Shown piece by piece: positions 1 through 64,000 of a DNA stretch of 64,000 nt. The stretch's first letter is position 1. Each line of letters starts with the position of its first letter. Origin of the DNA: Clostridia bacterium (GTDB lineage: Bacteria; Bacillota; Clostridia; Lachnospirales; Lachnospiraceae); the NCBI GenBank assembly GCA_910574255.1, contig CAJTAK010000007.1, positions 186,001-250,000 of the forward strand, given 5' to 3'. The position numbers and the translations under genes are program-made. The notes beneath the pieces are model-generated. The model did no database searches, had not been told where the DNA came from, and saw nothing but the letters and a program-made list of their open reading frames with translations.

Positions 1-531
1 TTCTTTGTCTGAAATGGAGGAAGTCGGCTCATCCATAACCAGAATCTTTGAGTTAAAGGAGATTGCTTTTACAATCTCTACCATCTGCTGCTGGGCAATT
101 GTCAGATGCTCCACCAGTGTATCTGCATTGATGTTCATCTCATAGGTATCCATCAGCTTCTGGGCATCCTCTGTCATCTGCTTACGATTAATGTTCATTT
201 TGTTTCCCGGCTCACGGCCCAGGAAAATATTCTCGGCTACGGTCATATACGGAACCAGAACAAGCTCCTGGTGTACTATGGAAATACCTGCCTCACGAGC
301 TGCCACAACACCGTCTATAGCTGCCTTCTGGCCGTCTATATAGATCTCTCCCTCTTCTGCATGGTAAATACCACCCAGTACCTTAATCAGAGTGGATTTA
401 CCGGCGCCGTTCTCCCCCAAAAGCGCATGTACTTCTCCGGCCTTCAGCTGAAGACCTACATTCTTAAGGGCCTTGACGCCGGGGAAGGATTTATGGACCC
501 CTTTCATTTCAAGTAAATACTGTTCACTCAC
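1..531 (-). CDS. Sugar ABC transporter ATP-binding protein, 5' part (RbsA/MglA type)
   Basis: First 177 codons of an ABC ATPase that runs off the left edge. The minus-strand translation starts SEQYLLEMKGVHKSFPGVKA and carries a clear Walker A (GENGAGKST) about residue 40, then the Q-loop region (SIVHQELVLVPYMTVAENIF), as in the first of the two fused ATPase domains of RbsA/MglA/XylG proteins. The family energises import of ribose, galactose or similar sugars at the membrane. Start chosen at GTG 531, preceded by a GGTGGTGG purine-rich stretch; the ATG at 537 only opens a three-codon frame. It follows the substrate-binding lipoprotein gene by about 200 bp that hold two hairpins. The sugar cannot be told from sequence. 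Confidence 0.92.
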   Translation of the reverse strand, partial: MSEQYLLEMKGVHKSFPGVKALKNVGLQLKAGEVHALLGENGAGKSTLIKVLGGIYHAEEGEIYIDGQKAAIDGVVAAREAGISIVHQELVLVPYMTVAENIFLGREPGNKMNINRKQMTEDAQKLMDTYEMNINADTLVEHLTIAQQQMVEIVKAISFNSKILVMDEPTSSISDKE

Positions 532-565
532 GCATCGCCACCACCTGTCTTGAAAAATCCCGGTA

Positions 566-628
566 CATCCTTGCATTCATTTTGGAATAAACAACACTTG
601 TATTTACTCAAGAATAAATGCAAGGATG
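566..628 (-). repeat. Intercistronic long inverted repeat
   Basis: Arms 566-581 and 613-628 are complementary at 15 of 16 positions, with a 31-nt loop. Together with the hairpin at 644-675 it sits between the binding-protein gene and the ATPase gene of one operon. Such hairpins often slow 3' decay and keep the binding protein in excess of the membrane parts; that role is inference here. Confidence 0.7.
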
Positions 629-643
629 CACCAGCCTGACAAA

Positions 644-675
644 AGGGCTTTGCTCCGTCTATGGACCAAAGCCCT
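644..675 (-). terminator. Hairpin after substrate-binding protein gene (partial terminator)
   Basis: Perfect 9-bp stem, arms 644-652 (AGGGCTTTG) and 667-675 (CAAAGCCCT), followed on the minus strand by TTTTG. It lies 60 bp downstream of the lipoprotein stop codon and before the ATPase gene, so it is more likely an attenuating or mRNA-stabilising hairpin than a full stop. Confidence 0.7.
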
Positions 676-734
676 CTTATTCCTGTTCTATCAGTAACTC
701 ATCTGCCTATAAGGTGCATCTTACCGCCATTTGC

Positions 735-1760
735 TTACTGCCATCCGTCTGTTCCGTAATCTCCCACATTATCTGCGGTTACCAGGAATGTCTCAATGGG
801 GATAAAGGCTTCTACATCTTTGCCGTCCAGCCACTCGTAAGCAGTCTCAGCAATCGTCTTGCCGATGGTAATCGGAGACTGAGCGCCGGTACCTTCCAGT
901 ATCGTACCCTCCAGAAGCTTCTTAACATCCGGAGAACCATCCACACCGTAAATGAGCGGAGTTACGCCGGCAGCGTCTGCTGCTGCATATGCGCCAAGAG
1001 CTGTGGGGTCGTTGCCGCCAAAGATAGCTACCACATCGGGATGTGCAGTCAGAAGGTCAGTAGCCTTCTCATTTGCCACCTGCTGATTTCCCTGGGCATC
1101 CTGCTGTCCTACTACATTAAAGGTTACACCGGAATCCTCAATAGCCTTCAAAAAGCCGTCAGTTCTGTCAGTTACAGACTGCATGGTCGGGGAATCAAGC
1201 ACCAGAATGTCGCCGCCCTCGGGAACCTTCTTTGCCAGGTCCTCGCCGCATACATAGCCTGCATTGTAATTGTCAGAGCCTGCATAGGATACCAGATAGC
1301 TCATATCGCCAACCTGGGTATCAAAGCCGAACATAGGAATGTCTGCTTCCTTCAGTGCATCCAGCGCCGGAATAATGCCGTCTGCGTCTACCGGATTCAC
1401 GAACATGATTTCAACGCCTCTGGAAATCAGGTCTTCAATCTGGTCAATCTGGGTATTGGAATCATTGCCCGGGTCTACGGAAAGCAGTGTATCACCGTGA
1501 GCCTCTACTACCTCACGGATAGCTCCCTCAAGCGCTACGAAGAAAGGGTTAGTTCCGTCCATACAGGTGTAGCCGAACACGCGTCCGCCGCCTTCTGCCG
1601 GTGCCTCTGCATCATTTCCTGCATCTTCCGCAGGAGTTTCTGCCGGAGCTTCCTCTGCAGGCGCTTCTGCCGGTGCCGGCTCAGACTTGCTTCCGCATCC
1701 TGCTACTACTGCGGCAAGCATAGCGGTACATAACAGTGCACTAAGAATTTTTTTCTTCAT
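735..1760 (-). CDS. Sugar ABC transporter substrate-binding lipoprotein
   Basis: 341 aa. The N-terminus is a lipoprotein signal (MKKKILSALLCTAML, lipobox ending VAGC at about residue 22), then an acidic Ala/Pro/Glu linker (roughly residues 25-58), then a ribose/galactose-type periplasmic-binding domain (about 60-335) that starts VFGYTCMDGTNPFF and keeps the family's GFDTQVGDMSY and FGGNDPTALGAY segments. It would capture a sugar outside the membrane and deliver it to the permease served by the ATPase encoded next. SD GGGAGG lies ahead of the ATG at 1760. It is probably the first gene of the operon, as the usual order is binding protein, ATPase, permease. Ligand unknown; ribose, galactose or a similar sugar. 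Confidence 0.92.
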   Translation of the reverse strand: MKKKILSALLCTAMLAAVVAGCGSKSEPAPAEAPAEEAPAETPAEDAGNDAEAPAEGGGRVFGYTCMDGTNPFFVALEGAIREVVEAHGDTLLSVDPGNDSNTQIDQIEDLISRGVEIMFVNPVDADGIIPALDALKEADIPMFGFDTQVGDMSYLVSYAGSDNYNAGYVCGEDLAKKVPEGGDILVLDSPTMQSVTDRTDGFLKAIEDSGVTFNVVGQQDAQGNQQVANEKATDLLTAHPDVVAIFGGNDPTALGAYAAADAAGVTPLIYGVDGSPDVKKLLEGTILEGTGAQSPITIGKTIAETAYEWLDGKDVEAFIPIETFLVTADNVGDYGTDGWQ

Positions 1761-1942
1761 TTATAAATCCTCCCTTGAATTATTTTGATATGTTACAGTA
1801 GTAATCATAAATAATTTCCGTTTTTTGCGCACCTGTATTTTGTAATGAATTTTCCGTGACATTTGTCACTTTTTAATTTATAGGGCAGCGAACCGGACTG
1901 ATATGATGCCGGCATCCCCCTTTGACACCTGCTGTAAAAACG

Positions 1943-1979
1943 CAAAGACCCCAGAGCTATTGCTGCTATGGAGTCTTTG
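1943..1979 (-). terminator. Rho-independent terminator after the DUF4349 gene
   Basis: Inverted repeat with arms starting CAAAGAC (1943) and ending TCTTTG (1979), one mismatch in the first eleven pairs. On the minus strand it is followed by GCGTTTTT. It lies 40 bp beyond the stop codon of the gene at 2019. Confidence 0.8.
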
Positions 1980-2018
1980 ACGTTATTTCGTTCATGAAAC
2001 TGCTTTTTGTATTTTATA

Positions 2019-3035
2019 TTATTCCCGGTTCTTATTCTGCTCCTGATTTGCATCTCTTTCTTTTATCTGCTCTTTTTTCTTTCTTCCAAAGAAAGGCTTC
2101 TTCCTGATAAATTTTCTCACCAAGCACACAAGTACAATGATAATCAGGGCCCAAATAACCAGATAAGGCAGGGAACTGATAAACCATATGGCAAAATTAC
2201 GCATTCCCCGGCCGATATCATAAAGGTTGTCGGACAGGCGATATTGAATTTCCTCAAAGAAGGTCCTCTCCTCTATCACCGGCGTCACCCGCTCAACTTC
2301 GCTGATATCTATGGACACGGTACTGTAATTTACCCGATTGTCATAAGTTCTTAAGGTGGAGCCATAAGATTGAAGCTCATAGCGCACCTGGGAAAGCCGG
2401 CTCTCAATGGCAATAATATCCTCCATGGATTCCGCTTTCTCGAGAAGCTCCAAAAGCCGGGCCTGCTCTGTCTCCAGAGCCTGCTTGTGGCTCTCCACAT
2501 CCACATACTGAAGGGTGATATCCTCAACGGATTCGTTTTTGCTGGTTACATTGCCAAGCTCACTGACAATGGTCACAAAGCCGTCCAGCTTCTCTGCTGG
2601 AATCCGAAGTGTCAGCCAGGCATAACGGTTGCCCTGCACACTGTAATAGCTGCTTCCGGAAATCTCGGAGCTTTCTATGTATCCGCCCAGTTCTTCCACT
2701 TTTCCACGAATGCTCTCCAAAAGAGTATCAAATTCTTTCGTTTCCATGGACATAGATACGGTTTTGATAAGCTTCTGAGAAGTGGCGGCAACACTGTCCA
2801 AGCCCGTGGTGGAAGATACCTCCATTCCCTGCTCCGTGGAAAATTCATACTCTTCCTCTCCCGCCGGAGCTTCTGCGTCTGCATACATGTCATTATAATA
2901 TCCCGTATCATAGCTTTCCTGCGACATCGCCGGAGCTTCTGCTGCCGTTTCCGCAGACATAGACTTGGCTCCGCAGCCGCTTAAAATCAGTATACCTGCC
3001 GTTATTAAGGCAAGTTTTCTTATCTTCTTTTTCAT
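2019..3035 (-). CDS. DUF4349 domain lipoprotein
   Basis: 338 aa from the ATG at 3035, which has a GGAGG ribosome-binding site; an upstream in-frame start at 3074 falls inside a repeat and is not credible. Lipoprotein signal with lipobox LSGC near residue 20. The middle (about 85-265) is the DUF4349 fold: KLIKTVSMSMETKEFD, SEISGSSYYSVQGNRYAW, then a coiled-coil stretch rich in Glu/Leu. One membrane helix follows near 285-305 and a basic Lys-rich tail ends the protein. DUF4349 proteins are often found behind ECF sigma/anti-sigma pairs, as here, and are thought to act at the envelope; the biochemical role is unknown. Last gene of the operon that starts at 4713. Confidence 0.85.
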   Translation of the reverse strand: MKKKIRKLALITAGILILSGCGAKSMSAETAAEAPAMSQESYDTGYYNDMYADAEAPAGEEEYEFSTEQGMEVSSTTGLDSVAATSQKLIKTVSMSMETKEFDTLLESIRGKVEELGGYIESSEISGSSYYSVQGNRYAWLTLRIPAEKLDGFVTIVSELGNVTSKNESVEDITLQYVDVESHKQALETEQARLLELLEKAESMEDIIAIESRLSQVRYELQSYGSTLRTYDNRVNYSTVSIDISEVERVTPVIEERTFFEEIQYRLSDNLYDIGRGMRNFAIWFISSLPYLVIWALIIIVLVCLVRKFIRKKPFFGRKKKEQIKERDANQEQNKNRE

Positions 3036-3045
3036 ATTTCCTCCA

Positions 3046-3233
3046 TTTGAAGTTCCGTAATATCTTATCAGCACACCTCATCTAAATCAATTCCCAGTCA
3101 CAAGTGCATGTGCCTGTTAATTGATTTGTGCTCTGTTAAGATATTACTGTTTGAAGTTCCGTAATATCTTATCAGCACACCTCATCTAAATCAATTCCTA
3201 GTCACAAGTGCATGTGCCTGTTAATTGATTTGT
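3046..3233. repeat. 84-bp direct repeat with nested palindromes
   Basis: Two copies, 3046-3129 and 3150-3233, differ at one base and are spaced 104 bp start to start. Copy 1 plus the 18 bases after it forms a hairpin (outer arms GTAATATCTTA at 3057 and TAAGATATTAC ending 3147; inner arms AAATCAATT/AATTGATTT). Copy 2 lacks the outer right arm. The pair fills the gap between the anti-sigma gene and the DUF4349 gene. Confidence 0.9.
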
Positions 3234-3236
3234 TCC

Positions 3237-4169
3237 TTATTCCCAGGTCTGCTCCAGGGCTTCTTCCAGATCTTCCTCCGGGTTTTCGAATCGGAACTTA
3301 GAGCAGAGTATCATTCCGTCCAGATAGGTAACTACACGATACTGTTCCGCATCATAATCCCATTCATAGTTTTCCAGAAAAATTTCTTCATCCTGAGCCA
3401 TTCCCGGTTCCAGACGAACTATACGGTTGTCTTCCTCCTCGGTCAGTTCCTCCTTAGGAGGCACCAGATACCATGCGCCGTCAATCAAAACCTCCAGATC
3501 CATAGCGCCGTAATAATAAATGAGGCGCTCATCCATATTGCCTATTGTTACCTTTATGCTTTCCGCATCCCTTGCTATAACCGGACTGTTGACAAGGGTT
3601 TTTACTGTCTCAGTCTTTTCCCGCAGCCTCTGATTATCCGCCAGAAAAATCCGTCCGCCCATAAATTCCACACTTCTTTGCGCACTTGTCCCTCCGGTTT
3701 CTCCTGCATCTCCCGCCGGCGCCTCCTGGGATCCACCCGCTCCTGAAGCGGCCTCCTCATACTCTCCGTATTCCTCTTCCGGCGCCGCTGCAGCTTCTTC
3801 TGATGCCGACTCGTTCATCTCTGAAGATGACGCCATATCTGTGGTACTGCTCTTGGAGCTTCTTGACAGTAGCATGGTTCCTCCTGCCAGAAGGCCTCCT
3901 ATCACCAGCAAAACAAGGATGCTTGCCGCAACTTTATTAAAGCTGTAAATAAATTCATGACTGGCCATTGTCCGTTGCTTGGAACGGCCCTTGGTCTTTA
4001 AAAGCTTCTCCATGTATTCCTGAAATTCTTCGGAAAAAGTATGCATACGAACAATCTCACACTCTGGGGGAATAAAGCTTAACTGCTCCTCCATACAGGC
4101 GTCCAGTGCCTCTTTTAAAAGCTCTTCCTTTTCATTCAGGGCTTTTTCTTTCTTATCGTTTCCCGACAC
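3237..4169 (-). CDS. Putative membrane anti-sigma factor
   Basis: 310 aa. The N-terminal 75 residues are charged and cytoplasmic-looking (many Glu/Lys), one hydrophobic helix spans about 81-101, and the outer part begins with a Ser/Glu/Ala/Gly-rich linker (about 105-165) followed by a compact C-terminal domain. This layout, plus a 17-bp overlap with the preceding ECF sigma gene, fits an anti-sigma factor that holds the sigma factor at the membrane. There is no clear zinc anti-sigma motif (HxxxCxxC), so the family is not certain. GTG start at 4169 with SD AAAGGAGG. The stop is immediately followed by the 84-bp repeat pair. Confidence 0.75.
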   Translation of the reverse strand: MSGNDKKEKALNEKEELLKEALDACMEEQLSFIPPECEIVRMHTFSEEFQEYMEKLLKTKGRSKQRTMASHEFIYSFNKVAASILVLLVIGGLLAGGTMLLSRSSKSSTTDMASSSEMNESASEEAAAAPEEEYGEYEEAASGAGGSQEAPAGDAGETGGTSAQRSVEFMGGRIFLADNQRLREKTETVKTLVNSPVIARDAESIKVTIGNMDERLIYYYGAMDLEVLIDGAWYLVPPKEELTEEEDNRIVRLEPGMAQDEEIFLENYEWDYDAEQYRVVTYLDGMILCSKFRFENPEEDLEEALEQTWE

Positions 4170-4713
4170 GGGCTGCCACCTCCTTTTCCAGCATTTCCTG
4201 AAGCTTCTTTCTTGCCCGGTAAAATCTCACATTTGCCAGCTTGGGGGTTATATCTAAAAGCCCGGCAATCTCCGTGTCCGACATCTGATGAAGATACTTA
4301 TACTCAAACACAACTCGATAAGCTTCATCCAGCTCCAAGATACAGGATATCAGGTAATCATAATTTTCTTTTGTAATATACTGGTCCAAAAGATCTGAAG
4401 AAGGATCCGCAAGCTCCGGCTCATAATCCTCCGAAGAACAGGTCTCAGCCTTGTTCTTTCTTAAGATATCAACGGCCTTGCTCTTTGTGATAGTCATCAA
4501 AAACTTCTTCGTCCTCGGACTGTCCACGTCCTCAATCTTATCAAGATGCCGGGTCAGCGCAAGAAAAGTCTCCTGTACCGCATCCTCTGCCAAATGGGCA
4601 TCACTAAGAAGCTGATATGCCACATACCAGCAGAACTGCTGATACTGCTCATAAACTAAAGTAAACTTGTCTTTTTCTTCCTGGGTGTCCAACATGGATA
4701 AGTATAAAAGCAT
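4153..4713 (-). CDS. ECF-type RNA polymerase sigma factor
   Basis: 186 aa from the ATG at 4713, which has a strong purine-rich SD (GGGGAGGGGG). Region 2 is visible as FCWYVAYQLLSDAHLAEDAV with QETFLAL and the following KFLMTITKSKAVDILRK; region 4 helix-turn-helix is YLHQMSDTEIAGLLDI and VRFYRARKKLQEML. The length is typical of group 4 sigma factors. It probably directs transcription of its own operon (sigma, anti-sigma, DUF4349) and of envelope-stress genes; the target promoter is unknown. First gene of the operon; the 120 bp upstream are AT-rich and hold its promoter, which I could not define. Confidence 0.9.
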   Translation of the reverse strand: MLLYLSMLDTQEEKDKFTLVYEQYQQFCWYVAYQLLSDAHLAEDAVQETFLALTRHLDKIEDVDSPRTKKFLMTITKSKAVDILRKNKAETCSSEDYEPELADPSSDLLDQYITKENYDYLISCILELDEAYRVVFEYKYLHQMSDTEIAGLLDITPKLANVRFYRARKKLQEMLEKEVAARVGKR

Positions 4714-4833
4714 CTTAAGGGTCCCCCTCCCCTGCAAAATACGCGTCTTTTGCTTGTCTTTTACATATATAATAACGTATATGACTTAGGAATTACTACA
4801 AAAATCATTAATTTTTTTTTAAATGAGCCGGGC

Positions 4834-5033
4834 GTCAGAAAAATATCATATGCCAGACGGGGAGCTGGCTCACCGGATGGCATCTGATATTTTTCTGACA
4901 TAGGGCGAATGCCCCAAAGCGAGACTGCTTCTTTTGCAGTCGAGCTTGCACGGCGGACTATATCTGCGTCAGAAAAATATCATATGCCAGATGGGACGCT
5001 GGCTCACCGGATGGTATATGATATTTTTCTGAC
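4834..5033. repeat. Twin 66-bp palindromes
   Basis: Two near-identical hairpins, 4834-4899 and 4968-5033, each starting GTCAGAAAAATATCATATGCC and closing with the complement ATATTTTTCTGAC. The arms are about 22 bp and the loop holds GAGCTGGCTCACCGG or its variant. A small extra hairpin (GACTGC/GCAGTC, 4923-4940) sits between them. They lie between the 3' end of the vsr gene and the sigma-factor operon, and may act as terminators or as mobile palindromic units. Confidence 0.88.
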
Positions 5034-5057
5034 ATGAGGTAATCCAAATCAAAAGGC

Positions 5058-5501
5058 TCAATCGTCACTATATTCGGATATCGATAAATCAAAAATTACC
5101 TCTTCGATTATGCGAACACATTCATCCAAATTGGATAAAATATCCTTTCCCCAAAAACGTATAACTGTCCAGCCTCGAAAGAGAAGAGCTTTGTTAACCT
5201 CATTGTCTCTTTCCATATTGCGTGAAATTTTTTTTACCCAATATTCAGGATTGTTTCCTCGTTCCAACTGCGGTTTTAATATTTCCCAATCTTTGCCATG
5301 AAAAAACTCGCTATCACAGAAGATGGCTATCTTATACTTGGTTAGCACAATGTCCGGTTTACCGGGAAGCTTGTCACAATTTTTGCGATACCTGTAACCT
5401 TTGTGCCACAATGCCTTTCTAAGCGAAATCTCTATCTTTGTATCCTTGCTACGAATATGCTGCATATTTTTACGGCGTTGTTCCGGGGTTAAGTCATCCA
5501 T
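5058..5501 (-). CDS. vsr: Very short patch repair (Vsr-type) endonuclease
   Basis: 147 aa from ATG 5501 (SD AGAGGA). The N-terminus has the family signature LTPEQRRKNMQHIRSKDTK, and the nuclease core reads GKPDIVLTKYKIAIFCDSEF then FHGKDW, matching the Vsr PD...xFxDxxFxHG core. Vsr nicks next to T:G mismatches that arise when 5-methylcytosine deaminates, so a vsr gene beside a C5 methyltransferase makes sense. The usual FVDGCFWHGC is FCDSEFFHGKDW here, a variant of the core. Starts 11 bp after the NgoFVII-family gene; last gene of the restriction operon. Confidence 0.88.
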   Translation of the reverse strand: MDDLTPEQRRKNMQHIRSKDTKIEISLRKALWHKGYRYRKNCDKLPGKPDIVLTKYKIAIFCDSEFFHGKDWEILKPQLERGNNPEYWVKKISRNMERDNEVNKALLFRGWTVIRFWGKDILSNLDECVRIIEEVIFDLSISEYSDD

Positions 5502-5512
5502 TTTCTGTCCTC

Positions 5513-6598
5513 TCAAAAATCAAGGATATAAACACCATCTTGGTATTTACGAAAAGTTACATATGTTTTTCCATAATGTTCCAGCATTTGTTTGGTTACA
5601 AATCCGCCAGAGGGAACGCCGATTTTTTTCCGGATCCATTCACCAATAATGGCATTACTTTCAACGCTATGCAAACCTTTATTTCCGGCCTGTGCCATCC
5701 TCATATGAAACGCCCCATAATCTTTTGTTATAACCCTGAACATTGGGCAGTTCTCATCATCTGGATTAATTCTATCCGGAAAAAATCCTTCTTTTTTGTC
5801 AAGCTTATTATATGGTATATATGCCTGGTTAAGATTTCTTGCAGTTCCATTTGGACGAATGCCCCAGTTCACGCCAGACCCATAACCTGTACCTGATCCA
5901 TCCGATTTCAATAATGAAACTTCTAGTTTATCCGTTGGCATCATGGCGTCATATTTCAAATATTCTTGTTCTGAATTATCTGGTCCCTCAATATCTTCAT
6001 TCATGCCATTTGTAATATTTTTCAGTTGATTGGGAACCTCAGGAGAAAGACAGTCAATAGTGTCTTTTAATAATTCTCTATAATAAAAAAGTGCATTTGC
6101 CGGATCACAAACGCAGACCGATTCGCGCCTTTTAAAGAAAGCGTTCATTGTGTAATTCAATGAACCGCAATAAGCAAATGATGGAACATAATCAATATGC
6201 TCATCCGGTCTGGACCATAAATATATTTTAGAATGAACTTCGCATCCGGAACAAATATATCTGCATGACAGATTTGGCATCATACTGTTTTCATTGATTT
6301 GTTGAACCAGCCTGCATATATCTTCATGCTTTTTCTTTGACAGACTGGATTTTGTCATACCAAGAATAATTTCCACTGAAAGCGGCTTCACAAAACGGTT
6401 ATTGCTCATTCCTTCGGAGAGTCCTATCATATGCGTTGATATGCGTTCACAGTCTGTGAAAGCAGTAATGATTTCCAATTTGGTACATTGTCCGGCTATC
6501 AAGTCAGTCCTGGCAGGCGCATATAATACCGGTTCCTCAAACGCCTCCGTCAAAAAACCTCGTTTATTTATCTCCATAATGTCAAAAGTATCAATCAT
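5513..6598 (-). CDS. NgoFVII-family (PLD-type) restriction endonuclease
   Basis: 361 aa from ATG 6598 with SD AAGGAG; a TTG at 6622 is less likely. The N-terminal half has one phospholipase-D-type active-site motif, VHSKIYLW (His122, Lys124) followed by CGSLNYT (145-151), as in dimeric PLD nucleases such as BfiI and NgoFVII. The C-terminal half (about 235-361: NQAYIPYNKLDKKEGFFPD, then FRVITKDYGAFHM) resembles the DNA-reading B3-like domain of NgoFVII. This enzyme would cut unmodified DNA without metal ions. It lies 24 bp after the LlaJI-family gene and shares the operon with a single C5 methyltransferase. Target sequence unknown. Confidence 0.85.
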   Translation of the reverse strand: MIDTFDIMEINKRGFLTEAFEEPVLYAPARTDLIAGQCTKLEIITAFTDCERISTHMIGLSEGMSNNRFVKPLSVEIILGMTKSSLSKKKHEDICRLVQQINENSMMPNLSCRYICSGCEVHSKIYLWSRPDEHIDYVPSFAYCGSLNYTMNAFFKRRESVCVCDPANALFYYRELLKDTIDCLSPEVPNQLKNITNGMNEDIEGPDNSEQEYLKYDAMMPTDKLEVSLLKSDGSGTGYGSGVNWGIRPNGTARNLNQAYIPYNKLDKKEGFFPDRINPDDENCPMFRVITKDYGAFHMRMAQAGNKGLHSVESNAIIGEWIRKKIGVPSGGFVTKQMLEHYGKTYVTFRKYQDGVYILDF

Positions 6599-6622
6599 TG
6601 ATTTAATCTCCTTCAAACTCAA

Positions 6623-8068
6623 TTACAATTTGAGAACATCTATATTGATTTTTCTTCCGCTTATATAATAATCATACGCAAGTGCTGCCGGAAGAAAACG
6701 AACCTTAATATTCTGCAGGCCAAGAACAGACAGCATCTGCAATGATACCTCTCCCTTGTCAATAACCGTTTCACTTTCCGTTGGCATAATGAAGCAATTT
6801 TTCACTGCCGAGAATGCATGGTCAGCAATGAATTGCTGGTAAGCCAGTTGATATAGATACTGCTTCGTGATGGATTCTATTCCGGGCTGCCCCTTAGGTG
6901 CAGCCTCCGGTTCTAAACAAGCATTATAGTATTTTGCATCAAAAACGATAAACCAGTAATCCCGCCCGACTTTTTCTATAGTAATCAAATCAGGAGTCAG
7001 CGTATCATTTGCAGTTTTGCCTGCAGCCGTCCACAGCGGTTTTTCTATCAAATCAATTAGTCTCTTCCTGCTGTTATACTGCGGCTGCAATGCTATAGGC
7101 AACTTCAGCGTTCCCAGACAGGCATCAAGTTTGTTATCAAGGATGTCGGCGCAAACTGCTTCCCATACAAGGTTGAAATTGTTTGTGCCATATATGGAAA
7201 GACAGTCAATATCATATAAACTGCTGCTATGGGCTATATAAGCATACATTGTTTTGAGTACCTGTTGTTTACGGGTGTAGAACTGCGAATTGAGTTCTTT
7301 TTCCAACTGGTACAATATATATTCCTCATCCCCAAAATCATCCAGATTCTCGTCTGACAAATTTACTTCTGCAATTCCGAACATGTCAAGAAGATCGGCA
7401 GACCGCAGTTCCCTGGCGGCTTTTGTTAATATACATTCGTGCAGCCGTTTGAAGTAATCATAGTCGTCATTTATGCGTCTTCTTGTCTGCAGGTCAATGT
7501 AGTAGGGCCGGTTATGAAAGAGTAGTGTAAAGGTCTCATTGATTGTCTTGTCCCACAATATTTCGCCGGAACCATTGCTCTCAATAATCTCTTCGGTGTT
7601 GTTATATGTGCCATTTTCATAATAATCCTGCAGCAGGAAAAGGAGAACGGCAAGCAGGTTAAATGTCTGGCTTTCACTACTGTCATTCAGCATCCGGATA
7701 ATCTGCTCTTTAGAATTATACTTTTCAAGCACTTTCAGAATCTGCTGCAGTTCTTTTTTGGGCTCATCTGCACTGAAAAGATATTTGGGATAGCATTTCA
7801 GCACACACCCCGCAATAACAATCACACCAACAAAGGTAAAAACATAAAGGAATTCATTTTCACCAATTTCAACGTCTGCGACTTCAATATCCACATCTAC
7901 GAGATCTGACATCTCGCATTGACGGTCGGATGCCTTAACTGCTTTCAAAACCCCATATTCTTTGAGTTTTCGGATTAGAAGTATTACATCCGCTTCTGCA
8001 CATTCAAATATGTTTAAGAGCTCTTCCTGTGTATACCTCTTCTGCTCCCGGACATACTTGGAAATCAT
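6623..8068 (-). CDS. LlaJI-family restriction endonuclease subunit (McrC-like partner)
   Basis: 481 aa. The C-terminal region holds a PD-(D/E)xK core: TPDLITIE (Asp360) and WFIVFDAKYY (Asp376, Lys378-379 region), followed by the family stretch SITKQYLYQLAYQQFI. The N-terminal 300 residues look like a partner-binding helical region, with WDKTINETF and YYIDLQTRRRINDDYDYF as typical LlaJI/McrC-like segments. In LlaJI and BsuMI the equivalent protein works with a McrB-type GTPase that drives DNA translocation. Its ATG overlaps the stop of the GTPase gene by 4 bp (ATGA), indicating translational coupling. Start 8068. Confidence 0.85.
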   Translation of the reverse strand: MISKYVREQKRYTQEELLNIFECAEADVILLIRKLKEYGVLKAVKASDRQCEMSDLVDVDIEVADVEIGENEFLYVFTFVGVIVIAGCVLKCYPKYLFSADEPKKELQQILKVLEKYNSKEQIIRMLNDSSESQTFNLLAVLLFLLQDYYENGTYNNTEEIIESNGSGEILWDKTINETFTLLFHNRPYYIDLQTRRRINDDYDYFKRLHECILTKAARELRSADLLDMFGIAEVNLSDENLDDFGDEEYILYQLEKELNSQFYTRKQQVLKTMYAYIAHSSSLYDIDCLSIYGTNNFNLVWEAVCADILDNKLDACLGTLKLPIALQPQYNSRKRLIDLIEKPLWTAAGKTANDTLTPDLITIEKVGRDYWFIVFDAKYYNACLEPEAAPKGQPGIESITKQYLYQLAYQQFIADHAFSAVKNCFIMPTESETVIDKGEVSLQMLSVLGLQNIKVRFLPAALAYDYYISGRKINIDVLKL

Positions 8069-10092
8069 TCTATCGTCTCCTCCAAAATGCCTGCGGCCGG
8101 GAGATCCTCAGGCTTAGTATCGATTTGGATATCACGATTAAAAATTCCCAAACCTTTTTCATCAAACTCATGGCAGATTTCGGAATAACGACTGCTCTTC
8201 TGGAAACAACCCTCAAATAAAGATGCTCTCTTTTGTCTGGCCGCATCTTCAAAGAGATACATAATCACCTTATTCTTAAAAGTCTCAATAAATTTGTTAC
8301 GGTCGATTTCGTCTCCATTTTGCGGAATAACAATGTTCTTAGAGATAAAATACGGACCAAGTTGTTTGTCCTCATTTATTTTCTGTTTGGCTAAGAATTT
8401 GTTAATCGCTTTTCTCAGCTTATTCCATTCAACTTTCTGAACAACTTTCCTCCCAAGAATGACTGTCTTTCCCCTAATGCCTTCGTCATTATCATCTATT
8501 CCAATATACGCAAAATCCCACCGTCGTTTAAAGGCGGTATCCATAGGAAATACTCCCTGATCAGCACTATTCATCGTTGCCCAGATGTACATGTTGTCTG
8601 GTAGTCGCAGCTCTTCATAATCGCTTGATTGTCCGCCCAGTTCTTTCGCCAAGTACGCTTTAATATCCTCGGACGGCTTTACCGGATATTGGCTTACATT
8701 TCTTTCATCGCGATCTAAAAGCTGAAAAACCTCCCCGAATACTGCAGCTACATTTGCACGATTAATTTCTTCTATAAGAAGTAAATATGGTTTAACATCT
8801 TCTTTATTCTCTGAACGCCCATTTTCTATGGCTCTTACATACGTTCTCATAAAAGGACCCGGCACAAATTCATAAGATATCCCAGCTTTTGAAGGAACCG
8901 GCTTATACGTTCCCACAAAATGTGCATAGGAATAATCTGGATGAAATGTTACTCTTTCATATCCGCCGCCATTTTCTATTAGGTCCGCCCGTTCACAATT
9001 CAATCTATAACTTTTTCCTGTTCCTGGTGCACCGAAGACAATTCGATTATGTGCATATTCTTCTCCGGTATCCCTGTTTTTGCAACTGCAGCCAGTATAA
9101 TATTCAGGTTCTATGTAAGGTTTATAATCCATGTCTTCCTCCTCAGGCGCATCTTCCTCCATTTCCATATCTTCATAAATTGAATTTACGGCATCAGATT
9201 TATTTTCTCCAAATTTTACAGAAGCCGGTATCATAACAGTTACGGCACCAAGAACCCTATCCATAAAATCCTGCGGAAATATTCTTTTAAAATTTTCAAG
9301 CAGATAGGGATACTCATCTAAGACGGCTCTTATGACCGCAACTGCCTTAACTATATCAAGAGTACTAAGAGCCTGTGACGGGTCTCGTGAAAGCTCCGGC
9401 CCTATATATGGTGCATCATAGGCATCTATATAATTTAAAAAATCCTCTCGTTTGAATGCTTTCTTAAATACGCAATCTATTTCTATATCAAACTTAAAAT
9501 ATTTTCCTTTACCATTGTAACCAAAATCATAAGGTTCTTTAGTAACATGAGCAACACCCTTAAATCCCGGTTTCCAGTCCACTTCGGATTTTCCAACATC
9601 ACCGCCCAAAGTAACAAATACCTTTTTTCCATTAGTCAGTTCTTCTTTTAAAGTATAAACACCATCCACTGTTATGTTTTTTTCGCCGTTTAAGATGTTG
9701 TGAACTGTTTGCGGGAAACCACACTTCATTGATACAAAGCTGTTCTCTTCTTGTTTACATTCAGCAATGATTTCTACTGTCGCTTTTTCTAATACATCCA
9801 CCGGATAGTCCTTATATGAGTCATATACTTCCTGAAAAGACTCACCACGTCTGCTCAAGGGACGCTCGTCACTCCATCCTCTCCGTCCATTATCCGGGAA
9901 ATAATAATCAAACGAATCCTTGGCATATTTATATGTTGTTTTCTTGATTCCGAATCTTTTTTCGAGTACGGACCAATCGTCCATTCTGTTTTTATAACGG
10001 GCATCTGTCTTTGGCAGTCTTGCATAATACATACAAACGAGAGCTTGCTTCTCCGAATCACTGAGTTCATTAACATTTATCTCTTGAACCAT
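8065..10092 (-). CDS. McrB-like AAA+ GTPase of a restriction system
   Basis: 675 aa. The N-terminal ~330 residues are a DNA-recognition or adaptor region I cannot place; an acidic linker (MEMEEDAPEEEDMD) follows near 309-322. The motor domain has Walker A GAPGTGKS (354-361), Walker B LLLIEEIN (437-444), the McrB family signature MNSAD (507-511; MNTAD in EcoK McrB) and the arginine pair FKRRW (521-525). It should form the ring that translocates DNA and activates the LlaJI-type nuclease encoded next. ATG at 10092 with SD AAAGGAG, 4 bp after the methyltransferase stop. The DNA is visibly more AT-rich than in neighbouring housekeeping genes, consistent with acquisition by transfer. Confidence 0.9.
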   Translation of the reverse strand: MVQEINVNELSDSEKQALVCMYYARLPKTDARYKNRMDDWSVLEKRFGIKKTTYKYAKDSFDYYFPDNGRRGWSDERPLSRRGESFQEVYDSYKDYPVDVLEKATVEIIAECKQEENSFVSMKCGFPQTVHNILNGEKNITVDGVYTLKEELTNGKKVFVTLGGDVGKSEVDWKPGFKGVAHVTKEPYDFGYNGKGKYFKFDIEIDCVFKKAFKREDFLNYIDAYDAPYIGPELSRDPSQALSTLDIVKAVAVIRAVLDEYPYLLENFKRIFPQDFMDRVLGAVTVMIPASVKFGENKSDAVNSIYEDMEMEEDAPEEEDMDYKPYIEPEYYTGCSCKNRDTGEEYAHNRIVFGAPGTGKSYRLNCERADLIENGGGYERVTFHPDYSYAHFVGTYKPVPSKAGISYEFVPGPFMRTYVRAIENGRSENKEDVKPYLLLIEEINRANVAAVFGEVFQLLDRDERNVSQYPVKPSEDIKAYLAKELGGQSSDYEELRLPDNMYIWATMNSADQGVFPMDTAFKRRWDFAYIGIDDNDEGIRGKTVILGRKVVQKVEWNKLRKAINKFLAKQKINEDKQLGPYFISKNIVIPQNGDEIDRNKFIETFKNKVIMYLFEDAARQKRASLFEGCFQKSSRYSEICHEFDEKGLGIFNRDIQIDTKPEDLPAAGILEETIE

Positions 10093-10096
10093 CTTT

Positions 10097-11146
10097 TTAC
10101 TCCTTTATACTTGCATCGACACTGTCGTAGGGAATTCCGGCAAACGTCTTCAACACTGCTTCAAAAATAATTTTTGCCCCGCGTGCGGGAACTGCCATGC
10201 CTATCTGTTTACGAACCTCCTCCTTACTCCCTTCAAACACAAAGTCATCCGGAAAAGTCTGCAGGCGTGCACGCTCTCTATTTGTAAGCGCTCTATTTTC
10301 TGACCAGTGATATACATGTGTGCCGCCGCCGCCTGAACCAGTAATCGTATATGAAGGTTTATTCGGATCAAGCCGTTTGTAAATCTGACTAATTTTTGCA
10401 CCTTTCACATTCAGCCGCAGTTCCGGAGGGAGATCCGCCGTGAACGCATTTTGACCTGGTTTAATGTATTTTAAGCGTTCCACAACTTGCGGAGATTGCC
10501 TAGTGTGCTCATTATTTGGAGCATCTGCGGGTATCGGAGGAATTTCAATCGCACTACGGCAAGTCATCGGTTCGTAACCGTTAGGGGATGGCACCTTAAA
10601 CTCATATGGCAAGTCGTTTCGAATACCAATAATAATCATTCTATGCCGGGCCTGTGGAATACCATATTCTTCAAAACGATAAAGATTAGGAACAAGTCTA
10701 TATCCGGCATTTGTCATATCAGCAAGAATGCGTTTGAACGCCGTTCCTTCGTTCGCCGATTTGATGCCGCCTACGTTCTCTGCTAAAAACCATTTCGGGT
10801 GATACATATTCAATGCATTGATCCCGTAACTATATAGTGGTCCAAATTTTCCTTTAAATCCCAATTGTTCTCCAACAACTGAAAAATCATTGCACGGAAA
10901 GCCAAAAGCCAATGCGTCTATGTCTCCCAGCTTCGCAAGATCCAGTATATGTACGTCTTCGCAGTATACACTATTGGGATTATCCGGGCAGATATTATGC
11001 GTGTATGTCTGGCATGTGCTTTCATCATAATCATTTGCCCATGCATGGATAATTTTCATTCCGGGGACATCCGCATTCATCGCACCCCAGGCAAGCCCGC
11101 CTGGACCGCAGAATAATTCCCCGAGAGTAAATATAATATCGCTCAT
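10097..11146 (-). CDS. DNA (cytosine-5-)-methyltransferase
   Basis: 349 aa from ATG 11146 (SD AGGAGGAG; the TTG at 11164 overlaps this SD). All C5-methyltransferase blocks are present: motif I FCGPGGLAWG (12-21), motif IV GFPCNDFS with catalytic Cys85, ENVGG (VI), PQARHRM (VIII), NRERARLQTFPDDF (IX) and GMAVP (X). It protects host DNA from the two nucleases of the operon. One methyltransferase alone suggests a symmetric site; LlaJI itself needs two because its site is asymmetric. It is the first gene of the operon; no controller (C-protein) gene is visible. A GGGGG run in the target-recognition region (SGGGGTHVY) precedes motif IX. Confidence 0.93.
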   Translation of the reverse strand: MSDIIFTLGELFCGPGGLAWGAMNADVPGMKIIHAWANDYDESTCQTYTHNICPDNPNSVYCEDVHILDLAKLGDIDALAFGFPCNDFSVVGEQLGFKGKFGPLYSYGINALNMYHPKWFLAENVGGIKSANEGTAFKRILADMTNAGYRLVPNLYRFEEYGIPQARHRMIIIGIRNDLPYEFKVPSPNGYEPMTCRSAIEIPPIPADAPNNEHTRQSPQVVERLKYIKPGQNAFTADLPPELRLNVKGAKISQIYKRLDPNKPSYTITGSGGGGTHVYHWSENRALTNRERARLQTFPDDFVFEGSKEEVRKQIGMAVPARGAKIIFEAVLKTFAGIPYDSVDASIKE

Positions 11147-11164
11147 ATTAATCTCCTCCTGCAA

Positions 11165-11652
11165 ATGTTATAATAACATACAACAAATTTGTTACACGTG
11201 TTCGTAAAACTAATAAGTTCATATTAAGTCTAAGCATTGCTAATATACATCTTTCGCTCTTCGCTTATTTCTATGTTATCGTTCCAGTTTTAATATGATC
11301 GCTAACACCAAGTTCATCACATCACGGAACGCAATCACCTCAGCGGCTTTTAAGATTATATCAGTATCCCCTGACTTGCAAATTGATACTCCGCTGTTTC
11401 TTCCAAACTGTACTATTTTTCTGCCAAATCAACCATATTTGTTTCCATATGTCAGGTGGACATGCTTGTTGCCTTCAAAAATAAAATACGATCCTTATTG
11501 TATCCTATTTCATTCTGAAAAGCTATCATTTGTTCTGTGATTTAATATAATTTATATAAATTTAGATGATCTGGTATATTCCTATTACTATATTTATAAT
11601 TGTATTTCTAATAAGCTCATAATCTCAAAATAGCTATTTTAAAATTCAAAAG
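11165..11652. other. AT-rich gap upstream of the restriction operon
   Basis: About 490 bp without a convincing gene. It must contain the promoter of the methyltransferase operon, but I could not pick one with confidence. On the minus strand an open stretch without a start codon (roughly 11300-11450, containing SGVSICKSGDTDIIL and AEVIAFRDVMNL) might be a decayed gene fragment; I do not recognise it. Confidence 0.4.
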
Positions 11653-11683
11653 GGCCGACAGCATTTTTCCTTTACTGTCGGCC
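11653..11683 (-). terminator. Rho-independent terminator after guaB
   Basis: Perfect 9-bp stem GGCCGACAG (11653-11661) and CTGTCGGCC (11675-11683). The minus strand continues CTTTTGAATTTT, and the plus strand TTTGTTT. It lies about 60 bp after the guaB stop. Confidence 0.88.
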
Positions 11684-11744
11684 TTTGTTTATCTGCTTTT
11701 ATGTTAAGTGCAACTGTATAATTACAAGTCAGTTTCACCAAATT

Positions 11745-13241
<1,497 letters not shown>

Positions 13242-13257
13242 TTATTATTAATTTTCT

Positions 13258-13286
13258 ATCTTAGCGAAAAGGGGACTTGTTGTCAA
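13258..13286 (-). promoter_or_regulatory. guaB promoter
   Basis: On the minus strand, -35 TTGACA (13281-13286), a 17-bp spacer and -10 TAAGAT (13258-13263), some 56 bp before the guaB start. No purine riboswitch is evident in the leader or in the AT-rich 250 bp further upstream. Confidence 0.85.
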
Positions 13287-13533
13287 TACAATTTCTGACA
13301 AAAAAACTGCAAAAAAAGAACTCTGGAAATACTTTTTGAAAATGTATGTTTTATGCGTACATTTGTCTTTTTCTAGGGGACTTCTGCTTTATTCGATTAA
13401 ATTGCTAAAACAACTTCATCTTTCATCTTCTGATAGTCTGTCATTACACTTCCATACAAAATACGGATCATAATTTTCTAAATTTTCTCATCTATTTATA
13501 AAATCCCGTCACAGAGGATAAAATTTGAAAAAA

Positions 13534-13571
13534 GAAAGAGACATTACCTTTTTAAGGATAACATCTCTTTC
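13534..13571 (-). terminator. Rho-independent terminator after groEL
   Basis: Stem GAAAGAGA(C/T)AT with its complement ATCTCTTTC, arms beginning 13534 and ending 13571. The minus strand then reads TTTTTTC. It lies about 80 bp after the groEL stop and ends the groES-groEL transcript. Confidence 0.88.
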
Positions 13572-13652
13572 CATATTTAAAATTACATGTTTAAACAATC
13601 GGATTCCTGCAAGCAACGGTACAAAGTTAAGTTTATCTTATCGCACCTTGAC

Positions 13653-15296
<1,644 letters not shown>

Positions 15297-15373
15297 TTAA
15301 ACTCAAATATTATAATGTCAGGTCAAAACCTTTACTCTATAAACTCTGCAGGCCATTTTGCCCTATAAAGCTG

Positions 15374-15658
15374 CTATTCAACAATTGCCAGAATATCATT
15401 CTGCTTTACAATAATATACTCTTCATCCCCAAGCTTAACCTCATTGCCTGCATACTTGGAATAGATAACCTTATCGCCCTCTTTCACATGCATGGTCACT
15501 TCTTTCCCGTCAACCATTCCGCCAGGTCCTACTGCGATAACCTCCGCCTGCTGTGGCTTCTCCTGAGACTTGCTGGCCAAAATAATTCCGGAAGCCGTAG
15601 TCTCTTCCGCTTCAAACTGTTTCAGTACAACTCTGTCACCCAATGGTACTAATTTCAT
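15374..15658 (-). CDS. groES: Co-chaperonin GroES (10 kDa)
   Basis: 94 aa. MKLVPLGDRVVLKQFEAEE at the start, the mobile loop TTASGIILASKSQEKPQ, and the roof region VGPGGMVDGKEV are all present. It caps the GroEL ring. SD AGGAGG upstream of ATG 15658. First gene of the operon, behind the promoter at 15738-15766 and the CIRCE operator at 15699-15725. Confidence 0.98.
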   Translation of the reverse strand: MKLVPLGDRVVLKQFEAEETTASGIILASKSQEKPQQAEVIAVGPGGMVDGKEVTMHVKEGDKVIYSKYAGNEVKLGDEEYIIVKQNDILAIVE

Positions 15659-15698
15659 TTCTATTCCTCCTTAAGCTTTATACTATGCATTTTTATTA

Positions 15699-15725
15699 TT
15701 AGCACTCACCAACATCGAGTGCTAA
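15699..15725 (-). promoter_or_regulatory. CIRCE operator (HrcA site)
   Basis: Exact consensus TTAGCACTC, nine bases, GAGTGCTAA. It lies just downstream of the groES -10 box and before the start codon. HrcA is known to bind this site and repress the operon until heat shock. No hrcA gene is in this window. Confidence 0.98.
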
Positions 15726-15737
15726 CTTACGGATATT

Positions 15738-15766
15738 ATATTAATGCTTTCAATTTTATTTGTCAA
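15738..15766 (-). promoter_or_regulatory. groESL promoter
   Basis: Minus strand -35 TTGACA (15761-15766), spacer 17 bp, -10 TAATAT (15738-15743), directly upstream of the CIRCE element. Confidence 0.9.
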
Positions 15767-15961
15767 CACATTTTCAAAAATTTATTCTTTTTTTATTTTT
15801 TCATCAAACCCCAACCATCTCCCCAATCAAACCAAACCACCCAAACCCCACCACCTTACACACAAAAAATACGATTAAATTCAACGTCATAAAAATGAGC
15901 TTTTCCAACTTAAATCAATACCCTCACTATTCACCTTCCACATTCCGCCCATAAACAGGGT

Positions 15962-16180
15962 GTGCCGAAAAACAGGTCCGCAGACTTTTTCGATATCAGG
16001 TGTCCGGCTGTTTGCGTACACGCTGTATGATCTGGGCGAACATTACTCAAGATACCCAAAAGTCCTCAAAAACGTCCAAAGTAATGTCCGCTCAGAGCAT
16101 GCGGCGTGTACGCAAACCGTCCGAACACAGGATATGAAAAAGTCTGCGGACCTGTTTTGCGGCGCACCGTCCGTCCCCAC
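15962..16180 (-). repeat. Long covarying hairpin element, copy 1
   Basis: Inverted repeat with arms of about 85 bp (15962-16046 and 16081-16167) around a 34-nt loop, then CGTCCGTCCC at 16168-16177. It shares fixed motifs with copy 2 (22423-22640): GTGTCCGGCTGTT in the left arm, AACCGTCCGAACAC in the right arm and the terminal CGTCCGTCCC. Other arm segments differ between copies but stay paired. It lies downstream of the codY terminator. Orientation is given as minus because both copies follow minus-strand genes; the true strand and function are unknown. Confidence 0.85.
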
Positions 16181-16182
16181 AC

Positions 16183-16219
16183 AAAAAAAGCTGAACAGAA
16201 ATCCCACTCCCCATTCAGC
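16183..16219 (-). terminator. Rho-independent terminator after codY
   Basis: On the minus strand GCTGAA (16219-16214), an 18-nt loop, TTCAGC (16195-16190), then seven T residues. It starts 14 bp after the codY stop codon. Confidence 0.85.
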
Positions 16220-16232
16220 CTTCGTACCTCCA

Positions 16233-17006
16233 TCAAGCCTTTTTAAGCTTCTCCAACTCCTCAAACACCACATCATTCACCACTTTAATATACGTCCCCT
16301 TCATGCCCGAAGACCGGGACTCAATCACCCCTGCACTCTCAAACTTCCGAAGCGCATTCACAATCACAGACCGTGTAATCCCCACGCTATCCGCAATCCT
16401 GCTGGCCACCAGAATCCCTTCATTCCCCTTAAGCTCCGCAAAAATATGCGTAATAGCCTCCAGTTCCGAGAAAGACAGCGTACCAATCGCAGACTTCACA
16501 ATCTGAATCTTACGCTTCTCTTCCTCCGTCTCCTCATTCACAGAACGCATCATCTCCAGGCCAACCACCGTAGTGCCATACTCACTTAAGATAATATCAT
16601 CAATATCATACTGTTCCCTGTACTTATATAAGAAAAGTGTTCCCAACCGCTCTCCCGCAATATCAATGGGTGTGATGATCGCCTGATAATCCTGTACATT
16701 GTCAGACACAAAGCCCAGCGTCTGCAGATTCACATTCTCCTTGGTAGAGAGAATCCCCAGAAGCCGCTCATTCAGCGCCTCATCAATGTGATCTCCCACC
16801 TCTCCGGAAATCAACTCCCGAATCTCCTCTACACCCTCACAGCGACTGACTCCAAGAACCTTTCCCTTTCTGCTGAGCACCAGAATATTTGATTTCAAAA
16901 TATCCGTGAGAACCTGGCAGATATCATTAAATACAACCTTACTGGAATTGTTATTGTGAAGTAATTTGTTAATTTTTCTTGTCTTATCTAATAATTGTAC
17001 GCTCAC
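16233..17006 (-). CDS. codY: GTP-sensing global regulator CodY
   Basis: 257 aa. It starts SVQLLDKTRKINKLL and has the GAF-type sensor domain (about 1-155; VLTDILKSNILVLSRKGKVL, SRCEG) and a C-terminal winged HTH (about 200-257; ASRIADSVGITRSVIVNALR, then GVIESRSSGMKGTYIKV). CodY binds branched-chain amino acids and GTP and represses nutrient-uptake and sporulation genes in rich conditions. Two GTGs compete: 17012 is only 2 bp from the AGGAGG, whereas 17006 has ideal spacing and matches the usual MSVQLLDKTRK start, so 17006 is chosen. It lies downstream of topA with its own promoter. Confidence 0.95.
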   Translation of the reverse strand: MSVQLLDKTRKINKLLHNNNSSKVVFNDICQVLTDILKSNILVLSRKGKVLGVSRCEGVEEIRELISGEVGDHIDEALNERLLGILSTKENVNLQTLGFVSDNVQDYQAIITPIDIAGERLGTLFLYKYREQYDIDDIILSEYGTTVVGLEMMRSVNEETEEEKRKIQIVKSAIGTLSFSELEAITHIFAELKGNEGILVASRIADSVGITRSVIVNALRKFESAGVIESRSSGMKGTYIKVVNDVVFEELEKLKKA

Positions 17007-17051
17007 CCGCACCCCTCCTTTTGTAGAAGCCTAACCGAACATCATGCTGTG

Positions 17052-17080
17052 ATACTAGCATAAGTTGTCAAACTTTTCAA
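17052..17080 (-). promoter_or_regulatory. codY promoter
   Basis: Minus strand -35 TTGAAA (17075-17080), 17-bp spacer ending TATGC, -10 TAGTAT (17052-17057). It lies between topA and codY, so codY can be transcribed apart from topA. Confidence 0.65.
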
Positions 17081-17177
17081 TTATTTTTTTGCAAAATTTT
17101 GAAATTTTTTTTTACAGTTTCTACTTAATCACTTATTTAAAACAGACAGGTACGGTAGCTATAGCAACTTTTATCCC

Positions 17178-19256
17178 TTATTCTCCATTATTTCTTTCCC
17201 TCGTCTCCCGATATCCGCAGCCTTCGCCGGCACACACCAGATTATGCCCTTTTTCTACCATATAGCTGCCGCACTTGGGGCATTTCTCCTTTGAGGGCTT
17301 CTGCCAGGACATAAAATCACAGTCCGGATTGTTTTCACAGCCAAAATACTTCCGTCCCTTCTTGGTCTTGCGCAGAACTACCTCCGCACCGCATTTTGGA
17401 CAGGAAACCCCGATTTTCTCCAAATAGGGCTTTGTGTTCCGGCAATCCGGAAATCCGGGACAGGCTAGGAACCGCCCGTGAGGACCGTATTTAATTACCA
17501 TATTGCGGCCGCAGAGATCACAGACCACATCCGTTACTTCATCCTCAATCTTGACTTCCTCAAGCTCCTTCTCCGCCGTCTTAACCGCTTCCTCCAGATC
17601 CGGATAAAAGTTCTCCACTACAGTCTTCCAGTTGACGGTTCCTTCCTCCACACAATCCAGAAGTCCTTCCATATTGGCAGTAAAATCCGATTCCACAATC
17701 GTCGGGAAGGCTGTCTTCATCATATGATTTACCACCTCGCCAAGCTCGGTGAGATACAGATTCCGATTCTCTCTGGAAACATAGCGCCGTGCTATAATAG
17801 TCGTAATGGTAGGCGCATAAGTACTGGGACGCCCGATTCCCAATTCCTCCATGGTCTTTACCAGCGCTGCTTCCGTATAGTGTGCCGGCGGCTGTGTAAA
17901 ATGCTGCTGGCTGTCCAGGGCTTTCAGCTCCAGCGTCATATCCTTGGAAAGCCCCTTTAAAAGCTGCCCGCTTTCTTCCTTCTCATCTTCCTGAACATAT
18001 ACGGACATAAATCCGTCAAAAGACAGGCGGGAAGCTGACAGTGTAAAGCGATAATCTCCTCCGTCAATCTTTGCAGATGAGGTCTCATAGACGGCGTCCG
18101 CCATCTGGCTGGCCATAAACCGTTTCCAAATCAGCTGATACAGCCGGAACTGATCCCGGGTAAGAGATTCCTTCAAGGCAGCCGGAGTACGGGAGATATC
18201 CGTGGGCCGTATGCCTTCATGGGCATCCTGAATCTTTTTGCCGCTCTTTTTTGCCAAATTGCCGGCAGAAATATAGTTTTCTCCATACTGCTCCGTAATA
18301 TAGGCCCTGGCATTTTTCTGAGCTTCCTCGGAGATTCGGGTGGAATCCGTACGCAGATAGGTAATAACTCCCACCGTTCCGTTTCCCTTAATGTCAACCC
18401 CCTCGTAAAGCTGCTGGGCCAGACTCATGGTCTTCTGAGTTGAAAAATTCAATGCCTTAGATGCCTCCTGCTGCAAAGTACTGGTAGTAAAAGGAAGGGG
18501 GGCCTTCTTCGTGCGCTCACCCGTCTTTACCTCCGCCACCTGGAAGGATACGCCTTTAAGCTCGGATAAGACTTTGTCCATTTCCTCCTTGGACCCAATG
18601 GCCATTTTTTTAGACTTGGTTCCGTAGAATTTTGCCTTAAGAGGCTTCTTGACGCCTTCCGGCAAAAGCTCCGCCTCCAAAGTCCAATACTCCTCCGGAA
18701 TAAAGGCATTGATCTCTTCCTCCCGGTCCGCAACCAGCCGCAAAGCCACCGACTGTACGCGGCCGGCGCTTAAGCCGCGTTTCACCTTTGCCCAGAGAAT
18801 GGGGCTGATGCGGTAGCCTACCATCCGGTCCAGCATGCGCCGTGCCTGCTGGGCGTCTACCAGATCCATGTCAATCTCCCTTGCGTTTTTCAGGGATTCC
18901 TTTACCGCCGTCTTTGTAATCTCGTTAAAAGTAATCCGGTACATTTTCTTTTCATCCAGATTTAATGCCTTAGACAAATGCCAGGAGATCGCTTCGCCCT
19001 CCCGGTCAGGGTCCGTTGCCAGATAAACCTTATCCGCCTTTTTCGCTTCCTTGCGAAGCTTTGCCAGAATATCGCCTTTTCCACGAATGGTTATATACTT
19101 GGGCTCATAGTCATGCTCCACATCAATTCCAAGCTGACTTTTCGGCAGATCCCGCACATGTCCCTGGGAAGCCAGTACCTCATAATTACTTCCCAAAAAT
19201 TTTTTGATTGTCTTTACCTTGGCCGGTGACTCTACAATAACCAGATTCTTTGCCAT
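17178..19256 (-). CDS. topA: DNA topoisomerase I
   Basis: 692 aa. Type IA topoisomerase that relaxes negative supercoils. TOPRIM domain at the N-terminus (NLVIVESPAKVKTIKKFLG; acidic TDPDREGEA at 81-89), catalytic Tyr300 in GVITYLRTDSTR, and three C-terminal Cys4 zinc ribbons (CDLC...CPGFPDC, CPKC...CENNPDC, CPKC...CAGEGC). ATG 19256 with a GGAAGAGGAAG SD. It follows dprA by 36 bp; the yifB-dprA-topA-codY order is common in Clostridia. Confidence 0.98.
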   Translation of the reverse strand: MAKNLVIVESPAKVKTIKKFLGSNYEVLASQGHVRDLPKSQLGIDVEHDYEPKYITIRGKGDILAKLRKEAKKADKVYLATDPDREGEAISWHLSKALNLDEKKMYRITFNEITKTAVKESLKNAREIDMDLVDAQQARRMLDRMVGYRISPILWAKVKRGLSAGRVQSVALRLVADREEEINAFIPEEYWTLEAELLPEGVKKPLKAKFYGTKSKKMAIGSKEEMDKVLSELKGVSFQVAEVKTGERTKKAPLPFTTSTLQQEASKALNFSTQKTMSLAQQLYEGVDIKGNGTVGVITYLRTDSTRISEEAQKNARAYITEQYGENYISAGNLAKKSGKKIQDAHEGIRPTDISRTPAALKESLTRDQFRLYQLIWKRFMASQMADAVYETSSAKIDGGDYRFTLSASRLSFDGFMSVYVQEDEKEESGQLLKGLSKDMTLELKALDSQQHFTQPPAHYTEAALVKTMEELGIGRPSTYAPTITTIIARRYVSRENRNLYLTELGEVVNHMMKTAFPTIVESDFTANMEGLLDCVEEGTVNWKTVVENFYPDLEEAVKTAEKELEEVKIEDEVTDVVCDLCGRNMVIKYGPHGRFLACPGFPDCRNTKPYLEKIGVSCPKCGAEVVLRKTKKGRKYFGCENNPDCDFMSWQKPSKEKCPKCGSYMVEKGHNLVCAGEGCGYRETRERNNGE

Positions 19257-19292
19257 GTATACTTCCTCTTCCTTCTATTACATTTACTACCT

Positions 19293-20387
19293 TTACAATA
19301 CCCGAATAAAATTATTTTTATAAACCTCTTTTGCATATCCCTTCAGTTCTAAACTGGTCAGTATGCGAAGAACTTCTATCAGGGGAAGCTTTGTCCGTAT
19401 GCACAGTTCCTCCGGACCCTGGGCTTGTAAACCTAAACAACTATACACTATATTTTCTGCCATTTCAAGATCATTTTTTTCATGTTTTTTAATCTGTTTT
19501 TTTAATTTTCCATTAATTCCTAATTCTTCCAAAATCTGTTCGGGAGAAAGCGCAATTCCCGCCCCCTGATGAATCAGATTGTTGCAGCCGGTGCTTAAGG
19601 AGTCCTCTAAGCGCCCCGGAACCGCATATACGTCCCTGCCCTGTTCCAAAGCCAGATCTGCGGTAATCAAAGAGCCGCTTTTTGCTTTTGCTTCTATTAT
19701 AAGTACCACATCCGCCAGACCGCTGATAATTCGATTTCGCAGAGGAAACAGATGACGCATAGGCCGAATTCCCGGAGGACTCTCTGATAACAGGCCGCCC
19801 TGCTGTTCCAGCCGCATATACAATTCCCGGTGAAATTCCGGATAACAGACATCCACACCTCCCCCCAGAATCCCAAAGGTTTTCCCGCCTCCCTCCAGCG
19901 CCCCCTGATGGCTGCAGCCGTCAATGCCCGCTGCCATTCCGCTGATCACCTGCACTCCTCCTTTTGCCAGTTCCCGACCGAACCACATAGCCGCACTTCT
20001 CCCGTAAGCGCTGCAGGCCCTTGCTCCCACAATGGCCACAGAAGGGTCAGAATCCTTTGGCAGCTCCCCTCTCACATACAGGCCCCCGGGCTTGTGGGCA
20101 ACTGTTTTCAGACGGCAAGGATATAACGGGTTTTCACAGCTTATAAAAGTGATTCCTTTCCTTTTAAGCAGCTCGCCTTCCTTTTCAAAGTCCCACTCCT
20201 TTCTTCTCCTGCATAACCCTCCAATGGCCCTCTGATTTTTTGGAAATCTCATTAAAAGCTCCTCCTCCTTTGCCATAAAGATTCTCTCCGGCGTCCCATA
20301 TTGCTCCGCAAGCCGCCAAAAGAGCCCTGGTTCCCCAACAAGGCCGCTTGTAAGCCAATGCCAGTATGCCTCCATGGATATCCTCAT
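19293..20387 (-). CDS. dprA: DNA-processing protein DprA
   Basis: 364 aa from ATG 20387, with SD GGGGGAGGG and a 4-bp overlap (ATGA) with the yifB stop. The Rossmann-like core (about 100-305) shows VAIVGARACSAYGRSAA, SGMAAGIDGCSHQGAL, LGGGVDVCYPEFHRELY and FPLRNRIISGL, all DprA hallmarks. The N-terminal ~65 residues are helical, and the C-terminal ~65 form a winged-helix extension. DprA loads RecA on incoming single-stranded DNA in natural transformation. Confidence 0.95.
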   Translation of the reverse strand: MRISMEAYWHWLTSGLVGEPGLFWRLAEQYGTPERIFMAKEEELLMRFPKNQRAIGGLCRRRKEWDFEKEGELLKRKGITFISCENPLYPCRLKTVAHKPGGLYVRGELPKDSDPSVAIVGARACSAYGRSAAMWFGRELAKGGVQVISGMAAGIDGCSHQGALEGGGKTFGILGGGVDVCYPEFHRELYMRLEQQGGLLSESPPGIRPMRHLFPLRNRIISGLADVVLIIEAKAKSGSLITADLALEQGRDVYAVPGRLEDSLSTGCNNLIHQGAGIALSPEQILEELGINGKLKKQIKKHEKNDLEMAENIVYSCLGLQAQGPEELCIRTKLPLIEVLRILTSLELKGYAKEVYKNNFIRVL

Positions 20388-21925
20388 AATTCCCTCCCCC
20401 AATAATTCTTATCCGGCAGGCGGTAGTGAAGGGCTTCCAGCAGATGCTGCTCCAGAATCCGTTCTTCCTGCTCCAGATCGGCAATGGTACGTGCTGTCTT
20501 GATAATCTTATAATATGCCCGAGCGCTTAAGTTTAGTTTCCCAAATGCATTTTTTAAAAGCTTCTGTTCTTTTTTACCCAAAGGACAGTAATATTCCACC
20601 TGATTTCCGTTAAGATACGCATTAAAATGGATGGAAAGCTCCCTGTAGCGTTCCTGCTGCATCCCATGAGCCGCCTCTACCCGTTTTCGTATCTTAAGAG
20701 AGCTTTCATTCTGCTGCTTTTCGGTGAGTTCCTCATAGGAGATCGCCGGAACCTCTGCGCAAATGTCGATCCGATCCAGCAGAGGGCGGCTGATTTTTCC
20801 CAGATAATGGCTTACCTCCTGCTCCGTGCAGGTACAGCGCTTCCGATCCGGATAGTAACCGCAGGCACAGGGATTCATAGCTGCCACCAGCATACATTTT
20901 GCCGGAAAAACATAAGTGCCAGCCGTCCGTGAGATACAGATCCGGCGCTCCTCCAAAGGCTGTCTTAGAATTTCCAAAGCACTCCTTTTATATTCCGGAA
21001 ACTCGTCTAAAAATAGAATGCCTCCGGAGCTTAAAGAGATCTCTCCGGGAGCAGGAATCCTGCCGCCTCCTGCCAGAGCTTCCGGCGTAACCGTGTGGTG
21101 CGGCGCTCGAAATGGCCTTCCAAGCATCAGCGAGGTCTGCTCCGGCAAGAGACCGGCCACGCTGTAGATCTTGGTCATCTCCAGAGCTTCCTCCAGGCTT
21201 ACAGGCGGCAAAATCCCCGGAATCCGTTTTGCTATCATGGTTTTTCCGGAGCCGGGCGGACCAATCAGCAGCAAGTTGTGCATCCCTGCGGCCGCCACCT
21301 CCGCAGCCCTCTTTGTCACCGACTGCCCGTTTATCTGCGCAAAATCAGCATCGCAGATGCATGCCTGTTCTCTCAAAAGCCTGTCCGTATCCACCTGTTC
21401 CGGAACTGCCCGCTCCGGGTGGCGCAGGATTTCAATTAACTGACTAAGGCTGGAAACGCCGATAATCTCCATATTATCCAAAACCGCTCCCTCCGCAGCA
21501 TTTTTATCCGGCACAATGCAGCGCCGGATTCCGCTGTCTCTGGCTGCCTCCGCCAAAGCCAGAATTCCCGGAACCGGAAGCACCTGACCGCTTAAGCTCA
21601 ATTCCCCGGTCAGCATCACATCCTTTAAGCTTTCTTTCGGTATCTTCTCCAAAGAAGCCAAAATCGCCGCCGCAACAGGAAGGTCAAACCGGGAGCCTGC
21701 CTTTCGAATCCCTGCCGGAGCCAGGTTCACGGTAATCCGCTTAGGAGGGAGTGCAATTCCCGTATTGCGCAGGGCTGTCCGCACCCGATCCCCGGCCTCC
21801 CTCACCTCCGATGACAGATATCCCACCATCAAAAGCTGAGGCATTCCATCACTAATATCAGCCTCCACACGGACCAGATAGGCATCCAGTCCGTTTAAGG
21901 CTGCTGACTGTACTTTACTAAACAT
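20384..21925 (-). CDS. YifB/ComM-family Mg chelatase-like AAA+ ATPase
   Basis: 513 aa from ATG 21925 (MFSKVQSAALNGLDAYLVRV; SD AAAGGAG). The N-terminal domain (about 1-185) is the Lon-protease-like fold of the family (GELSLSGQVLPVPGIL). The AAA+ domain has Walker A LIGPPGSGKTM and Walker B GGILFLDEFPEY, with CACGYYPDRKRCTC as the Cys-rich loop and the C-terminal Mg_chelatase_C region LNLSARAYYKIIKTARTIAD. ComM is a branch-migration helicase in transformation. Coupled to dprA. Upstream ORF starts as far as 21997 are not like the family. Confidence 0.93.
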   Translation of the reverse strand: MFSKVQSAALNGLDAYLVRVEADISDGMPQLLMVGYLSSEVREAGDRVRTALRNTGIALPPKRITVNLAPAGIRKAGSRFDLPVAAAILASLEKIPKESLKDVMLTGELSLSGQVLPVPGILALAEAARDSGIRRCIVPDKNAAEGAVLDNMEIIGVSSLSQLIEILRHPERAVPEQVDTDRLLREQACICDADFAQINGQSVTKRAAEVAAAGMHNLLLIGPPGSGKTMIAKRIPGILPPVSLEEALEMTKIYSVAGLLPEQTSLMLGRPFRAPHHTVTPEALAGGGRIPAPGEISLSSGGILFLDEFPEYKRSALEILRQPLEERRICISRTAGTYVFPAKCMLVAAMNPCACGYYPDRKRCTCTEQEVSHYLGKISRPLLDRIDICAEVPAISYEELTEKQQNESSLKIRKRVEAAHGMQQERYRELSIHFNAYLNGNQVEYYCPLGKKEQKLLKNAFGKLNLSARAYYKIIKTARTIADLEQEERILEQHLLEALHYRLPDKNYWGREL

Positions 21926-22422
21926 AAAAAGCTCTATCACTCCTTTTTCTGCAAAATTTCCCATGTTCTGTGTCCAAGACACGGATCGTCTACGCACTTT
22001 TCATGGGATACTGTTTTCTTTTATATTTTTAAGGAAATAACTTTGGCGACTGCCAAAGCTGAAGATTGTCTTATGTATTTTAGCGGCTGTCAAGCCAAAT
22101 GAATATGCCGGCACAAAGTAAAGCCGCTCCGGACGAGAAGGCAGTCCGGCACATTCAAGCATCCGCTTTATCTTTTAATTATTTCCCATCATTTCTCCTT
22201 TCCTATTATAGCAACCTTTCAAAAAACACAATGCCAAATATCAAACCCTTCCGCTACTGCGCCCTTCTAAAGGCCAGCTCTCAAATATATTATTACCTGT
22301 CGGGAAATAAACCTCGAATTGAGATTGATCATAATAAGACATAAACAGATTACCATATACCGTAAAATAAAACAAGTACTTTTTAACCCATTCCGCCGTT
22401 CTCTTCCGCCATCCCAAAGTCA
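21926..22422. other. Noncoding gap between yifB and the hairpin element
   Basis: About 500 bp with no credible ORF. It should contain the promoter of the yifB-dprA-topA operon. A short inverted pair (AGCGGCT near 22081, AGCCGCT near 22121) is the only structure seen. Confidence 0.4.
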
Positions 22423-22640
22423 GGGAGCGAGCCAAAACCAGGACCGGACTTTTCCAATATCCCAGTGTCCGGCTGTTCACGCACACGCTGTTTCATATGA
22501 ACGGACAATGCCTCAAAAAATATCGCACCCAACTTTTTATAAAGGCAATGTCCGTGCAGAGCAAACAGCGTGTGCGTGAACCGTCCGAACACGGATATGG
22601 AAAAGTCCGGTCCTGGTTTTGGCTCGCTCCCGTCCGTCCC
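22423..22640 (-). repeat. Long covarying hairpin element, copy 2
   Basis: Inverted repeat with left arm from 22423 (GGGAGCGAGCC) and right arm ending 22631 (GGCTCGCTCCC), about 85 bp each, around a ~35-nt loop, then CGTCCGTCCC (22631-22640). It has the same fixed, partly mismatched core motifs as copy 1. On the minus strand it begins within 4 bp of the sigK stop codon, so it may form the sigK mRNA 3' end. Confidence 0.85.
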
Positions 22641-22643
22641 TCA

Positions 22644-23261
22644 CTAAAAATACTCCCTCAACTTCCCCAAAGCATTCTTCTCAATCCTGCTAATATAAGA
22701 ACGGGAAATTCCAAGCTGACCGGCAATCTCCCGTTGGGTGTATTCCTTTCCGTTATAAAGACCGTATCTCATAATCAAAACCTTTTGCTCCCTCGGCGTC
22801 AGCACTTGATCAAGAAGCTCATACAGCTTCTTACTGTCCGCCTTCAAACTAATCTGCGCAAACGCATCTCTCTCATTGCTCTCAATAATATCCAGCAGAT
22901 GAATCTCATTTCCTTCTTTATCCGTACCAATTGGTTCATAATAGGAAGTTTCCCTGGCTGTCTTTTTTCTGGCCCGGAAAAACATCAAAAGTTCATTCTC
23001 CACACAGCGGGCCGCATAAGTAGCAAGACGAGGCCCTTTTCCGCTGTCAAATGTGGTAACGGCCTTTATCAGGCCGATGGTACCAATGGAAATCAAATCC
23101 TCCACATCTTCCTCCGAGCCCTGATATTTCTTTACAATATGGGCTACCAGGCGAAGATTGTGCTCCACCAGGATATTACGTGCCTCAAGGTCTCCCTCCT
23201 TCAGCTTCTGCAGATAATATTGCTCCTCTTTGGCCGGTAGTGGTTGGGGAAAAGTCTTCAA
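22644..23261 (-). CDS. sigK: Sporulation sigma factor SigK
   Basis: 205 aa. It starts MKTFPQPLPAKEEQYYLQKL, then region 2 (ARNILVEHNLRLVAHIVKKY, DLISIGTIGLIKAVTTFD, RLATYAARCVENELLM) and region 4 (LTPREQKVLIMRYGLYNG, QREIAGQLGISRSYISRIE), as in SigK. It directs late mother-cell transcription in sporulation. The gene is whole, with no skin-type interruption. The start is a TTG at 23261 with SD GAGGTG, and that SD is inside one arm of a long inverted repeat (23262-23322). The stop is directly followed by hairpin element copy 2. The short N-terminus shows no long pro-sequence. Confidence 0.9.
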   Translation of the reverse strand: MKTFPQPLPAKEEQYYLQKLKEGDLEARNILVEHNLRLVAHIVKKYQGSEEDVEDLISIGTIGLIKAVTTFDSGKGPRLATYAARCVENELLMFFRARKKTARETSYYEPIGTDKEGNEIHLLDIIESNERDAFAQISLKADSKKLYELLDQVLTPREQKVLIMRYGLYNGKEYTQREIAGQLGISRSYISRIEKNALGKLREYF

Positions 23262-23322
23262 AAAGGCACCTCTTTGGCGGATTTATATTATCTTATGATA
23301 ATTCCTCCAAAGAAGTGCCTTT
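23262..23322 (-). promoter_or_regulatory. Terminator-like hairpin covering the sigK ribosome-binding site
   Basis: Arms 23262-23277 (AAAGGCACCTCTTTGG) and 23307-23322 pair at 15 of 16 positions; on the minus strand the stem is followed by TTTTTG, whose TTG is the sigK start codon. The SD (GAGGTG) is buried in the stem. It could end the transcript from the U32 gene upstream, block sigK translation, or both. Confidence 0.75.
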
Positions 23323-23432
23323 CCACTTTTATCTGCAAATAATAAGCCAAGCTAAAAATGCATGTGTACATAGCTGACAAGCCCTTTTGCACCACATCCT
23401 GCATGTTCTGTTATCCCGGACACCTGCTCATA

Positions 23433-24671
23433 CTACGTTATAACCCCATCCTCCTTCTTACGCAAAATATCATAAGTTTCAGCTTCTTTGCTAAGCTTTA
23501 CAAACAATTTCTGCTTCGGATGAGGCGCACTTTTCATGGGATTCCCTTCCTCGTCCAAAAGCTCCTCTACCTTCACAAGAACATTTTTTCCGTTCGGCTT
23601 CATAATCTCAATCTCGTCTCCCACAGAAAACTTATTCCGCTGTTCAATCTGACAATAACCCCGCTCATCCGGCCCATTCACAATTCCCAGATACGTGTAT
23701 CCCTTCACATACGTATTGCTTCCATAGATTTGGCTGTTTTCATCCGGCTTCCCATAAAAGAAGCCCGTGGTAAACTCCCGGTAGGTACAGCCGGCAATCT
23801 GCTCCTGATACCAGCTCATATTCCTTTGGTAAAGCTCCTGGGATTCCAGACAATCATCAATGGCCTTCCGGTAGGTTCTGGCCACCGTTGCCACATAAAG
23901 GGCCGTCTTCATCCGCCCTTCAATCTTAAAGCTGTCAATCCCGGATTCCAAAAGCTCCGGAATATGCTCAATCATACAGAGATCCTTTGAATTAAAAATG
24001 TAAGAGCCCCGCTCATTTTCATATACCGGAAAATATTCTCCCGGTCTTGTCTCCTCCACCACCGCATATTTCCAGCGGCATGGGTGTGTACATGCTCCCT
24101 GATTGGCATCCCTTCCTGTGAAATAATTGCTCAAAAGGCACCGCCCTGAATAGGAAATACACATAGCCCCATGGATAAAGGTCTCAATCTCCAGATCTTC
24201 CGGAATATTTGCCCGAAGCTCTCGAAGCTCCTCCATGGAAAGCTCCCTTGCCGATACCACACGCTTTGCTCCCTGCTCCTTCCAGAAACGGCAGGTCAGA
24301 TAATTCGTATTATTAGCCTGCGTACTAATATGCCGCTCAATCTCCGGGCAAATCTCCTTAGCCAGCATAAATACACCGGGATCCGCAATAATCAAAGCAT
24401 CCGGATGCACCTCCCGAAGCTCCGAAAAATACGCCCGAATCCCTTCCAAATCCCGATTATGGGCCAAAATATTGGCTGTCACATAGACCTTTGCTCCCCG
24501 TTCATGGGCAAAAGCTATTCCCTCTTTCATCTCTTCCAGGGAAAAGTTCTTAGCCTTCGCACGAAGGCCAAAGGCTTCCCCGCCTATATATACGGCATCC
24601 GCTCCAAAGACCACCGCCGTTTTCAGTACCTCCAGACTGCTGGCAGGTATCAATAATTCCGGTTTTTTCAT
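23433..24671 (-). CDS. U32-family protein (TrhP-like tRNA hydroxylation)
   Basis: 412 aa. The N-terminal barrel reads PELLIPASSLEVLKTAVVFG and DAVYIGGEAFGLRAKAKNF; the family Cys cluster lies in FIHGAMCISYSGRCLLSNYF and GACTHPCRWKY, and FKIEGRMKTALYVATVARTY follows. A C-terminal beta domain (about 335-400) is present. U32 proteins of this type (TrhP, B. subtilis YrrN/YrrO) hydroxylate U34 of tRNA using prephenate; the neighbouring trmR product methylates that hydroxyl, so the pairing supports this role over a peptidase. ATG 24671. Confidence 0.88.
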   Translation of the reverse strand: MKKPELLIPASSLEVLKTAVVFGADAVYIGGEAFGLRAKAKNFSLEEMKEGIAFAHERGAKVYVTANILAHNRDLEGIRAYFSELREVHPDALIIADPGVFMLAKEICPEIERHISTQANNTNYLTCRFWKEQGAKRVVSARELSMEELRELRANIPEDLEIETFIHGAMCISYSGRCLLSNYFTGRDANQGACTHPCRWKYAVVEETRPGEYFPVYENERGSYIFNSKDLCMIEHIPELLESGIDSFKIEGRMKTALYVATVARTYRKAIDDCLESQELYQRNMSWYQEQIAGCTYREFTTGFFYGKPDENSQIYGSNTYVKGYTYLGIVNGPDERGYCQIEQRNKFSVGDEIEIMKPNGKNVLVKVEELLDEEGNPMKSAPHPKQKLFVKLSKEAETYDILRKKEDGVIT

Positions 24672-24763
24672 ACTTTATTCCAGTTCCGCAATATCCTCTT
24701 TCGTACCCCTTATCCGGAAGAACTTCCAGCACTATGGCACTGTGGGCATATTGCCGTTTTAAA

Positions 24764-25405
24764 TTATTGTTTTACACTCAAGGTCACCCCGTCCCCCAAA
24801 GGAAGAATGGAAGTAACCAGCTGCGGATTGTGCTTCAATTCATAAAGATATTCCCGCATCCTGCTGTGAATGGTCCGGTTCCGCCGCTCCACAGCAAACC
24901 GGGATTCAATCAGTTCTCCATCCTGCAGCACATTGTCTGACACTAAAAGCCCTCCCGGTGCCAAAAGTCGCAGCACGTCCGGAAGGAAATGGATATACTG
25001 TCCTTTGGCCGCATCCATAAAGATGAAATCAAAGGTCCCTGTCATTTTCTGCAAATATTCTGCCGCATCACCTTCCAACAGAGTAATCTGCTTTTCCCTT
25101 CCTGCCCTCTTAAAGTTCTCCTTTGCTGTAGGAATCCGTTTTTCATACTTTTCAATAGTGGTAATATGTGCTTTTGGATGTCCATATTCACACAGTAAAA
25201 GAGCAGAAAAGCCTACGGCTGTTCCTACCTCCAGAATAGCCCTGGGCTGTTTTGCTGCCAGGAGAGTCTTAAGAAAGCTCTGCATCTCCCGGCGTATGAC
25301 CGGCACACAGTCTCTTCTTGCTTCCTCCTCTATCTGATCCAAAAGCCTGGTATTGCCCATATCCAGTGAATTGATATAGGCAGTCATTCTCTCATCAACA
25401 ATCAC
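24764..25405 (-). CDS. trmR: tRNA 5-hydroxyuridine methyltransferase TrmR (YrrM-like)
   Basis: 213 aa SAM-dependent O-methyltransferase family 3. Motif I is ILEVGTAVGFSALLL, motif II HITTIEKYEKRIPTAKENF, and the metal-binding region FIFMDAAKGQY followed by VSDNVLQDG. YrrM in B. subtilis methylates ho5U34 to mo5U34 in tRNA, and the gene sits between the mltG-like and U32 genes in the same order here. GTG 25405 directly follows the stop of the mltG-like gene; an ATG at 25387 is an alternative. Confidence 0.85.
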   Translation of the reverse strand: MIVDERMTAYINSLDMGNTRLLDQIEEEARRDCVPVIRREMQSFLKTLLAAKQPRAILEVGTAVGFSALLLCEYGHPKAHITTIEKYEKRIPTAKENFKRAGREKQITLLEGDAAEYLQKMTGTFDFIFMDAAKGQYIHFLPDVLRLLAPGGLLVSDNVLQDGELIESRFAVERRNRTIHSRMREYLYELKHNPQLVTSILPLGDGVTLSVKQ

Positions 25406-25786
25406 TTACTCTTCCTCTTCCGGATCCTCTCCGGCCATCACTGCCATCATCTCCCTGGGCTTCATAGCAGTAGTAAGGGTATAGGTACCAGCCTCCAGCT
25501 TCTTTGCATACTTGGACACCTTTACCTGAATATAAAACAGCTTCCAGTCATTTACCAGACCCTTATCTTCCATAAGCTTTGCAATATCAGAAATAGCAGA
25601 GCCATCCTCTATGGTTATCGTAATGCTTCTTCCCGGCTCTTCATCCACTGCCTCCTCCTGGAATACGGAATGTCCATAGTCAAAGGCCATGCCGCCCAGC
25701 CGGATAATTCCCAATATCACCACTGCTATGACTACAATTTTTAAAGCAATTGATAAGACTGTTAATGCTGCTCGTTTAATGTTCAT
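25406..25786 (-). CDS. MltG N-terminal-like membrane protein (catalytic domain absent)
   Basis: 126 aa from ATG 25786 (SD GGAGACGG). One membrane helix (about 8-30), then a LysM/YceG-like N-terminal domain: ITITIEDGSAISDIAKLMED, LFYIQVKVSKYAKKLEAGTY, TLTTAMKPREMM. Full MltG/YrrL proteins have about 330-380 residues and a catalytic YceG domain with an essential Glu; none follows here before the acidic end (EDPEEEE). It may be a short homologue with a binding role, not a transglycosylase. Its place, before trmR, matches yrrL in B. subtilis. Confidence 0.8.
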   Translation of the reverse strand: MNIKRAALTVLSIALKIVVIAVVILGIIRLGGMAFDYGHSVFQEEAVDEEPGRSITITIEDGSAISDIAKLMEDKGLVNDWKLFYIQVKVSKYAKKLEAGTYTLTTAMKPREMMAVMAGEDPEEEE

Positions 25787-25857
25787 CTTCCGTCTCCTGC
25801 ATCTATCTGATACCGCTCTCAGCAAAATATTCTATGAGGCATATCCATCTCATAACC

Positions 25858-27522
25858 TTACACTTCCATGATAATAGGAAGAATCATAGGATTTCGTTTT
25901 GTCCTTTTCCAGATGAAATCACTTAAGGAATCCTTAATGACATTCTTCAATTTTCCCCAGTCAGAAATTCCCCTGTCAAGACAGTCATTCACTGCATCAT
26001 TCACCACAGCTCTAGCTTCCTCCATCAGATCCTCAGACTCTCTTACATAGACAAAGCCCCTGGATACAATATCAGGGCCGGCCAGCAATTGATTGCTGTA
26101 CTTTTCCAGGGTCATTACTACAATCATAATACCATCCTCGGCCAGATGCTGTCTATCCCTTAAAACAATATTTCCTACATCTCCTACTCCGAGGCCGTCT
26201 ACCAAAATAGCTCCCGTATGCACGTGATCCACCACCTGTGCACTGTTTTCCCCCAGCTCCAGCACGTCACCAGAGGAAAGGATGAAAATATTTTCCTTGG
26301 GAATGCCCAGATTCTTTGCCAAATCCGACTGAGCTTTCAGATGGCGGTACTCCCCATGGACAGGGACAGCATACTTAGGATGCACCAGTGAATAAATCAG
26401 CTTGATTTCCTCCTGACATGCATGGCCGGATACATGAGCATCCTGAAAGATTACATCTGCGCCCTTCATAGAAAGCTCATTAATCACCTTGGACACAGCC
26501 TTTTCATTTCCCGGAATGGCCTTGGAACTGAAAATCACCGTATCGCCCGGCTTAATCTGCACCTTTTTATGGATATTAGCAGCAATCCGTGACAGAGCAG
26601 CCATAGATTCTCCCTGACTTCCTGTGGTAATCAATACCACCTGATCATCGGGATAGTTCTTCATCATTTCAATGTCGATCAGGGTTTTATCCGGCACATT
26701 CAGATACCCCAGCTCTGCTGCCGTCTTAATCACATTGATCATGCTGCGGCCTTCCACCACTACCTTCCTGCCATATTTGTAAGCGGAATTGATGATCTGC
26801 TGCACCCGATCCACATTGGAAGCAAAGGTAGCAATAATAATCCGGGAATTCCTGTGATCCGACATGATATTGTCAAACACCTTCCCCACTGTCCGCTCTG
26901 ACATGGTAAAGCCCGGGCGTTCTGCATTGGTGCTGTCACACATAAGGGCCAACACGCCCTTCTTTCCAATCTCTCCAAAGCGCTGCAAATCAATGGCGTC
27001 TCCAAAGACTGGCGTATAATCCACCTTAAAGTCTCCCGTATGGACAATAATGCCGGCCGGAGAATAGATTGCCAGAGCAGAAGCATCCACAATACTGTGG
27101 TTGGTCTTAATAAACTCAATCCGGAAGGAGCCCAGATTGATGGATTGTCCATGCTGAACAACCTTCCGCTTGGTATGATTAATCAGATTGTGCTCCCGGA
27201 GCTTATTCTCAATCAGTCCGATGGTCAGCTTAGTGGCATACACCGGAACATTTATCTCTTTCAGAACATAAGGCAGCGCTCCAATGTGATCCTCATGCCC
27301 ATGGGTAATCACAAATCCCTTTACCTTCTGTATATTATCTTTTAAATACGTAATATCGGGAATCACCAAGTCGATTCCCAGCATGTCATCCTCCGGGAAG
27401 GACAGGCCGCAGTCCACAACAATAATACTGTCTTCAAATTCAAAGGCAGTAATATTCATTCCGATCTGCTCCAGTCCGCCCAGAGGAATGATACGCAGTT
27501 TTGAATTGTTAATATTTCTCAA
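25858..27522 (-). CDS. rnj: Ribonuclease J
   Basis: 554 aa. Metallo-beta-lactamase/beta-CASP RNase. Core motifs: VVDCGLSFPEDDMLG, THGHEDHIGALPYVL (zinc ligands), HTGDFKVDYTP, MCDSTNA, TTGSQGE, AHVSGHACQEE and PVHGEYRHL. It acts as 5'-3' exonuclease and endonuclease in mRNA decay and rRNA maturation. The start is a TTG at 27522 with a strong AGGAGG; the first residues (RNINNSKLRIIPLGGLEQIG) fit the family. Whether it corresponds to RNase J1 or J2 cannot be decided; the intact metal-binding motifs suggest an active, J1-like enzyme. Confidence 0.95.
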   Translation of the reverse strand: MRNINNSKLRIIPLGGLEQIGMNITAFEFEDSIIVVDCGLSFPEDDMLGIDLVIPDITYLKDNIQKVKGFVITHGHEDHIGALPYVLKEINVPVYATKLTIGLIENKLREHNLINHTKRKVVQHGQSINLGSFRIEFIKTNHSIVDASALAIYSPAGIIVHTGDFKVDYTPVFGDAIDLQRFGEIGKKGVLALMCDSTNAERPGFTMSERTVGKVFDNIMSDHRNSRIIIATFASNVDRVQQIINSAYKYGRKVVVEGRSMINVIKTAAELGYLNVPDKTLIDIEMMKNYPDDQVVLITTGSQGESMAALSRIAANIHKKVQIKPGDTVIFSSKAIPGNEKAVSKVINELSMKGADVIFQDAHVSGHACQEEIKLIYSLVHPKYAVPVHGEYRHLKAQSDLAKNLGIPKENIFILSSGDVLELGENSAQVVDHVHTGAILVDGLGVGDVGNIVLRDRQHLAEDGIMIVVMTLEKYSNQLLAGPDIVSRGFVYVRESEDLMEEARAVVNDAVNDCLDRGISDWGKLKNVIKDSLSDFIWKRTKRNPMILPIIMEV

Positions 27523-27538
27523 TCTTCAACCTCCTGTT

Positions 27539-28033
27539 TTAATTTTCTTCCTTTTCCGAACAATCCCTGCAAATGCCGTAAAGCTTAACCTCATGATCCG
27601 TCACCCGGAATCCCAGCGCTGCCTGTACCCCCGTCTCCAGCGCTTCCAGCATATCCTTCTGAAATGCAGACACACGGCCGCACCGCAGGCAGATCAAATG
27701 ATGATGCCGATGGTGTTCGCTGTCCTGTGTATCTCCAATCTCATAGCGGACAAAGCCGTCATCCAGATTAATCCGGTCAATCAGTTCCAGTTCCAGCAAA
27801 AGCTGAACCGTTCTATAAACAGTAGCTAACCCGATATCCGGGTTCTCTACTTTTACTCTCTCGTATATCTCTTCTGCAGTCAGGTGTTCTTCCGGGTTCT
27901 CTGCCAGTACTTCAAGGACTACCAGACGCTGCCTGGTTACCTTCAGTCCTTTTTTTTTCAGTATTTTCTTAAAATCCTCTCTCCCAATTGCCACAGATGC
28001 CACCTGCCCTTTTCTCCTTGCAGCTTTAGTCAC
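27539..28033 (-). CDS. Fur-family metal-dependent transcription regulator
   Basis: 164 aa. Winged-helix DNA-binding domain (GLKVTRQRLVVLEVLAENP, HLTAEEIYERVK, IGLATVYRTVQLLLELELI) and a C-terminal metal domain with HHRHHHLICLRCGRV and a second Cys pair CRDC, which make the structural zinc site. It could sense iron (Fur), zinc (Zur) or peroxide (PerR); sequence alone does not decide. GTG start at 28033 behind AGGGAAAAG. It lies 16 bp upstream of the RNase J gene. Confidence 0.9.
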   Translation of the reverse strand: MTKAARRKGQVASVAIGREDFKKILKKKGLKVTRQRLVVLEVLAENPEEHLTAEEIYERVKVENPDIGLATVYRTVQLLLELELIDRINLDDGFVRYEIGDTQDSEHHRHHHLICLRCGRVSAFQKDMLEALETGVQAALGFRVTDHEVKLYGICRDCSEKEEN

Positions 28034-28053
28034 TGGCTGCTGCTTTTCCCTTT

Positions 28054-28314
28054 CTAACGGGTGATGTCCACATCCTCCAAAAGCTGTTCAAAAATTCCTA
28101 AGACGCCTTCTAACTCCTGATCATCCTCTACAATCTCATAGACTGCTTCCTGATCTCCATCTGAAGACAAATCCTTCAAAATCAGAGCTTCTGCATCCTC
28201 TTTTTCAGAATCAGACACCAGAATATAGTCTGTCCCATTCAGTCTCGTTTCCTCCAGAACAAAAAATTCTGTCTCCTCTCCTGTTTCCTCCTGGATAAAC
28301 GTAATCTTTTCCAT
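28054..28314 (-). CDS. DUF1292 protein (YrzB-like)
   Basis: 86 aa, strongly acidic. MEKITFIQEETGEETEFFVL and YILVSDSEKEDAEALIL match the DUF1292 family (B. subtilis YrzB), short acidic proteins of unknown role always found behind ruvX (yrrK) and ireB (yrzL), as here. It starts 3 bp after the ruvX stop codon. Confidence 0.88.
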   Translation of the reverse strand: MEKITFIQEETGEETEFFVLEETRLNGTDYILVSDSEKEDAEALILKDLSSDGDQEAVYEIVEDDQELEGVLGIFEQLLEDVDITR

Positions 28315-28317
28315 TCC

Positions 28318-28770
28318 TTACTCCTCATCTCCCGGTTTTGCAGTTCCCGGTGCGTAAATACAATCCAGATAGCCCTGAAGTATCAAAACAGCCGCAATGG
28401 CATCCACATACCTGCCTCTGTCTTCTCTACGTACCCCGCCCTCCATCATAGCACGATTAGCGGCCGCCGTAGTCAGCCGCTCGTCCCACATCACAACAGG
28501 CAGACCAATCCGTCTCTCCAGCATTTCCTTAAATTCCAGAGATTTCTCTGCCCGCTCTCCCAGGGTATTATTCATATTTTTAGGAAATCCAAGCACAAAC
28601 TGGGTCACCTGATACTCATGCACCAACTCTTCCAGCCGTGCAAGGGTCTGTCTCAGCTTATTTTCCGATTTTCTTCTGATAATTTCCACCGGCTGGGCCG
28701 TGAGACCTAACGGATCGCTCACTGCAACCCCCAGTGTCTTGGAACCAAAATCCAGCCCCATAATTCTCAT
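28318..28770 (-). CDS. ruvX: Putative pre-16S rRNA nuclease / RuvX (YqgF family)
   Basis: 150 aa. RNase H-like fold: [19 protein letters not shown] with the first catalytic Asp, [35 protein letters not shown] with the catalytic Asp-Glu pair, and [19 protein letters not shown] with the last Asp. The family trims the 5' end of 16S rRNA and has also been linked to Holliday-junction resolution. ATG 28770. Part of the mtaB-ireB-ruvX-yrzB run. Confidence 0.93.
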
Positions 28771-28783
28771 AAGCTGCTCCCGT

Positions 28784-29047
28784 CTACTCGGATACCGTTG
28801 TCTTGATATAAACCTTCAAAAGCTCCTCCACCAGCTCATCACGCTCCACCTTCATAATCAGGCTGCGGGCGTTGTTATGGCTTGTGATGTACGTTGGATC
28901 CCCGGACATAATATAACCTACAATCTGATTTACCGGGTTATAGCCTTTCTCTGTCATAGCCTGGTACACCTGATGCAGAATATCTCCTACCCGAGTTTCT
29001 GTCTCCGGCATCACTTTGAAGTTTTGTGTGCTATCCAATCTGCTCAT
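28784..29047 (-). CDS. IreB-family regulatory phosphoprotein (DUF965)
   Basis: 87 aa from ATG 29047 (SD GGAGG). It opens [11 protein letters not shown] and continues [40 protein letters not shown] and [19 protein letters not shown], the full IreB signature. In Enterococcus, IreB is phosphorylated on N-terminal threonines by the PASTA kinase IreK and counters cephalosporin resistance. The Ser-Thr pair in DSTQNF is a candidate site here. Upstream of ruvX by 13 bp. Confidence 0.9.
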
Positions 29048-29171
29048 TTCTGCCTCCATAGGTTCAATGATAGATCCCATCTGCAGGTATCTTTTTGAAC
29101 CTCAATATTTCACGCTCCTGATCCCACTGCCTATTATTCTACTCTATAATTTCAAAAAATACAATACCTTT

Positions 29172-30476
29172 TCAGAGAAGTTTACATAACAGAAACTCAT
29201 TTTCTAAAGCTTTTATGCCCAAAGCAGAAACTATTTGTCCAGTCAAATCCCTGTCCGAGACAAAAACCGCCCGGCAATACTCTCTGGTGTGTCCGGTCTG
29301 ATAAGAAACCCCGTTTATTTCCAGATACTCCTCCACCAGAATCTCCACCTGCCGCCCCGTCTGCTTTTTAAGATACTGTACCTCATGTTCTTCATTCAGT
29401 TTCAGCAAAGCTTTGCTTCGTTCTCCCTTTACTGCCTCACGAATCTGTCCCTCCATAGCGGCAGCTTTTGTTCCCTCTCTTCTGGAATATTTGAAAATAT
29501 GGGTCTGAAAAAAGGCAATTTTCTGTAAAAAAGCCTCCGTCTCCAAAAATTCTTCTTCCGTCTCCCCCGGAAAGCCTACAATCACATCCGTAGTCAATGC
29601 CGGCTCTTCAAAAACACAGCGAAGTATCTGACAGGCTTTTTCATATTCCGCTGTTGTATAATGACGGTTCATCCGTTTCAGAACCCCGTCACTGCCGCTT
29701 TGCAAAGACAAATGAAAATGAGGACAAAGCTTCGGAAGCTCTCCTATGGCCTTTGCAAATTCCTCTGTAATAATCCTCGGCTCCAGAGAGCCCAGGCGAA
29801 TCCGCCAAATCCCCGGAACTTGATGGACTGCCCGTATCAGAGAGAGCAAATTTTCCCTTTCCAGGTCCACGCCGTAAGAGCTTAAATGAATCCCTGTGAG
29901 AACCACCTCCTGATAGCCGCCTGCCGCCAGCTTCTCCATCTCACTGCAGATATCTTCCGCTTCTCTGCTGCGCACCCTGCCTCTGGCGTAAGGAATAATA
30001 CAGTAGCTGCAAAATTGGTTGCACCCATCCTGCACCTTCACATAAGCTCTTGTATGCTCTGCCTGCTCCGTCACAGAAAGACTCTCATACTCCTTTGTGT
30101 GATTGATATCAATGAGCGCCTCTGCCTTATGCCCTTCCTCATAGGCTTCAAGAATGGAAATCAGATCCTTTTTCTTATTATTGCCAATAATCAAGTCAAT
30201 GGAATCATCCTCTTGAATTTTCTCTCCGGCAGTCTGGACATAACACCCCACAGCTACCACGATTGCCTTTGGATTCAGCTTCTTTGCCCGGTGAAGCATC
30301 TGTCTGGACTTGCGATCCGCAATATTCGTCACTGTACAGGTATTGATGATATAAATATCAGCTCCTGTATCAAAGGGAACAAGCTCATAGCCTGCTGCTC
30401 TAAGAAGCTGTCCCATAGCCTCTGTCTCATAAGCGTTGACTTTACAGCCCAGATTATGCAGTGCAACCTTCTTCAT
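29172..30476 (-). CDS. mtaB: tRNA (N6-L-threonylcarbamoyladenosine(37)-C2)-methylthiotransferase MtaB
   Basis: 434 aa from ATG 30476 (SD AAAGGAAAG; the upstream 39-residue extension is not family-like). UPF0004 domain with MKKVALHNLGCKVNAYETEA, INTCTVTNIADRKSRQ and VVAVGCYVQ (three Cys for the auxiliary cluster); radical-SAM CxxxCxxC is QDGCNQFCSYCIIPYARG; SAM region SLQSGSDGVLKRMNRHYT; a C-terminal TRAM-like domain (about 370-434). It makes ms2t6A at position 37 of tRNAs for ANN codons. First gene of the run leading into ireB-ruvX; it diverges from the HPr-like gene. Confidence 0.95.
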   Translation of the reverse strand: MKKVALHNLGCKVNAYETEAMGQLLRAAGYELVPFDTGADIYIINTCTVTNIADRKSRQMLHRAKKLNPKAIVVAVGCYVQTAGEKIQEDDSIDLIIGNNKKKDLISILEAYEEGHKAEALIDINHTKEYESLSVTEQAEHTRAYVKVQDGCNQFCSYCIIPYARGRVRSREAEDICSEMEKLAAGGYQEVVLTGIHLSSYGVDLERENLLSLIRAVHQVPGIWRIRLGSLEPRIITEEFAKAIGELPKLCPHFHLSLQSGSDGVLKRMNRHYTTAEYEKACQILRCVFEEPALTTDVIVGFPGETEEEFLETEAFLQKIAFFQTHIFKYSRREGTKAAAMEGQIREAVKGERSKALLKLNEEHEVQYLKKQTGRQVEILVEEYLEINGVSYQTGHTREYCRAVFVSDRDLTGQIVSALGIKALENEFLLCKLL

Positions 30477-30501
30477 ATCTGACTTTCCTTTCGACTTTGT
30501 A

Positions 30502-30530
30502 TTGACTTTTATTACCCCCCGTATTAAGAT
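30502..30530 (+). promoter_or_regulatory. Promoter of the HPr-like gene
   Basis: -35 TTGACT (30502-30507), 17-bp spacer, -10 TAAGAT (30525-30530). It leaves a leader of about 115 nt before the ATG at 30651. Confidence 0.75.
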
Positions 30531-30650
30531 TAAGATAAGCTGGTAATAGCAGGAAGACAGATGCAAATTATTTCTGAAAATATCTTCCGGCAACTTGCCG
30601 CCGCAGGCCGGTAAGGAGGCATTACCTTATAATATTAGGAGGTATTTATA

Positions 30651-30884
30651 ATGAAAACCGTAAAAATATGCTTGAATTCCATCGAAAAAGTAAAATCCTT
30701 TGTAAATGATATTACCATGTTCGACGCAGACTTTGATCTGGTTTCCGGCCGTTATGTAATTGATGCCAAGTCCATCATGGGAATCTTCAGTCTGGATCTG
30801 TCCAAGCCTATTGATTTGAATATTCATGCACAGGAAGAGATGGAAACTGTACTGAAAGCGCTGGAACCTTACATTGTTGAATAA
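30651..30884 (+). CDS. HPr-like small protein without the active-site histidine
   Basis: 77 aa with a strong SD (TAGGAGGT). The pattern IEKVKSFVNDITMFDADFDL, then YVIDAKSIMGIFSLDLSKPI matches the second half of HPr proteins (the VDAKSIMGVMSL segment around the regulatory Ser46). The N-terminal GLHARPA loop with the phosphorylated His15 is replaced by LNSIEKVKSF, so it cannot carry phosphate from enzyme I the usual way. A serine equivalent to Ser46 is kept (AKSIMG). It may be a Crh-like regulator; Crh also lacks His15. Stands alone with its own promoter and terminator. Confidence 0.85.
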   Translation: MKTVKICLNSIEKVKSFVNDITMFDADFDLVSGRYVIDAKSIMGIFSLDLSKPIDLNIHAQEEMETVLKALEPYIVE

Positions 30885-30928
30885 ACCTCAGCAAAAGATA
30901 TAGTTCACCATCTACCGCAGTATACCAT

Positions 30929-30963
30929 AATCTGCATGAGAGCCCAAAGCTCCCATGCAGATT
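30929..30963 (+). terminator. Rho-independent terminator (HPr-like gene; also thiI side)
   Basis: Stem AATCTGCATG..GAGC paired with GCTC..CATGCAGATT (30929-30963), followed by TTTT on the plus strand. It lies 45 bp after the HPr-like stop and 42 bp beyond the end of the convergent thiI, where a T-poor sequence makes it weaker. Confidence 0.85.
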
Positions 30964-31005
30964 TTTACTTCTAAAAAATGTCTGGTGTACATATCCTGTT
31001 CTCCA

Positions 31006-32184
31006 CTATCCCACAACAATCAGTTCTGCCGTCTCAACAGCTTCCTCCACCATGGCATCAATCTTTTCCGCAAGCTTCGTCTCCGAACGCTGAATCACCT
31101 TAACATTCGGCTTTGTGACCGGATGCTTTGCCACAAAGATAGTGCAGCAATCTTCAAAGGGCTGAATGGAGGTTTCAAAAGTATCAATCCGCTTGGAGAT
31201 CGTCACAATATCTTCTTTGTCAAATGCAATCAAAGGCCGGAATACCGGCATGGTACAGACCTCATTGGTAGCCGCAAGGCTCTGTACAGTCTGACTTGCC
31301 ACCTGCCCGATGCTTTCACCTGTAATTAAGCCCAGAGAACCCGTCTTACGGGCAATCTGCTCCCCTATCCGCATCATATACCGGCGCATAATAATCGTCA
31401 GCTCCTCGTGGGGGCATTTTTCATAAATGTACAGCTGAATATCCGTAAAATTCACTACATACAGATAGATCGGGCCTGCATACCGAGCTACCTTGGCAGC
31501 CAGATCCACCACCTTCTGTTTGGCCCTTTCACTGGTGTAAGGAGGCGCATGGAAATACACGGCGTCAATCTTTACGCCCCGCTTGGCCACCATATAGCCT
31601 GCCACCGGACTGTCTATGCCCCCGGAAAGGAGCAGCATGGATTTGCCGTTGGTTCCTACCGGCATTCCCCCCGGCCCCGGAATCACATCGGAATAGAGAT
31701 AAATCCGCTCCCGAATCTCTACATGAAGCATCAGCTCCGGCTCATGGACATCCACCTGCATTCCCGGAAAGCTGTCAAGGATCCGGCCTCCAAGCTGTGC
31801 ATTCAGCTCCATGGACTGTAAAGGATACGTCTTGCGGGCCCTTCTTGCATGTACTTTAAAGGTCTTATGGCAGTCGCCATAACGATTATGGAGATACTTT
31901 ACAACCTCCTCCGCCAGCCGCTCAAAGCCCTCATCCTCCAAGATCACCACCGGGCAGATTCCCACAATGCCGAATACTCTTTTTAAGGCATCCACTGCTT
32001 CCTCATAATCGTACTCATCCAGAGCCTCCACATAAATCCGCCCCTGCTCCTTTGTTACGCGAAAGGAGCCTTCCACCTCCTTCAAGGCATGGCGGATCTG
32101 GGCAACCAGAGCATCCTCAAAAAGATATCGGTTCTTTCCTTTAATAGCAATTTCTCCATATTTAATCAAAAACGCTTTGAACAT
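31006..32184 (-). CDS. thiI: tRNA 4-thiouridine synthase ThiI
   Basis: 392 aa. N-terminal ferredoxin-like and THUMP domains (FLIKYGEIAIKGKNRYLFED, FKVHARRARKTYP), then the PP-loop ATP pyrophosphatase SGGIDSPVAGYMVAKRG and GESIGQVASQT. It moves sulfur from a cysteine desulfurase to U8 of tRNA and can serve thiazole synthesis. No C-terminal rhodanese domain, as in Bacillus; CCTIF near residue 345 holds a Cys pair. It lies 64 bp after the cysteine desulfurase gene, its likely sulfur donor. Confidence 0.96.
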   Translation of the reverse strand: MFKAFLIKYGEIAIKGKNRYLFEDALVAQIRHALKEVEGSFRVTKEQGRIYVEALDEYDYEEAVDALKRVFGIVGICPVVILEDEGFERLAEEVVKYLHNRYGDCHKTFKVHARRARKTYPLQSMELNAQLGGRILDSFPGMQVDVHEPELMLHVEIRERIYLYSDVIPGPGGMPVGTNGKSMLLLSGGIDSPVAGYMVAKRGVKIDAVYFHAPPYTSERAKQKVVDLAAKVARYAGPIYLYVVNFTDIQLYIYEKCPHEELTIIMRRYMMRIGEQIARKTGSLGLITGESIGQVASQTVQSLAATNEVCTMPVFRPLIAFDKEDIVTISKRIDTFETSIQPFEDCCTIFVAKHPVTKPNVKVIQRSETKLAEKIDAMVEEAVETAELIVVG

Positions 32185-32248
32185 ACACTGCTCCTTCTTC
32201 TTTCATAGACATAACCTTTTTCTGTAACCATTCCCCGAACAAGCTTTG

Positions 32249-33403
32249 CTAATGCCTCTGGAACCTGCGAAGCACAGGAAGCAGCTCTCTTAACGTCTCC
32301 AGACAATACAAAAGCTCTTCCTCTGTAGTAAATTCGCTAAAGCTGAAGCGAAGAGTGGAATCAAGAAGCTCCCGTTTTATTCCCATAGCCTTCAAAGTGC
32401 CGCTGACTGCGGGATGGTTGGAGGCACAGGCCGATCCGGAGGAAACATAGATCCCCCGCTCCTCCAGCGCATGCAGCAGAACCTCGCTGCGCACCCCCTC
32501 AAAGCTGACGCTGACAATATGGGGAGCGCTGTCTCTTCCTGTCCTTCCATTGACTGTGGTTCCTGTAAGCCTTTGAATTCCCTCTACGAACTGCTCCTTC
32601 AGCTGGTAAAGCCGGTCTCTCTTTTCCTCAAAATCTGTATAAATCTCCCGAACTGCCTCTCCAAAGCCTGCAATGCCCGGTACATTTTCCGTCCCCGGGC
32701 GAAGATCCTTCTGCTGTCCTCCTCCGTAGAGCAAAGGACGTATTTTCACGCCCTCTGCCGCATACAGAAGCCCCATTCCCTTGGGGCCATGAATCTTATG
32801 ACTGCTGACAGACAGCAGATCTGCATGAAGCTTTTTGGGATGAATCTGATATTTTCCATATGCCTGTACAGCATCCACATGAAAGAGTATGGGTTTTTTC
32901 CTTTTTTTCAAAAGTTCTCCAATCTCCCCAACAGGCTGCACGGCTCCAACCTCATTGTTCACATACATGACAGAAACCAGAACGGTATCCTCACAGATCG
33001 CTTCTTCCAGATCCGACAGACGGACAATTCCGTCAGAATCCACCGGAAGATAGGTAACGCGAAAGCCCTGGCCCTCTAAGTTCTTTACAGCCTGTAATAC
33101 GGCCGGATGCTCAATGGCAGTGGTAATCAGATGCTTTCCGGCTCTCTGGTTGGCATAGGCACAGCCCGTCAGGGCCAGATTGTCGCTCTCTGTTCCTCCT
33201 GAGGTGAAATAGAGCTCCTTTTCCTGAACCTTCAAATTGTGGGCCAGAATTTTTTTTGCCTCCCGCAAAACCTGCTCTGCTTCTATGCCTTTGTGATGAA
33301 GAGAGGACGGATTTCCATATTCCTCTGTCATGACCTGGTACATCCTTTTGGCTGCTTTTTCATAACAGCGAGTGGTGGCCGAATTGTCCAAATACGCTTC
33401 CAT
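32249..33403 (-). CDS. Cysteine desulfurase (NifS/IscS family)
   Basis: 384 aa from ATG 33403 (a TTG at 33412 is possible). PLP enzyme that takes sulfur from cysteine. N-terminus YLDNSATTRCYEKA, SGGTESDNLA, HPAVLQAVKNLE, HVDAVQAYGK, PLP-lysine motif SVSSHKIHGPKGMG, RPGTENVPGI, and the sulfur-carrying Cys in SSGSACASNHPAVS. The placement before thiI suggests it is the dedicated donor for tRNA thiolation, like NifZ-ThiI in Bacillus, not the Fe-S cluster enzyme; that is inference. Confidence 0.94.
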   Translation of the reverse strand: MEAYLDNSATTRCYEKAAKRMYQVMTEEYGNPSSLHHKGIEAEQVLREAKKILAHNLKVQEKELYFTSGGTESDNLALTGCAYANQRAGKHLITTAIEHPAVLQAVKNLEGQGFRVTYLPVDSDGIVRLSDLEEAICEDTVLVSVMYVNNEVGAVQPVGEIGELLKKRKKPILFHVDAVQAYGKYQIHPKKLHADLLSVSSHKIHGPKGMGLLYAAEGVKIRPLLYGGGQQKDLRPGTENVPGIAGFGEAVREIYTDFEEKRDRLYQLKEQFVEGIQRLTGTTVNGRTGRDSAPHIVSVSFEGVRSEVLLHALEERGIYVSSGSACASNHPAVSGTLKAMGIKRELLDSTLRFSFSEFTTEEELLYCLETLRELLPVLRRFQRH

Positions 33404-33477
33404 GCTTTCCAAACTTTCCTTTCCTGCCGGGCTTTTCCTTCATTTTGATTTCTTAAAAATGCTTTTTATTATATTCC

Positions 33478-34215
33478 TTAACACTCCAACAAATATGCCA
33501 ATACGGAGATCAGCGCCATCCCTGCCGTCTCCGTCCGCAGAATCCGCTTTCCCAACGTAACAGGTACTGCCCCTGCTTTCATAGCTTTGGAAACCTCATC
33601 CTCCTCAAATCCGCCCTCAGGACCGATAAAGATTCCCACCGACTGGCCGGGCTTAATCGCTGTACATACCTCCCGTGTGTGCTCTATCCCTCTGGCCAGC
33701 TCATAGGGAATCAGACAGACATCCAGGTGTCTTGCCTCCTCCAATGCTTCGGAAAAATCCATCACCCTGGCAATCTCCGGCACAATTCCCCGTCCGGACT
33801 GCTTAGCCGCACTCTCGGAAATCCCCATCCAGCGCTTTCGTCTGGCCTGCTCCTTCCTGGCATCCAGCTTCACAACCGTACGTCTGGTTTGAACGGGTAC
33901 AATCTTCACGGCACCAAGCTCCACACATTTCTGGATAATAAATTCCATCTTATCCCCTTTAGGAAGCCCCTGAAACAGAGTGATTCGGGATGGAAGCTCC
34001 GCATTTCCATCCAGCCGCCACATAATGGAAGCCGTCACCGCATCCTCACCGATCTCATTAAGCTGACAGCGATAATCTGCTCCCTGTCCGTCACTGATAA
34101 GAACCTCCTGGCCGGAGCGCATGCGAAGTACATTACGGATATGATTCACATCCGTTCCTGTTAAAATAATATCTTTTTCTCTGATTTGAGAGGGATCTGC
34201 AAAAAAGCGATGCAT
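33478..34215 (-). CDS. rsmE: 16S rRNA (uracil1498-N3)-methyltransferase
   Basis: 245 aa from ATG 34215 (SD AGGAGAAA). It starts MHRFFADPSQIREKDIILTG, has the PUA-like N-terminal domain (HIRNVLRMRSGQEVLISDGQ) and the SPOUT knot (GIFIGPEGGFEEDEV, TLGKRILRTETAGM). It methylates U1498 in the decoding region of 16S rRNA. It follows prmA without a gap (1 bp), in the usual prmA-rsmE order. Confidence 0.96.
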   Translation of the reverse strand: MHRFFADPSQIREKDIILTGTDVNHIRNVLRMRSGQEVLISDGQGADYRCQLNEIGEDAVTASIMWRLDGNAELPSRITLFQGLPKGDKMEFIIQKCVELGAVKIVPVQTRRTVVKLDARKEQARRKRWMGISESAAKQSGRGIVPEIARVMDFSEALEEARHLDVCLIPYELARGIEHTREVCTAIKPGQSVGIFIGPEGGFEEDEVSKAMKAGAVPVTLGKRILRTETAGMALISVLAYLLEC

Positions 34216-34216
34216 A

Positions 34217-35191
34217 TCAATTTCTCCTGTTCTTAAAAGGCCTCCTGGCTGTAACCGAAACCCATTCGCCCTGATAAGTAACCTCCAGCACTTCAAAACC
34301 GCAATTCTTTACCGTATTCACTACCAGCTCTTCCTTATCATCAATGATACCTGATGTAATATAAATACCGCCTGGCTTTAGATGCTTCAAAACTACAGGC
34401 GTCAGGGGAACCAAAACCTCTGCCAGAATATTTGCCACTACAATGTCATAGCACTCATAGCCGGCCCAGGCCTCAACATCCCTGTCATCAATAATATTTC
34501 CTATCCGAAGCTCAAAGGTATCTGGTTCTATATTGTTAACTTCCAGGTTCTCTTTTACTGCATCTACAGCGCAGGGATCCAGGTCTGTGCCTTTGGCCTG
34601 CTTTGCTCCCAGCTTCAAGCTGATAATAGACAAAATTCCGCTTCCCGTACCTACATCCAGAAGTTTCGTTTCCTTAGTCAAAAATTTACGTATCTGACGG
34701 ATGCACAGCTGAGTAGTCTCATGCATGCCGGTACCAAAGGCTGTCCCCGGATCAATCTGGATCAGCAGCTTGTCCTGATCCTCCGGTTTCGTCTCTTCCC
34801 AGGAAGGCTTAATCAGAATATCATCCACATAAAACTGATGAAAATATTCCTTCCAATTATTAATCCAATCCTTATCCTCTGTCTCAGATGCTGTGACGGT
34901 TCCCTCACCAATGGACAGGCCCCAGGTCTGTATCTCCTTAAGCCCTTCCCTCACCTTGGAAAGCACCGCCTCCTGATCCATCTCCGGTTCCAGATAAAAG
35001 CTGATATAAGCCACACCGTCATCCTTTGGCATATCCGGAAGAATATCCACAAACATCTGCTCCTTATCCCGCTCTGAAAGAGGAATCTTGTCTTCAATCT
35101 CGATTCCTTCAATACCAGCCTCCATCATCATGCTGCTGATGATATCCTCTGCTTCTGTTGTTGTTTTCAAGGTGTATTTATTCCATTTCAA
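34217..35191 (-). CDS. prmA: Ribosomal protein L11 methyltransferase
   Basis: 324 aa. The N-terminal substrate-recognition domain (about 1-110) is followed by the SAM domain: IDPGTAFGTGMHETTQLCI, LLDVGTGSGILSIISLKLG, GTDLDPCAVDAVKEN and VVANILAEVLVPL. It trimethylates ribosomal protein L11. ATG 35191 with SD GAGGTGAG. Co-transcribed with rsmE. Confidence 0.96.
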   Translation of the reverse strand: MKWNKYTLKTTTEAEDIISSMMMEAGIEGIEIEDKIPLSERDKEQMFVDILPDMPKDDGVAYISFYLEPEMDQEAVLSKVREGLKEIQTWGLSIGEGTVTASETEDKDWINNWKEYFHQFYVDDILIKPSWEETKPEDQDKLLIQIDPGTAFGTGMHETTQLCIRQIRKFLTKETKLLDVGTGSGILSIISLKLGAKQAKGTDLDPCAVDAVKENLEVNNIEPDTFELRIGNIIDDRDVEAWAGYECYDIVVANILAEVLVPLTPVVLKHLKPGGIYITSGIIDDKEELVVNTVKNCGFEVLEVTYQGEWVSVTARRPFKNRRN

Positions 35192-35291
35192 AGCTTCTCA
35201 CCTCATCATTCCCGTCTTTTCACACATTTCTTACCATATCATATATTTTCAAAATCAACAAGACTTTCTTGCTGTTCGTACAGGCATTCGT

Positions 35292-36233
35292 CTAAGTCAT
35301 ATTCTGCAAAAAAAGAATTGCCTTTGGAATCTTTTCTACCATATCCCTTGGCAGCATCCCAAACTCCCCAAGCTCCTTCCTGCAAAGATCCCCTGCATAT
35401 CCATGAAGCCACACGGCCAGCGCCGCTGCCTTCACCGGCTCCAAGCCCTGTCCCAACAGGGAAAGTACCATTCCGCTTAAAACATCACCGCTTCCCCCTT
35501 TGGCCATGCCGTTGTTCCCGGTGGTATTGACAAACACGCTCCCTTCAGGATCAGCTGTCACAGTATCCGGTCCTTTCAGTACCAGGATGCATCCATATTC
35601 CCCTGCAAATGCCTTTGCTGCCTGTATTCTCTCCTGCATCCGTATTTCCTTAAGCTTCTTTCTTGGGACCTCATCTGTTTTTCTGGATAATTTTCCGCCA
35701 AGATAGGCAAATTCTCCTTCATGGGGCGTCAGAATCGTTACCCATCCCTTTTCATGCCGGGCTTTTAAAACCTCCCTGTGATTTCGAATGGCATAGAGGG
35801 CATCTGCATCTAACACAAGCGGCGCCTTCACCTGCTCCAAAAGCCGCCGAACCAGAATCACAAGCTCCTGGCTGCGCCCCAGCCCCGGCCCAATTGCTCC
35901 TGCGTCACAGCCGTTCATGCGCTCCAGGATCTGAAAAAAAGCCTCCGCCGAAAGCTTTCCTTCCCGATCCGGCATAGGAAACACCATTGCTTCTAAGCAC
36001 ATAGCCGCCGTAATCGGATAAATCTCACCGGGCACCCCCGCAAATACCAGGCCGCTTCCCGTCCGCGCTGCTGCCCCTGCTGCAAAAACCGGAGCACCCG
36101 TAAGTCCCACACTGCCGCCCACAATACACACCTTTCCAAAGGTACCCTTGTGGCCGTCCCATGGACGCTTAGGAAGAAAATCTGCCGCTTCCTTTGCTGT
36201 AAAAGAATAAACCTGTCCTGCCGCATCTTTCAT
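35292..36233 (-). CDS. nnrD: ADP-dependent (S)-NAD(P)H-hydrate dehydratase
   Basis: 313 aa from ATG 36233 (SD GGGAGGTG). Ribokinase-like fold: FGKVCIVGGSVGLTGAP, GCDAGAIGPGLGRSQE, LVLDADALYAI, ILTPHEGEFAYLGG, LVLKGPDTVTADPEG and the nucleotide/catalytic NGMAKGGSGDVLSGM. It repairs hydrated NADH/NADPH. Many bacteria have it fused to the NnrE epimerase; here only the dehydratase domain is present, so the epimerase must be elsewhere. Confidence 0.94.
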   Translation of the reverse strand: MKDAAGQVYSFTAKEAADFLPKRPWDGHKGTFGKVCIVGGSVGLTGAPVFAAGAAARTGSGLVFAGVPGEIYPITAAMCLEAMVFPMPDREGKLSAEAFFQILERMNGCDAGAIGPGLGRSQELVILVRRLLEQVKAPLVLDADALYAIRNHREVLKARHEKGWVTILTPHEGEFAYLGGKLSRKTDEVPRKKLKEIRMQERIQAAKAFAGEYGCILVLKGPDTVTADPEGSVFVNTTGNNGMAKGGSGDVLSGMVLSLLGQGLEPVKAAALAVWLHGYAGDLCRKELGEFGMLPRDMVEKIPKAILFLQNMT

Positions 36234-36345
36234 AAGCCGCACCTCCCAGCGAATGCTCTCAAACCTTCTGTTATGGTTCCAATACAAAACAGGGCCAAGG
36301 TCTTATCTCTAAGATCTTGATCCTGTTTTATTTATAATTACTTCC

Positions 36346-36502
36346 TAACTGTTCAGTACCTTCACAGTTACGATGCAAAATCCATCTAAAATCGCCTGTG
36401 GCGATAGGATTTTGCACTCCTGAATCATATTCTTACGGTCTCAGCAGCAAGTGACCTCGCTTCGCTGGGTCAGACCCTGCTTCAACCTGTAGTGAATAGT
36501 TA
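36346..36502. repeat. 157-bp element with imperfect terminal inverted repeats (MITE-like)
   Basis: Ends TAACTGTTCAGTAC (36346-36359) and GTAGTGAATAGTTA (36489-36502) pair at most positions. Inside are hairpins ATCGCC/GGCGAT and TGACC/GGTCA, plus the flanking pair AAAATCC/GGATTTT. A decayed part-copy is at 61886-61952. No coding potential; it lies just after the stop of the unknown gene at 36505. Confidence 0.78.
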
Positions 36503-36504
36503 CA

Positions 36505-36909
36505 TCACTTCTTACTTCTGTGCAAATATGGATCGCTGCTGCCGTCCTCATAATAATACCAGGTTCTTCCGCATATTTCTTTCGGATGCTCCTGATCGTC
36601 TTGGGAAATAAAAATTTCTTTATCGCAGCAATCCTGCTTTTTTGTAAAGAGTACATGATGATGGGGCTCATTAAACTGGAAAAACCACTCCTCCCATGGA
36701 TAACTTTCCAAAAGTTCCTCTGAGGGAACTCCATGAATTACATAATGGGCACGAATCCCATCCTTCATGCAGATAACCTTCTGCCAGGAATAGGATGCGT
36801 AGATTCGCTCCTGCTCCGGCGTCAGATTTCCGAAAATCGCCTCATAGTCATATCCCAGTTCCTGCAGAGCCTTTCTGATTCCTGACTGTTCCATTTTTTC
36901 TTTCAGCAT
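36505..36909 (-). CDS. Hypothetical protein, 134 aa
   Basis: Not recognised. ATG 36909 has a good SD (GGGGGAGAGG). It is soluble and charged, with SGIRKALQELGYDYEAIFGN, then LTPEQERIYASYSWQKVICM and aromatic-rich FFQFNEPHHHVLFTKKQDC and CGRTWYYYEDG. No signal peptide or membrane helix. The His-rich and Cys residues might bind metal, but this is speculative. It stands alone between nnrD and the divergent rqcH. Confidence 0.7.
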   Translation of the reverse strand: MLKEKMEQSGIRKALQELGYDYEAIFGNLTPEQERIYASYSWQKVICMKDGIRAHYVIHGVPSEELLESYPWEEWFFQFNEPHHHVLFTKKQDCCDKEIFISQDDQEHPKEICGRTWYYYEDGSSDPYLHRSKK

Positions 36910-37146
36910 ATGCCCTCTCCCCCTTTAAAATCTTTATACCTAAATACAAAACTCATGTTCTGGCCTTTGCCAAAACTGCTGGTATAATCATATCATCTGA
37001 CACATCCGAATACAACATAAAAAGAAAATCAGGAAAGAATTTATAGCAACCTGCCGTCTTTCATGCTATACTGTGGATGGTTTTATAGTAGGAATTTTCA
37101 TTGCAACAGCCGCACAGAATAAGTGCGGCAGAATCAGGAGGAACAC

Positions 37147-38886
37147 ATGGCATTTGACGGAATCACAGTTGCAAGTCTTCGCACCGAGCTCTCCAAGGCG
37201 CTCACCGGAGGGCGGATCACCAAGATCGCCCAGCCGGAAGCGGACGAACTGCTTCTTACCATAAAAAATAATAAAAACCAGTATCGGCTGCTGATCTCAG
37301 CCTCTGCAAGCCTGCCGCTTCTTTATCTGACTGACAGCAACAAGCCCAGTCCCATGACAGCGCCGGGTTTCTGCATGCTTCTGCGCAAGCACTTAGGGGG
37401 CGGAAGGATCATCAGCGTCACTCAGCCTTCCCTGGAGCGGATTTTGCAATTTGAAATCGAACACTTAAATGAGCTTGGAGATCTCTGCCGCAAGCTTCTC
37501 ATTGTGGAACTGATGGGAAAACACAGCAATCTCATCTTCTGCCGGGAGGACGGTATGATCCTTGACAGCATCAAGCATGTATCCTCTGCGGTCAGCTCTG
37601 TTCGGGAAGTGCTTCCGGGAAGAACCTATTTTATCCCGGTCACTCAGGAAAAACTAGATCCCATGACTTTTGACGGGAACACAATGCTTCAGGCAATCTT
37701 AAGGAAGCCCCTGCCTCTTGGGAAGGCTGTCTACACCACGCTGACCGGATTTTCCCCGGTTATGGCAGAAGAGCTCTGCCATCGCTCCTCTCTGGATTCC
37801 CATCGGCCCCCGTCGGAACTGACAAAGAACCAGCAGGAAATGCTGCTTCACCAGCTCCTGCGGCTCCTTACGGATATCAAAGGGGAACAGTTTGCACCCA
37901 GGATCTTCTACCAGGGTAAGGAACCCGTAGAATTTTCTGCCCTGCCCCTTACCATATATGATGATTTGGAAGCCCGGTCCTTTTCCAGTATTTCCAATCT
38001 TCTTGAAACCTACTACGCCTCTAAAAATACCATCACCCGAATCCGTCAGAAGTCTTCGGATCTTCGCAGAATCGTACAGACTGCTCTGGAGCGAAGCCGC
38101 AAAAAGTACGATCTTCAGGCACGACAGCTTAAAGACACAGAAAAACGGGAGAAATACAAGATCTACGGAGAACTGCTCCATGCCTACGGCTATAATCTGG
38201 AGGAAGGCGCCCGGTCTTTGGATGCCTTAAATTACTATACCAATGAAACCGTCACCATTCCCCTGGATTCCCAACTGACCCCTCAGGAGAATGCAAAAAA
38301 ATATTTTGATAAATACGGAAAGCTGAAACGAACCTATGAGGCCGTCACAGAACTCCTTGCAGAAACGGGAAAAGAGGTTGCGCATCTGGAATCCATCAGT
38401 CAGGCATTGGACATTGCCCTTTCAGAAGAAGATCTGGTACAGATCCGGGAAGAACTGATGGAATCCGGCTACATCCGCAAAAGGAGAAGTCAGGATAAAA
38501 AGCCGAAGATCACCTCCAGGCCCTTCCACTACCTCTCCAGCGACGGCTTTCATATTTATGTGGGAAAAAACAACCTGCAGAATGATGAACTGACCTTCAA
38601 GTTCGCCTCCGGCAATGACTGGTGGTTTCACGCCAAGGGCACGGCAGGCTCTCATGTAATCCTGAAGAGCGAAGGAAAAGAGGTACCTGACCGGGCCTTT
38701 GAGGAAGCCGGCCGTCTGGCTGCCTACTATTCCAAAAGCCGCAACAATGAAAAGGTCGAGATTGATTATGTGGAAAAAAAGCATGTGAAAAAGCCGGGAA
38801 GCGCTAAGCCTGGCTTCGTGGTTTACTATACCAACTATTCTCTGGTAATAGATTCCGACATTTCCGGCCTTACTCTGTTAACATAA
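37147..38886 (+). CDS. rqcH: NFACT-family ribosome quality control protein RqcH
   Basis: 579 aa from ATG 37147 (SD AGGAGG). NFACT-N domain with MAFDGITVASLRTELSKAL, KHSNLIFC and a central coiled coil (about 275-420, KKYDLQARQLKDTEKREKY), then the NFACT-R domain from about 455 (FHIYVGKNNLQNDELTFKF, DWWFHAKGTAGSHVIL). RqcH/Rqc2 binds stalled 50S subunits and adds Ala tails to mark nascent chains for decay; older names call it fibronectin-binding. The ASARAYYSKSRNN-like segment AAYYSKSRNNEKVEI is intact. Confidence 0.95.
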   Translation: MAFDGITVASLRTELSKALTGGRITKIAQPEADELLLTIKNNKNQYRLLISASASLPLLYLTDSNKPSPMTAPGFCMLLRKHLGGGRIISVTQPSLERILQFEIEHLNELGDLCRKLLIVELMGKHSNLIFCREDGMILDSIKHVSSAVSSVREVLPGRTYFIPVTQEKLDPMTFDGNTMLQAILRKPLPLGKAVYTTLTGFSPVMAEELCHRSSLDSHRPPSELTKNQQEMLLHQLLRLLTDIKGEQFAPRIFYQGKEPVEFSALPLTIYDDLEARSFSSISNLLETYYASKNTITRIRQKSSDLRRIVQTALERSRKKYDLQARQLKDTEKREKYKIYGELLHAYGYNLEEGARSLDALNYYTNETVTIPLDSQLTPQENAKKYFDKYGKLKRTYEAVTELLAETGKEVAHLESISQALDIALSEEDLVQIREELMESGYIRKRRSQDKKPKITSRPFHYLSSDGFHIYVGKNNLQNDELTFKFASGNDWWFHAKGTAGSHVILKSEGKEVPDRAFEEAGRLAAYYSKSRNNEKVEIDYVEKKHVKKPGSAKPGFVVYYTNYSLVIDSDISGLTLLT

Positions 38887-39015
38887 TTCTGAAGATTTTC
38901 TTAATACTGCCCTCTGTTTCTTGCTTTTTGGAACAAGGCTGATTATACTGGAAATAATATCTTTGCATATCAATGATATTTTATTATTTTAATGTGTATA
39001 ACAGGGGGGTATTTT

Positions 39016-40362
39016 ATGTCAAACAAATCCATGTGCAGACGGACAAGCATCTTATTTTCCGTACTGCTGGTGCTTTCACTATTTTTAACACCGTTAGGAC
39101 CGCAGCTTCATTCCCAGGCAGCCCGGGCTACAGGAACGGTTAAAAACCGTATCTTAAATGTCCGTTCCTCCGCTTCCACCAGTTCCTCAATCGTGTGCAA
39201 GCTGACCCAGGGCACAAAAGTAACCATTATTTCCGACACCACAGGAGATGACGGACTGAAATGGTATAATGTATACTTTGCCTACAACGGAGATGCAAAG
39301 GAGGGTTACGTGCGGGCCGATCTGGTAACGGTATCCGGAAGTGTTCCCGGCAGTTCCTCCGGCAGTACTTCTGCGAATGCAGCAGCCGGTTCCGGTTCTA
39401 CCCGTTATGTAAAGCCCGCTGTGGCTCTTGTCCGTACCTACGCTTCTACCAATGGTGATATTCGCTCTCGTCTGGAACGGGGAACAGCCGTTACCGTTCT
39501 CTCATCTACCACCGGAAGTGATGACAAAAGGACCTGGTACGAAGTTTCCTTTACCAAAAACGGAACTACTATGAAAGGCTTTATGCGCGGAGATCTGCTG
39601 GTTGAAACCAACCCCGGCGGCAGCAGCTCCAATACCACGGATGTGTCCGGCGTTCGGTATATCAATGTGGACACTGCCCTGATCCGCACCTATGCTTCCA
39701 CCAACGGAGATATTCGTTCAAGGCTTTCAAGGGGCACTGAAGTCACTTTAGTTTCCTCTGAAACCGGAGCCGACAAAGCCCTCTGGTATAAAATCTCCTA
39801 CAAGGAGAACGGCAGCTCTTTAAAAGGCTATGTCCGCTCTGACCTGCTCACTCAGAACAACCCGGGAACCAGTTCCGGCAATTCTTCAGCCGGAATCTCC
39901 AATCAGGCCGCTGCGGTAAAACCGGCTGTGGCAAATATCCGCACTTATGCTTCCACCCGCGGAGACATTCGTTCCAAGCTCAGCAGCGGAACCAATGTTA
40001 CGATCCTCTCGGAAACTACAGGGGATGACGGACGGAAATGGTATGAGATCTCTTATACCTATAACGGTACCGCTCTTAAGGGTTATATTCGAAGTGATCT
40101 GGTGACTATCGGGGCCGCAACAGGAAGCAATAGCAGCGGTTCTTCCAGCGGAGGCAGCGCCAACACCAACACGCCGGCTGTTGCTCAGGTGCGCACTTAC
40201 GCCTCCCCTTATGCCGATATCCGTGCCACCCTGCAGAATGGCACAAAGGTTACAATCCTGAAGACCGTTACTGGGGAAGACGGAGAAAAATGGACTAAGA
40301 TTTCCTTCACACAGGACGGAACCCTGATGAAAGGATATGTTCCTTCCTCTATGCTGAAATAG
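39016..40362 (+). CDS. Secreted protein with five bacterial SH3 domains
   Basis: 448 aa from ATG 39016 (SD AGGGGGG). The signal peptide is within the first ~36 residues (ILFSVLLVLSLFLTPLG). Five SH3 (SH3_3-type) repeats follow, about residues 40-105, 128-195, 212-278, 300-365 and 385-448, each built on VRTYAS...GDIRSRL, GT.VT(I/L)(L/V)S, WY.(I/V)S(F/Y) and KGY(V/I)RSDL, joined by Ser/Gly-rich linkers. Such repeats often bind peptidoglycan, but no enzymatic domain is present. The DNA repeats are diverged, so the array is not a recent duplication. Own terminator follows at 40380. Confidence 0.9.
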   Translation: MSNKSMCRRTSILFSVLLVLSLFLTPLGPQLHSQAARATGTVKNRILNVRSSASTSSSIVCKLTQGTKVTIISDTTGDDGLKWYNVYFAYNGDAKEGYVRADLVTVSGSVPGSSSGSTSANAAAGSGSTRYVKPAVALVRTYASTNGDIRSRLERGTAVTVLSSTTGSDDKRTWYEVSFTKNGTTMKGFMRGDLLVETNPGGSSSNTTDVSGVRYINVDTALIRTYASTNGDIRSRLSRGTEVTLVSSETGADKALWYKISYKENGSSLKGYVRSDLLTQNNPGTSSGNSSAGISNQAAAVKPAVANIRTYASTRGDIRSKLSSGTNVTILSETTGDDGRKWYEISYTYNGTALKGYIRSDLVTIGAATGSNSSGSSSGGSANTNTPAVAQVRTYASPYADIRATLQNGTKVTILKTVTGEDGEKWTKISFTQDGTLMKGYVPSSMLK

Positions 40363-40379
40363 CAAAATCCTATTTACAA

Positions 40380-40423
40380 AAAGACCGTTGAAACGGAACC
40401 CTGTGCTCCTTCCAACGGTCTTT
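40380..40423. terminator. Bidirectional terminator between the SH3 gene and the phospholipase-like gene
   Basis: Perfect 11-bp stem AAAGACCGTTG (40380-40390) and CAACGGTCTTT (40413-40423). TCTTTTCC follows on the plus strand and TTTGTAAATAGG on the minus strand. It sits between two convergent genes. Confidence 0.88.
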
Positions 40424-40435
40424 CTTTTCCCTATT

Positions 40436-41020
40436 TTATGCCGCATGCAGTCTGACTTCCGCCTTACAGCCTGCCAGGCTTAATATCGCCTGCACTACCT
40501 GATGGCAGATCCGCACAATGTAACGGCAGTCCTCCTGCACATTGCGCTTCCGGCTCAGATACTCCTTATGAGCATTCCGGATGAAGTTCACCACAGCCTC
40601 TGCTGTCGTAAAGCGCCATGCCTCAATTCGCTCCCGAAATGCCTCGCCGCTTTTCACATACTCCCGAAGCTGAAACTTCAACTCCTTCTCATAGTAACAA
40701 TGATCTTTAAAGTTCCCGTCATAGGTACTGTTGTGAGGAAATGTAAAATAATCCGCCACATAATGAATCACTTCCCCCAGATGCCGCATAAAAGCTCTGG
40801 GATTCGCCCGCTCCTGTCCATCCTTGTTTGACAATCTGCGGATTTGTTCCGTTACAAGGTCAAAAGTTTCTCCAAATTCATGCCGTCTGGTAATAAATGA
40901 AGGCTTGCAGTCCGGAAGAATGCTTCCCAGATAAAAAGCATTTCGATGTGCCTCCAGCTCCGGCACATGCATATCTTCTACAATATATTTTGCCAAAGAA
41001 ATATGTGATTTTTTTCTCAA
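40436..41020 (-). CDS. Zinc-dependent phospholipase C-like protein
   Basis: 194 aa. It starts MRKKSHISLAKYIVEDMHV and has GSILPDCKPSF, HLGEVIHYVADYFTFPHN and HCYYEKELKFQL; the spaced His/Asp residues (H in KSH, D in LPD, HxxxD in HYVAD, H in FPHN) match the Zn_dep_PLPC family, as in clostridial alpha-toxin's catalytic part. No signal peptide is visible, so it may act inside the cell; the substrate is unknown. Common in Lachnospiraceae. Stops 13 bp from the shared terminator. Confidence 0.85.
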   Translation of the reverse strand: MRKKSHISLAKYIVEDMHVPELEAHRNAFYLGSILPDCKPSFITRRHEFGETFDLVTEQIRRLSNKDGQERANPRAFMRHLGEVIHYVADYFTFPHNSTYDGNFKDHCYYEKELKFQLREYVKSGEAFRERIEAWRFTTAEAVVNFIRNAHKEYLSRKRNVQEDCRYIVRICHQVVQAILSLAGCKAEVRLHAA

Positions 41021-41145
41021 ACTAATATCCTCCTCACAGGGGATTCCCTCTTGCCATCCCCCGGCCGTTCTTTTGGGATTTACACCGCCTTTTTTATGAT
41101 ACTCTTTTTATCGGTCATTTGTCCATACCTAATTCTGCCAATATT

Positions 41146-41673
41146 TTAATCAATTAGAGCCATTTTTTCTTCAATTTTCCTTATTATCTCCTGACAGATT
41201 TCCTCAGCGCTCCGTCCGTCTGTAGTAATTACAATATCCGCAGCAGCCTCATAACGCTCCCGACGTTCACCCATGAGGGACGCAATAAAGGAAATATTCT
41301 TGTTCTTCTCAAGCAATGGACGGTTATGGCTGTTCTTTACCCGTTCATACACCGTCTCCGGCGTGGCTGTCAGAAAAACCACCCAGCCTCCCTTATGCAT
41401 AATGTCCACATTACTGGCCCGAAGAGGGGTTCCGCCTCCGCAGGAAACCACCAGCCCCGTCCTTCCCTGAAGCTCCTTTAAAAGTTCCGTCTCCAGACTG
41501 CGGAAATATTCCTCGCCCTTTTCCTCAAATATTCGGGAAATCGTCATCTTCTCACGCTCTTCAATAACCTGATCCATCTCTATAATCTGACGCCCATGGT
41601 TCTGCTTCAAATATCCTGCAATGGTTGATTTTCCTGTTCCCATGAAACCGATCAAATAAATCGTATTCTTCAT
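41146..41673 (-). CDS. aroK: Shikimate kinase
   Basis: 175 aa from ATG 41673 (SD AGGAGGAG). Walker A GFMGTGKST near residues 8-16, shikimate-binding Asp in EMDQVIEE, FRSLETELL, GGGTPLRASN, and the lid RNSHNRPLL-type segment VKNSHNRPLLEKN. It phosphorylates shikimate in aromatic amino acid synthesis. Found alone here, with no other aro genes near it. Confidence 0.95.
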   Translation of the reverse strand: MKNTIYLIGFMGTGKSTIAGYLKQNHGRQIIEMDQVIEEREKMTISRIFEEKGEEYFRSLETELLKELQGRTGLVVSCGGGTPLRASNVDIMHKGGWVVFLTATPETVYERVKNSHNRPLLEKNKNISFIASLMGERRERYEAAADIVITTDGRSAEEICQEIIRKIEEKMALID

Positions 41674-41769
41674 ACTTTTCTCCTCCTGTCCCTGCGCCCC
41701 TGCTCCTTTTACGAGCAAGCCAAGTATATCACACACACTCCCTGACTGCCATATTTTTTTGATAACTTG

Positions 41770-41822
41770 ATGGTCAAATGTTTTGATTTAACCATTGAAA
41801 TCTAAAAATAGAACCGTATAAT
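41770..41822 (+). promoter_or_regulatory. tetR promoter with overlapping operator-like palindrome
   Basis: -35 TTGAAA (41795-41800), 16-bp spacer, -10 TATAAT (41817-41822). An inverted repeat ATGGTCAAAT (41770-41779), six bases, ATTTAACCAT (41786-41795) touches the -35 box and is a good candidate for autorepression by the TetR-type protein. Confidence 0.65.
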
Positions 41823-41843
41823 AAATGAAAAAGGAGAGATACT

Positions 41844-42428
41844 ATGCAGTACGAAGTGACCAGCCTGAATACGAAACGCCTGCTTGCCGGATCTCTTAGA
41901 AAATTCATGAGAGAAAAAAGTTTTTCCAAAATTACTGTAAGCGAAATCTGCCTGGACTGTGGTGTAAACAGAAAAACCTTTTATTATCACTTTGAAGACA
42001 TCTATGCACTTTTGAAATGGATTTTGGACCAGGAAGCCTCAATCATTTTTGAAAATTGCGATTTGCACGGAGATTTTAAGGAGATTATTTTATATATCCT
42101 CAACTATATTGATGCCAACAGGCAATTTTTAAATTCCATTTATGATTCTCTGGGCTACGACGGGCTGAGGGAGTTTCTTCGTGAAGATTTCATTTATCTG
42201 CTTTCTTCCATTATTTCCATGTTGGAAAAGCAGGAACGATATTATCTGGAACCGGACTTTCATCAGTTTCTCTGCCAATTTTACGCCGGCGCCCTTTCCG
42301 GCATTTTAAAGGATTTCCTTACGGAGCTCCATCCCAAAAGTCATGAGGAAATTCAGGAGCGTATTTCCCAAACCCTGGAGACCTCCCTCTTATCCCTTAT
42401 TCGGGCGAAGGGGACGAAAGTCTCATAA
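41844..42428 (+). CDS. TetR/AcrR-family transcription regulator
   Basis: 194 aa, SD AAAGGAGAG. The N-terminal HTH (LAGSLRKFMREKSFSKITVS, EICLDCGVNRKTFYYHFEDI) is typical TetR. The C-terminal ~130 residues resemble the TetR_C_8 type (FLNSIYDSLGYDGLREFLRE) seen in DhaS-like regulators. Ligand and targets unknown; a palindrome on its own promoter suggests autoregulation. Its last 32 bp overlap the 3' end of the convergent CotH-like gene. Confidence 0.9.
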   Translation: MQYEVTSLNTKRLLAGSLRKFMREKSFSKITVSEICLDCGVNRKTFYYHFEDIYALLKWILDQEASIIFENCDLHGDFKEIILYILNYIDANRQFLNSIYDSLGYDGLREFLREDFIYLLSSIISMLEKQERYYLEPDFHQFLCQFYAGALSGILKDFLTELHPKSHEEIQERISQTLETSLLSLIRAKGTKVS

Positions 42429-44103
42429 GCTCCTTTTGCATAACTTCTGGCCGCAGGCGGAAAAACTCTTTTATTTTCTCTATTTCTTCCTCATACACTG
42501 ACTTTTGATACTGGCTGGCCTCTTCTGCACCTGCAAACTCCTGTGCTTTTTTTTCTGCTATCAGGCTTATCTGATATTCCAGCTCACCTTCCATTTCCTG
42601 CTGTATCTCATCTATCACCTGACAGGCATGCTCATAGGAAAAGGCACCCTCCATCATATTTTCCATAATCTCTGTAAAGCGCTTCCGCATATCCTCCCGC
42701 TGAAGAAGCGCCCGTAAAAGGGGCTCTTCCCGATCCCAATTGCTCTCTTCTTCCCTCAAGACCTCTCCAAGGGTTGGATTGTCCGCCATAGATGAGCCAG
42801 TCCTTGCCATTCCTACGTCCAGATCGTATAAAAGAAACCTCCACCGGCCATCCAGGTACGGTCCGTTATAATTTCTTCCATTGGCATACCAGCGGTAAGC
42901 TTTGCAGTTGTTGTTGGGCCAGTCGGGGTTGGAAAGGTAGATTTCAATGGCACAGTATTGAAGAAAGTTATCAATGTCCAACTGCTGTTCCAATTCTGCA
43001 AAAATACTGTCATCTGTCAGATCTCGGAGCAGATATCCATAAGCAATATTAAAATCCCACGCAGCCTGGGCCTCTGCTTCGTCCTCCGTATAAATATTGG
43101 CGCTTCCCCGATGGGGTGCAAGCACCTGCCAGCTTCCCTCATCATTCTTCGTTCCGTAATGAGTTTGGAAATAGACATCATCATAGCTTTCTTCCATCCA
43201 CTCAAATCCATAGTACTGTCCATTCAGCCAAACCGATGCGGCACAGAACTCCTGTGTATCCAAAAAACCTGCATCTCTGGCAAGCCGCTGACCCAGTTCG
43301 TTGCGAAGATAAGCCTTCTCATGATCATTGCCATGATTGCGCAGAATCACCTGCTTATACTCTGTGATTGGATTTCCTGTCCAGTCACTGCTGTTATTTA
43401 AAAATAATTCTTGAGAGATGCGTTTTTCCCCATAGTCTTTTCGTGCAATCAGGCGGAGGGATTTCATGTCATTTCCTCTTGAGGTTCCCCCGTGAACACG
43501 CATACCCATGTTCTGGGAGACAAGACATGTTCCGTCAGCGTCCCAGATTTCCGCATATATAAGCCGCTCAGACTCCATGCCCCTCAAGTTATAATTGGCC
43601 GGGGCAGTATCGGTAAAATCTTCATCCGGATTGGCCATGGCATACGCATCCCGGATTCTTCCCGGTACCAGAATCCCTCTGTCATAATCATAGAAATCCT
43701 CCGGATCGCCTGTAATGGATACAATCTTTGTAGAAAATCTCTCCTCTGCCTGCTTCCCCAGAAAATATGTTTTCGTATAGATCGGAGATGACTCTCCGCC
43801 TTCATAACAGGCAACGGCCCGGATTGGAACTGCCTTAAGCTCCTCTCCTGCCGTAAGTTTTATAGGTTCTTCATAGCGCATGGCCCCCTCGGCGGGCAGG
43901 CTCCCATCCATAGTATAATATATATCAGCATCCAAAAGAGTGGACAGGATAAGCTCCTGATCCTCGCTGTAAAAACTATCCTTTAACGAAAATGCAATCT
44001 CCTGTTCCTGATAGGGTTCGCACGCCTTCACCATCTGAATCCAGCCAGCAAGCATCAGTAAACCTAAAAGCAGGCAAATCCCTGTTATCTTTCGTTTTGC
44101 CAT
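42397..44103 (-). CDS. CotH-kinase family secreted or membrane-anchored protein
   Basis: 568 aa from ATG 44103 (SD AAAGGGATGG). A hydrophobic N-terminal segment (about 5-27, GICLLLGLLMLAGW) is a signal or anchor; residues ~40-120 look like a chitobiase/FN3-type beta domain (ILSTLLDADIYYTMDGSLPA); the rest is CotH: MRVHGGTSRGNDMKSLRLIA, LRNHGNDHEKAYLRNELGQR, FEWMEESYDDVYF and WRFLLYDLDVGMA. CotH proteins can be spore-coat protein kinases; the Asp in LYDLD fits the metal-binding site. An acidic, Gln/Glu-rich helical tail ends the protein. Terminal 32-bp overlap with tetR. Confidence 0.9.
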   Translation of the reverse strand: MAKRKITGICLLLGLLMLAGWIQMVKACEPYQEQEIAFSLKDSFYSEDQELILSTLLDADIYYTMDGSLPAEGAMRYEEPIKLTAGEELKAVPIRAVACYEGGESSPIYTKTYFLGKQAEERFSTKIVSITGDPEDFYDYDRGILVPGRIRDAYAMANPDEDFTDTAPANYNLRGMESERLIYAEIWDADGTCLVSQNMGMRVHGGTSRGNDMKSLRLIARKDYGEKRISQELFLNNSSDWTGNPITEYKQVILRNHGNDHEKAYLRNELGQRLARDAGFLDTQEFCAASVWLNGQYYGFEWMEESYDDVYFQTHYGTKNDEGSWQVLAPHRGSANIYTEDEAEAQAAWDFNIAYGYLLRDLTDDSIFAELEQQLDIDNFLQYCAIEIYLSNPDWPNNNCKAYRWYANGRNYNGPYLDGRWRFLLYDLDVGMARTGSSMADNPTLGEVLREEESNWDREEPLLRALLQREDMRKRFTEIMENMMEGAFSYEHACQVIDEIQQEMEGELEYQISLIAEKKAQEFAGAEEASQYQKSVYEEEIEKIKEFFRLRPEVMQKELMRLSSPSPE

Positions 44104-44208
44104 GACGTCATCCATCCCTTTAAGCCAAATCTGTGACATATTGTAAAAAATTTTATATCGGGATAAAACCGTCAATTTTCTTTTCGTGTATAAAAACCGG
44201 ACACTTCT

Positions 44209-45303
44209 TTAAATCTGGGAAAAATTCTCCCCTATAGATTTTATAAGCTTTATCAGAACGCCTGCAAGCATCACCTTTGTCTTTACATCCTCCTGTCCAA
44301 GCTTTTGCAGAGCAGCATAGATCTTCTTTGGTTCTGCAAGCTCCCCTATATGCTTCACATCCGAGTCCTTCAGCACTTCATACAGGGCATCTATGAAGGT
44401 CTTCCGCTCTTCTGCCGATAAGCCTGCAAGCCAGTCTTTGATGGTTTCATCCACCATTCGGCTGCCCGCCGTTACCTTGCGAAGCTCTGCAAAACCACTG
44501 CCCTGTACCTCCCAGGAGTAAGGCTCATGCTGAAGAAGCCCTTCCTCTGTGCTGTGAACAACCGTATAAGGTTCCTCATGCTCCAGCAGCATCCCTACCA
44601 CAGAAGACTGGGGGACAAAAGTATGTACTCGGCTCAGGATCTCCCGGTATCCCGGATCTGCCAGTACCTTCTTTAGAAAACCGGGACCATCATAATTATA
44701 TACGGCCTGTATGCGGTCTCTTATATGGTCCTCGCATCGAATGGCGGCATAGACTGCCAGATTGCCGCCCTTGGAATGGCCGGCCGCATAGAGCCTTCCC
44801 GGGTAAATCCCGGCAATCTTTTCCAAATAATCTCTGGCTGCCCTCTGGCCGGGAATCTCATCCAAAAAGCTTAAGTTCAGATCCTCTTTCCAACCTGTAA
44901 GGGTTCCGTCTGTTCCTCGAAAGACCACAAAAGCGCTTCCATCCTCCAATAGAAGGGTAATGGCCGCAAACTGAAGCTCCTTTTCCTCATCCAGCAGCTC
45001 CTCAGCCGCTGTCAAACGCAGGGAGCCAAAGCGCCTGCTTTCTCCTAATGCCTGTATAAGCTCTGCATCCTTGGGCGTTCGCAGCCGGCTTTTCACAGCT
45101 TCCTCCGAAAGCTCCAGGAACATCTGGGACAGCTCTGAAAGCGTGATCGCCTCATGAGGATTATTTGACAACATATTGTCAAACTGTATGTAGGAGAGGG
45201 TACTTAAGATCAGACCGTCTACGGGCGAAACAGGGGACTGGGAAAAAGGCAGATCACCTCTCCATGCTATATAGTCAAGCATATTTGCCATGATGTCTCT
45301 CAT
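44209..45303 (-). CDS. DUF2974 (Mbeg1-like) alpha/beta-hydrolase, lipase-like
   Basis: 364 aa. It starts with MLDYIAWRGDLPFSQSPVSP, followed by the hydrolase core: VVFRGTDGTLTGWKEDLNLS, then the nucleophile elbow AAGHSKGGNLAVYAA (Ser in GHSKG). The downstream NYDGPGFLK and VHTFVPQSSVVGMLLEHEEP fit the Mbeg1-like family. No signal peptide. Substrate unknown, probably a lipid or ester. ATG 45303 follows AGGAAGAGAG; ATG 45291 is an alternative. Confidence 0.85.
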   Translation of the reverse strand: MRDIMANMLDYIAWRGDLPFSQSPVSPVDGLILSTLSYIQFDNMLSNNPHEAITLSELSQMFLELSEEAVKSRLRTPKDAELIQALGESRRFGSLRLTAAEELLDEEKELQFAAITLLLEDGSAFVVFRGTDGTLTGWKEDLNLSFLDEIPGQRAARDYLEKIAGIYPGRLYAAGHSKGGNLAVYAAIRCEDHIRDRIQAVYNYDGPGFLKKVLADPGYREILSRVHTFVPQSSVVGMLLEHEEPYTVVHSTEEGLLQHEPYSWEVQGSGFAELRKVTAGSRMVDETIKDWLAGLSAEERKTFIDALYEVLKDSDVKHIGELAEPKKIYAALQKLGQEDVKTKVMLAGVLIKLIKSIGENFSQI

Positions 45304-45406
45304 CTCTCTTCCTGTTCTGTGTAATGCACATTCTTTTTTCTATTTTATGCAGTAAAAAATTCTCTGCACCTATATGTGGCTGTCAAAAACATTTTTCTCA
45401 CAAAAA

Positions 45407-45446
45407 GAAGCCTGACCACAGATTTTTCTCTCTGCGGCCAAGCTTC
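45407..45446 (-). terminator. Rho-independent terminator after the aldo-keto reductase gene
   Basis: On the minus strand GAAGCTTGGCCGCAGA pairs imperfectly with TCTGTGGTCAGGCTTC, followed by TTTTTG. It lies just 30 bp beyond the stop codon. Confidence 0.8.
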
Positions 45447-45472
45447 CAGATGCAAAAGCTGAGATTTCGATA

Positions 45473-46609
45473 CTAAGCTCCAAATATCTCCGATGCCTGA
45501 CGCATATTCTCAACAATCGGCACACCGAAGGGACACCGTTTCTCGCAGGCTTTGCAGGCAATACACTCTGATGCCTTGTGCTCAAGAATACCATAATGCT
45601 CCCGTACCGTTTCCGGCACACTGCCCTGTGCCTTGGCAAGATTCAGGAACTTTGTTACAGAAGCCACATCAATTCCCTTGGAACAGGGGGCGCAGTGGCC
45701 GCAATACATGCAATGGCCCTGCCAGCTTATCTTCGGCATGGAAGCAAAAGCTGCCGCATAGTCCTTTTCCTCTGCTCCTGCTGTCTCATAGGCAATACTG
45801 GTCTCCAGATCTTCCATGGATCTGGCTCCTGACATAACACAGGCCACTGCCGGACGAGTCAGGGCATAGTGGATGCACTGGAAAGCTGTCAATGCCTTTC
45901 CTGCCGGGGAAAGCTCGGCGCTTAAGAGATCACCGCCTCCAAATGCCTTCATAACGGTAATGCCTACCCCTTCTCTCTGACAGACCCCATAGAGCTCCTG
46001 CCGCTTGGGATCCATATTTACCAAAGGCTTCTCATAATTTTTCTCATCCCACAGAGACTCCACATCCTCATTGGCCGGGAGCAGGTCATAGCAGGGGTTC
46101 ACGCTGAACATAAGCACATCTACAAGACCGCTGTGTACTGCTGCAAGGGCCGCCTCCGGGTTATGTCTGGACATACCGATGCAGCCGATGGTTCCTTTTT
46201 CCTTCAATTCCAAAGCGTATTTGATTACATCGCCATTTTTTACCGTCTCCCAGTCTTCCATGGAATCTACATAGTGGATCATACCGATCTCCACATGATC
46301 CGTCTCAAGGCGGCAAAGCTGATCCACAAAGCCTTCCTTTACCTCCGAAAGCTTCCGGGTGTGCTTGTACTGACCATCCTTCCATACGGTACACAGATGC
46401 GCCTGAAGCACAAACTTCTCTCTGCGCCCTTTAAGAGCTTTTCCCAGATTGGAGCGAAATTCCGGGTTGGGCGTGTACAGGTCTATACAATTCACGCCGG
46501 CTTCCTCCATGCGATCTATATACGCCTTTACAGTCTCGTAGGGCTGATCCACAAAGCCCTCGCAGCCCATTCCGATCTCTCCTACCTTTAATCCGGTCCT
46601 TCCCAGTAT
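45473..46609 (-). CDS. Aldo-keto reductase with ferredoxin-like C-terminus; no canonical start codon
   Basis: About 378 aa if translation starts at an ATA at 46609. The frame reads ILGRTGLKVGEIGMGCEGF, the normal start of this family, right after AAGGAGG; the first ATG (46570) is 13 codons later, inside this conserved N-terminus. Core features: HVEIGMIHYVDSMEDWE, GTIGCIGMSRHNPEA and SVNPCYDLLPA; the C-terminus has Cys clusters CMYCGHCAPCSKG and CIACKACEKRCPFG for 4Fe-4S clusters. The frame is the same as that of lysA, separated by one TAA. Substrate unknown. Confidence 0.85.
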   Translation of the reverse strand: MLGRTGLKVGEIGMGCEGFVDQPYETVKAYIDRMEEAGVNCIDLYTPNPEFRSNLGKALKGRREKFVLQAHLCTVWKDGQYKHTRKLSEVKEGFVDQLCRLETDHVEIGMIHYVDSMEDWETVKNGDVIKYALELKEKGTIGCIGMSRHNPEAALAAVHSGLVDVLMFSVNPCYDLLPANEDVESLWDEKNYEKPLVNMDPKRQELYGVCQREGVGITVMKAFGGGDLLSAELSPAGKALTAFQCIHYALTRPAVACVMSGARSMEDLETSIAYETAGAEEKDYAAAFASMPKISWQGHCMYCGHCAPCSKGIDVASVTKFLNLAKAQGSVPETVREHYGILEHKASECIACKACEKRCPFGVPIVENMRQASEIFGA

Positions 46610-46621
46610 TCTTGGACCTCC

Positions 46622-47890
46622 TTACACTAAATCCTTCAAAATATCAAAGCAGTCAAAGGTTGCAAAATAATCCTTCGGCGTTTCTGCCCTGCGAATAAGC
46701 TGCACACTGCCGTCTTCCTTTAAGAGCAGCTCTGCGGATTTCAGCTTTCCATTGTAATTATAGCCCATGGCAAATCCATGTGCGCCTGTGTCATGAATCA
46801 CCAGCAGATCTCCCTTATCAATCCCTGGCAGTTCCCTGTCAATGGCAAATTTATCATTGTTTTCGCAAAGGGAGCCTGTCACATCATACACATGATCCAA
46901 TGGCTCATTTTCTTTTCCCATAACCGTAATATGATGATACGCCCCATACATGGCCGGACGCATCAGATTCACCGCACAGGCATCACAGCCAATATACTCC
47001 TTATGAGTATGCTTCTCGTGAATGGCCTTTGTCACCAGGCAGCCATAAGGCCCCATCATAAACCGTCCAAGCTCTGTGTAGAGCGCTACATTTCCCATGC
47101 CGGCAGGAACCAGAACCTCCTCATAGACCTTGCGGACACCCTGGCCAATCACACGAATATCATTTGCCTCCTGATCCGGGCGGTACGGAATTCCGATGCC
47201 GCCGGAAAGGTTGATAAAGCGGATATCCGCCCCCGTCTCCTTTTTCAGTTCCACCGCCAGTTCAAAGAGAACCTTGGCCAGCATGGGATAATACTCATTG
47301 GTCACCGTGTTGCTTGCCAAAAATGCATGAATGCCAAACCGCCTGGCCCCTTTCTTCATAAGCACCTTGTACGCTTCAAAAAGCTGCTCCTTTGTCATGC
47401 CGTATTTGGAATCTCCCGGGTTGTCCATAATGTCATTGCTGATCTGGAATACACCGCCGGGATTGTAACGGCAGCTAATGGTTTCCGGAATATAGCCGAT
47501 GGTTTTCTCCAAAAAATCAATGTGGGTATAGTCATCCAGATTGATCACCGCTCCCAGCTTAGCCGCATATGCAAATTCCTCTGCCGGGGTGTCGTTGGAG
47601 GAAAACATAATATCCTCACCCCTCACGCCGATGGATTCCGACAGCATCAGCTCTGTCATGGAAGAACAGTCGCAGCCGCAGCCGTAATCACGCAGAATAT
47701 TAATCAGATAGGGATTGGGGGTTGCCTTCACTGCAAAATATTCCTTATATCCCGGATTCCAGGCAAATGCCTCCTTCAAAGCCCTGGCATTTTCCCGAAT
47801 ACCCTTCTCATCATAGAGATAAAAGGGGGTAGGATAGGTCCTGATAATCTCGTCTAATTGTTCCAATGTCACAAATGGTTCTTTCTTCAT
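46622..47890 (-). CDS. lysA: Diaminopimelate decarboxylase (LysA family)
   Basis: 422 aa. PLP-dependent fold III: PTPFYLYDEKGIRENARAL, PLP lysine in YFAVKATPNPYLINILRDYG, GCDCSSMTELML, RYNPGGVFQIS, NLSGGIGIPYR, TELGRFMMGPYGCLVTKAI and DACAVNLMRPAMYGAYHHI, then VTGSLCENNDKFA. It converts meso-diaminopimelate to lysine. Related carboxynorspermidine or ornithine-type enzymes exist, but the Cys-Glu-Asn in SLCENND fits LysA-like proteins. The LysR gene diverges from it and probably controls it. The stop overlaps the SD of the aldo-keto reductase frame. Confidence 0.88.
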   Translation of the reverse strand: MKKEPFVTLEQLDEIIRTYPTPFYLYDEKGIRENARALKEAFAWNPGYKEYFAVKATPNPYLINILRDYGCGCDCSSMTELMLSESIGVRGEDIMFSSNDTPAEEFAYAAKLGAVINLDDYTHIDFLEKTIGYIPETISCRYNPGGVFQISNDIMDNPGDSKYGMTKEQLFEAYKVLMKKGARRFGIHAFLASNTVTNEYYPMLAKVLFELAVELKKETGADIRFINLSGGIGIPYRPDQEANDIRVIGQGVRKVYEEVLVPAGMGNVALYTELGRFMMGPYGCLVTKAIHEKHTHKEYIGCDACAVNLMRPAMYGAYHHITVMGKENEPLDHVYDVTGSLCENNDKFAIDRELPGIDKGDLLVIHDTGAHGFAMGYNYNGKLKSAELLLKEDGSVQLIRRAETPKDYFATFDCFDILKDLV

Positions 47891-48111
47891 CTGTATAAAC
47901 TCCTTCTATCTTAATTTTCATAAAAACATTGCTGCCATCATAACAAACCCAATGTATATGGCAATTGCAAAAGAATGCTCAATTTCTCTTGACTATTATA
48001 ACCGCAAAGTTTATCATTTGTATAGCGAATAATTTTGATTATTATAATTTGTTTTTCGAATTATTTTGTATCCCATTGACAGACGTTTCTAATATGAAAG
48101 CAGAATACATT

Positions 48112-48951
48112 ATGGATACGCAAAACCTAAGAACTTTTCTCACCCTTGCAGATGTGAAAAATTTCACCCAAACCGCCGGCCTTCTCTACATCGCCCAGTC
48201 TACTGTCACCAACCGGATTGCGGAACTGGAAAAAGAGGTAGGACGCAAGCTCTTTATTCGAAATAAAAAGAAGCTTTCCCTCACTCGGGAAGGCCTTCTG
48301 TTTCAGGAATATGCAAGACGTATTATTGATCTGGAGGAAATGTCCATCCGGGAAATGAATTCCCAGGCTTTTTCCCGTGCTTCCCTGCGCCTTGGAACCA
48401 CCAACACCATCTATGAATGCCACCTGGCCCCTCTGCTGACTCAGATGTTAAAGGAAGATGCAGGTTATGCAATGAATGTAACCATCAGCCACTCAGTAAA
48501 TCTTCTGCAGATGCTTCAGGACGGCCTTTTGGATCTGTCCTTTACTTATCAGCCCCTTCAGAAACCAGGCTTCTGCTGTCAAAAATTCCGGACAGACGAA
48601 CTTCTTTTAGTTACATCACAAGCCCATAACCATTATCAAAAAGGGATCTCCAAAGCAGACCTTCCCAAGCTCAATTACCTTTTCTGTAATTTTGCCCTTC
48701 AGGAAGTAGGTCAGTTTATCCGGGAGCTTTTTCCGCCCTTTTATCAGTTTCCTTTTGAAATTGACAACAGTACGAAACTGGCTGCTTATCTTTGTGAAGG
48801 GATCGGCTGCAGCTTTCTTCCCTCCAGTCTCGTAAAGCCCTATCTTGAAAATCAATCCCTGATTTCCATTCCTCTTTTGGACTTTGAGGCACCTCGCATC
48901 AATAGCTACCAGTGCTGGCCAGAGGGAAAGGAACCGGCTTTTTATCTGTAA
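48112..48951 (+). CDS. LysR-family transcription regulator
   Basis: 279 aa from ATG 48112 (alternative ATG 48094; longer starts are not family-like). N-terminal HTH (MDTQNLRTFLTLADVKNFTQ, TAGLLYIAQSTVTNRIAELE) and a C-terminal substrate-binding fold (about 90-275). It diverges from lysA, the classical position of a LysR activator. An ATAAT-N4-ATTAT sequence at 48029-48042 could be a half of its site. Co-inducer unknown, perhaps lysine or diaminopimelate. Confidence 0.88.
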   Translation: MDTQNLRTFLTLADVKNFTQTAGLLYIAQSTVTNRIAELEKEVGRKLFIRNKKKLSLTREGLLFQEYARRIIDLEEMSIREMNSQAFSRASLRLGTTNTIYECHLAPLLTQMLKEDAGYAMNVTISHSVNLLQMLQDGLLDLSFTYQPLQKPGFCCQKFRTDELLLVTSQAHNHYQKGISKADLPKLNYLFCNFALQEVGQFIRELFPPFYQFPFEIDNSTKLAAYLCEGIGCSFLPSSLVKPYLENQSLISIPLLDFEAPRINSYQCWPEGKEPAFYL

Positions 48952-49125
48952 GCTTCCCTTAGTGCCGCTTGTCCTTTCCTATCGGATTGTGTCGTCAGCT
49001 CTCCTTTTATTCTTTTAAATGTATTAGAATAGCGCAAAGTATCTATTTTCATTCGGAAAAGTCGTTTCATTTTCCTTTCATTTTGCTGGTTTTGGGATTA
49101 AAGTATAAAGAAAGGAGGGTGTATC

Positions 49126-49497
49126 ATGACGCTACAAATGAATCTTAGTTCTGAACAGAACTTCTCTGAAATCTACCGTTTTTTTCTGCTTCTCGGTATT
49201 ACTCCAAATTATCTTGGATTTTATCAGGCTGCTTATGCCGTGGCCCTTTGCATGAAAGAACCGGAACGGCTGATCTCCGTTACCAAATCCATCTATCCGG
49301 ATGTGGCAAAATATTTTCAGACATCAGCCGGAAGCGTGGAACGCAATATCCGCACAGTGGCCCGAATTTCCTGGGACAGCCATTCAAAGGTTCTGTCTGA
49401 TTTATCTTCTGAAAGTCTCCAGAAACAACCCACGGTTTCCCAGTTTCTTTCTCTCATTGTGTTTTACTTTCTATATTCGGATTGCAAATATTTGTAG
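49126..49497 (+). CDS. Stand-alone Spo0A C-terminal DNA-binding domain protein
   Basis: 123 aa, strong SD AAAGGAGGG. It reads LLLGITPNYLGFYQAAYAVA, LISVTKSIYPDVAKYFQTSA and GSVERNIRTVARISWDSHSK, the full helical Spo0A_C fold. The receiver domain that normally precedes it is missing, so DNA binding cannot be gated by phosphorylation. It might modulate 0A-box promoters of sporulation genes. Its C-terminal ~20 residues are hydrophobic (FLSLIVFYFLYS), which is unusual for Spo0A. Single gene with its own terminator. Confidence 0.85.
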   Translation: MTLQMNLSSEQNFSEIYRFFLLLGITPNYLGFYQAAYAVALCMKEPERLISVTKSIYPDVAKYFQTSAGSVERNIRTVARISWDSHSKVLSDLSSESLQKQPTVSQFLSLIVFYFLYSDCKYL

Positions 49498-49509
49498 TCC
49501 TCCAATCAG

Positions 49510-49549
49510 GGAAGGTGCGGCATCTGTCCTTGATGCTTTCGCACCTTCC
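49510..49549 (+). terminator. Rho-independent terminator after the Spo0A_C gene
   Basis: Perfect 10-bp stem GGAAGGTGCG (49510-49519) and CGCACCTTCC (49540-49549), followed by TTTCTT, 12 bp after the stop codon. Confidence 0.9.
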
Positions 49550-49658
49550 TTTCTTATAGGCAAATTTATATATAAAAAATTTTCAGTTCCTTTACCTTCT
49601 CAGTCACACAGCTCTTTTTGCTTTGAGCCATTTCTCTTCACTTTTGTCGTTTAGCTGT

Positions 49659-50342
49659 CTATAAAACGCTTTCATTTGCCGCTCCAAAGATACCGATAAG
49701 CTGTCTTGGGAAAAGCTCAACAATAATGAGGGCAATGACACCCACACAAGCCTCTGCTGTCAAAAGCTTTGTAAACAAGTCTTTTACTCTTTTATTTAGA
49801 CCAGCTCCCATAAGAGTTGACATCATTGCAAATTGGGGACTTCCATCAGCACGAATCACCGGATTCATAGCCTGCCCAAACATATAGAAGGGAATGCCCA
49901 GGGAGATCCAAAAGAAATATTCCTTTGAGTGATAAAATGTCTCCTCATTTACCGTACCGCCGAACATTGCAATAATCTGACTGCTGAACATAAGATAAAT
50001 CACACACAAAATCAGGCTGAAAAGTATAGTAAGCAGGATCGAATTTCCCATACTTTTACTTGCATCCTCAGGCTTATTTCTGCCAAGACTCAGGCTTACA
50101 AAGGCGCAGCAGCCGTCACCTGCCATTACTGCTATGGCCAGCGCAATGACCGTCAGAGGAAATACTACCGTATTGGCAGCATTTCCATAGGAGCCCAGGT
50201 ATACGGCATTGGCAATGAAAATTTGGTCAACAATATTGTACAGCGCTCCTACAAGAAGAGAAATAATGCAGGGAATGGCGTATTTCCCCATCAGCTTTCC
50301 CAGTGGTTCCTCCATTAAAAAAGAATTATTTTCTGTTTCCAT
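49659..50342 (-). pseudogene. MATE-family efflux transporter remnant (internal deletion and truncation)
   Basis: 227 aa, half of the usual ~450. The first ~178 residues are a normal MATE start: METENNSFLMEEPLGKLMGK, IDQ-type motif NIVDQIFIANAVYLGSYGNA, and GDGCCAFVSLSLGRNKPED. After MSTLMGAG the sequence jumps to LNKRVKDLFTKLLTAEACVG and VELFPRQLIGIFGAANESVL, which belongs to a later transmembrane segment, then stops. So roughly 100 residues are missing in frame and the end is lost. It cannot form a 12-helix transporter. The ATG at 50342 and SD AAAGGAG are intact; 51-bp repeats lie directly upstream. Confidence 0.85.
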
Positions 50343-50358
50343 ATCCGTTTTCTCCTTT

Positions 50359-50460
50359 CCTAAATTTGTCCATGCTTTTTGGACATAAAGGGATACCCGT
50401 AGGGTGTTTCCTAAATTTGCACATGTTTTTTGTGCATAAAGGGATACCCGTAGGGTATTT
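50359..50460 (-). repeat. 51-bp tandem unit, two copies, before the MATE remnant
   Basis: Units 50359-50409 and 50410-50460. Each holds GGGATACCCGTAGGGT and a small hairpin (TGCACA/TGTGCA or its paired variant TCC/GGA). The length is 17 codons, so the unit reads open in frame (RKHPTGIPLCTKNMCKF on the minus strand). A second pair is at 55857-55958. Confidence 0.92.
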
Positions 50461-50606
50461 CCTAAAAAAATAGCGTATAACCCCGGCTGCTGGATTTACG
50501 CCATAGGCTACGCGCTGAATAAAAATTATTGAATCTGACAGTTCTTCCCGCCACAATGATATTTGCGGATGCTTTTGCTGCATAAAACCATTTTTCCAAA
50601 ACAAAA

Positions 50607-50650
50607 AACGTGTTGAAAATAACTGGATTTACGCAGTTCTGCAACACGTT
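50607..50650. terminator. Hairpin, possible terminator
   Basis: Perfect 9-bp stem AACGTGTTG (50607-50615) and CAACACGTT (50642-50650), with CTTATTTATT after it on the plus strand and TTTTGTTTT on the minus strand. No known gene ends close by, so it may be a relic. Confidence 0.5.
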
Positions 50651-50699
50651 CTTATTTATTATAAAATTAATTTTCCAAAATTTCAAAGGCAATTTTGCA

Positions 50700-50984
50700 C
50701 AAAAATTGCAGACTTCTGTGTAACTGTTACTATGAAAGATCCTTTTCTGCGTAGCAGAAAACTAAATTCAGGGATGCACCATGCACCACTACCGACTTTC
50801 ATTTATGGTGGTGCGCCAATGGGGTGCATGTGGGTTTACTATGAACCCCCACAGTGTTCACAGTAAAGTACAGCTTTACTGTGCATTCCTTTAATGCTGC
50901 AGTAAGCACTACTTTTATGTTTATAGAAAGTTTGCTTGACATTTCATGGCAGATGTTATATTCTGATAATGTAAAGTATACTTT
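50700..50984 (+). promoter_or_regulatory. Promoter region of the HTH/membrane pair, rich in inverted repeats
   Basis: -35 TTGACA (50936-50941), 17-bp spacer, -10 TATTCT (50959-50964). A perfect 12-bp palindrome AAAGTATACTTT (50973-50984) lies just after the -10. Upstream are CACAGTAAAG/CTTTACTGTG (50859-50883), GTGGGTT/AACCCCCAC (50830-50852) and CATGCACC/GGGTGCATG (50778-50830). The AAAGTA half-site is shared by two of these. Confidence 0.7.
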
Positions 50985-51002
50985 CCATAAGGAGGAACTG
51001 TT

Positions 51003-51209
51003 TTGAAAAACCGCTTGGAAGAAATCCGAAAGGAGCGAGGCGTTACCCAAGAAGAACTGGCTGGCTCGCTGGAAGTCTCCAGACAGACCATCGGATCGTT
51101 GGAAAATGGACGTTATAATCCGTCTATTCTGCTTGCTTTTAAGATTGCCCGCTACTTTCACATGACCATTGAAGAAATTTTTATTTATGAGGAGGAGGAT
51201 AAAGTATGA
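51003..51209 (+). CDS. Small XRE-type helix-turn-helix regulator
   Basis: 68 aa, TTG start at 51003 behind AGGAGG. KNRLEEIRKERGVTQEELAG and SLEVSRQTIGSLENGRYNPS form a standard HTH_3 fold with no extra domain. Overlaps the next gene by 4 bp (ATGA). Such YozG-like regulators commonly pair with a small membrane protein. The palindrome AAAGTATACTTT next to the -10 box is the likely autorepression site. Confidence 0.9.
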   Translation: MKNRLEEIRKERGVTQEELAGSLEVSRQTIGSLENGRYNPSILLAFKIARYFHMTIEEIFIYEEEDKV

Positions 51210-51628
51210 ATCCAAAGAAGAAAAAAATATTTTTGATCCTTGGCATAACAGCCGCTTTGATATTGGATTTTATTGGAATATTTGCAGGAGCAGAACACCT
51301 AAAAATGATAAGCGGCATCTGCATCGGAATCGGCTCTGCGCTCTTCGCCCTGTGCATCAATGGGCTGTACCGCCTTTCCTATGAAAAAGAGTTTCCCGAA
51401 GTTGTCCGCCTGGAAAAGATTGAGCAGCAGGATGAGCGCAACGTTCAGATCCGCAACCGGGCCAAAGCCAGAACCAGCGACATCACCCGCTGGGTGATCA
51501 TAGGGATCGGCTGGCTGAACTTTCTTGTAAGCGGCCCCTTATGGATCACCCTCGCCCTCATTGGGGTCTTTGTCCTTGTGTACCTGTTGGACTGGTGCTA
51601 TATGGATAAGTATCAGAGGGAAATGTAG
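51206..51628 (+). CDS. Small membrane protein paired with the HTH regulator
   Basis: 140 aa, ATG overlapping the regulator's stop. Four hydrophobic segments at about 7-27, 33-52, 93-109 and 112-130; a charged cytoplasmic loop (VRLEKIEQQDERNVQIRNRA) between the second and third. The QDERN...I.N.AK loop is typical of DUF2178/DUF6442-like membrane proteins in such HTH cassettes. Function unknown. It ends 2 bp from the convergent phosphoesterase. Confidence 0.8.
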   Translation: MNPKKKKIFLILGITAALILDFIGIFAGAEHLKMISGICIGIGSALFALCINGLYRLSYEKEFPEVVRLEKIEQQDERNVQIRNRAKARTSDITRWVIIGIGWLNFLVSGPLWITLALIGVFVLVYLLDWCYMDKYQREM

Positions 51629-51630
51629 CG

Positions 51631-52383
51631 TCAGGCTATCCGCACAATCTGCTCATACAGCAGGATATCCTTTTCATTCACCTGCCGATCCATGTGCAGA
51701 TGCCCGCAAAAATGTCGCCTATACGGAATACTCTGCCGGATTTCCTCCAGATATTCGGTCAAAACATCCTGCTTCTGTGTTCCGAAGCCCATCATGGCTG
51801 CAACGCTGGCGCTTGGGGAATGAGAGATGATATAATCCACCTGATTGTCGTGCTTCTTAAGATTTTCTTTTCCCCGGCGCATCTCTTCCTCTGAGGGCAG
51901 CTCCTCCTTCCACCAGGAAACGCCATTCACCCGAAACATCTTAAAAGGCATACGGCTCCATTTCTTAATAAGCCTGGCATCCTCCACCGGATCTAGAATT
52001 CCATCCCGGATATCGTGGGAAGAAGCGCCCCCAAAGGCAAAGATCTTTAAGCCCTCCAAAAGAAAAACCTCCCCACGCATAAGGTGCAGCACGTGAGGGC
52101 GGATCTCATGGACAAGACCGCCTTTCCACTCTCTTACGGGATATTCCGCCAACCGGACATGGTTCTCATGATTGCCGTCTACAAAAATAGTGGTATAAGG
52201 CTTTTTCTCCAACCAATCCAGCCAGTACCTTTCGTTGCTGTTCTCACCTCTGTAATCCCACACACCGCCGAAATCACCCAGAATAATAACCGTATCCTCC
52301 CGGTTCATCTCTTTTTGTTCCGGAAAACATTCCCTATTAAACCGCCGAAAATCTCCGTGACAGTCACCCGTAATATAAATCAT
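51631..52383 (-). CDS. Calcineurin-like metallophosphoesterase
   Basis: 250 aa. All metal-site motifs are present: ITGDCHGDF, ILGDFGGVWD, FVDGNHEN, ISHSPSAS and FCGHLHMD. The fold should hydrolyse a phosphoester; the substrate (nucleotide, protein or RNA) is unknown. ATG 52383. Located after the DUF6472 gene, and possibly co-transcribed with mutL and it. Confidence 0.88.
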   Translation of the reverse strand: MIYITGDCHGDFRRFNRECFPEQKEMNREDTVIILGDFGGVWDYRGENSNERYWLDWLEKKPYTTIFVDGNHENHVRLAEYPVREWKGGLVHEIRPHVLHLMRGEVFLLEGLKIFAFGGASSHDIRDGILDPVEDARLIKKWSRMPFKMFRVNGVSWWKEELPSEEEMRRGKENLKKHDNQVDYIISHSPSASVAAMMGFGTQKQDVLTEYLEEIRQSIPYRRHFCGHLHMDRQVNEKDILLYEQIVRIA

Positions 52384-52440
52384 GGGTTAATACCCTCTTT
52401 CTTGTTCATATTTCTTCCAACAGAATCCAATTCAAGCTTT

Positions 52441-52632
52441 TTACATCTGATGCCGCACAATCCGATATTCATCCCCATACTGGAAATAGGGACAGCTCTT
52501 AAACTCCCCCTGAATAAACAACCGCATCTCATCCTCATCCAGATCCATTTCGCATACGTAATAACCATAGTCATCATCATACACATAATTACCGCAGCAT
52601 TCGCAGTTGGTACTGGTCTTTTTCTTTTTCAT
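52441..52632 (-). CDS. Small Cys-rich protein (DUF6472-like)
   Basis: 63 aa. It starts MKKKKTSTNCECCGNYVYDD, then YYVCEMDLDEDEMRLFIQGE and SCPYFQYGDEY. Four Cys (CECC, YVC, SCP) could hold one zinc. Very acidic. This type of protein is common behind mutL in Lachnospiraceae; I know no function. ATG 52632 abuts the mutL stop codon. Confidence 0.8.
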   Translation of the reverse strand: MKKKKTSTNCECCGNYVYDDDYGYYVCEMDLDEDEMRLFIQGEFKSCPYFQYGDEYRIVRHQM

Positions 52633-54822
52633 TTACACAATCCTCTTAAACTTTTTCTCAATCTCCTGCTTTGTCATGGAAATGATGGTCGGCCGTCCAT
52701 GAGGGCAGTTGTAAGGATTTTCCAAACGAAGCAGCTCTTCAATGAGGGCTTTTGCTTCCGCCGTGCTTAGACGCTGGCTGCCCTTTACCGCTGCTTTGCA
52801 GGACATAGATGCAATCTTTTCCATTACAAGTGTGGAATCCTTGCCGCCTACGCTCTCCAGGCTGTCAAGAAGCTCTAAGAAGAGTTCTCTTTCCGCAATT
52901 CCAAAGAGATTGCCCGGGACTGCACTGAGTGCAAACTCCTTTCCCCCGAATGGCTCAATCTCAAAGCCCATTTCCGTAAAATAATGCAGATATTCGTTTA
53001 ATCTGCCCGCCTCCTGCATGGTCAGGGTCAGAATCAGCGGGGGGCTCACCATCTGGGAGGTTATTTCCTTGTTTTCAAGGCTTTTTACCGTTCGCTCATA
53101 AAGAACTTTTTCATGAGCCGCATGCTGATCAATCATATAAAATTTATCTTCAAACTGTACCAGCCAGTAGGTCTCAAAGAGCTGGCCGATAATTTTGATT
53201 TCAGACTTGGTTTCCGGATTTAAGAGCTTGTGGTCAAATAACTCTAACTGCTCCGGTTCCGGTTCCCTCTGCTGCTCTTTACGCTTTTTGCCGTTCCGTT
53301 CCTCAGATAAAACCGCCTGAGGGTTACTTTGCTGCGAAAGCTCTGCATGGGATACTCTGTCTTCCGTCCTGACTGTCCCTGGAACTATTTTAGAAGAAGC
53401 TTCGGTTCCTGCAGGCGTAGCTGTAGCTGCCGCTCCATAGCTGTCTCGTTCCCGAAGCACTCCGGCTCCCGTTAGCTGCTCCAATTCTGCATTGGAATAA
53501 ATTTTCTGATTTTCCTCTGCCTTTGCTGCCTTCTGTTCTTCCTTCTCCTGAAATTCTTTTGTTACACGCTGCCGCATCTGAGTAAGAAAATATTCCAGAT
53601 TCCGTTCCTGGGGTGCCTTGGGCTGCTTACTGTTTTGTACCGAAATTCCTATGTCTTCTTTATTATCAGATATTTGTCCTCCGGACGGCCTGTTTACCGT
53701 CTGCCCGGCTGTACTGTGCTGTTTCAGCCACTTTGGCGCCTCCGTTCGCCCTGATGTTGCATTTTCCTTTTCTTTTAAGGCATTGTTCTTCTCTTTGGAT
53801 TCATCTTGTGAAAGCTTTACCTCCGGAATCAGCTCATGCTGATTCAGCCCATCTCGGACCGTTTTTTGAATCAGGCGGTACAATTCCTCCTGATTGGAAA
53901 AGCGCAGCTCCATCTTAGTCGGGTGAACATTTACGTCCAACATTTCCCCATCCATGGCAATATGAAGCACTGTAAAGGGGTATTTATGCTGCATCATAAA
54001 GGTTCGGTACGCATCCTCGATTCCTTTGGCGATGAGGGAGCTTTTAATGTATCTTCCATTGATAAAATACGTCTCATACCCCCGGTTTCCTCTGGAAATC
54101 ACCGGTTTTCCAATATAGCCCGTGATCCGCACCTTTCCCTGAGCTTCATCTATCTCCGCCAGATTAGCCGCCACATCTCTGCCGTAGATATGATAAATCA
54201 CATCCTTTAGATTGTGATTGCCGGAGGTATGAAGCTTGGTCTGACCGTTATTGATAAACTGAAAGGAAACCTCCGGATGAGACAGGGCCATTCGCTCCAT
54301 GAGATCGCTGATATAACCTGCCTCAGTCATAGGTGTTTTGAGAAATTTCCTCCGGGCCGGCGTGTTGTAAAAAAGACTGCGGACAAGAAAGGTGGTCCCC
54401 TCCGGTGCCGCCGTTTCCTCAAGCTTCTTCTCCACGCCGCCCTCTATACAGTAGCGGATGCCTGCGTCCGCCTCCCGTGTCTTGGTAATCAGCTCCACCA
54501 TGGCAATGGCAGCTATACTTGAAAGAGCCTCCCCCCGAAAGCCCAGAGAGGATACCTGAAACAGATCCTCCACCCTCTTTATTTTGCTGGTGGCATGGCG
54601 CAGAAATGCGGTTGCTACCTGCTCCCTCTCAATGCCGCTGCCATTGTCCGTAACCCTAAGAAAAGAGATCCCTCCGTCCCGAATCTCCACGGCCACAGCA
54701 GTAGCGCCTGCATCGATGGCATTTTCCACAAGCTCCTTTACCACGGAGGATGGCCTCTCAATCACCTCGCCTGCCGCAATTTTATCAATGGTCTGCTGAT
54801 CCAGTACTGCTATTTTTCCCAT
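52633..54822 (-). CDS. mutL: DNA mismatch repair protein MutL
   Basis: 729 aa. N-terminal GHKL ATPase: IDKIAAGEVIERPSSVVKEL, DNGSGIEREQVATAFLRHAT, SLGFRGEALSSIAAI and FFNGRYI-like YFINGRYIKSS. A long low-complexity linker (about 335-530; Gln/Glu/Lys/Ala-rich) joins the C-terminal endonuclease domain with DQHAAHEKVLYERTV (DQHAx2Ex4E) and a final CPHGRPTIISM. So it is a nicking MutL, as usual outside Enterobacteria. It lies downstream of the Rpn-type gene, itself inserted after mutS. Confidence 0.97.
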   Translation of the reverse strand: MGKIAVLDQQTIDKIAAGEVIERPSSVVKELVENAIDAGATAVAVEIRDGGISFLRVTDNGSGIEREQVATAFLRHATSKIKRVEDLFQVSSLGFRGEALSSIAAIAMVELITKTREADAGIRYCIEGGVEKKLEETAAPEGTTFLVRSLFYNTPARRKFLKTPMTEAGYISDLMERMALSHPEVSFQFINNGQTKLHTSGNHNLKDVIYHIYGRDVAANLAEIDEAQGKVRITGYIGKPVISRGNRGYETYFINGRYIKSSLIAKGIEDAYRTFMMQHKYPFTVLHIAMDGEMLDVNVHPTKMELRFSNQEELYRLIQKTVRDGLNQHELIPEVKLSQDESKEKNNALKEKENATSGRTEAPKWLKQHSTAGQTVNRPSGGQISDNKEDIGISVQNSKQPKAPQERNLEYFLTQMRQRVTKEFQEKEEQKAAKAEENQKIYSNAELEQLTGAGVLRERDSYGAAATATPAGTEASSKIVPGTVRTEDRVSHAELSQQSNPQAVLSEERNGKKRKEQQREPEPEQLELFDHKLLNPETKSEIKIIGQLFETYWLVQFEDKFYMIDQHAAHEKVLYERTVKSLENKEITSQMVSPPLILTLTMQEAGRLNEYLHYFTEMGFEIEPFGGKEFALSAVPGNLFGIAERELFLELLDSLESVGGKDSTLVMEKIASMSCKAAVKGSQRLSTAEAKALIEELLRLENPYNCPHGRPTIISMTKQEIEKKFKRIV

Positions 54823-54935
54823 ATCCGTATTTTCCCGCTTCCTGCCATATCTTTATCCTTTGAATCTTACTTTACCATAAACAAAAGAAAGCATCAACGG
54901 ATAATTTGCCCGTTCATGCCGTCCTGTTTTTTAAA

Positions 54936-55841
54936 TCAGTGCTGTATTCCCCAATACTTTTCCAAATATCTTTCTGCTTCCTCCTTGGAAAGGGAAAGCT
55001 TCTCAATCAGACTGGCCAATGCAGATTCTTTTGAAACAGAATTATCTTGGCAGATTTCTATCAACGCTTTTGCCCCTTGCTCTATACCTGCTTTCATTCC
55101 AAGTTCCAGATTGTATTTCATCAGATAATTATGGTCACGGATGGCCTTTTCACGGGTTTCATATTCCAAACGTTTCATCTCATCCCCACTAAGCTGTGTT
55201 AATCTCTCATAGGCTCTTTCGATATATGGACTTGCTTCTGCTACCATCTCAAATTCCTCCTTATGCTCTGCATTGAAAAAACGGGCCCAGTTCAAAATCT
55301 CGGTTTCCGGATAGTTCCTCTCTTTAAGCTTGGGAAGCTCCAGAATATGTATCTCCAGCTTATCCGTATACATCCGCCGCCTGTTATCCTCCCAGAGATG
55401 GAAACGGGAATAGAATTCCTCATCCTCCGGAAAAAGAAGAAAGTTTAGAATCCCTACATGGATACATTTCTGCAGCACATCATAGCTTTCTCCCTTTTTA
55501 ATCTCCCCTGTAAACATTTTAGCCAGATAAAATACCGAACGCTCCGGCCATAAGGGAAAAGGTGCAAGCTGAATTTCCAGGTCCATCTGGCTCTTTTCAT
55601 TAAAAGAACCGACTTTACCCTTTATCCTGTCATAAATGAAAACCCGGATATCCAGAATACCCAGCTTATCTTCTTCGTGTTCCCTCCTTAAATGAGTAGG
55701 CAGAAGTTCTGTCCCCTCAATTTTCTCAGGTTTCACGCCCAACAATGCGGAAATAAATCCTCTACGGATCTCTGCATCTTCCATCAGTTCCTTAAAACAG
55801 AAATCCACCTTTGGTTTCATCAAAAACGTCTCATCACTCAT
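54936..55841 (-). CDS. Rpn-family PD-(D/E)XK recombination-promoting nuclease (transposase-like)
   Basis: 301 aa from ATG 55841 (SD GGAGAAGG); a longer frame from 56024 only adds the 51-bp repeats. N-terminal nuclease core: FLMKPKVDFCFKELMEDAEI, LGILDIRVFIYDRIKGKVGS and MDLEIQL, with the D...ExQ of the family, then WPERSVFYLAKMF and GESYDVLQKCIHVGILNF. The C-terminal part (about 225-300) is helical and charged. Rpn proteins stimulate recombination; copies are common and mobile-like in Lachnospiraceae. Lies between mutS and mutL. Confidence 0.88.
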   Translation of the reverse strand: MSDETFLMKPKVDFCFKELMEDAEIRRGFISALLGVKPEKIEGTELLPTHLRREHEEDKLGILDIRVFIYDRIKGKVGSFNEKSQMDLEIQLAPFPLWPERSVFYLAKMFTGEIKKGESYDVLQKCIHVGILNFLLFPEDEEFYSRFHLWEDNRRRMYTDKLEIHILELPKLKERNYPETEILNWARFFNAEHKEEFEMVAEASPYIERAYERLTQLSGDEMKRLEYETREKAIRDHNYLMKYNLELGMKAGIEQGAKALIEICQDNSVSKESALASLIEKLSLSKEEAERYLEKYWGIQH

Positions 55842-55856
55842 ACTGCCTTCTCCTTT

Positions 55857-55958
55857 CCTTAATCTGCACATATTTTTTGTGCATATAGGGATACCCGTAG
55901 GGTGTTTCCTTAATCTGCACATGCTTTTTGTGCATATAGAGATACCTGTAAGGTATCT
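55857..55958 (-). repeat. 51-bp tandem unit, two copies, before the Rpn gene
   Basis: Units 55857-55907 and 55908-55958, closely similar to those at 50359-50460 (same GGGATACCCGTAGGGTGTTT core and TGCACA/TGTGCA hairpin). They end 16 bp upstream of the Rpn start, next to its SD, as at the MATE remnant. Confidence 0.92.
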
Positions 55959-56175
55959 CTCGAAAGAAAAATACTGATACAGTATGATTACTTTCATTAT
56001 AAAAGATTTCCCCATATGATACAATATCTTTCTTTCCCTTTAAAATTAGTTGTTATCTCCTGGATTTTTCTGACAGAAACGTCTGAATATTTCTTAGAAT
56101 CCTTCGATATAGCCAGTATATACCAGATTCTTCCAAAACGCAAATAAAATTTTATAAAACAATAACATTTAAACC

Positions 56176-56220
56176 TTTGGCCGCTGTTCTGTTTCCGATA
56201 AAAACAAACCAGCGGCCAAA
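56176..56220 (-). terminator. Hairpin downstream of mutS, possible terminator
   Basis: Perfect 11-bp stem TTTGGCCGCTG (56176-56186) and CAGCGGCCAAA (56210-56220). Very stable, but the minus strand continues AGGTTTAAATG, a poor T-run. It lies 67 bp after the mutS stop. Confidence 0.6.
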
Positions 56221-56286
56221 AATCATACATTCTTTATTACATTCCTAACCTTAACAGGATTTTCCTGCTCACCAAGACAAAAGACC

Positions 56287-58887
56287 CTACCACCGATTCT
56301 TAATCTTATTCTGCAGCCGATACATCGTATTGAGCGCATCCAAAGGCGTCATATTACTCAAATCCATCTCCCGAAGCTCCGTGATGATATCATCATCCTT
56401 CACCGTATCAAAAAGGGATATCTGCTCCATCTCCATTTCTACAGGAGCCGCTTTGGGCTTTAGGGAAATGTCCGCCTGAACCAGATCCTCCACCAGCTCC
56501 TTTGCCCGGGCAATCACCGGATCGGGCACTCCAGCCAGCTTAGCCACCTGTATCCCGTAGCTCTTATCCGCCCCGCCCTTAATAATCTTCCGCAAAAATA
56601 CAATATCATCACCCTTTTCCTTCACGGCAATGCAGTAATTATTCACGCCGGCCAAGGAGCCCTCCAGCTCCGTCAGCTCATGATAATGAGTGGCGAACAA
56701 GGTCTTCGCCCCCAAAATACGGGGATTGCTGATATATTCAATCACCGCCCAGGCAATGGCCAGTCCGTCAAAGGTACTGGTTCCCCGGCCGATTTCATCC
56801 AGAATCAACAGGCTGCTTCCTGTGGCATTCCGCAAAATATTGGCAACCTCCGTCATTTCCACCATAAAGGTACTCTGCCCGGAAGCCAGATCATCCGAAG
56901 CCCCCACCCGGGTGAAGATCCGATCTACAATCCCAATCTTCGCACTGTCCGCCGGCACAAAGCTGCCCACCTGGGCCATCAGCACAATGAGAGCTGTCTG
57001 ACGCATATAGGTGGACTTTCCGGCCATATTGGGGCCTGTGATAATGGAAATCCGGTTGCCGCCATTATCAAGGAATGTATCATTGGGAATGAACATATCA
57101 TTTTCAATCATTTTTTCCACCACCGGATGGCGGCCGCCCTTAATATCGATAATTCCTTTCTCATTCATCTTGGGACGCACAAAACCATTGCGCTCCGCCA
57201 CAAATGCCAGGGAAGCAAATACATCAATAAGAGCTACGGCTTTGGCCGCCTTCTGAATCCGCAGCACCTCAGCGGCAATAGTCTCCCGAAGCTCTACAAA
57301 CAAGTTGTATTCCAGAGCCATGAGCTTTTCCTCTGCTCCCAGAATGGTATCCTCCAGCTCCTTAAGCTCCGGCGTAATGTAACGCTCCGCATTGGTCAGG
57401 GTCTGCTTGCGCATATAGTAATCCGGCACCATATTTTTGTAGGAATTGGTTACCTCCAGATAATAACCGAATACCTTGTTGAACTTAATTTTCAGGTTCT
57501 TGATGCCGGTTTTCTCACGCTCATCGGCCTCCACCTTTGCAAGCCAGCTCTTTCCCTCGGTCTTGGCCTTTCGATAGCGATCCACATCCTCATTACAGCC
57601 GTCCCGAATAATATCGCCGTCCCGGACGGAAATAGGCGGATCCTCCCGGATCGTCCGGGCTATCAGCGCCTGAAGATCCGACAGCTCATCCAGCTCTTCC
57701 CAGAGAGTCCGAAGAAGCGGAGACTGAAAATCCTCCATCAGTGTTTTAATATGAGGCAGCATTTCCAGAGATGAGCAAAATGCCGTCAAATCTCTGGGAT
57801 TTGCCGTCTGGTAGCTGATGCGGCCGATGAGGCGCTCCAGATCGTAGATGGGATTCAGATACTCCCGAAGCTCCTCCCTGGTAATCACATGGGCATTCAG
57901 CTCCGCAATGGCCTCATGGCGGCTCTCAATCTCTCCCCGGTCAATCAGAGGCTGTTCCACCATAGTACGCAGGGTTCTGGCTCCCATGGCCGTCTTGGTT
58001 TTGTCAAGAACCCACAGGAGGGAACCCCTCTTCTGCTTTTCCCTTAAGGTTTCCACCAGCTCCAGGTTTCTGCGGCTGGAGCTGTCGATAATCATGTATT
58101 TTCCGATGGTGTAGGGCTGCAGGCGCGTCATGTGGGACAGGGAATTCTTCTGGGTTTCGTAGAGATATTTGAGAAGGGTTCCAGCCGCAATGGTGCCGCA
58201 GCTTAAGTCCCTTAAGCCCAGCCCTGCAAGATCCGACACTCCAAAGTGATCCAGAAGCGTGCGCCTGCACAGCTCATCGTCAAAATACCAAGCCTCCAAT
58301 GGGTACAAAGCGATGTTCAGGCGGAACTTAAGGTCGTCCAAGTCCGCACCGCTCATGGTAAACGCCTCGTTGCACACAATTTCCGAAGGGGTAAATTTGT
58401 TGATCTCGTCTAAAAGCTTCCGCTCGGAATCCACCTCAGTGACAAAATAGTCCCCGGTGGTGATATCTGCTGTGGAGATACCATAGCGGTCGGAAAGGTA
58501 GACGATGCACATAAGGTAATTGTTTTTCGTCTCGTCCGCCGTATTCAGGTTGGTGCCTGGGGTTACGATCCGCACCACATCCCGGGCTACCAGGCCCTTG
58601 GCCGTCTTTGGATCCTCCACCTGCTCACAGATGGCTACCTTATAGCCCTTGGATACCAGACGGTTCAGATATCCCTCCACAGCATGATAAGGAACGCCGC
58701 ACATAGGTGCGCGTTCCTCAAGGCCGCAGCTCTTTCCGGTGAGGGTCAGTTCCAACTCCTTCGACACGGTGAGCGCATCGTCAAAAAACATTTCGTAAAA
58801 ATCGCCCAGGCGATAAAATAAGATACAGTCCTTGTACTGCTCCTTTGTCTTTAGGTACTGCTGCATCATGGGTGTCATTTCCGCCAT
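56287..58887 (-). CDS. mutS: DNA mismatch repair protein MutS
   Basis: 866 aa. Mismatch-binding motif FYRLGDFYEMFFDDA with the Phe-x-Glu, AVRIV-type connector (ARDVVRIVTPGTNL), ATPase Walker A GPNMAGKSTYMRQ, Walker B LLILDEIGRGTSTFDGLAIA and the HTH tail with DLSNMTPLDALNTMYRLQNK. The C-terminal linker (PVEMEMEQISLFDTV) carries a beta-clamp-binding-type QISLFD. ATG 58887 with SD AGGAGA. Confidence 0.98.
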   Translation of the reverse strand: MAEMTPMMQQYLKTKEQYKDCILFYRLGDFYEMFFDDALTVSKELELTLTGKSCGLEERAPMCGVPYHAVEGYLNRLVSKGYKVAICEQVEDPKTAKGLVARDVVRIVTPGTNLNTADETKNNYLMCIVYLSDRYGISTADITTGDYFVTEVDSERKLLDEINKFTPSEIVCNEAFTMSGADLDDLKFRLNIALYPLEAWYFDDELCRRTLLDHFGVSDLAGLGLRDLSCGTIAAGTLLKYLYETQKNSLSHMTRLQPYTIGKYMIIDSSSRRNLELVETLREKQKRGSLLWVLDKTKTAMGARTLRTMVEQPLIDRGEIESRHEAIAELNAHVITREELREYLNPIYDLERLIGRISYQTANPRDLTAFCSSLEMLPHIKTLMEDFQSPLLRTLWEELDELSDLQALIARTIREDPPISVRDGDIIRDGCNEDVDRYRKAKTEGKSWLAKVEADEREKTGIKNLKIKFNKVFGYYLEVTNSYKNMVPDYYMRKQTLTNAERYITPELKELEDTILGAEEKLMALEYNLFVELRETIAAEVLRIQKAAKAVALIDVFASLAFVAERNGFVRPKMNEKGIIDIKGGRHPVVEKMIENDMFIPNDTFLDNGGNRISIITGPNMAGKSTYMRQTALIVLMAQVGSFVPADSAKIGIVDRIFTRVGASDDLASGQSTFMVEMTEVANILRNATGSSLLILDEIGRGTSTFDGLAIAWAVIEYISNPRILGAKTLFATHYHELTELEGSLAGVNNYCIAVKEKGDDIVFLRKIIKGGADKSYGIQVAKLAGVPDPVIARAKELVEDLVQADISLKPKAAPVEMEMEQISLFDTVKDDDIITELREMDLSNMTPLDALNTMYRLQNKIKNRW

Positions 58888-59019
58888 GAATTTTCTCCTA
58901 TTCTAAACTCCGCAATCTGTCGGCCATCCCTCTTCTTTGGCACAATTTTTAATGGTAAACATATATTTGTCATTTGTTTCCGATCTGACTGACAAATTGC
59001 TGTATTCACTTGTACATCT

Positions 59020-59181
59020 TTATTTGCTCTGCCGGTAAAAGGAAATGGAGGCAAGCGCAAAAATCATTGGAACAACCGCATAGCCCGCATTTACTCTTCC
59101 TTGATTAAAAAGTACATATCCAGCACCGGAAAAAGTCAATATTATAAATACGATGCTCAATAGAAGTGCTACCCTTTTCAT
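59020..59181 (-). CDS. Small membrane protein, 53 aa
   Basis: ATG 59181 with a good SD (GGAGG). Two hydrophobic segments, about 4-23 (VALLLSIVFIILTFSGAGY) and 32-47 (AGYAVVPMIFALASIS), with KR at the start and RQSK at the end. Not recognised; it follows pyk by 31 bp and may share its transcript. The length and signals fit a real gene, but homologues would have to confirm it. Confidence 0.65.
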   Translation of the reverse strand: MKRVALLLSIVFIILTFSGAGYVLFNQGRVNAGYAVVPMIFALASISFYRQSK

Positions 59182-59212
59182 AGAATCCTCCAATTTCAAT
59201 AAACAACCTGCT

Positions 59213-60961
59213 CTAATGGCTGCCAGACACAGCCCCGGTCTCTGCATCCACTGTGACTACGGCTCCATTTTTCAAAATATCCACTGCCTGCTTTGCACCC
59301 GCGATCACCGGAATATCCAAAGTCAGCCCCACAATGGCTCCATGGGAATTGCTGCCCTCCTGTTCGGTCACCAGTGCAAGGGCGGTCTTAAGCTCCGGCA
59401 TCATCTCGTTGGTAGTCTCCGACACCACAATAATATCTCCGGCATGGTAATTTTTCTTTAATTCCTCCGCATCTCTTGCCACACAGAGCGGACCACATAC
59501 CTTTTTCCTTGTGATCCCCTGTCCGGTAACGAGAATCCGGCCTGCCACCTGTACCTTAATCAGATTGGTGGTTCCCGTAATGCCAAGGGGCACTCCTGCC
59601 GTCAGCACAGTCAGGTCCCCTCTCATAACCAGGCCCGCATGCTCCGCAGCCTCCACCGCACGGTTAAACAGCGTTTCCGCATTGTCCTCCCGTTCCAGAA
59701 GCAAAGGCTCCACTCCCCAATACAGATTCAACTGACGGCACACGTAGTCATCCATGCAGCAGCCGATAATGGTGCAGCTTGGACGGTAACGGGAAATCAT
59801 TCCCACGGTTCTTCCTGATTTTGACACAGTGATAATAGCCGAAGCTTTCAGATCCGCAGCCGTGGTGCAGGTGGCATGGGATACGGCATTGGTAATATCC
59901 GGCTTATCCATAATACTCCGCCGTTTGAAGCGGTAATCGTAATCAATATCCTCCTCCGTGCGGACGGCAATCCGATCCATGGTCTTTACCGCCTCCACCG
60001 GATACTGGCCTGAAGCCGTCTCACCGGAAAGCATAATGGCTCCCGTTCCCTGATAAATGGCATTGGACACATCGCTGGTCTCCGCCCGGGTGGGCCGGGG
60101 GTTCTTCATCATAGAATCCAACATCTGGGTTGCCGTAATTACCGGCTTGCCAATCTCCAGGCTCTTTAAAATCAGCTTTTTCTGGATCACCGGCACCTCT
60201 TCTAAGGGAATCTCCACACCCATATCGCCTCTGGCAATCATAATGCCATCGGATACCCGAAGAATCTCGTCAATATTTTCCACGCCCTGAAGATTTTCTA
60301 TCTTGGCAATAATTTTAATATGATGACAGCTCCGCTCCTCCAGAATCTTGCGGATCTTCAGAATATCATCCCCGCTTCTGGTAAAGGAGGCCGCAATAAA
60401 ATCAAAGCCCTCCTCAATTCCAAATACAATATCATCATAGTCCTTTTCACTGATAAAGGGCATATTTAAGCTGACTCCCGGCACATTGATTCCCTTTTTG
60501 TTGGAGACAAAGCCGCCGTTTTTCACGGTACAATAGATATCCTTTTCCGTTACCTGATTTACCTCAAGCTCAATCAGGCCGTCATCAATGAGGATGGCGT
60601 TCCCCGGCTTTACGTCCTTTACCAGATCCGGATAGGTAATAGATACCCTGCCTTCATTTCCCAGAATCTCTTCCGTAGTCAGCACAAAGCTCTGACCTTT
60701 CTTCAGTTCTATCCTGCCGCCCTCCACATCCCGGGTACGAATCTCAGGACCCTTCGTGTCCAAAAGCAGCGCAACGGGAAGCTTTAATTCCTCCCGTACC
60801 TTTTTCACAAGTTCAATTTTTCCCTTTTGCTCCTCATGGGTTCCGTGGGAAAAGTTCAGTCTTGCCACATTCATTCCGGCCAGCATCAGTTCCCGAATCA
60901 TCTGCTCCGACTCGGAAGCAGGCCCCAGGGTACAGATAATTTTGGTCTTTCTTCTTTTCAT
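59213..60961 (-). CDS. pyk: Pyruvate kinase with C-terminal PEP-utiliser-like domain
   Basis: 582 aa. Core: MKRRKTKIICTLGPASESEQ, NVARLNFSHGTHEEQK, the active site IKIIAKIENLQGVENIDEIL, IMIARGDMGVEIPLEEVP, and TATQMLDSMMKNPRPTRAET. The extra ~100 residues after about 480 hold GIVGLTLDIPVIAGA-like PEP-utiliser motif SHGAIVGLTLDIPVIAGAKQ, as in Bacillus-type enzymes. It makes pyruvate and ATP from phosphoenolpyruvate. SD AAGGAGGAG, promoter at 61027-61056. Confidence 0.97.
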   Translation of the reverse strand: MKRRKTKIICTLGPASESEQMIRELMLAGMNVARLNFSHGTHEEQKGKIELVKKVREELKLPVALLLDTKGPEIRTRDVEGGRIELKKGQSFVLTTEEILGNEGRVSITYPDLVKDVKPGNAILIDDGLIELEVNQVTEKDIYCTVKNGGFVSNKKGINVPGVSLNMPFISEKDYDDIVFGIEEGFDFIAASFTRSGDDILKIRKILEERSCHHIKIIAKIENLQGVENIDEILRVSDGIMIARGDMGVEIPLEEVPVIQKKLILKSLEIGKPVITATQMLDSMMKNPRPTRAETSDVSNAIYQGTGAIMLSGETASGQYPVEAVKTMDRIAVRTEEDIDYDYRFKRRSIMDKPDITNAVSHATCTTAADLKASAIITVSKSGRTVGMISRYRPSCTIIGCCMDDYVCRQLNLYWGVEPLLLEREDNAETLFNRAVEAAEHAGLVMRGDLTVLTAGVPLGITGTTNLIKVQVAGRILVTGQGITRKKVCGPLCVARDAEELKKNYHAGDIIVVSETTNEMMPELKTALALVTEQEGSNSHGAIVGLTLDIPVIAGAKQAVDILKNGAVVTVDAETGAVSGSH

Positions 60962-60971
60962 ACTCCTCCTT

Positions 60972-61056
60972 GACGCAGATTTTTGCGTCTTTCTTTTTTT
61001 ATAATAACTTATTTTTTCACCTGCTTATTATACTTCGCCAATGGAAAAAGCGTCAA
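60972..61056 (-). promoter_or_regulatory. pyk promoter and leader hairpin
   Basis: -35 TTGACG (61051-61056), 18-bp spacer, -10 TATAAT (61027-61032) on the minus strand. A perfect 6-bp stem GACGCA/TGCGTC (60972-60989) ends immediately before the AAGGAGGAG SD and may affect its access. Confidence 0.8.
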
Positions 61057-61139
61057 GCTTGGGTTTTGGAAAATTCTTCTTAAAAAATTTATTTCCCGAC
61101 TCGGTTTCTATCTTGGGTTAGCCCAGCAAAGGCTTTTAC

Positions 61140-61838
61140 TCATCTATTCTTGCGAATCTGAATCAACGCATCGAGCTTCTCTCTGGCCGCCTGCTCTGCA
61201 ATTTTATCCGCCTCCTCTCTGCTTGGCACGCCGCCCACAGAGGCTAACGCATAAGGATCGTTAAGACTGACATTACTTCCCATCAGCAGCGCACGCTCCT
61301 GATAATAAGCCATGGCCCGTTCTTCCCTGGACATATCGGCTCGAAAATAAATGGAGCCCTCCACCTGGTATTTTGCCGAGAGATACATAAGGCTTCCTCT
61401 TAAATCACTTCCGTAGGGGCTGGAACTGTTTTCCTTATGAGCCTCTGCGTAATAGGCTTCTATGGTGGTACGCTGTTTCTCATACTGAGATACCAGAGAC
61501 TCTACATAAGCCGCCGCATAGATACTGCCGTCAGGATCTACTGCGGCATCCCAGTTTACCTCCAATTGATTCTCACTTTTCCACGCTTCCATAAAGCTTC
61601 GAAGTTCTTTTGCGTCTTCTGCATTAAGAGCCTTCATAGCCGATTCTATTGTCAGGCCAGAACCGGTATTCGTTCCATCCACAGCATTCTGATCTTCCTT
61701 TGATGCCCGGTATTCGGTGGAAATGAAAACCTTATCCTGAACTTTTTCTGCCGTCTTTCCGCTTTTTTCGGGTGCAGGCTTTTGGAGATTCGGTGACAGA
61801 TATGTCCCTGTTATATTTGAAGTATTGTCAATTCTCAT
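61140..61838 (-). CDS. Hypothetical protein, 232 aa
   Basis: Not recognised. ATG 61838 or GTG 61847 behind AAAGGAATG. No signal peptide or membrane helix. It starts MRIDNTSNITGTYLSPNLQK and is mainly helical, with a Lys/Glu-rich region, AKELRSFMEAWKSENQLEVN and a tail EEADKIAEQAAREKLDALIQ. Repeated Tyr-Ala and YYAEAHKEN patterns suggest a coiled or rod-like protein. Start MRI(D)NTSN is similar to short N-termini of flagellar or secreted export proteins, but I do not claim it. Located upstream of the pyk promoter. Confidence 0.65.
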   Translation of the reverse strand: MRIDNTSNITGTYLSPNLQKPAPEKSGKTAEKVQDKVFISTEYRASKEDQNAVDGTNTGSGLTIESAMKALNAEDAKELRSFMEAWKSENQLEVNWDAAVDPDGSIYAAAYVESLVSQYEKQRTTIEAYYAEAHKENSSSPYGSDLRGSLMYLSAKYQVEGSIYFRADMSREERAMAYYQERALLMGSNVSLNDPYALASVGGVPSREEADKIAEQAAREKLDALIQIRKNR

Positions 61839-61885
61839 TGTAATCACTCATTCCTTTCGTTTTATTTAGGCACAAACAGCAATGA

Positions 61886-61952
61886 ATTTTGCACTCCTCA
61901 ATCATATCCTTACAATCTTGGCAGCAAATGCTTTGACCATACTGAATAGTTA
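61886..61952. repeat. Decayed copy of the TIR element
   Basis: ATTTTGCACTCCTCAATCAT and the end ACTGAATAGTTA match the right half of the 157-bp element at 36346-36502. The central hairpin is shortened. It sits in the otherwise empty ~300-bp gap 61839-62147, which has no gene. Confidence 0.65.
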
Positions 61953-62147
61953 TTCTCTTTCTATAAATAAAGGACATTTTCATACATTAGCTGCATATTT
62001 ATTTTAAAATAATGTAACACAATCTATGAGAAATAGCAAATAGTCCGGTTCTCCATAAAGACCAAAAATTTCGTTAAAAACCAGATAAATTCTTCTTGTG
62101 TTCTCTTTTTATCCGGAGTAAAATCTATAATACAGGGGGGAATTGGT

Positions 62148-62564
62148 ATGAATTGGAAGGATCGATGCTTTCTTTATCTGGATAATGAAAAGCTATTTGA
62201 AGACTCAGGACATAGAACCCGGTTCTGGGAATTGCTGGGCTGTTATGGGGAATATCCGTTTTTCACAAAAGGGCTATGTAAGTGTATGTATTTGTCCGCC
62301 TGGGATGAAGAACATTTTGCTATTATGCTGGAAACGCTCTCCTCCATGAGTCTGGGACGTGAAACCAACACAGATGACATGCGGCTTCAAGGAGATACAT
62401 TGGCCGAGGCACAGCCGGATGCGGAATATTATGTTTTTCAGCTTTCCAATGCCTTTCTGGACGGCAAGCCCTTTGTTCTTCCTGACAATGCTCTTTTGGA
62501 ACCGGAACAGCGTCATATTATCCAACAGGCGTTGAAAGCTGCTGAGGTGATTGAAAATATATAA
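62148..62564 (+). CDS. Hypothetical protein, 138 aa
   Basis: Not recognised. SD CAGGGGGG 7 bp before ATG. Soluble, aromatic-rich: MNWKDRCFLYLDNEKLFEDS, GHRTRFWELLGCYGEYPFFT, KGLCKCMYLSAWDEEHFAIM, then LEPEQRHIIQQALKAAEVIE. It has 4 Cys in the first third. It is the only plus-strand gene of this end of the window, followed by a hairpin. Confidence 0.7.
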   Translation: MNWKDRCFLYLDNEKLFEDSGHRTRFWELLGCYGEYPFFTKGLCKCMYLSAWDEEHFAIMLETLSSMSLGRETNTDDMRLQGDTLAEAQPDAEYYVFQLSNAFLDGKPFVLPDNALLEPEQRHIIQQALKAAEVIENI

Positions 62565-62576
62565 GAGTAGTATAAG

Positions 62577-62617
62577 TACAGGCCAACCGTATTTTCATAC
62601 ACTACGGATGACCTGTA
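62577..62617 (+). terminator. Imperfect hairpin after the 138-aa gene
   Basis: Arms TACAGG..CCGTA and TACGG..CCTGTA (62577-62617) with two internal mismatches, followed by TTCGTATTTTCC. It is placed 13 bp after the stop. Confidence 0.55.
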
Positions 62618-62699
62618 TTCGTATTTTCCAATATCCGCTTCTATTATAAATACACCCGGCTTACATTGCATGCTTTATGATATACACAAAAGATATATT

Positions 62700-64000
62700 C
62701 TAAAACTCCCGAACCGTAAACACTGCAACCGACCTGGGCCTCATCACAAACCCTCCGTCTATCCGAACCTCTTCCCCTTCCCGGTAAAAGTAACGTCCAT
62801 CCCCGTCTCCAAAGGTATTCACCGACAAATACCAGCCTCCGGAGCAATATACCTTAGGAAGGCTAATCTCCACATTCTCCCAAAAGGTATTAATGGCAAT
62901 ATACACAATATCATCCTGTCCCTGTTCCCTGTCATAGCCTGCAAAGCTCATGCCAAAGGTCCTTGCCCCGTCCGGAATCTCCACCTTATCCGCATCAATA
63001 TCATGGGCATGAATGGGGTCCATTCCGCATACCGCCCCTGGCAGAACTTTGCGGATCACCGGATGCTTATGACGATAATCAATCATAAACTTGAAAAACT
63101 CAAACAGCTTCCGGTTCTTCGTAAGCAGCTCCCAGTTAAGCCAAGAGATCTCATTATCATGGCAATAGCTGTTATTATTGCCATACTGCGTATTTCCAAA
63201 CTCATCTCCTGCCAAAAACATCGGCGTTCCTCTGCTGCACATGAGCACCGCACACGCATTGCGAATCATGCGGAACCGAAGCTTTAGTACCTCCGGATCA
63301 TCCGTCTCCCCCTCCGCTCCGCAGTTCCAGCTCCGATTATTGTCTGATCCGTCCGTATTATTCCAGCCATTGTTCTCATTATGCTTATGATTATAAGCAT
63401 ACAAATCATACAGGGAAAATCCATCATGACAGGTGAAAAAGTTCACACTGGAATTATAGCCTGCATATTCCTCATTATAACCCTTATGGTGCTCACCATA
63501 CAGATCTCCCGAGCCACCGATGCTCCAGGCTGCCTCCTTAGCCGCATGATTTTCCCCTTTTAAGAAACTTCGAAGGGCATCCCGGTATCTTCCGTTCCAC
63601 TCCGCCCAGCGCCTGCTGGCCGGGAACCGCCCCACCTGGTAAAGGCCGCCTGCATCCCAGGCCTCCGCAATCAGCTTCACCTTGCTTAAAATAGGATCAT
63701 AAGCCAGGCTCCGAAGCAGCGGCGGATTGCTGATAGGAGAACCATCCATATTTCTCCCCAAAATACTTGCCAGATCAAAGCGGAATCCATCCACCCGATA
63801 GCTCACCGTCCAGTACCGAAGGCACTCCAGAATCAACTGATGGACAATGGGATGATTACAGTTAAGCGTGTTGCCGCAGCCGCTGAAATTGTAATAATTC
63901 CCATCAGGTGTCAGCATATAGTAAACCTTGTTGTCAAAGCCCTTAAAGCAGAAGGTCGGCCCGTGCTCATTTCCCTCCGCCGTATGATTAAATACCACAT
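62700..64000 (-). CDS. glgX: Glycogen debranching enzyme, isoamylase/GlgX type (3' part)
   Basis: The C-terminal ~433 residues are in the window; the start lies beyond the right edge. GH13 regions: DVVFNHTAEG-like VFNHTAEGNEHGP (region I), YRVDGFRFDLASILGRN (region II, catalytic Asp), LIAEAWDAGGLYQVG (region III, Glu) and FFTCHDGFSLYDL (region IV). GTPMFLAGDEFGNTQYGNNN and CHDNEISWLNWEL are GlgX/TreX-type marks, and a C-terminal beta domain ends the protein (about residues 345-433). It hydrolyses alpha-1,6 branches of glycogen or limit dextrins. Confidence 0.93.
   Translation of the reverse strand, partial: VVFNHTAEGNEHGPTFCFKGFDNKVYYMLTPDGNYYNFSGCGNTLNCNHPIVHQLILECLRYWTVSYRVDGFRFDLASILGRNMDGSPISNPPLLRSLAYDPILSKVKLIAEAWDAGGLYQVGRFPASRRWAEWNGRYRDALRSFLKGENHAAKEAAWSIGGSGDLYGEHHKGYNEEYAGYNSSVNFFTCHDGFSLYDLYAYNHKHNENNGWNNTDGSDNNRSWNCGAEGETDDPEVLKLRFRMIRNACAVLMCSRGTPMFLAGDEFGNTQYGNNNSYCHDNEISWLNWELLTKNRKLFEFFKFMIDYRHKHPVIRKVLPGAVCGMDPIHAHDIDADKVEIPDGARTFGMSFAGYDREQGQDDIVYIAINTFWENVEISLPKVYCSGGWYLSVNTFGDGDGRYFYREGEEVRIDGGFVMRPRSVAVFTVREF

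Follow-up and report, generated by a model that had tools for sequence, protein, structure and literature searches.

Locus and predicted fold

The window, as we call the whole stretch of 64,000 nt that was analysed, contains two copies of a long hairpin element, the first next to codY, from which a canonical terminator separates it, and the second next to a gene for a sigma-70 family factor (Table 1). The region 15940-16200, which covers copy 1, has a predicted folding energy of -136.6 kcal/mol against -66.3 +/- 4.2 for shuffled sequences (z -16.7; 0 of 200 shuffles equal it) and is folded into one long hairpin, with arms at 15959-16047 and 16080-16168 around a 32-nt loop. The initial annotation, which had proposed arms of about 85 bp and a loop of 34 nt, was right within a few bases, as were its coordinates. 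It had further pointed to arm sequences that differ between the two copies while pairing is kept, and to mismatched motifs that do not change; the arm differences are present in both sequences as quoted, and GTGTCCGGCTGTT, AACCGTCCGAACAC and CGTCCGTCCC are the same in copy 1 and copy 2.

The sole Rfam match in the window, a GA-cis RNA (RF02987; 30545-30630, + strand; 37.1 bits against a gathering threshold of 34.7), lies away from the element. Other repeats are found at 4832-5035 (70-nt direct repeats, 93% alike, which also form an inverted pair), at 3046-3233 (an 84-nt direct repeat pair, 99% alike, with a start-to-start spacing of 104) and at 39430-40253, where a 65-nt repeat occurs four times at a spacing of 252-255 bp within the ORF 38992-40362.

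Table 1. Coordinates in the window of the two hairpin copies, their parts and the adjoining genes
Feature	Position	Strand	Description	Evidence
Hairpin element copy 1, whole	15959..16168	+	flanked by the 3' end of codY and the promoter region of groES	fold z, arm extension, orthologue L200 in G012
Left outer arm, copy 1	15959..15999	+	variable stem, then conserved TTTTTCGATATC segment	arm extension, covariation
Left core GTGTCCGGCTGTT, conserved	16000..16012	+	some positions mismatched against the right arm	
Left inner stem, copy 1	16013..16047	+	includes one side of an internal loop	
Terminal loop, copy 1	16048..16079	+		
Right inner stem, copy 1	16080..16114	+	carries the AGAGC side of the internal loop	
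Right core AACCGTCCGAACAC, conserved	16115..16128	+	bulged T	
Right outer arm, copy 1	16129..16168	+		arm extension, covariation
Right foot GTCCGTCCCC, copy 1	16169..16178	+	unpaired; faces the codY 3' end	
Hairpin element copy 2	22423..22631	+	right end 12 nt from the stop codon of the sigma-70 family gene	
Right foot GTCCGTCCC, copy 2	22632..22640	+		
codY	16233..17012	-	3' end faces copy 1	Pfam CodY, 1.2e-37
Sigma-70 family gene	22644..23261	-	stop codon abuts copy 2	Pfam Sigma70_r2/r4

Copy number and distribution

A BLAST search of the genome to which the window belongs (G000; 5.04 Mb in 78 contigs) yields 63 matches at E <= 10, many of which cover only half an element or are the same palindrome matched on its other strand. 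Both core motifs, with at most three substitutions each, are found at 35 distinct places (two of them, L041 and L043, being loose) out of 40 loci, the other five lacking them. We built a covariance model from 26 of these 35 places, leaving out those with nested inserts (L011, L015, L029, L033, L034 and L038), those with loose or short cores (L041 and L043) and L019, whose left arm copies its right arm.

The model matches 15 of the 16 genomes of the genus: at least 48 times each in G000, G002, G007, G012 and G013, 41 times in G005 and between one and 19 times in nine others. As it matches both strands of a palindrome (13 elements yield 26 full matches and one partial), these counts may be up to twice the number of places; among the matches listed, more than 30 distinct places each are found in G002, G007 and G013. 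The genus member G004 gives no match, nor do 45 genomes outside the genus, in searches that filter more strictly once they cover more than 40 genomes, so that weak relatives could escape. A motif scan of GTDB species genomes, in which the exact right motif was required, recovers at least 113 stretches; among the matches listed (80), the sources are three 'Clostridia bacterium' assemblies, one Lachnoclostridium assembly and bacterium 1XD21-13. An exact-pattern search of IMG/VR viral contigs and a similarity search of plasmid and phage records with copy 1 return no match.

The covariance-model search of related genomes had been proposed in the initial annotation, which would have taken a lack of copies there as evidence against a selected structure; the relatives do hold further copies. 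Its remark that no named family matches is likewise borne out, since no Rfam family covers the element at the gathering or the permissive threshold (the best overlap, MIR4239, scores 43.1 bits where 100 are required), and we find no description of the hairpin family in Rfam or in searches of the open-licence PMC literature. We regard these sequences as almost certainly a genus-restricted family of non-coding extragenic palindromes.

Anatomy of the element

The anatomy was drawn from 161 copies with both core motifs, pooled over loci; being retrieved via the core, they under-sample decayed copies. The typical order is a CCA foot, the left arm, the core, the right arm and a foot of GTCC or GTCCGTCC, and profiles of 134-135 copies end in CCA on the left and begin with GTCC(GTCC) on the right. 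The outer stem of about 28 bp is free in sequence; the left arm is exactly 42 nt long in 60 of the 161 copies, the right arm usually 40-41 nt, and the core often about 128 nt, or about 98 nt in a sub-family that we term class A. Left outer arms share a mean identity of 58% between copies, whereas within copies 4416 arm columns form Watson-Crick pairs against 179 that do not (138 distinct arms, themselves delimited by extension while paired). The conserved core, GTGTCCGGCTGTT opposite AACCGTCCGAACAC, has fixed bulges, and near-invariant positions include TTTTCC, an extra base (mostly A or G) before ATATC, GTGTCCGG and CCGTCCGAACAC. The loop is A/C-rich (A 44.8, C 31.4, G 10.0 and T 13.7% on the + strand of 128 copies). 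An automated internal-loop label was left unused, as 143 of 160 copies fell under 'other'. Two kinds of inner stem, one with ACGGACA and the other with TTGGCGGAC and GTCCGACAA, occur at orthologous sites that share their outer arms (L016 against L094, L143, L218 and L219; L097 against L171), which suggests exchange between copies.

The core is not symmetric, and this asymmetry is kept. Among 110 distinct sites with the exact right motif in loci of the named genomes, 100 have the asymmetric left core, one has a left arm that copies the right, seven lack a full left arm and two lie at an edge; hence 100 of 101 complete copies are asymmetric in a scan that, being anchored on the right motif, is blind to rewritten right arms. 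An unanchored core search of all collected loci finds 127 asymmetric cores, no symmetric core of the left type and two of the right type (L019 and L154). Further copies in the form of perfect inverted repeats, the pattern of ordinary MITEs that the initial annotation had set against its proposal, are thus not what is seen. The asymmetric core looks to be under selection, and its preservation is the strongest sign of selection in the family, ahead of the paired drift.

Paired drift across copies and orthologues

For the study of covariation we aligned 30 copies whose paired arms and cores are of standard length, taking a single copy per group from 30 of the 62 independent groups. Paired cells make up 97.1% of this alignment against 81.0% in shuffles, a percentage raised by the choice of copies with long paired arms, although the comparisons with shuffled and with slid partners still stand. 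Sliding the partner by one to three columns leaves 32-47% of the cells paired. Double changes occupy 354 cells versus 83.5 in shuffles (0 of 500 shuffles are as high) and affect 52 of 80 pairs versus 30.2; the covariation score is 0.447 against 0.130 when shuffled, and at several outer pairs all four Watson-Crick types are represented.

The same drift is seen at orthologous sites. Copy 1 has an orthologue between the same genes in G012 (L200). For copy 2, orthologues occur in G002, G005, G007 and G013, with a rearranged form in G012, and the orthologues of both copies in other species show compensatory changes. The more distant G010, G014 and G015, and G011 in a short form, carry at the gene end of copy 2 a hairpin that is still recognisable and shares the core. 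At the end of the sigma-factor gene in G014, G010 and G015 (L224, L225 and L227), extra left halves like TATCCnnGTGTCCGGCT stand in tandem before the full hairpin.

From 78 right-flank pairs of orthologous copies, 48 passed filters on identity, arm length and anchors; these pairs overlap, and some near-identical ones may be two assemblies of one species. Their outer stems have 182 changed columns: in 131 a double change leaves a Watson-Crick pair (81 transversions and 50 transitions), 48 have a mispair in one partner (21 G.T, 13 A.C and 14 other) and three are mispaired in both. Adjacent double changes number 38 where 25.5 are expected (3 of 2000 simulations are as high), and, in the 22 pairs whose left flanks could be aligned, the mean divergence per stem column (0.068) is close to that per flank base (0.071). 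Such flank-like divergence of the stem and the adjacency of double changes fit a concerted copying of one arm onto the other, with selection still compatible. In the 14 pairs with a flank divergence below 0.035, four one-sided changes stand against one double change, so that correction of the arms is not immediate and needs time.

Template switching in the hairpins of RNA genes has been proposed to yield multi-base compensatory changes and perfect stems (PMC8794818); the mechanism is put forward there for RNA genes, and here it would act on many dispersed elements. The initial annotation had taken paired drift with fixed unpaired motifs as the mark of a selected RNA or single-stranded DNA structure. 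The pattern itself holds genus-wide, whereas the step to selection is not secured by it, given the excess of transversions, the clustering of double changes and a stem that changes at the rate of its flank, all of which template switching would also give without selection on pairing. We consider it probable that hairpin template switching, together with selection, keeps the arms complementary.

Position at gene ends and strand

The elements have a one-sided relation to genes. Genes were called by an ORF rule: on the right, a minus-strand ORF of 110 codons or more whose end lies no further than 250 nt from the right foot; on the left, a plus-strand ORF whose end lies no further than 300 nt from the left foot. 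At the right foot, 38 of the 161 copies lack a called gene. Of the 123 that have one, 71 end in a stop codon no more than 16 nt from the foot, and on the left the same holds for 5 of 97; counted by independent groups, the figures are 26 of 45 versus 3 of 45. As copies are oriented by their core, this bias is a preference in orientation too. The neighbouring genes are of many kinds: 20 of 26 were scanned, and 15 match a Pfam family at 1e-8 and five none, the range including a kinase, a PPIase, a sigma factor, chemotaxis receptors, a permease, spore germination, and purine and carbohydrate enzymes, among others. An element stands at the sigma-factor gene end in 9 of the 15 readable genomes.

On the gene-sense strand, the eight bases beyond the hairpin contain a mean of 3.74 U against 1.87 on the other side; four or more U are present in 39 of the 61 groups on the former side and in 3 of the 61 on the latter. 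The stretch usually found there, however, is UGGUUUU, and this falls short of a normal U-tract in strength. In element-free relatives a terminator follows the same gene, by a loose rule, in 11 of 13 cases for codY, 11 of 14 for the gene at L032, 5 of 11 for that at L023 and 3 of 6 for the sigma-factor gene. A crude and uninformative count puts a terminator beyond the hairpin in 2 of 29 groups versus 48 of 294 element-free ends. As copy 1 lies beyond the canonical terminator of codY, the element is not needed as a terminator there.

Other signs concern the + strand. The left flank is A/C-rich on this strand, on which loop and left flank are both G-poor, and G.T mispairs exceed A.C (67:27; 39:15 in non-redundant arms), features that would suit a folded + strand, either as RNA or as single-stranded DNA. 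The whole + strand folds better in only 22 of the 62 groups; the stem by itself is neutral, and the outer arms slightly favour +. Since the + strand signs point opposite to a gene-sense RNA, they count against the explanation that we prefer below.

Mobility and nested inserts

Class A, with a length of about 181 bp and inverted ends GGGGCTGTCGGGAAATAAGACAG, occurs as near-identical copies at unrelated sites; in the own genome its end is matched at 95% identity or more at nine places with unrelated flanks. Judged by these sequences, this sub-family looks recently mobile. We inspected 11 class A-like copies for target duplications, setting aside L025 and L034 for misplaced ends: none of the nine with readable ends has a direct duplication, and seven of them have flanks that continue the palindrome. 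AAA...TTT is the reading of most class A flanks. With relatives that share only 76-91% identity at these genes, the comparison yielded no clean empty site.

A search of the own genome for an autonomous partner between like ends found none. One candidate, an autonomous insertion sequence between two class A ends on contig C11, was rejected, the ends being remnant-like and the enclosed ORF an iron-sulphur protein, as recognised by eye only. Captured target DNA as the source of the outer arms was likewise rejected, given that arm length is constant (42 nt in 60 of 161 left arms) and that orthologues share their arms. Y1 transposases (PF01797) are encoded in 8 of the 16 genus genomes, and their presence does not follow the copy number of the element; G007, with more than 30 places, has no match, on which ground a RAYT/Y1 transposase was rejected as a requirement.

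At L045, L046, L047 and L048 in the own genome, short hairpins consisting of GGGGCTGTCGGGAAATAAGACAGCCCC and its variants seem to be class A ends from which the core was deleted between short repeats. A hairpin insert of about 38 nt, AATAAGGAGGGACCCACAAGGTGGGAGGATTCCTTATT or near variants of it, is seen in the right arm at L011, L029, L033, L034, L040, L053 and L221, always after TCCGAAC (7 of 7 inspected); its pattern occurs at 10 places in 3 of the 16 genus genomes. The insert looks like a parasite of the element.

Comparison with known systems

Several known systems share features with the family. REP, BIME and REPIN elements are also dispersed in many copies as extragenic palindromes by gene ends and mobile without genes of their own (PMC2817692). 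The REP heads listed there are GTAG-type; our elements are far longer than those in that account, have CCA and GTCC feet and no GTAG-type head, and vary freely in the outer stem, which in REPs is conserved. The REP-like 3'-end position is thus present, while the GTAG-type foot is absent and the carrier genomes do not consistently have a RAYT-type Y1 transposase. Efa (of Enterococcus faecalis), Ype and Bor are stem-loop repeats near the 3' ends of coding sequences, like those seen here, and have been suggested to act in mRNA stability (PMC1590033). The section of that paper on these repeats presents them as sequence families, with no report of a fixed-length free outer stem or of compensatory drift, and we set the present family apart from them by description, not by sequence. 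Class A has the inverted terminal repeats, short length, dispersal and lack of coding capacity of MITEs, and in the nine copies with readable ends it shows no direct target duplication.

Integron attC sites carry the box RYYYAAC in the 5' arm and GTTRRRY in the 3' arm. They resemble the family in being hairpins of variable sequence and conserved structure, with unpaired address bases, that stand after stop codons. Our elements, in contrast, have GTT in the 5' arm and AAC in the 3' arm, whichever strand is read, and are dispersed after unrelated genes rather than collected in cassette arrays. The family lacks the tested defining features of REPINs and of attC sites and has those of MITEs in part only.

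Interpretation

Our preferred explanation, to which as a whole chain we give a probability of roughly 45%, is that of a genus-specific REP- or MITE-like extragenic palindrome that acts at gene 3' ends, with arms that are copied and a core that is read. Each copy would be an element of a gene 3' end, in which the hairpin and the U-rich stretch on the gene-sense strand may stop or shield the transcript. Switching of the polymerase template inside the hairpin would copy one arm onto the other and so keep their complementarity, and selection would remove copies with a broken fold. The fixed bulges, with GTGTCCGG and CCGTCCGAACAC, may be held by a putative protein or other factor that reads the folded form, and this factor might serve the 3'-end function or the mobility of the element in trans. 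More tentatively, the element could be a shape-defined 3'-end mark, whose free stem is rewritten by template switching and whose fold and few unpaired bases are read, as RNA or as extruded single-stranded DNA, by the putative factor.

The family might instead be merely MITE-like, with old copies that stay put, template switching that homogenises the arms, and gene conversion between copies together with recent re-insertion that keeps the cores alike. The dispersed and near-identical class A copies agree with this, as do the short remnants that look core-deleted and the inner cores that differ in kind between sites sharing their outer arms (L097 and L171; L016 and L094, L143, L218 and L219). 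We nonetheless think it rather unlikely, as passive debris would not be expected to take a one-sided position next to stop codons or to stand at the sigma-factor gene end in 9 of 15 readable genomes; moreover, direct target duplications are missing from the nine readable class A copies, no autonomous partner is seen between like ends in the own genome, and a strict pattern finds no lone left arms in the collected loci, divergent lone left halves being those of L224, L225 and L227.

Distinctly less probable is a selected + strand RNA, antisense to the right-hand gene, in which ordinary compensatory selection keeps the pairing. It would account for the A/C-rich loop and left flank on that strand, for the preponderance of G.T over A.C (39:15) in non-redundant arms and for G.U polymorphism at the A1 core pairs 9-159, 38-130 and 59-109, but the same A/C-rich flank speaks against a promoter, the + strand folds better in no more than 22 of 62 groups, and change by way of G.U should favour transitions, whereas transversions prevail among the double changes (81 versus 50).

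We give still less credence to an attC-like site of folded single-stranded DNA on which a recombinase or transposase would act, with its shape read and its bulges as addresses: the variable stem with fixed extrahelical bases, the position after stop codons and the constant placing of the 38-nt insert after TCCGAAC in the right arm (7 of 7 places) are what such a site might show, yet the AAC and GTT triplets lie in the arms opposite to those of the attC boxes, and there is neither an array nor an excised cassette. Least credible are plain intrinsic terminators, long by chance, which would explain the stop-proximal position, the U polarity, the AAA...TTT flanks of most class A copies and the frequency of terminators after the same gene in element-free relatives (codY 11/13 by the loose rule), but for which a conserved asymmetric core, 80 bp of stem and a fixed orientation are all unnecessary; copy 1, moreover, lies beyond the codY terminator.

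Compensatory change is usually read as proof of a selected RNA, and how to separate selection on structure from the mutational copying of arms is a long-argued point. With tens of separately evolving copies per genome, orthologues spread over many divergences, neighbouring flanks as a comparison and asymmetric positions that resist homogenisation, the two become separable in this family. Should a factor read the core, the genus would possess a system at the 3' ends of its genes that is so far undescribed; should the shape-defined mark be true, the elements would form a new class at the ends of bacterial genes and would naturally record template switching in hairpins.
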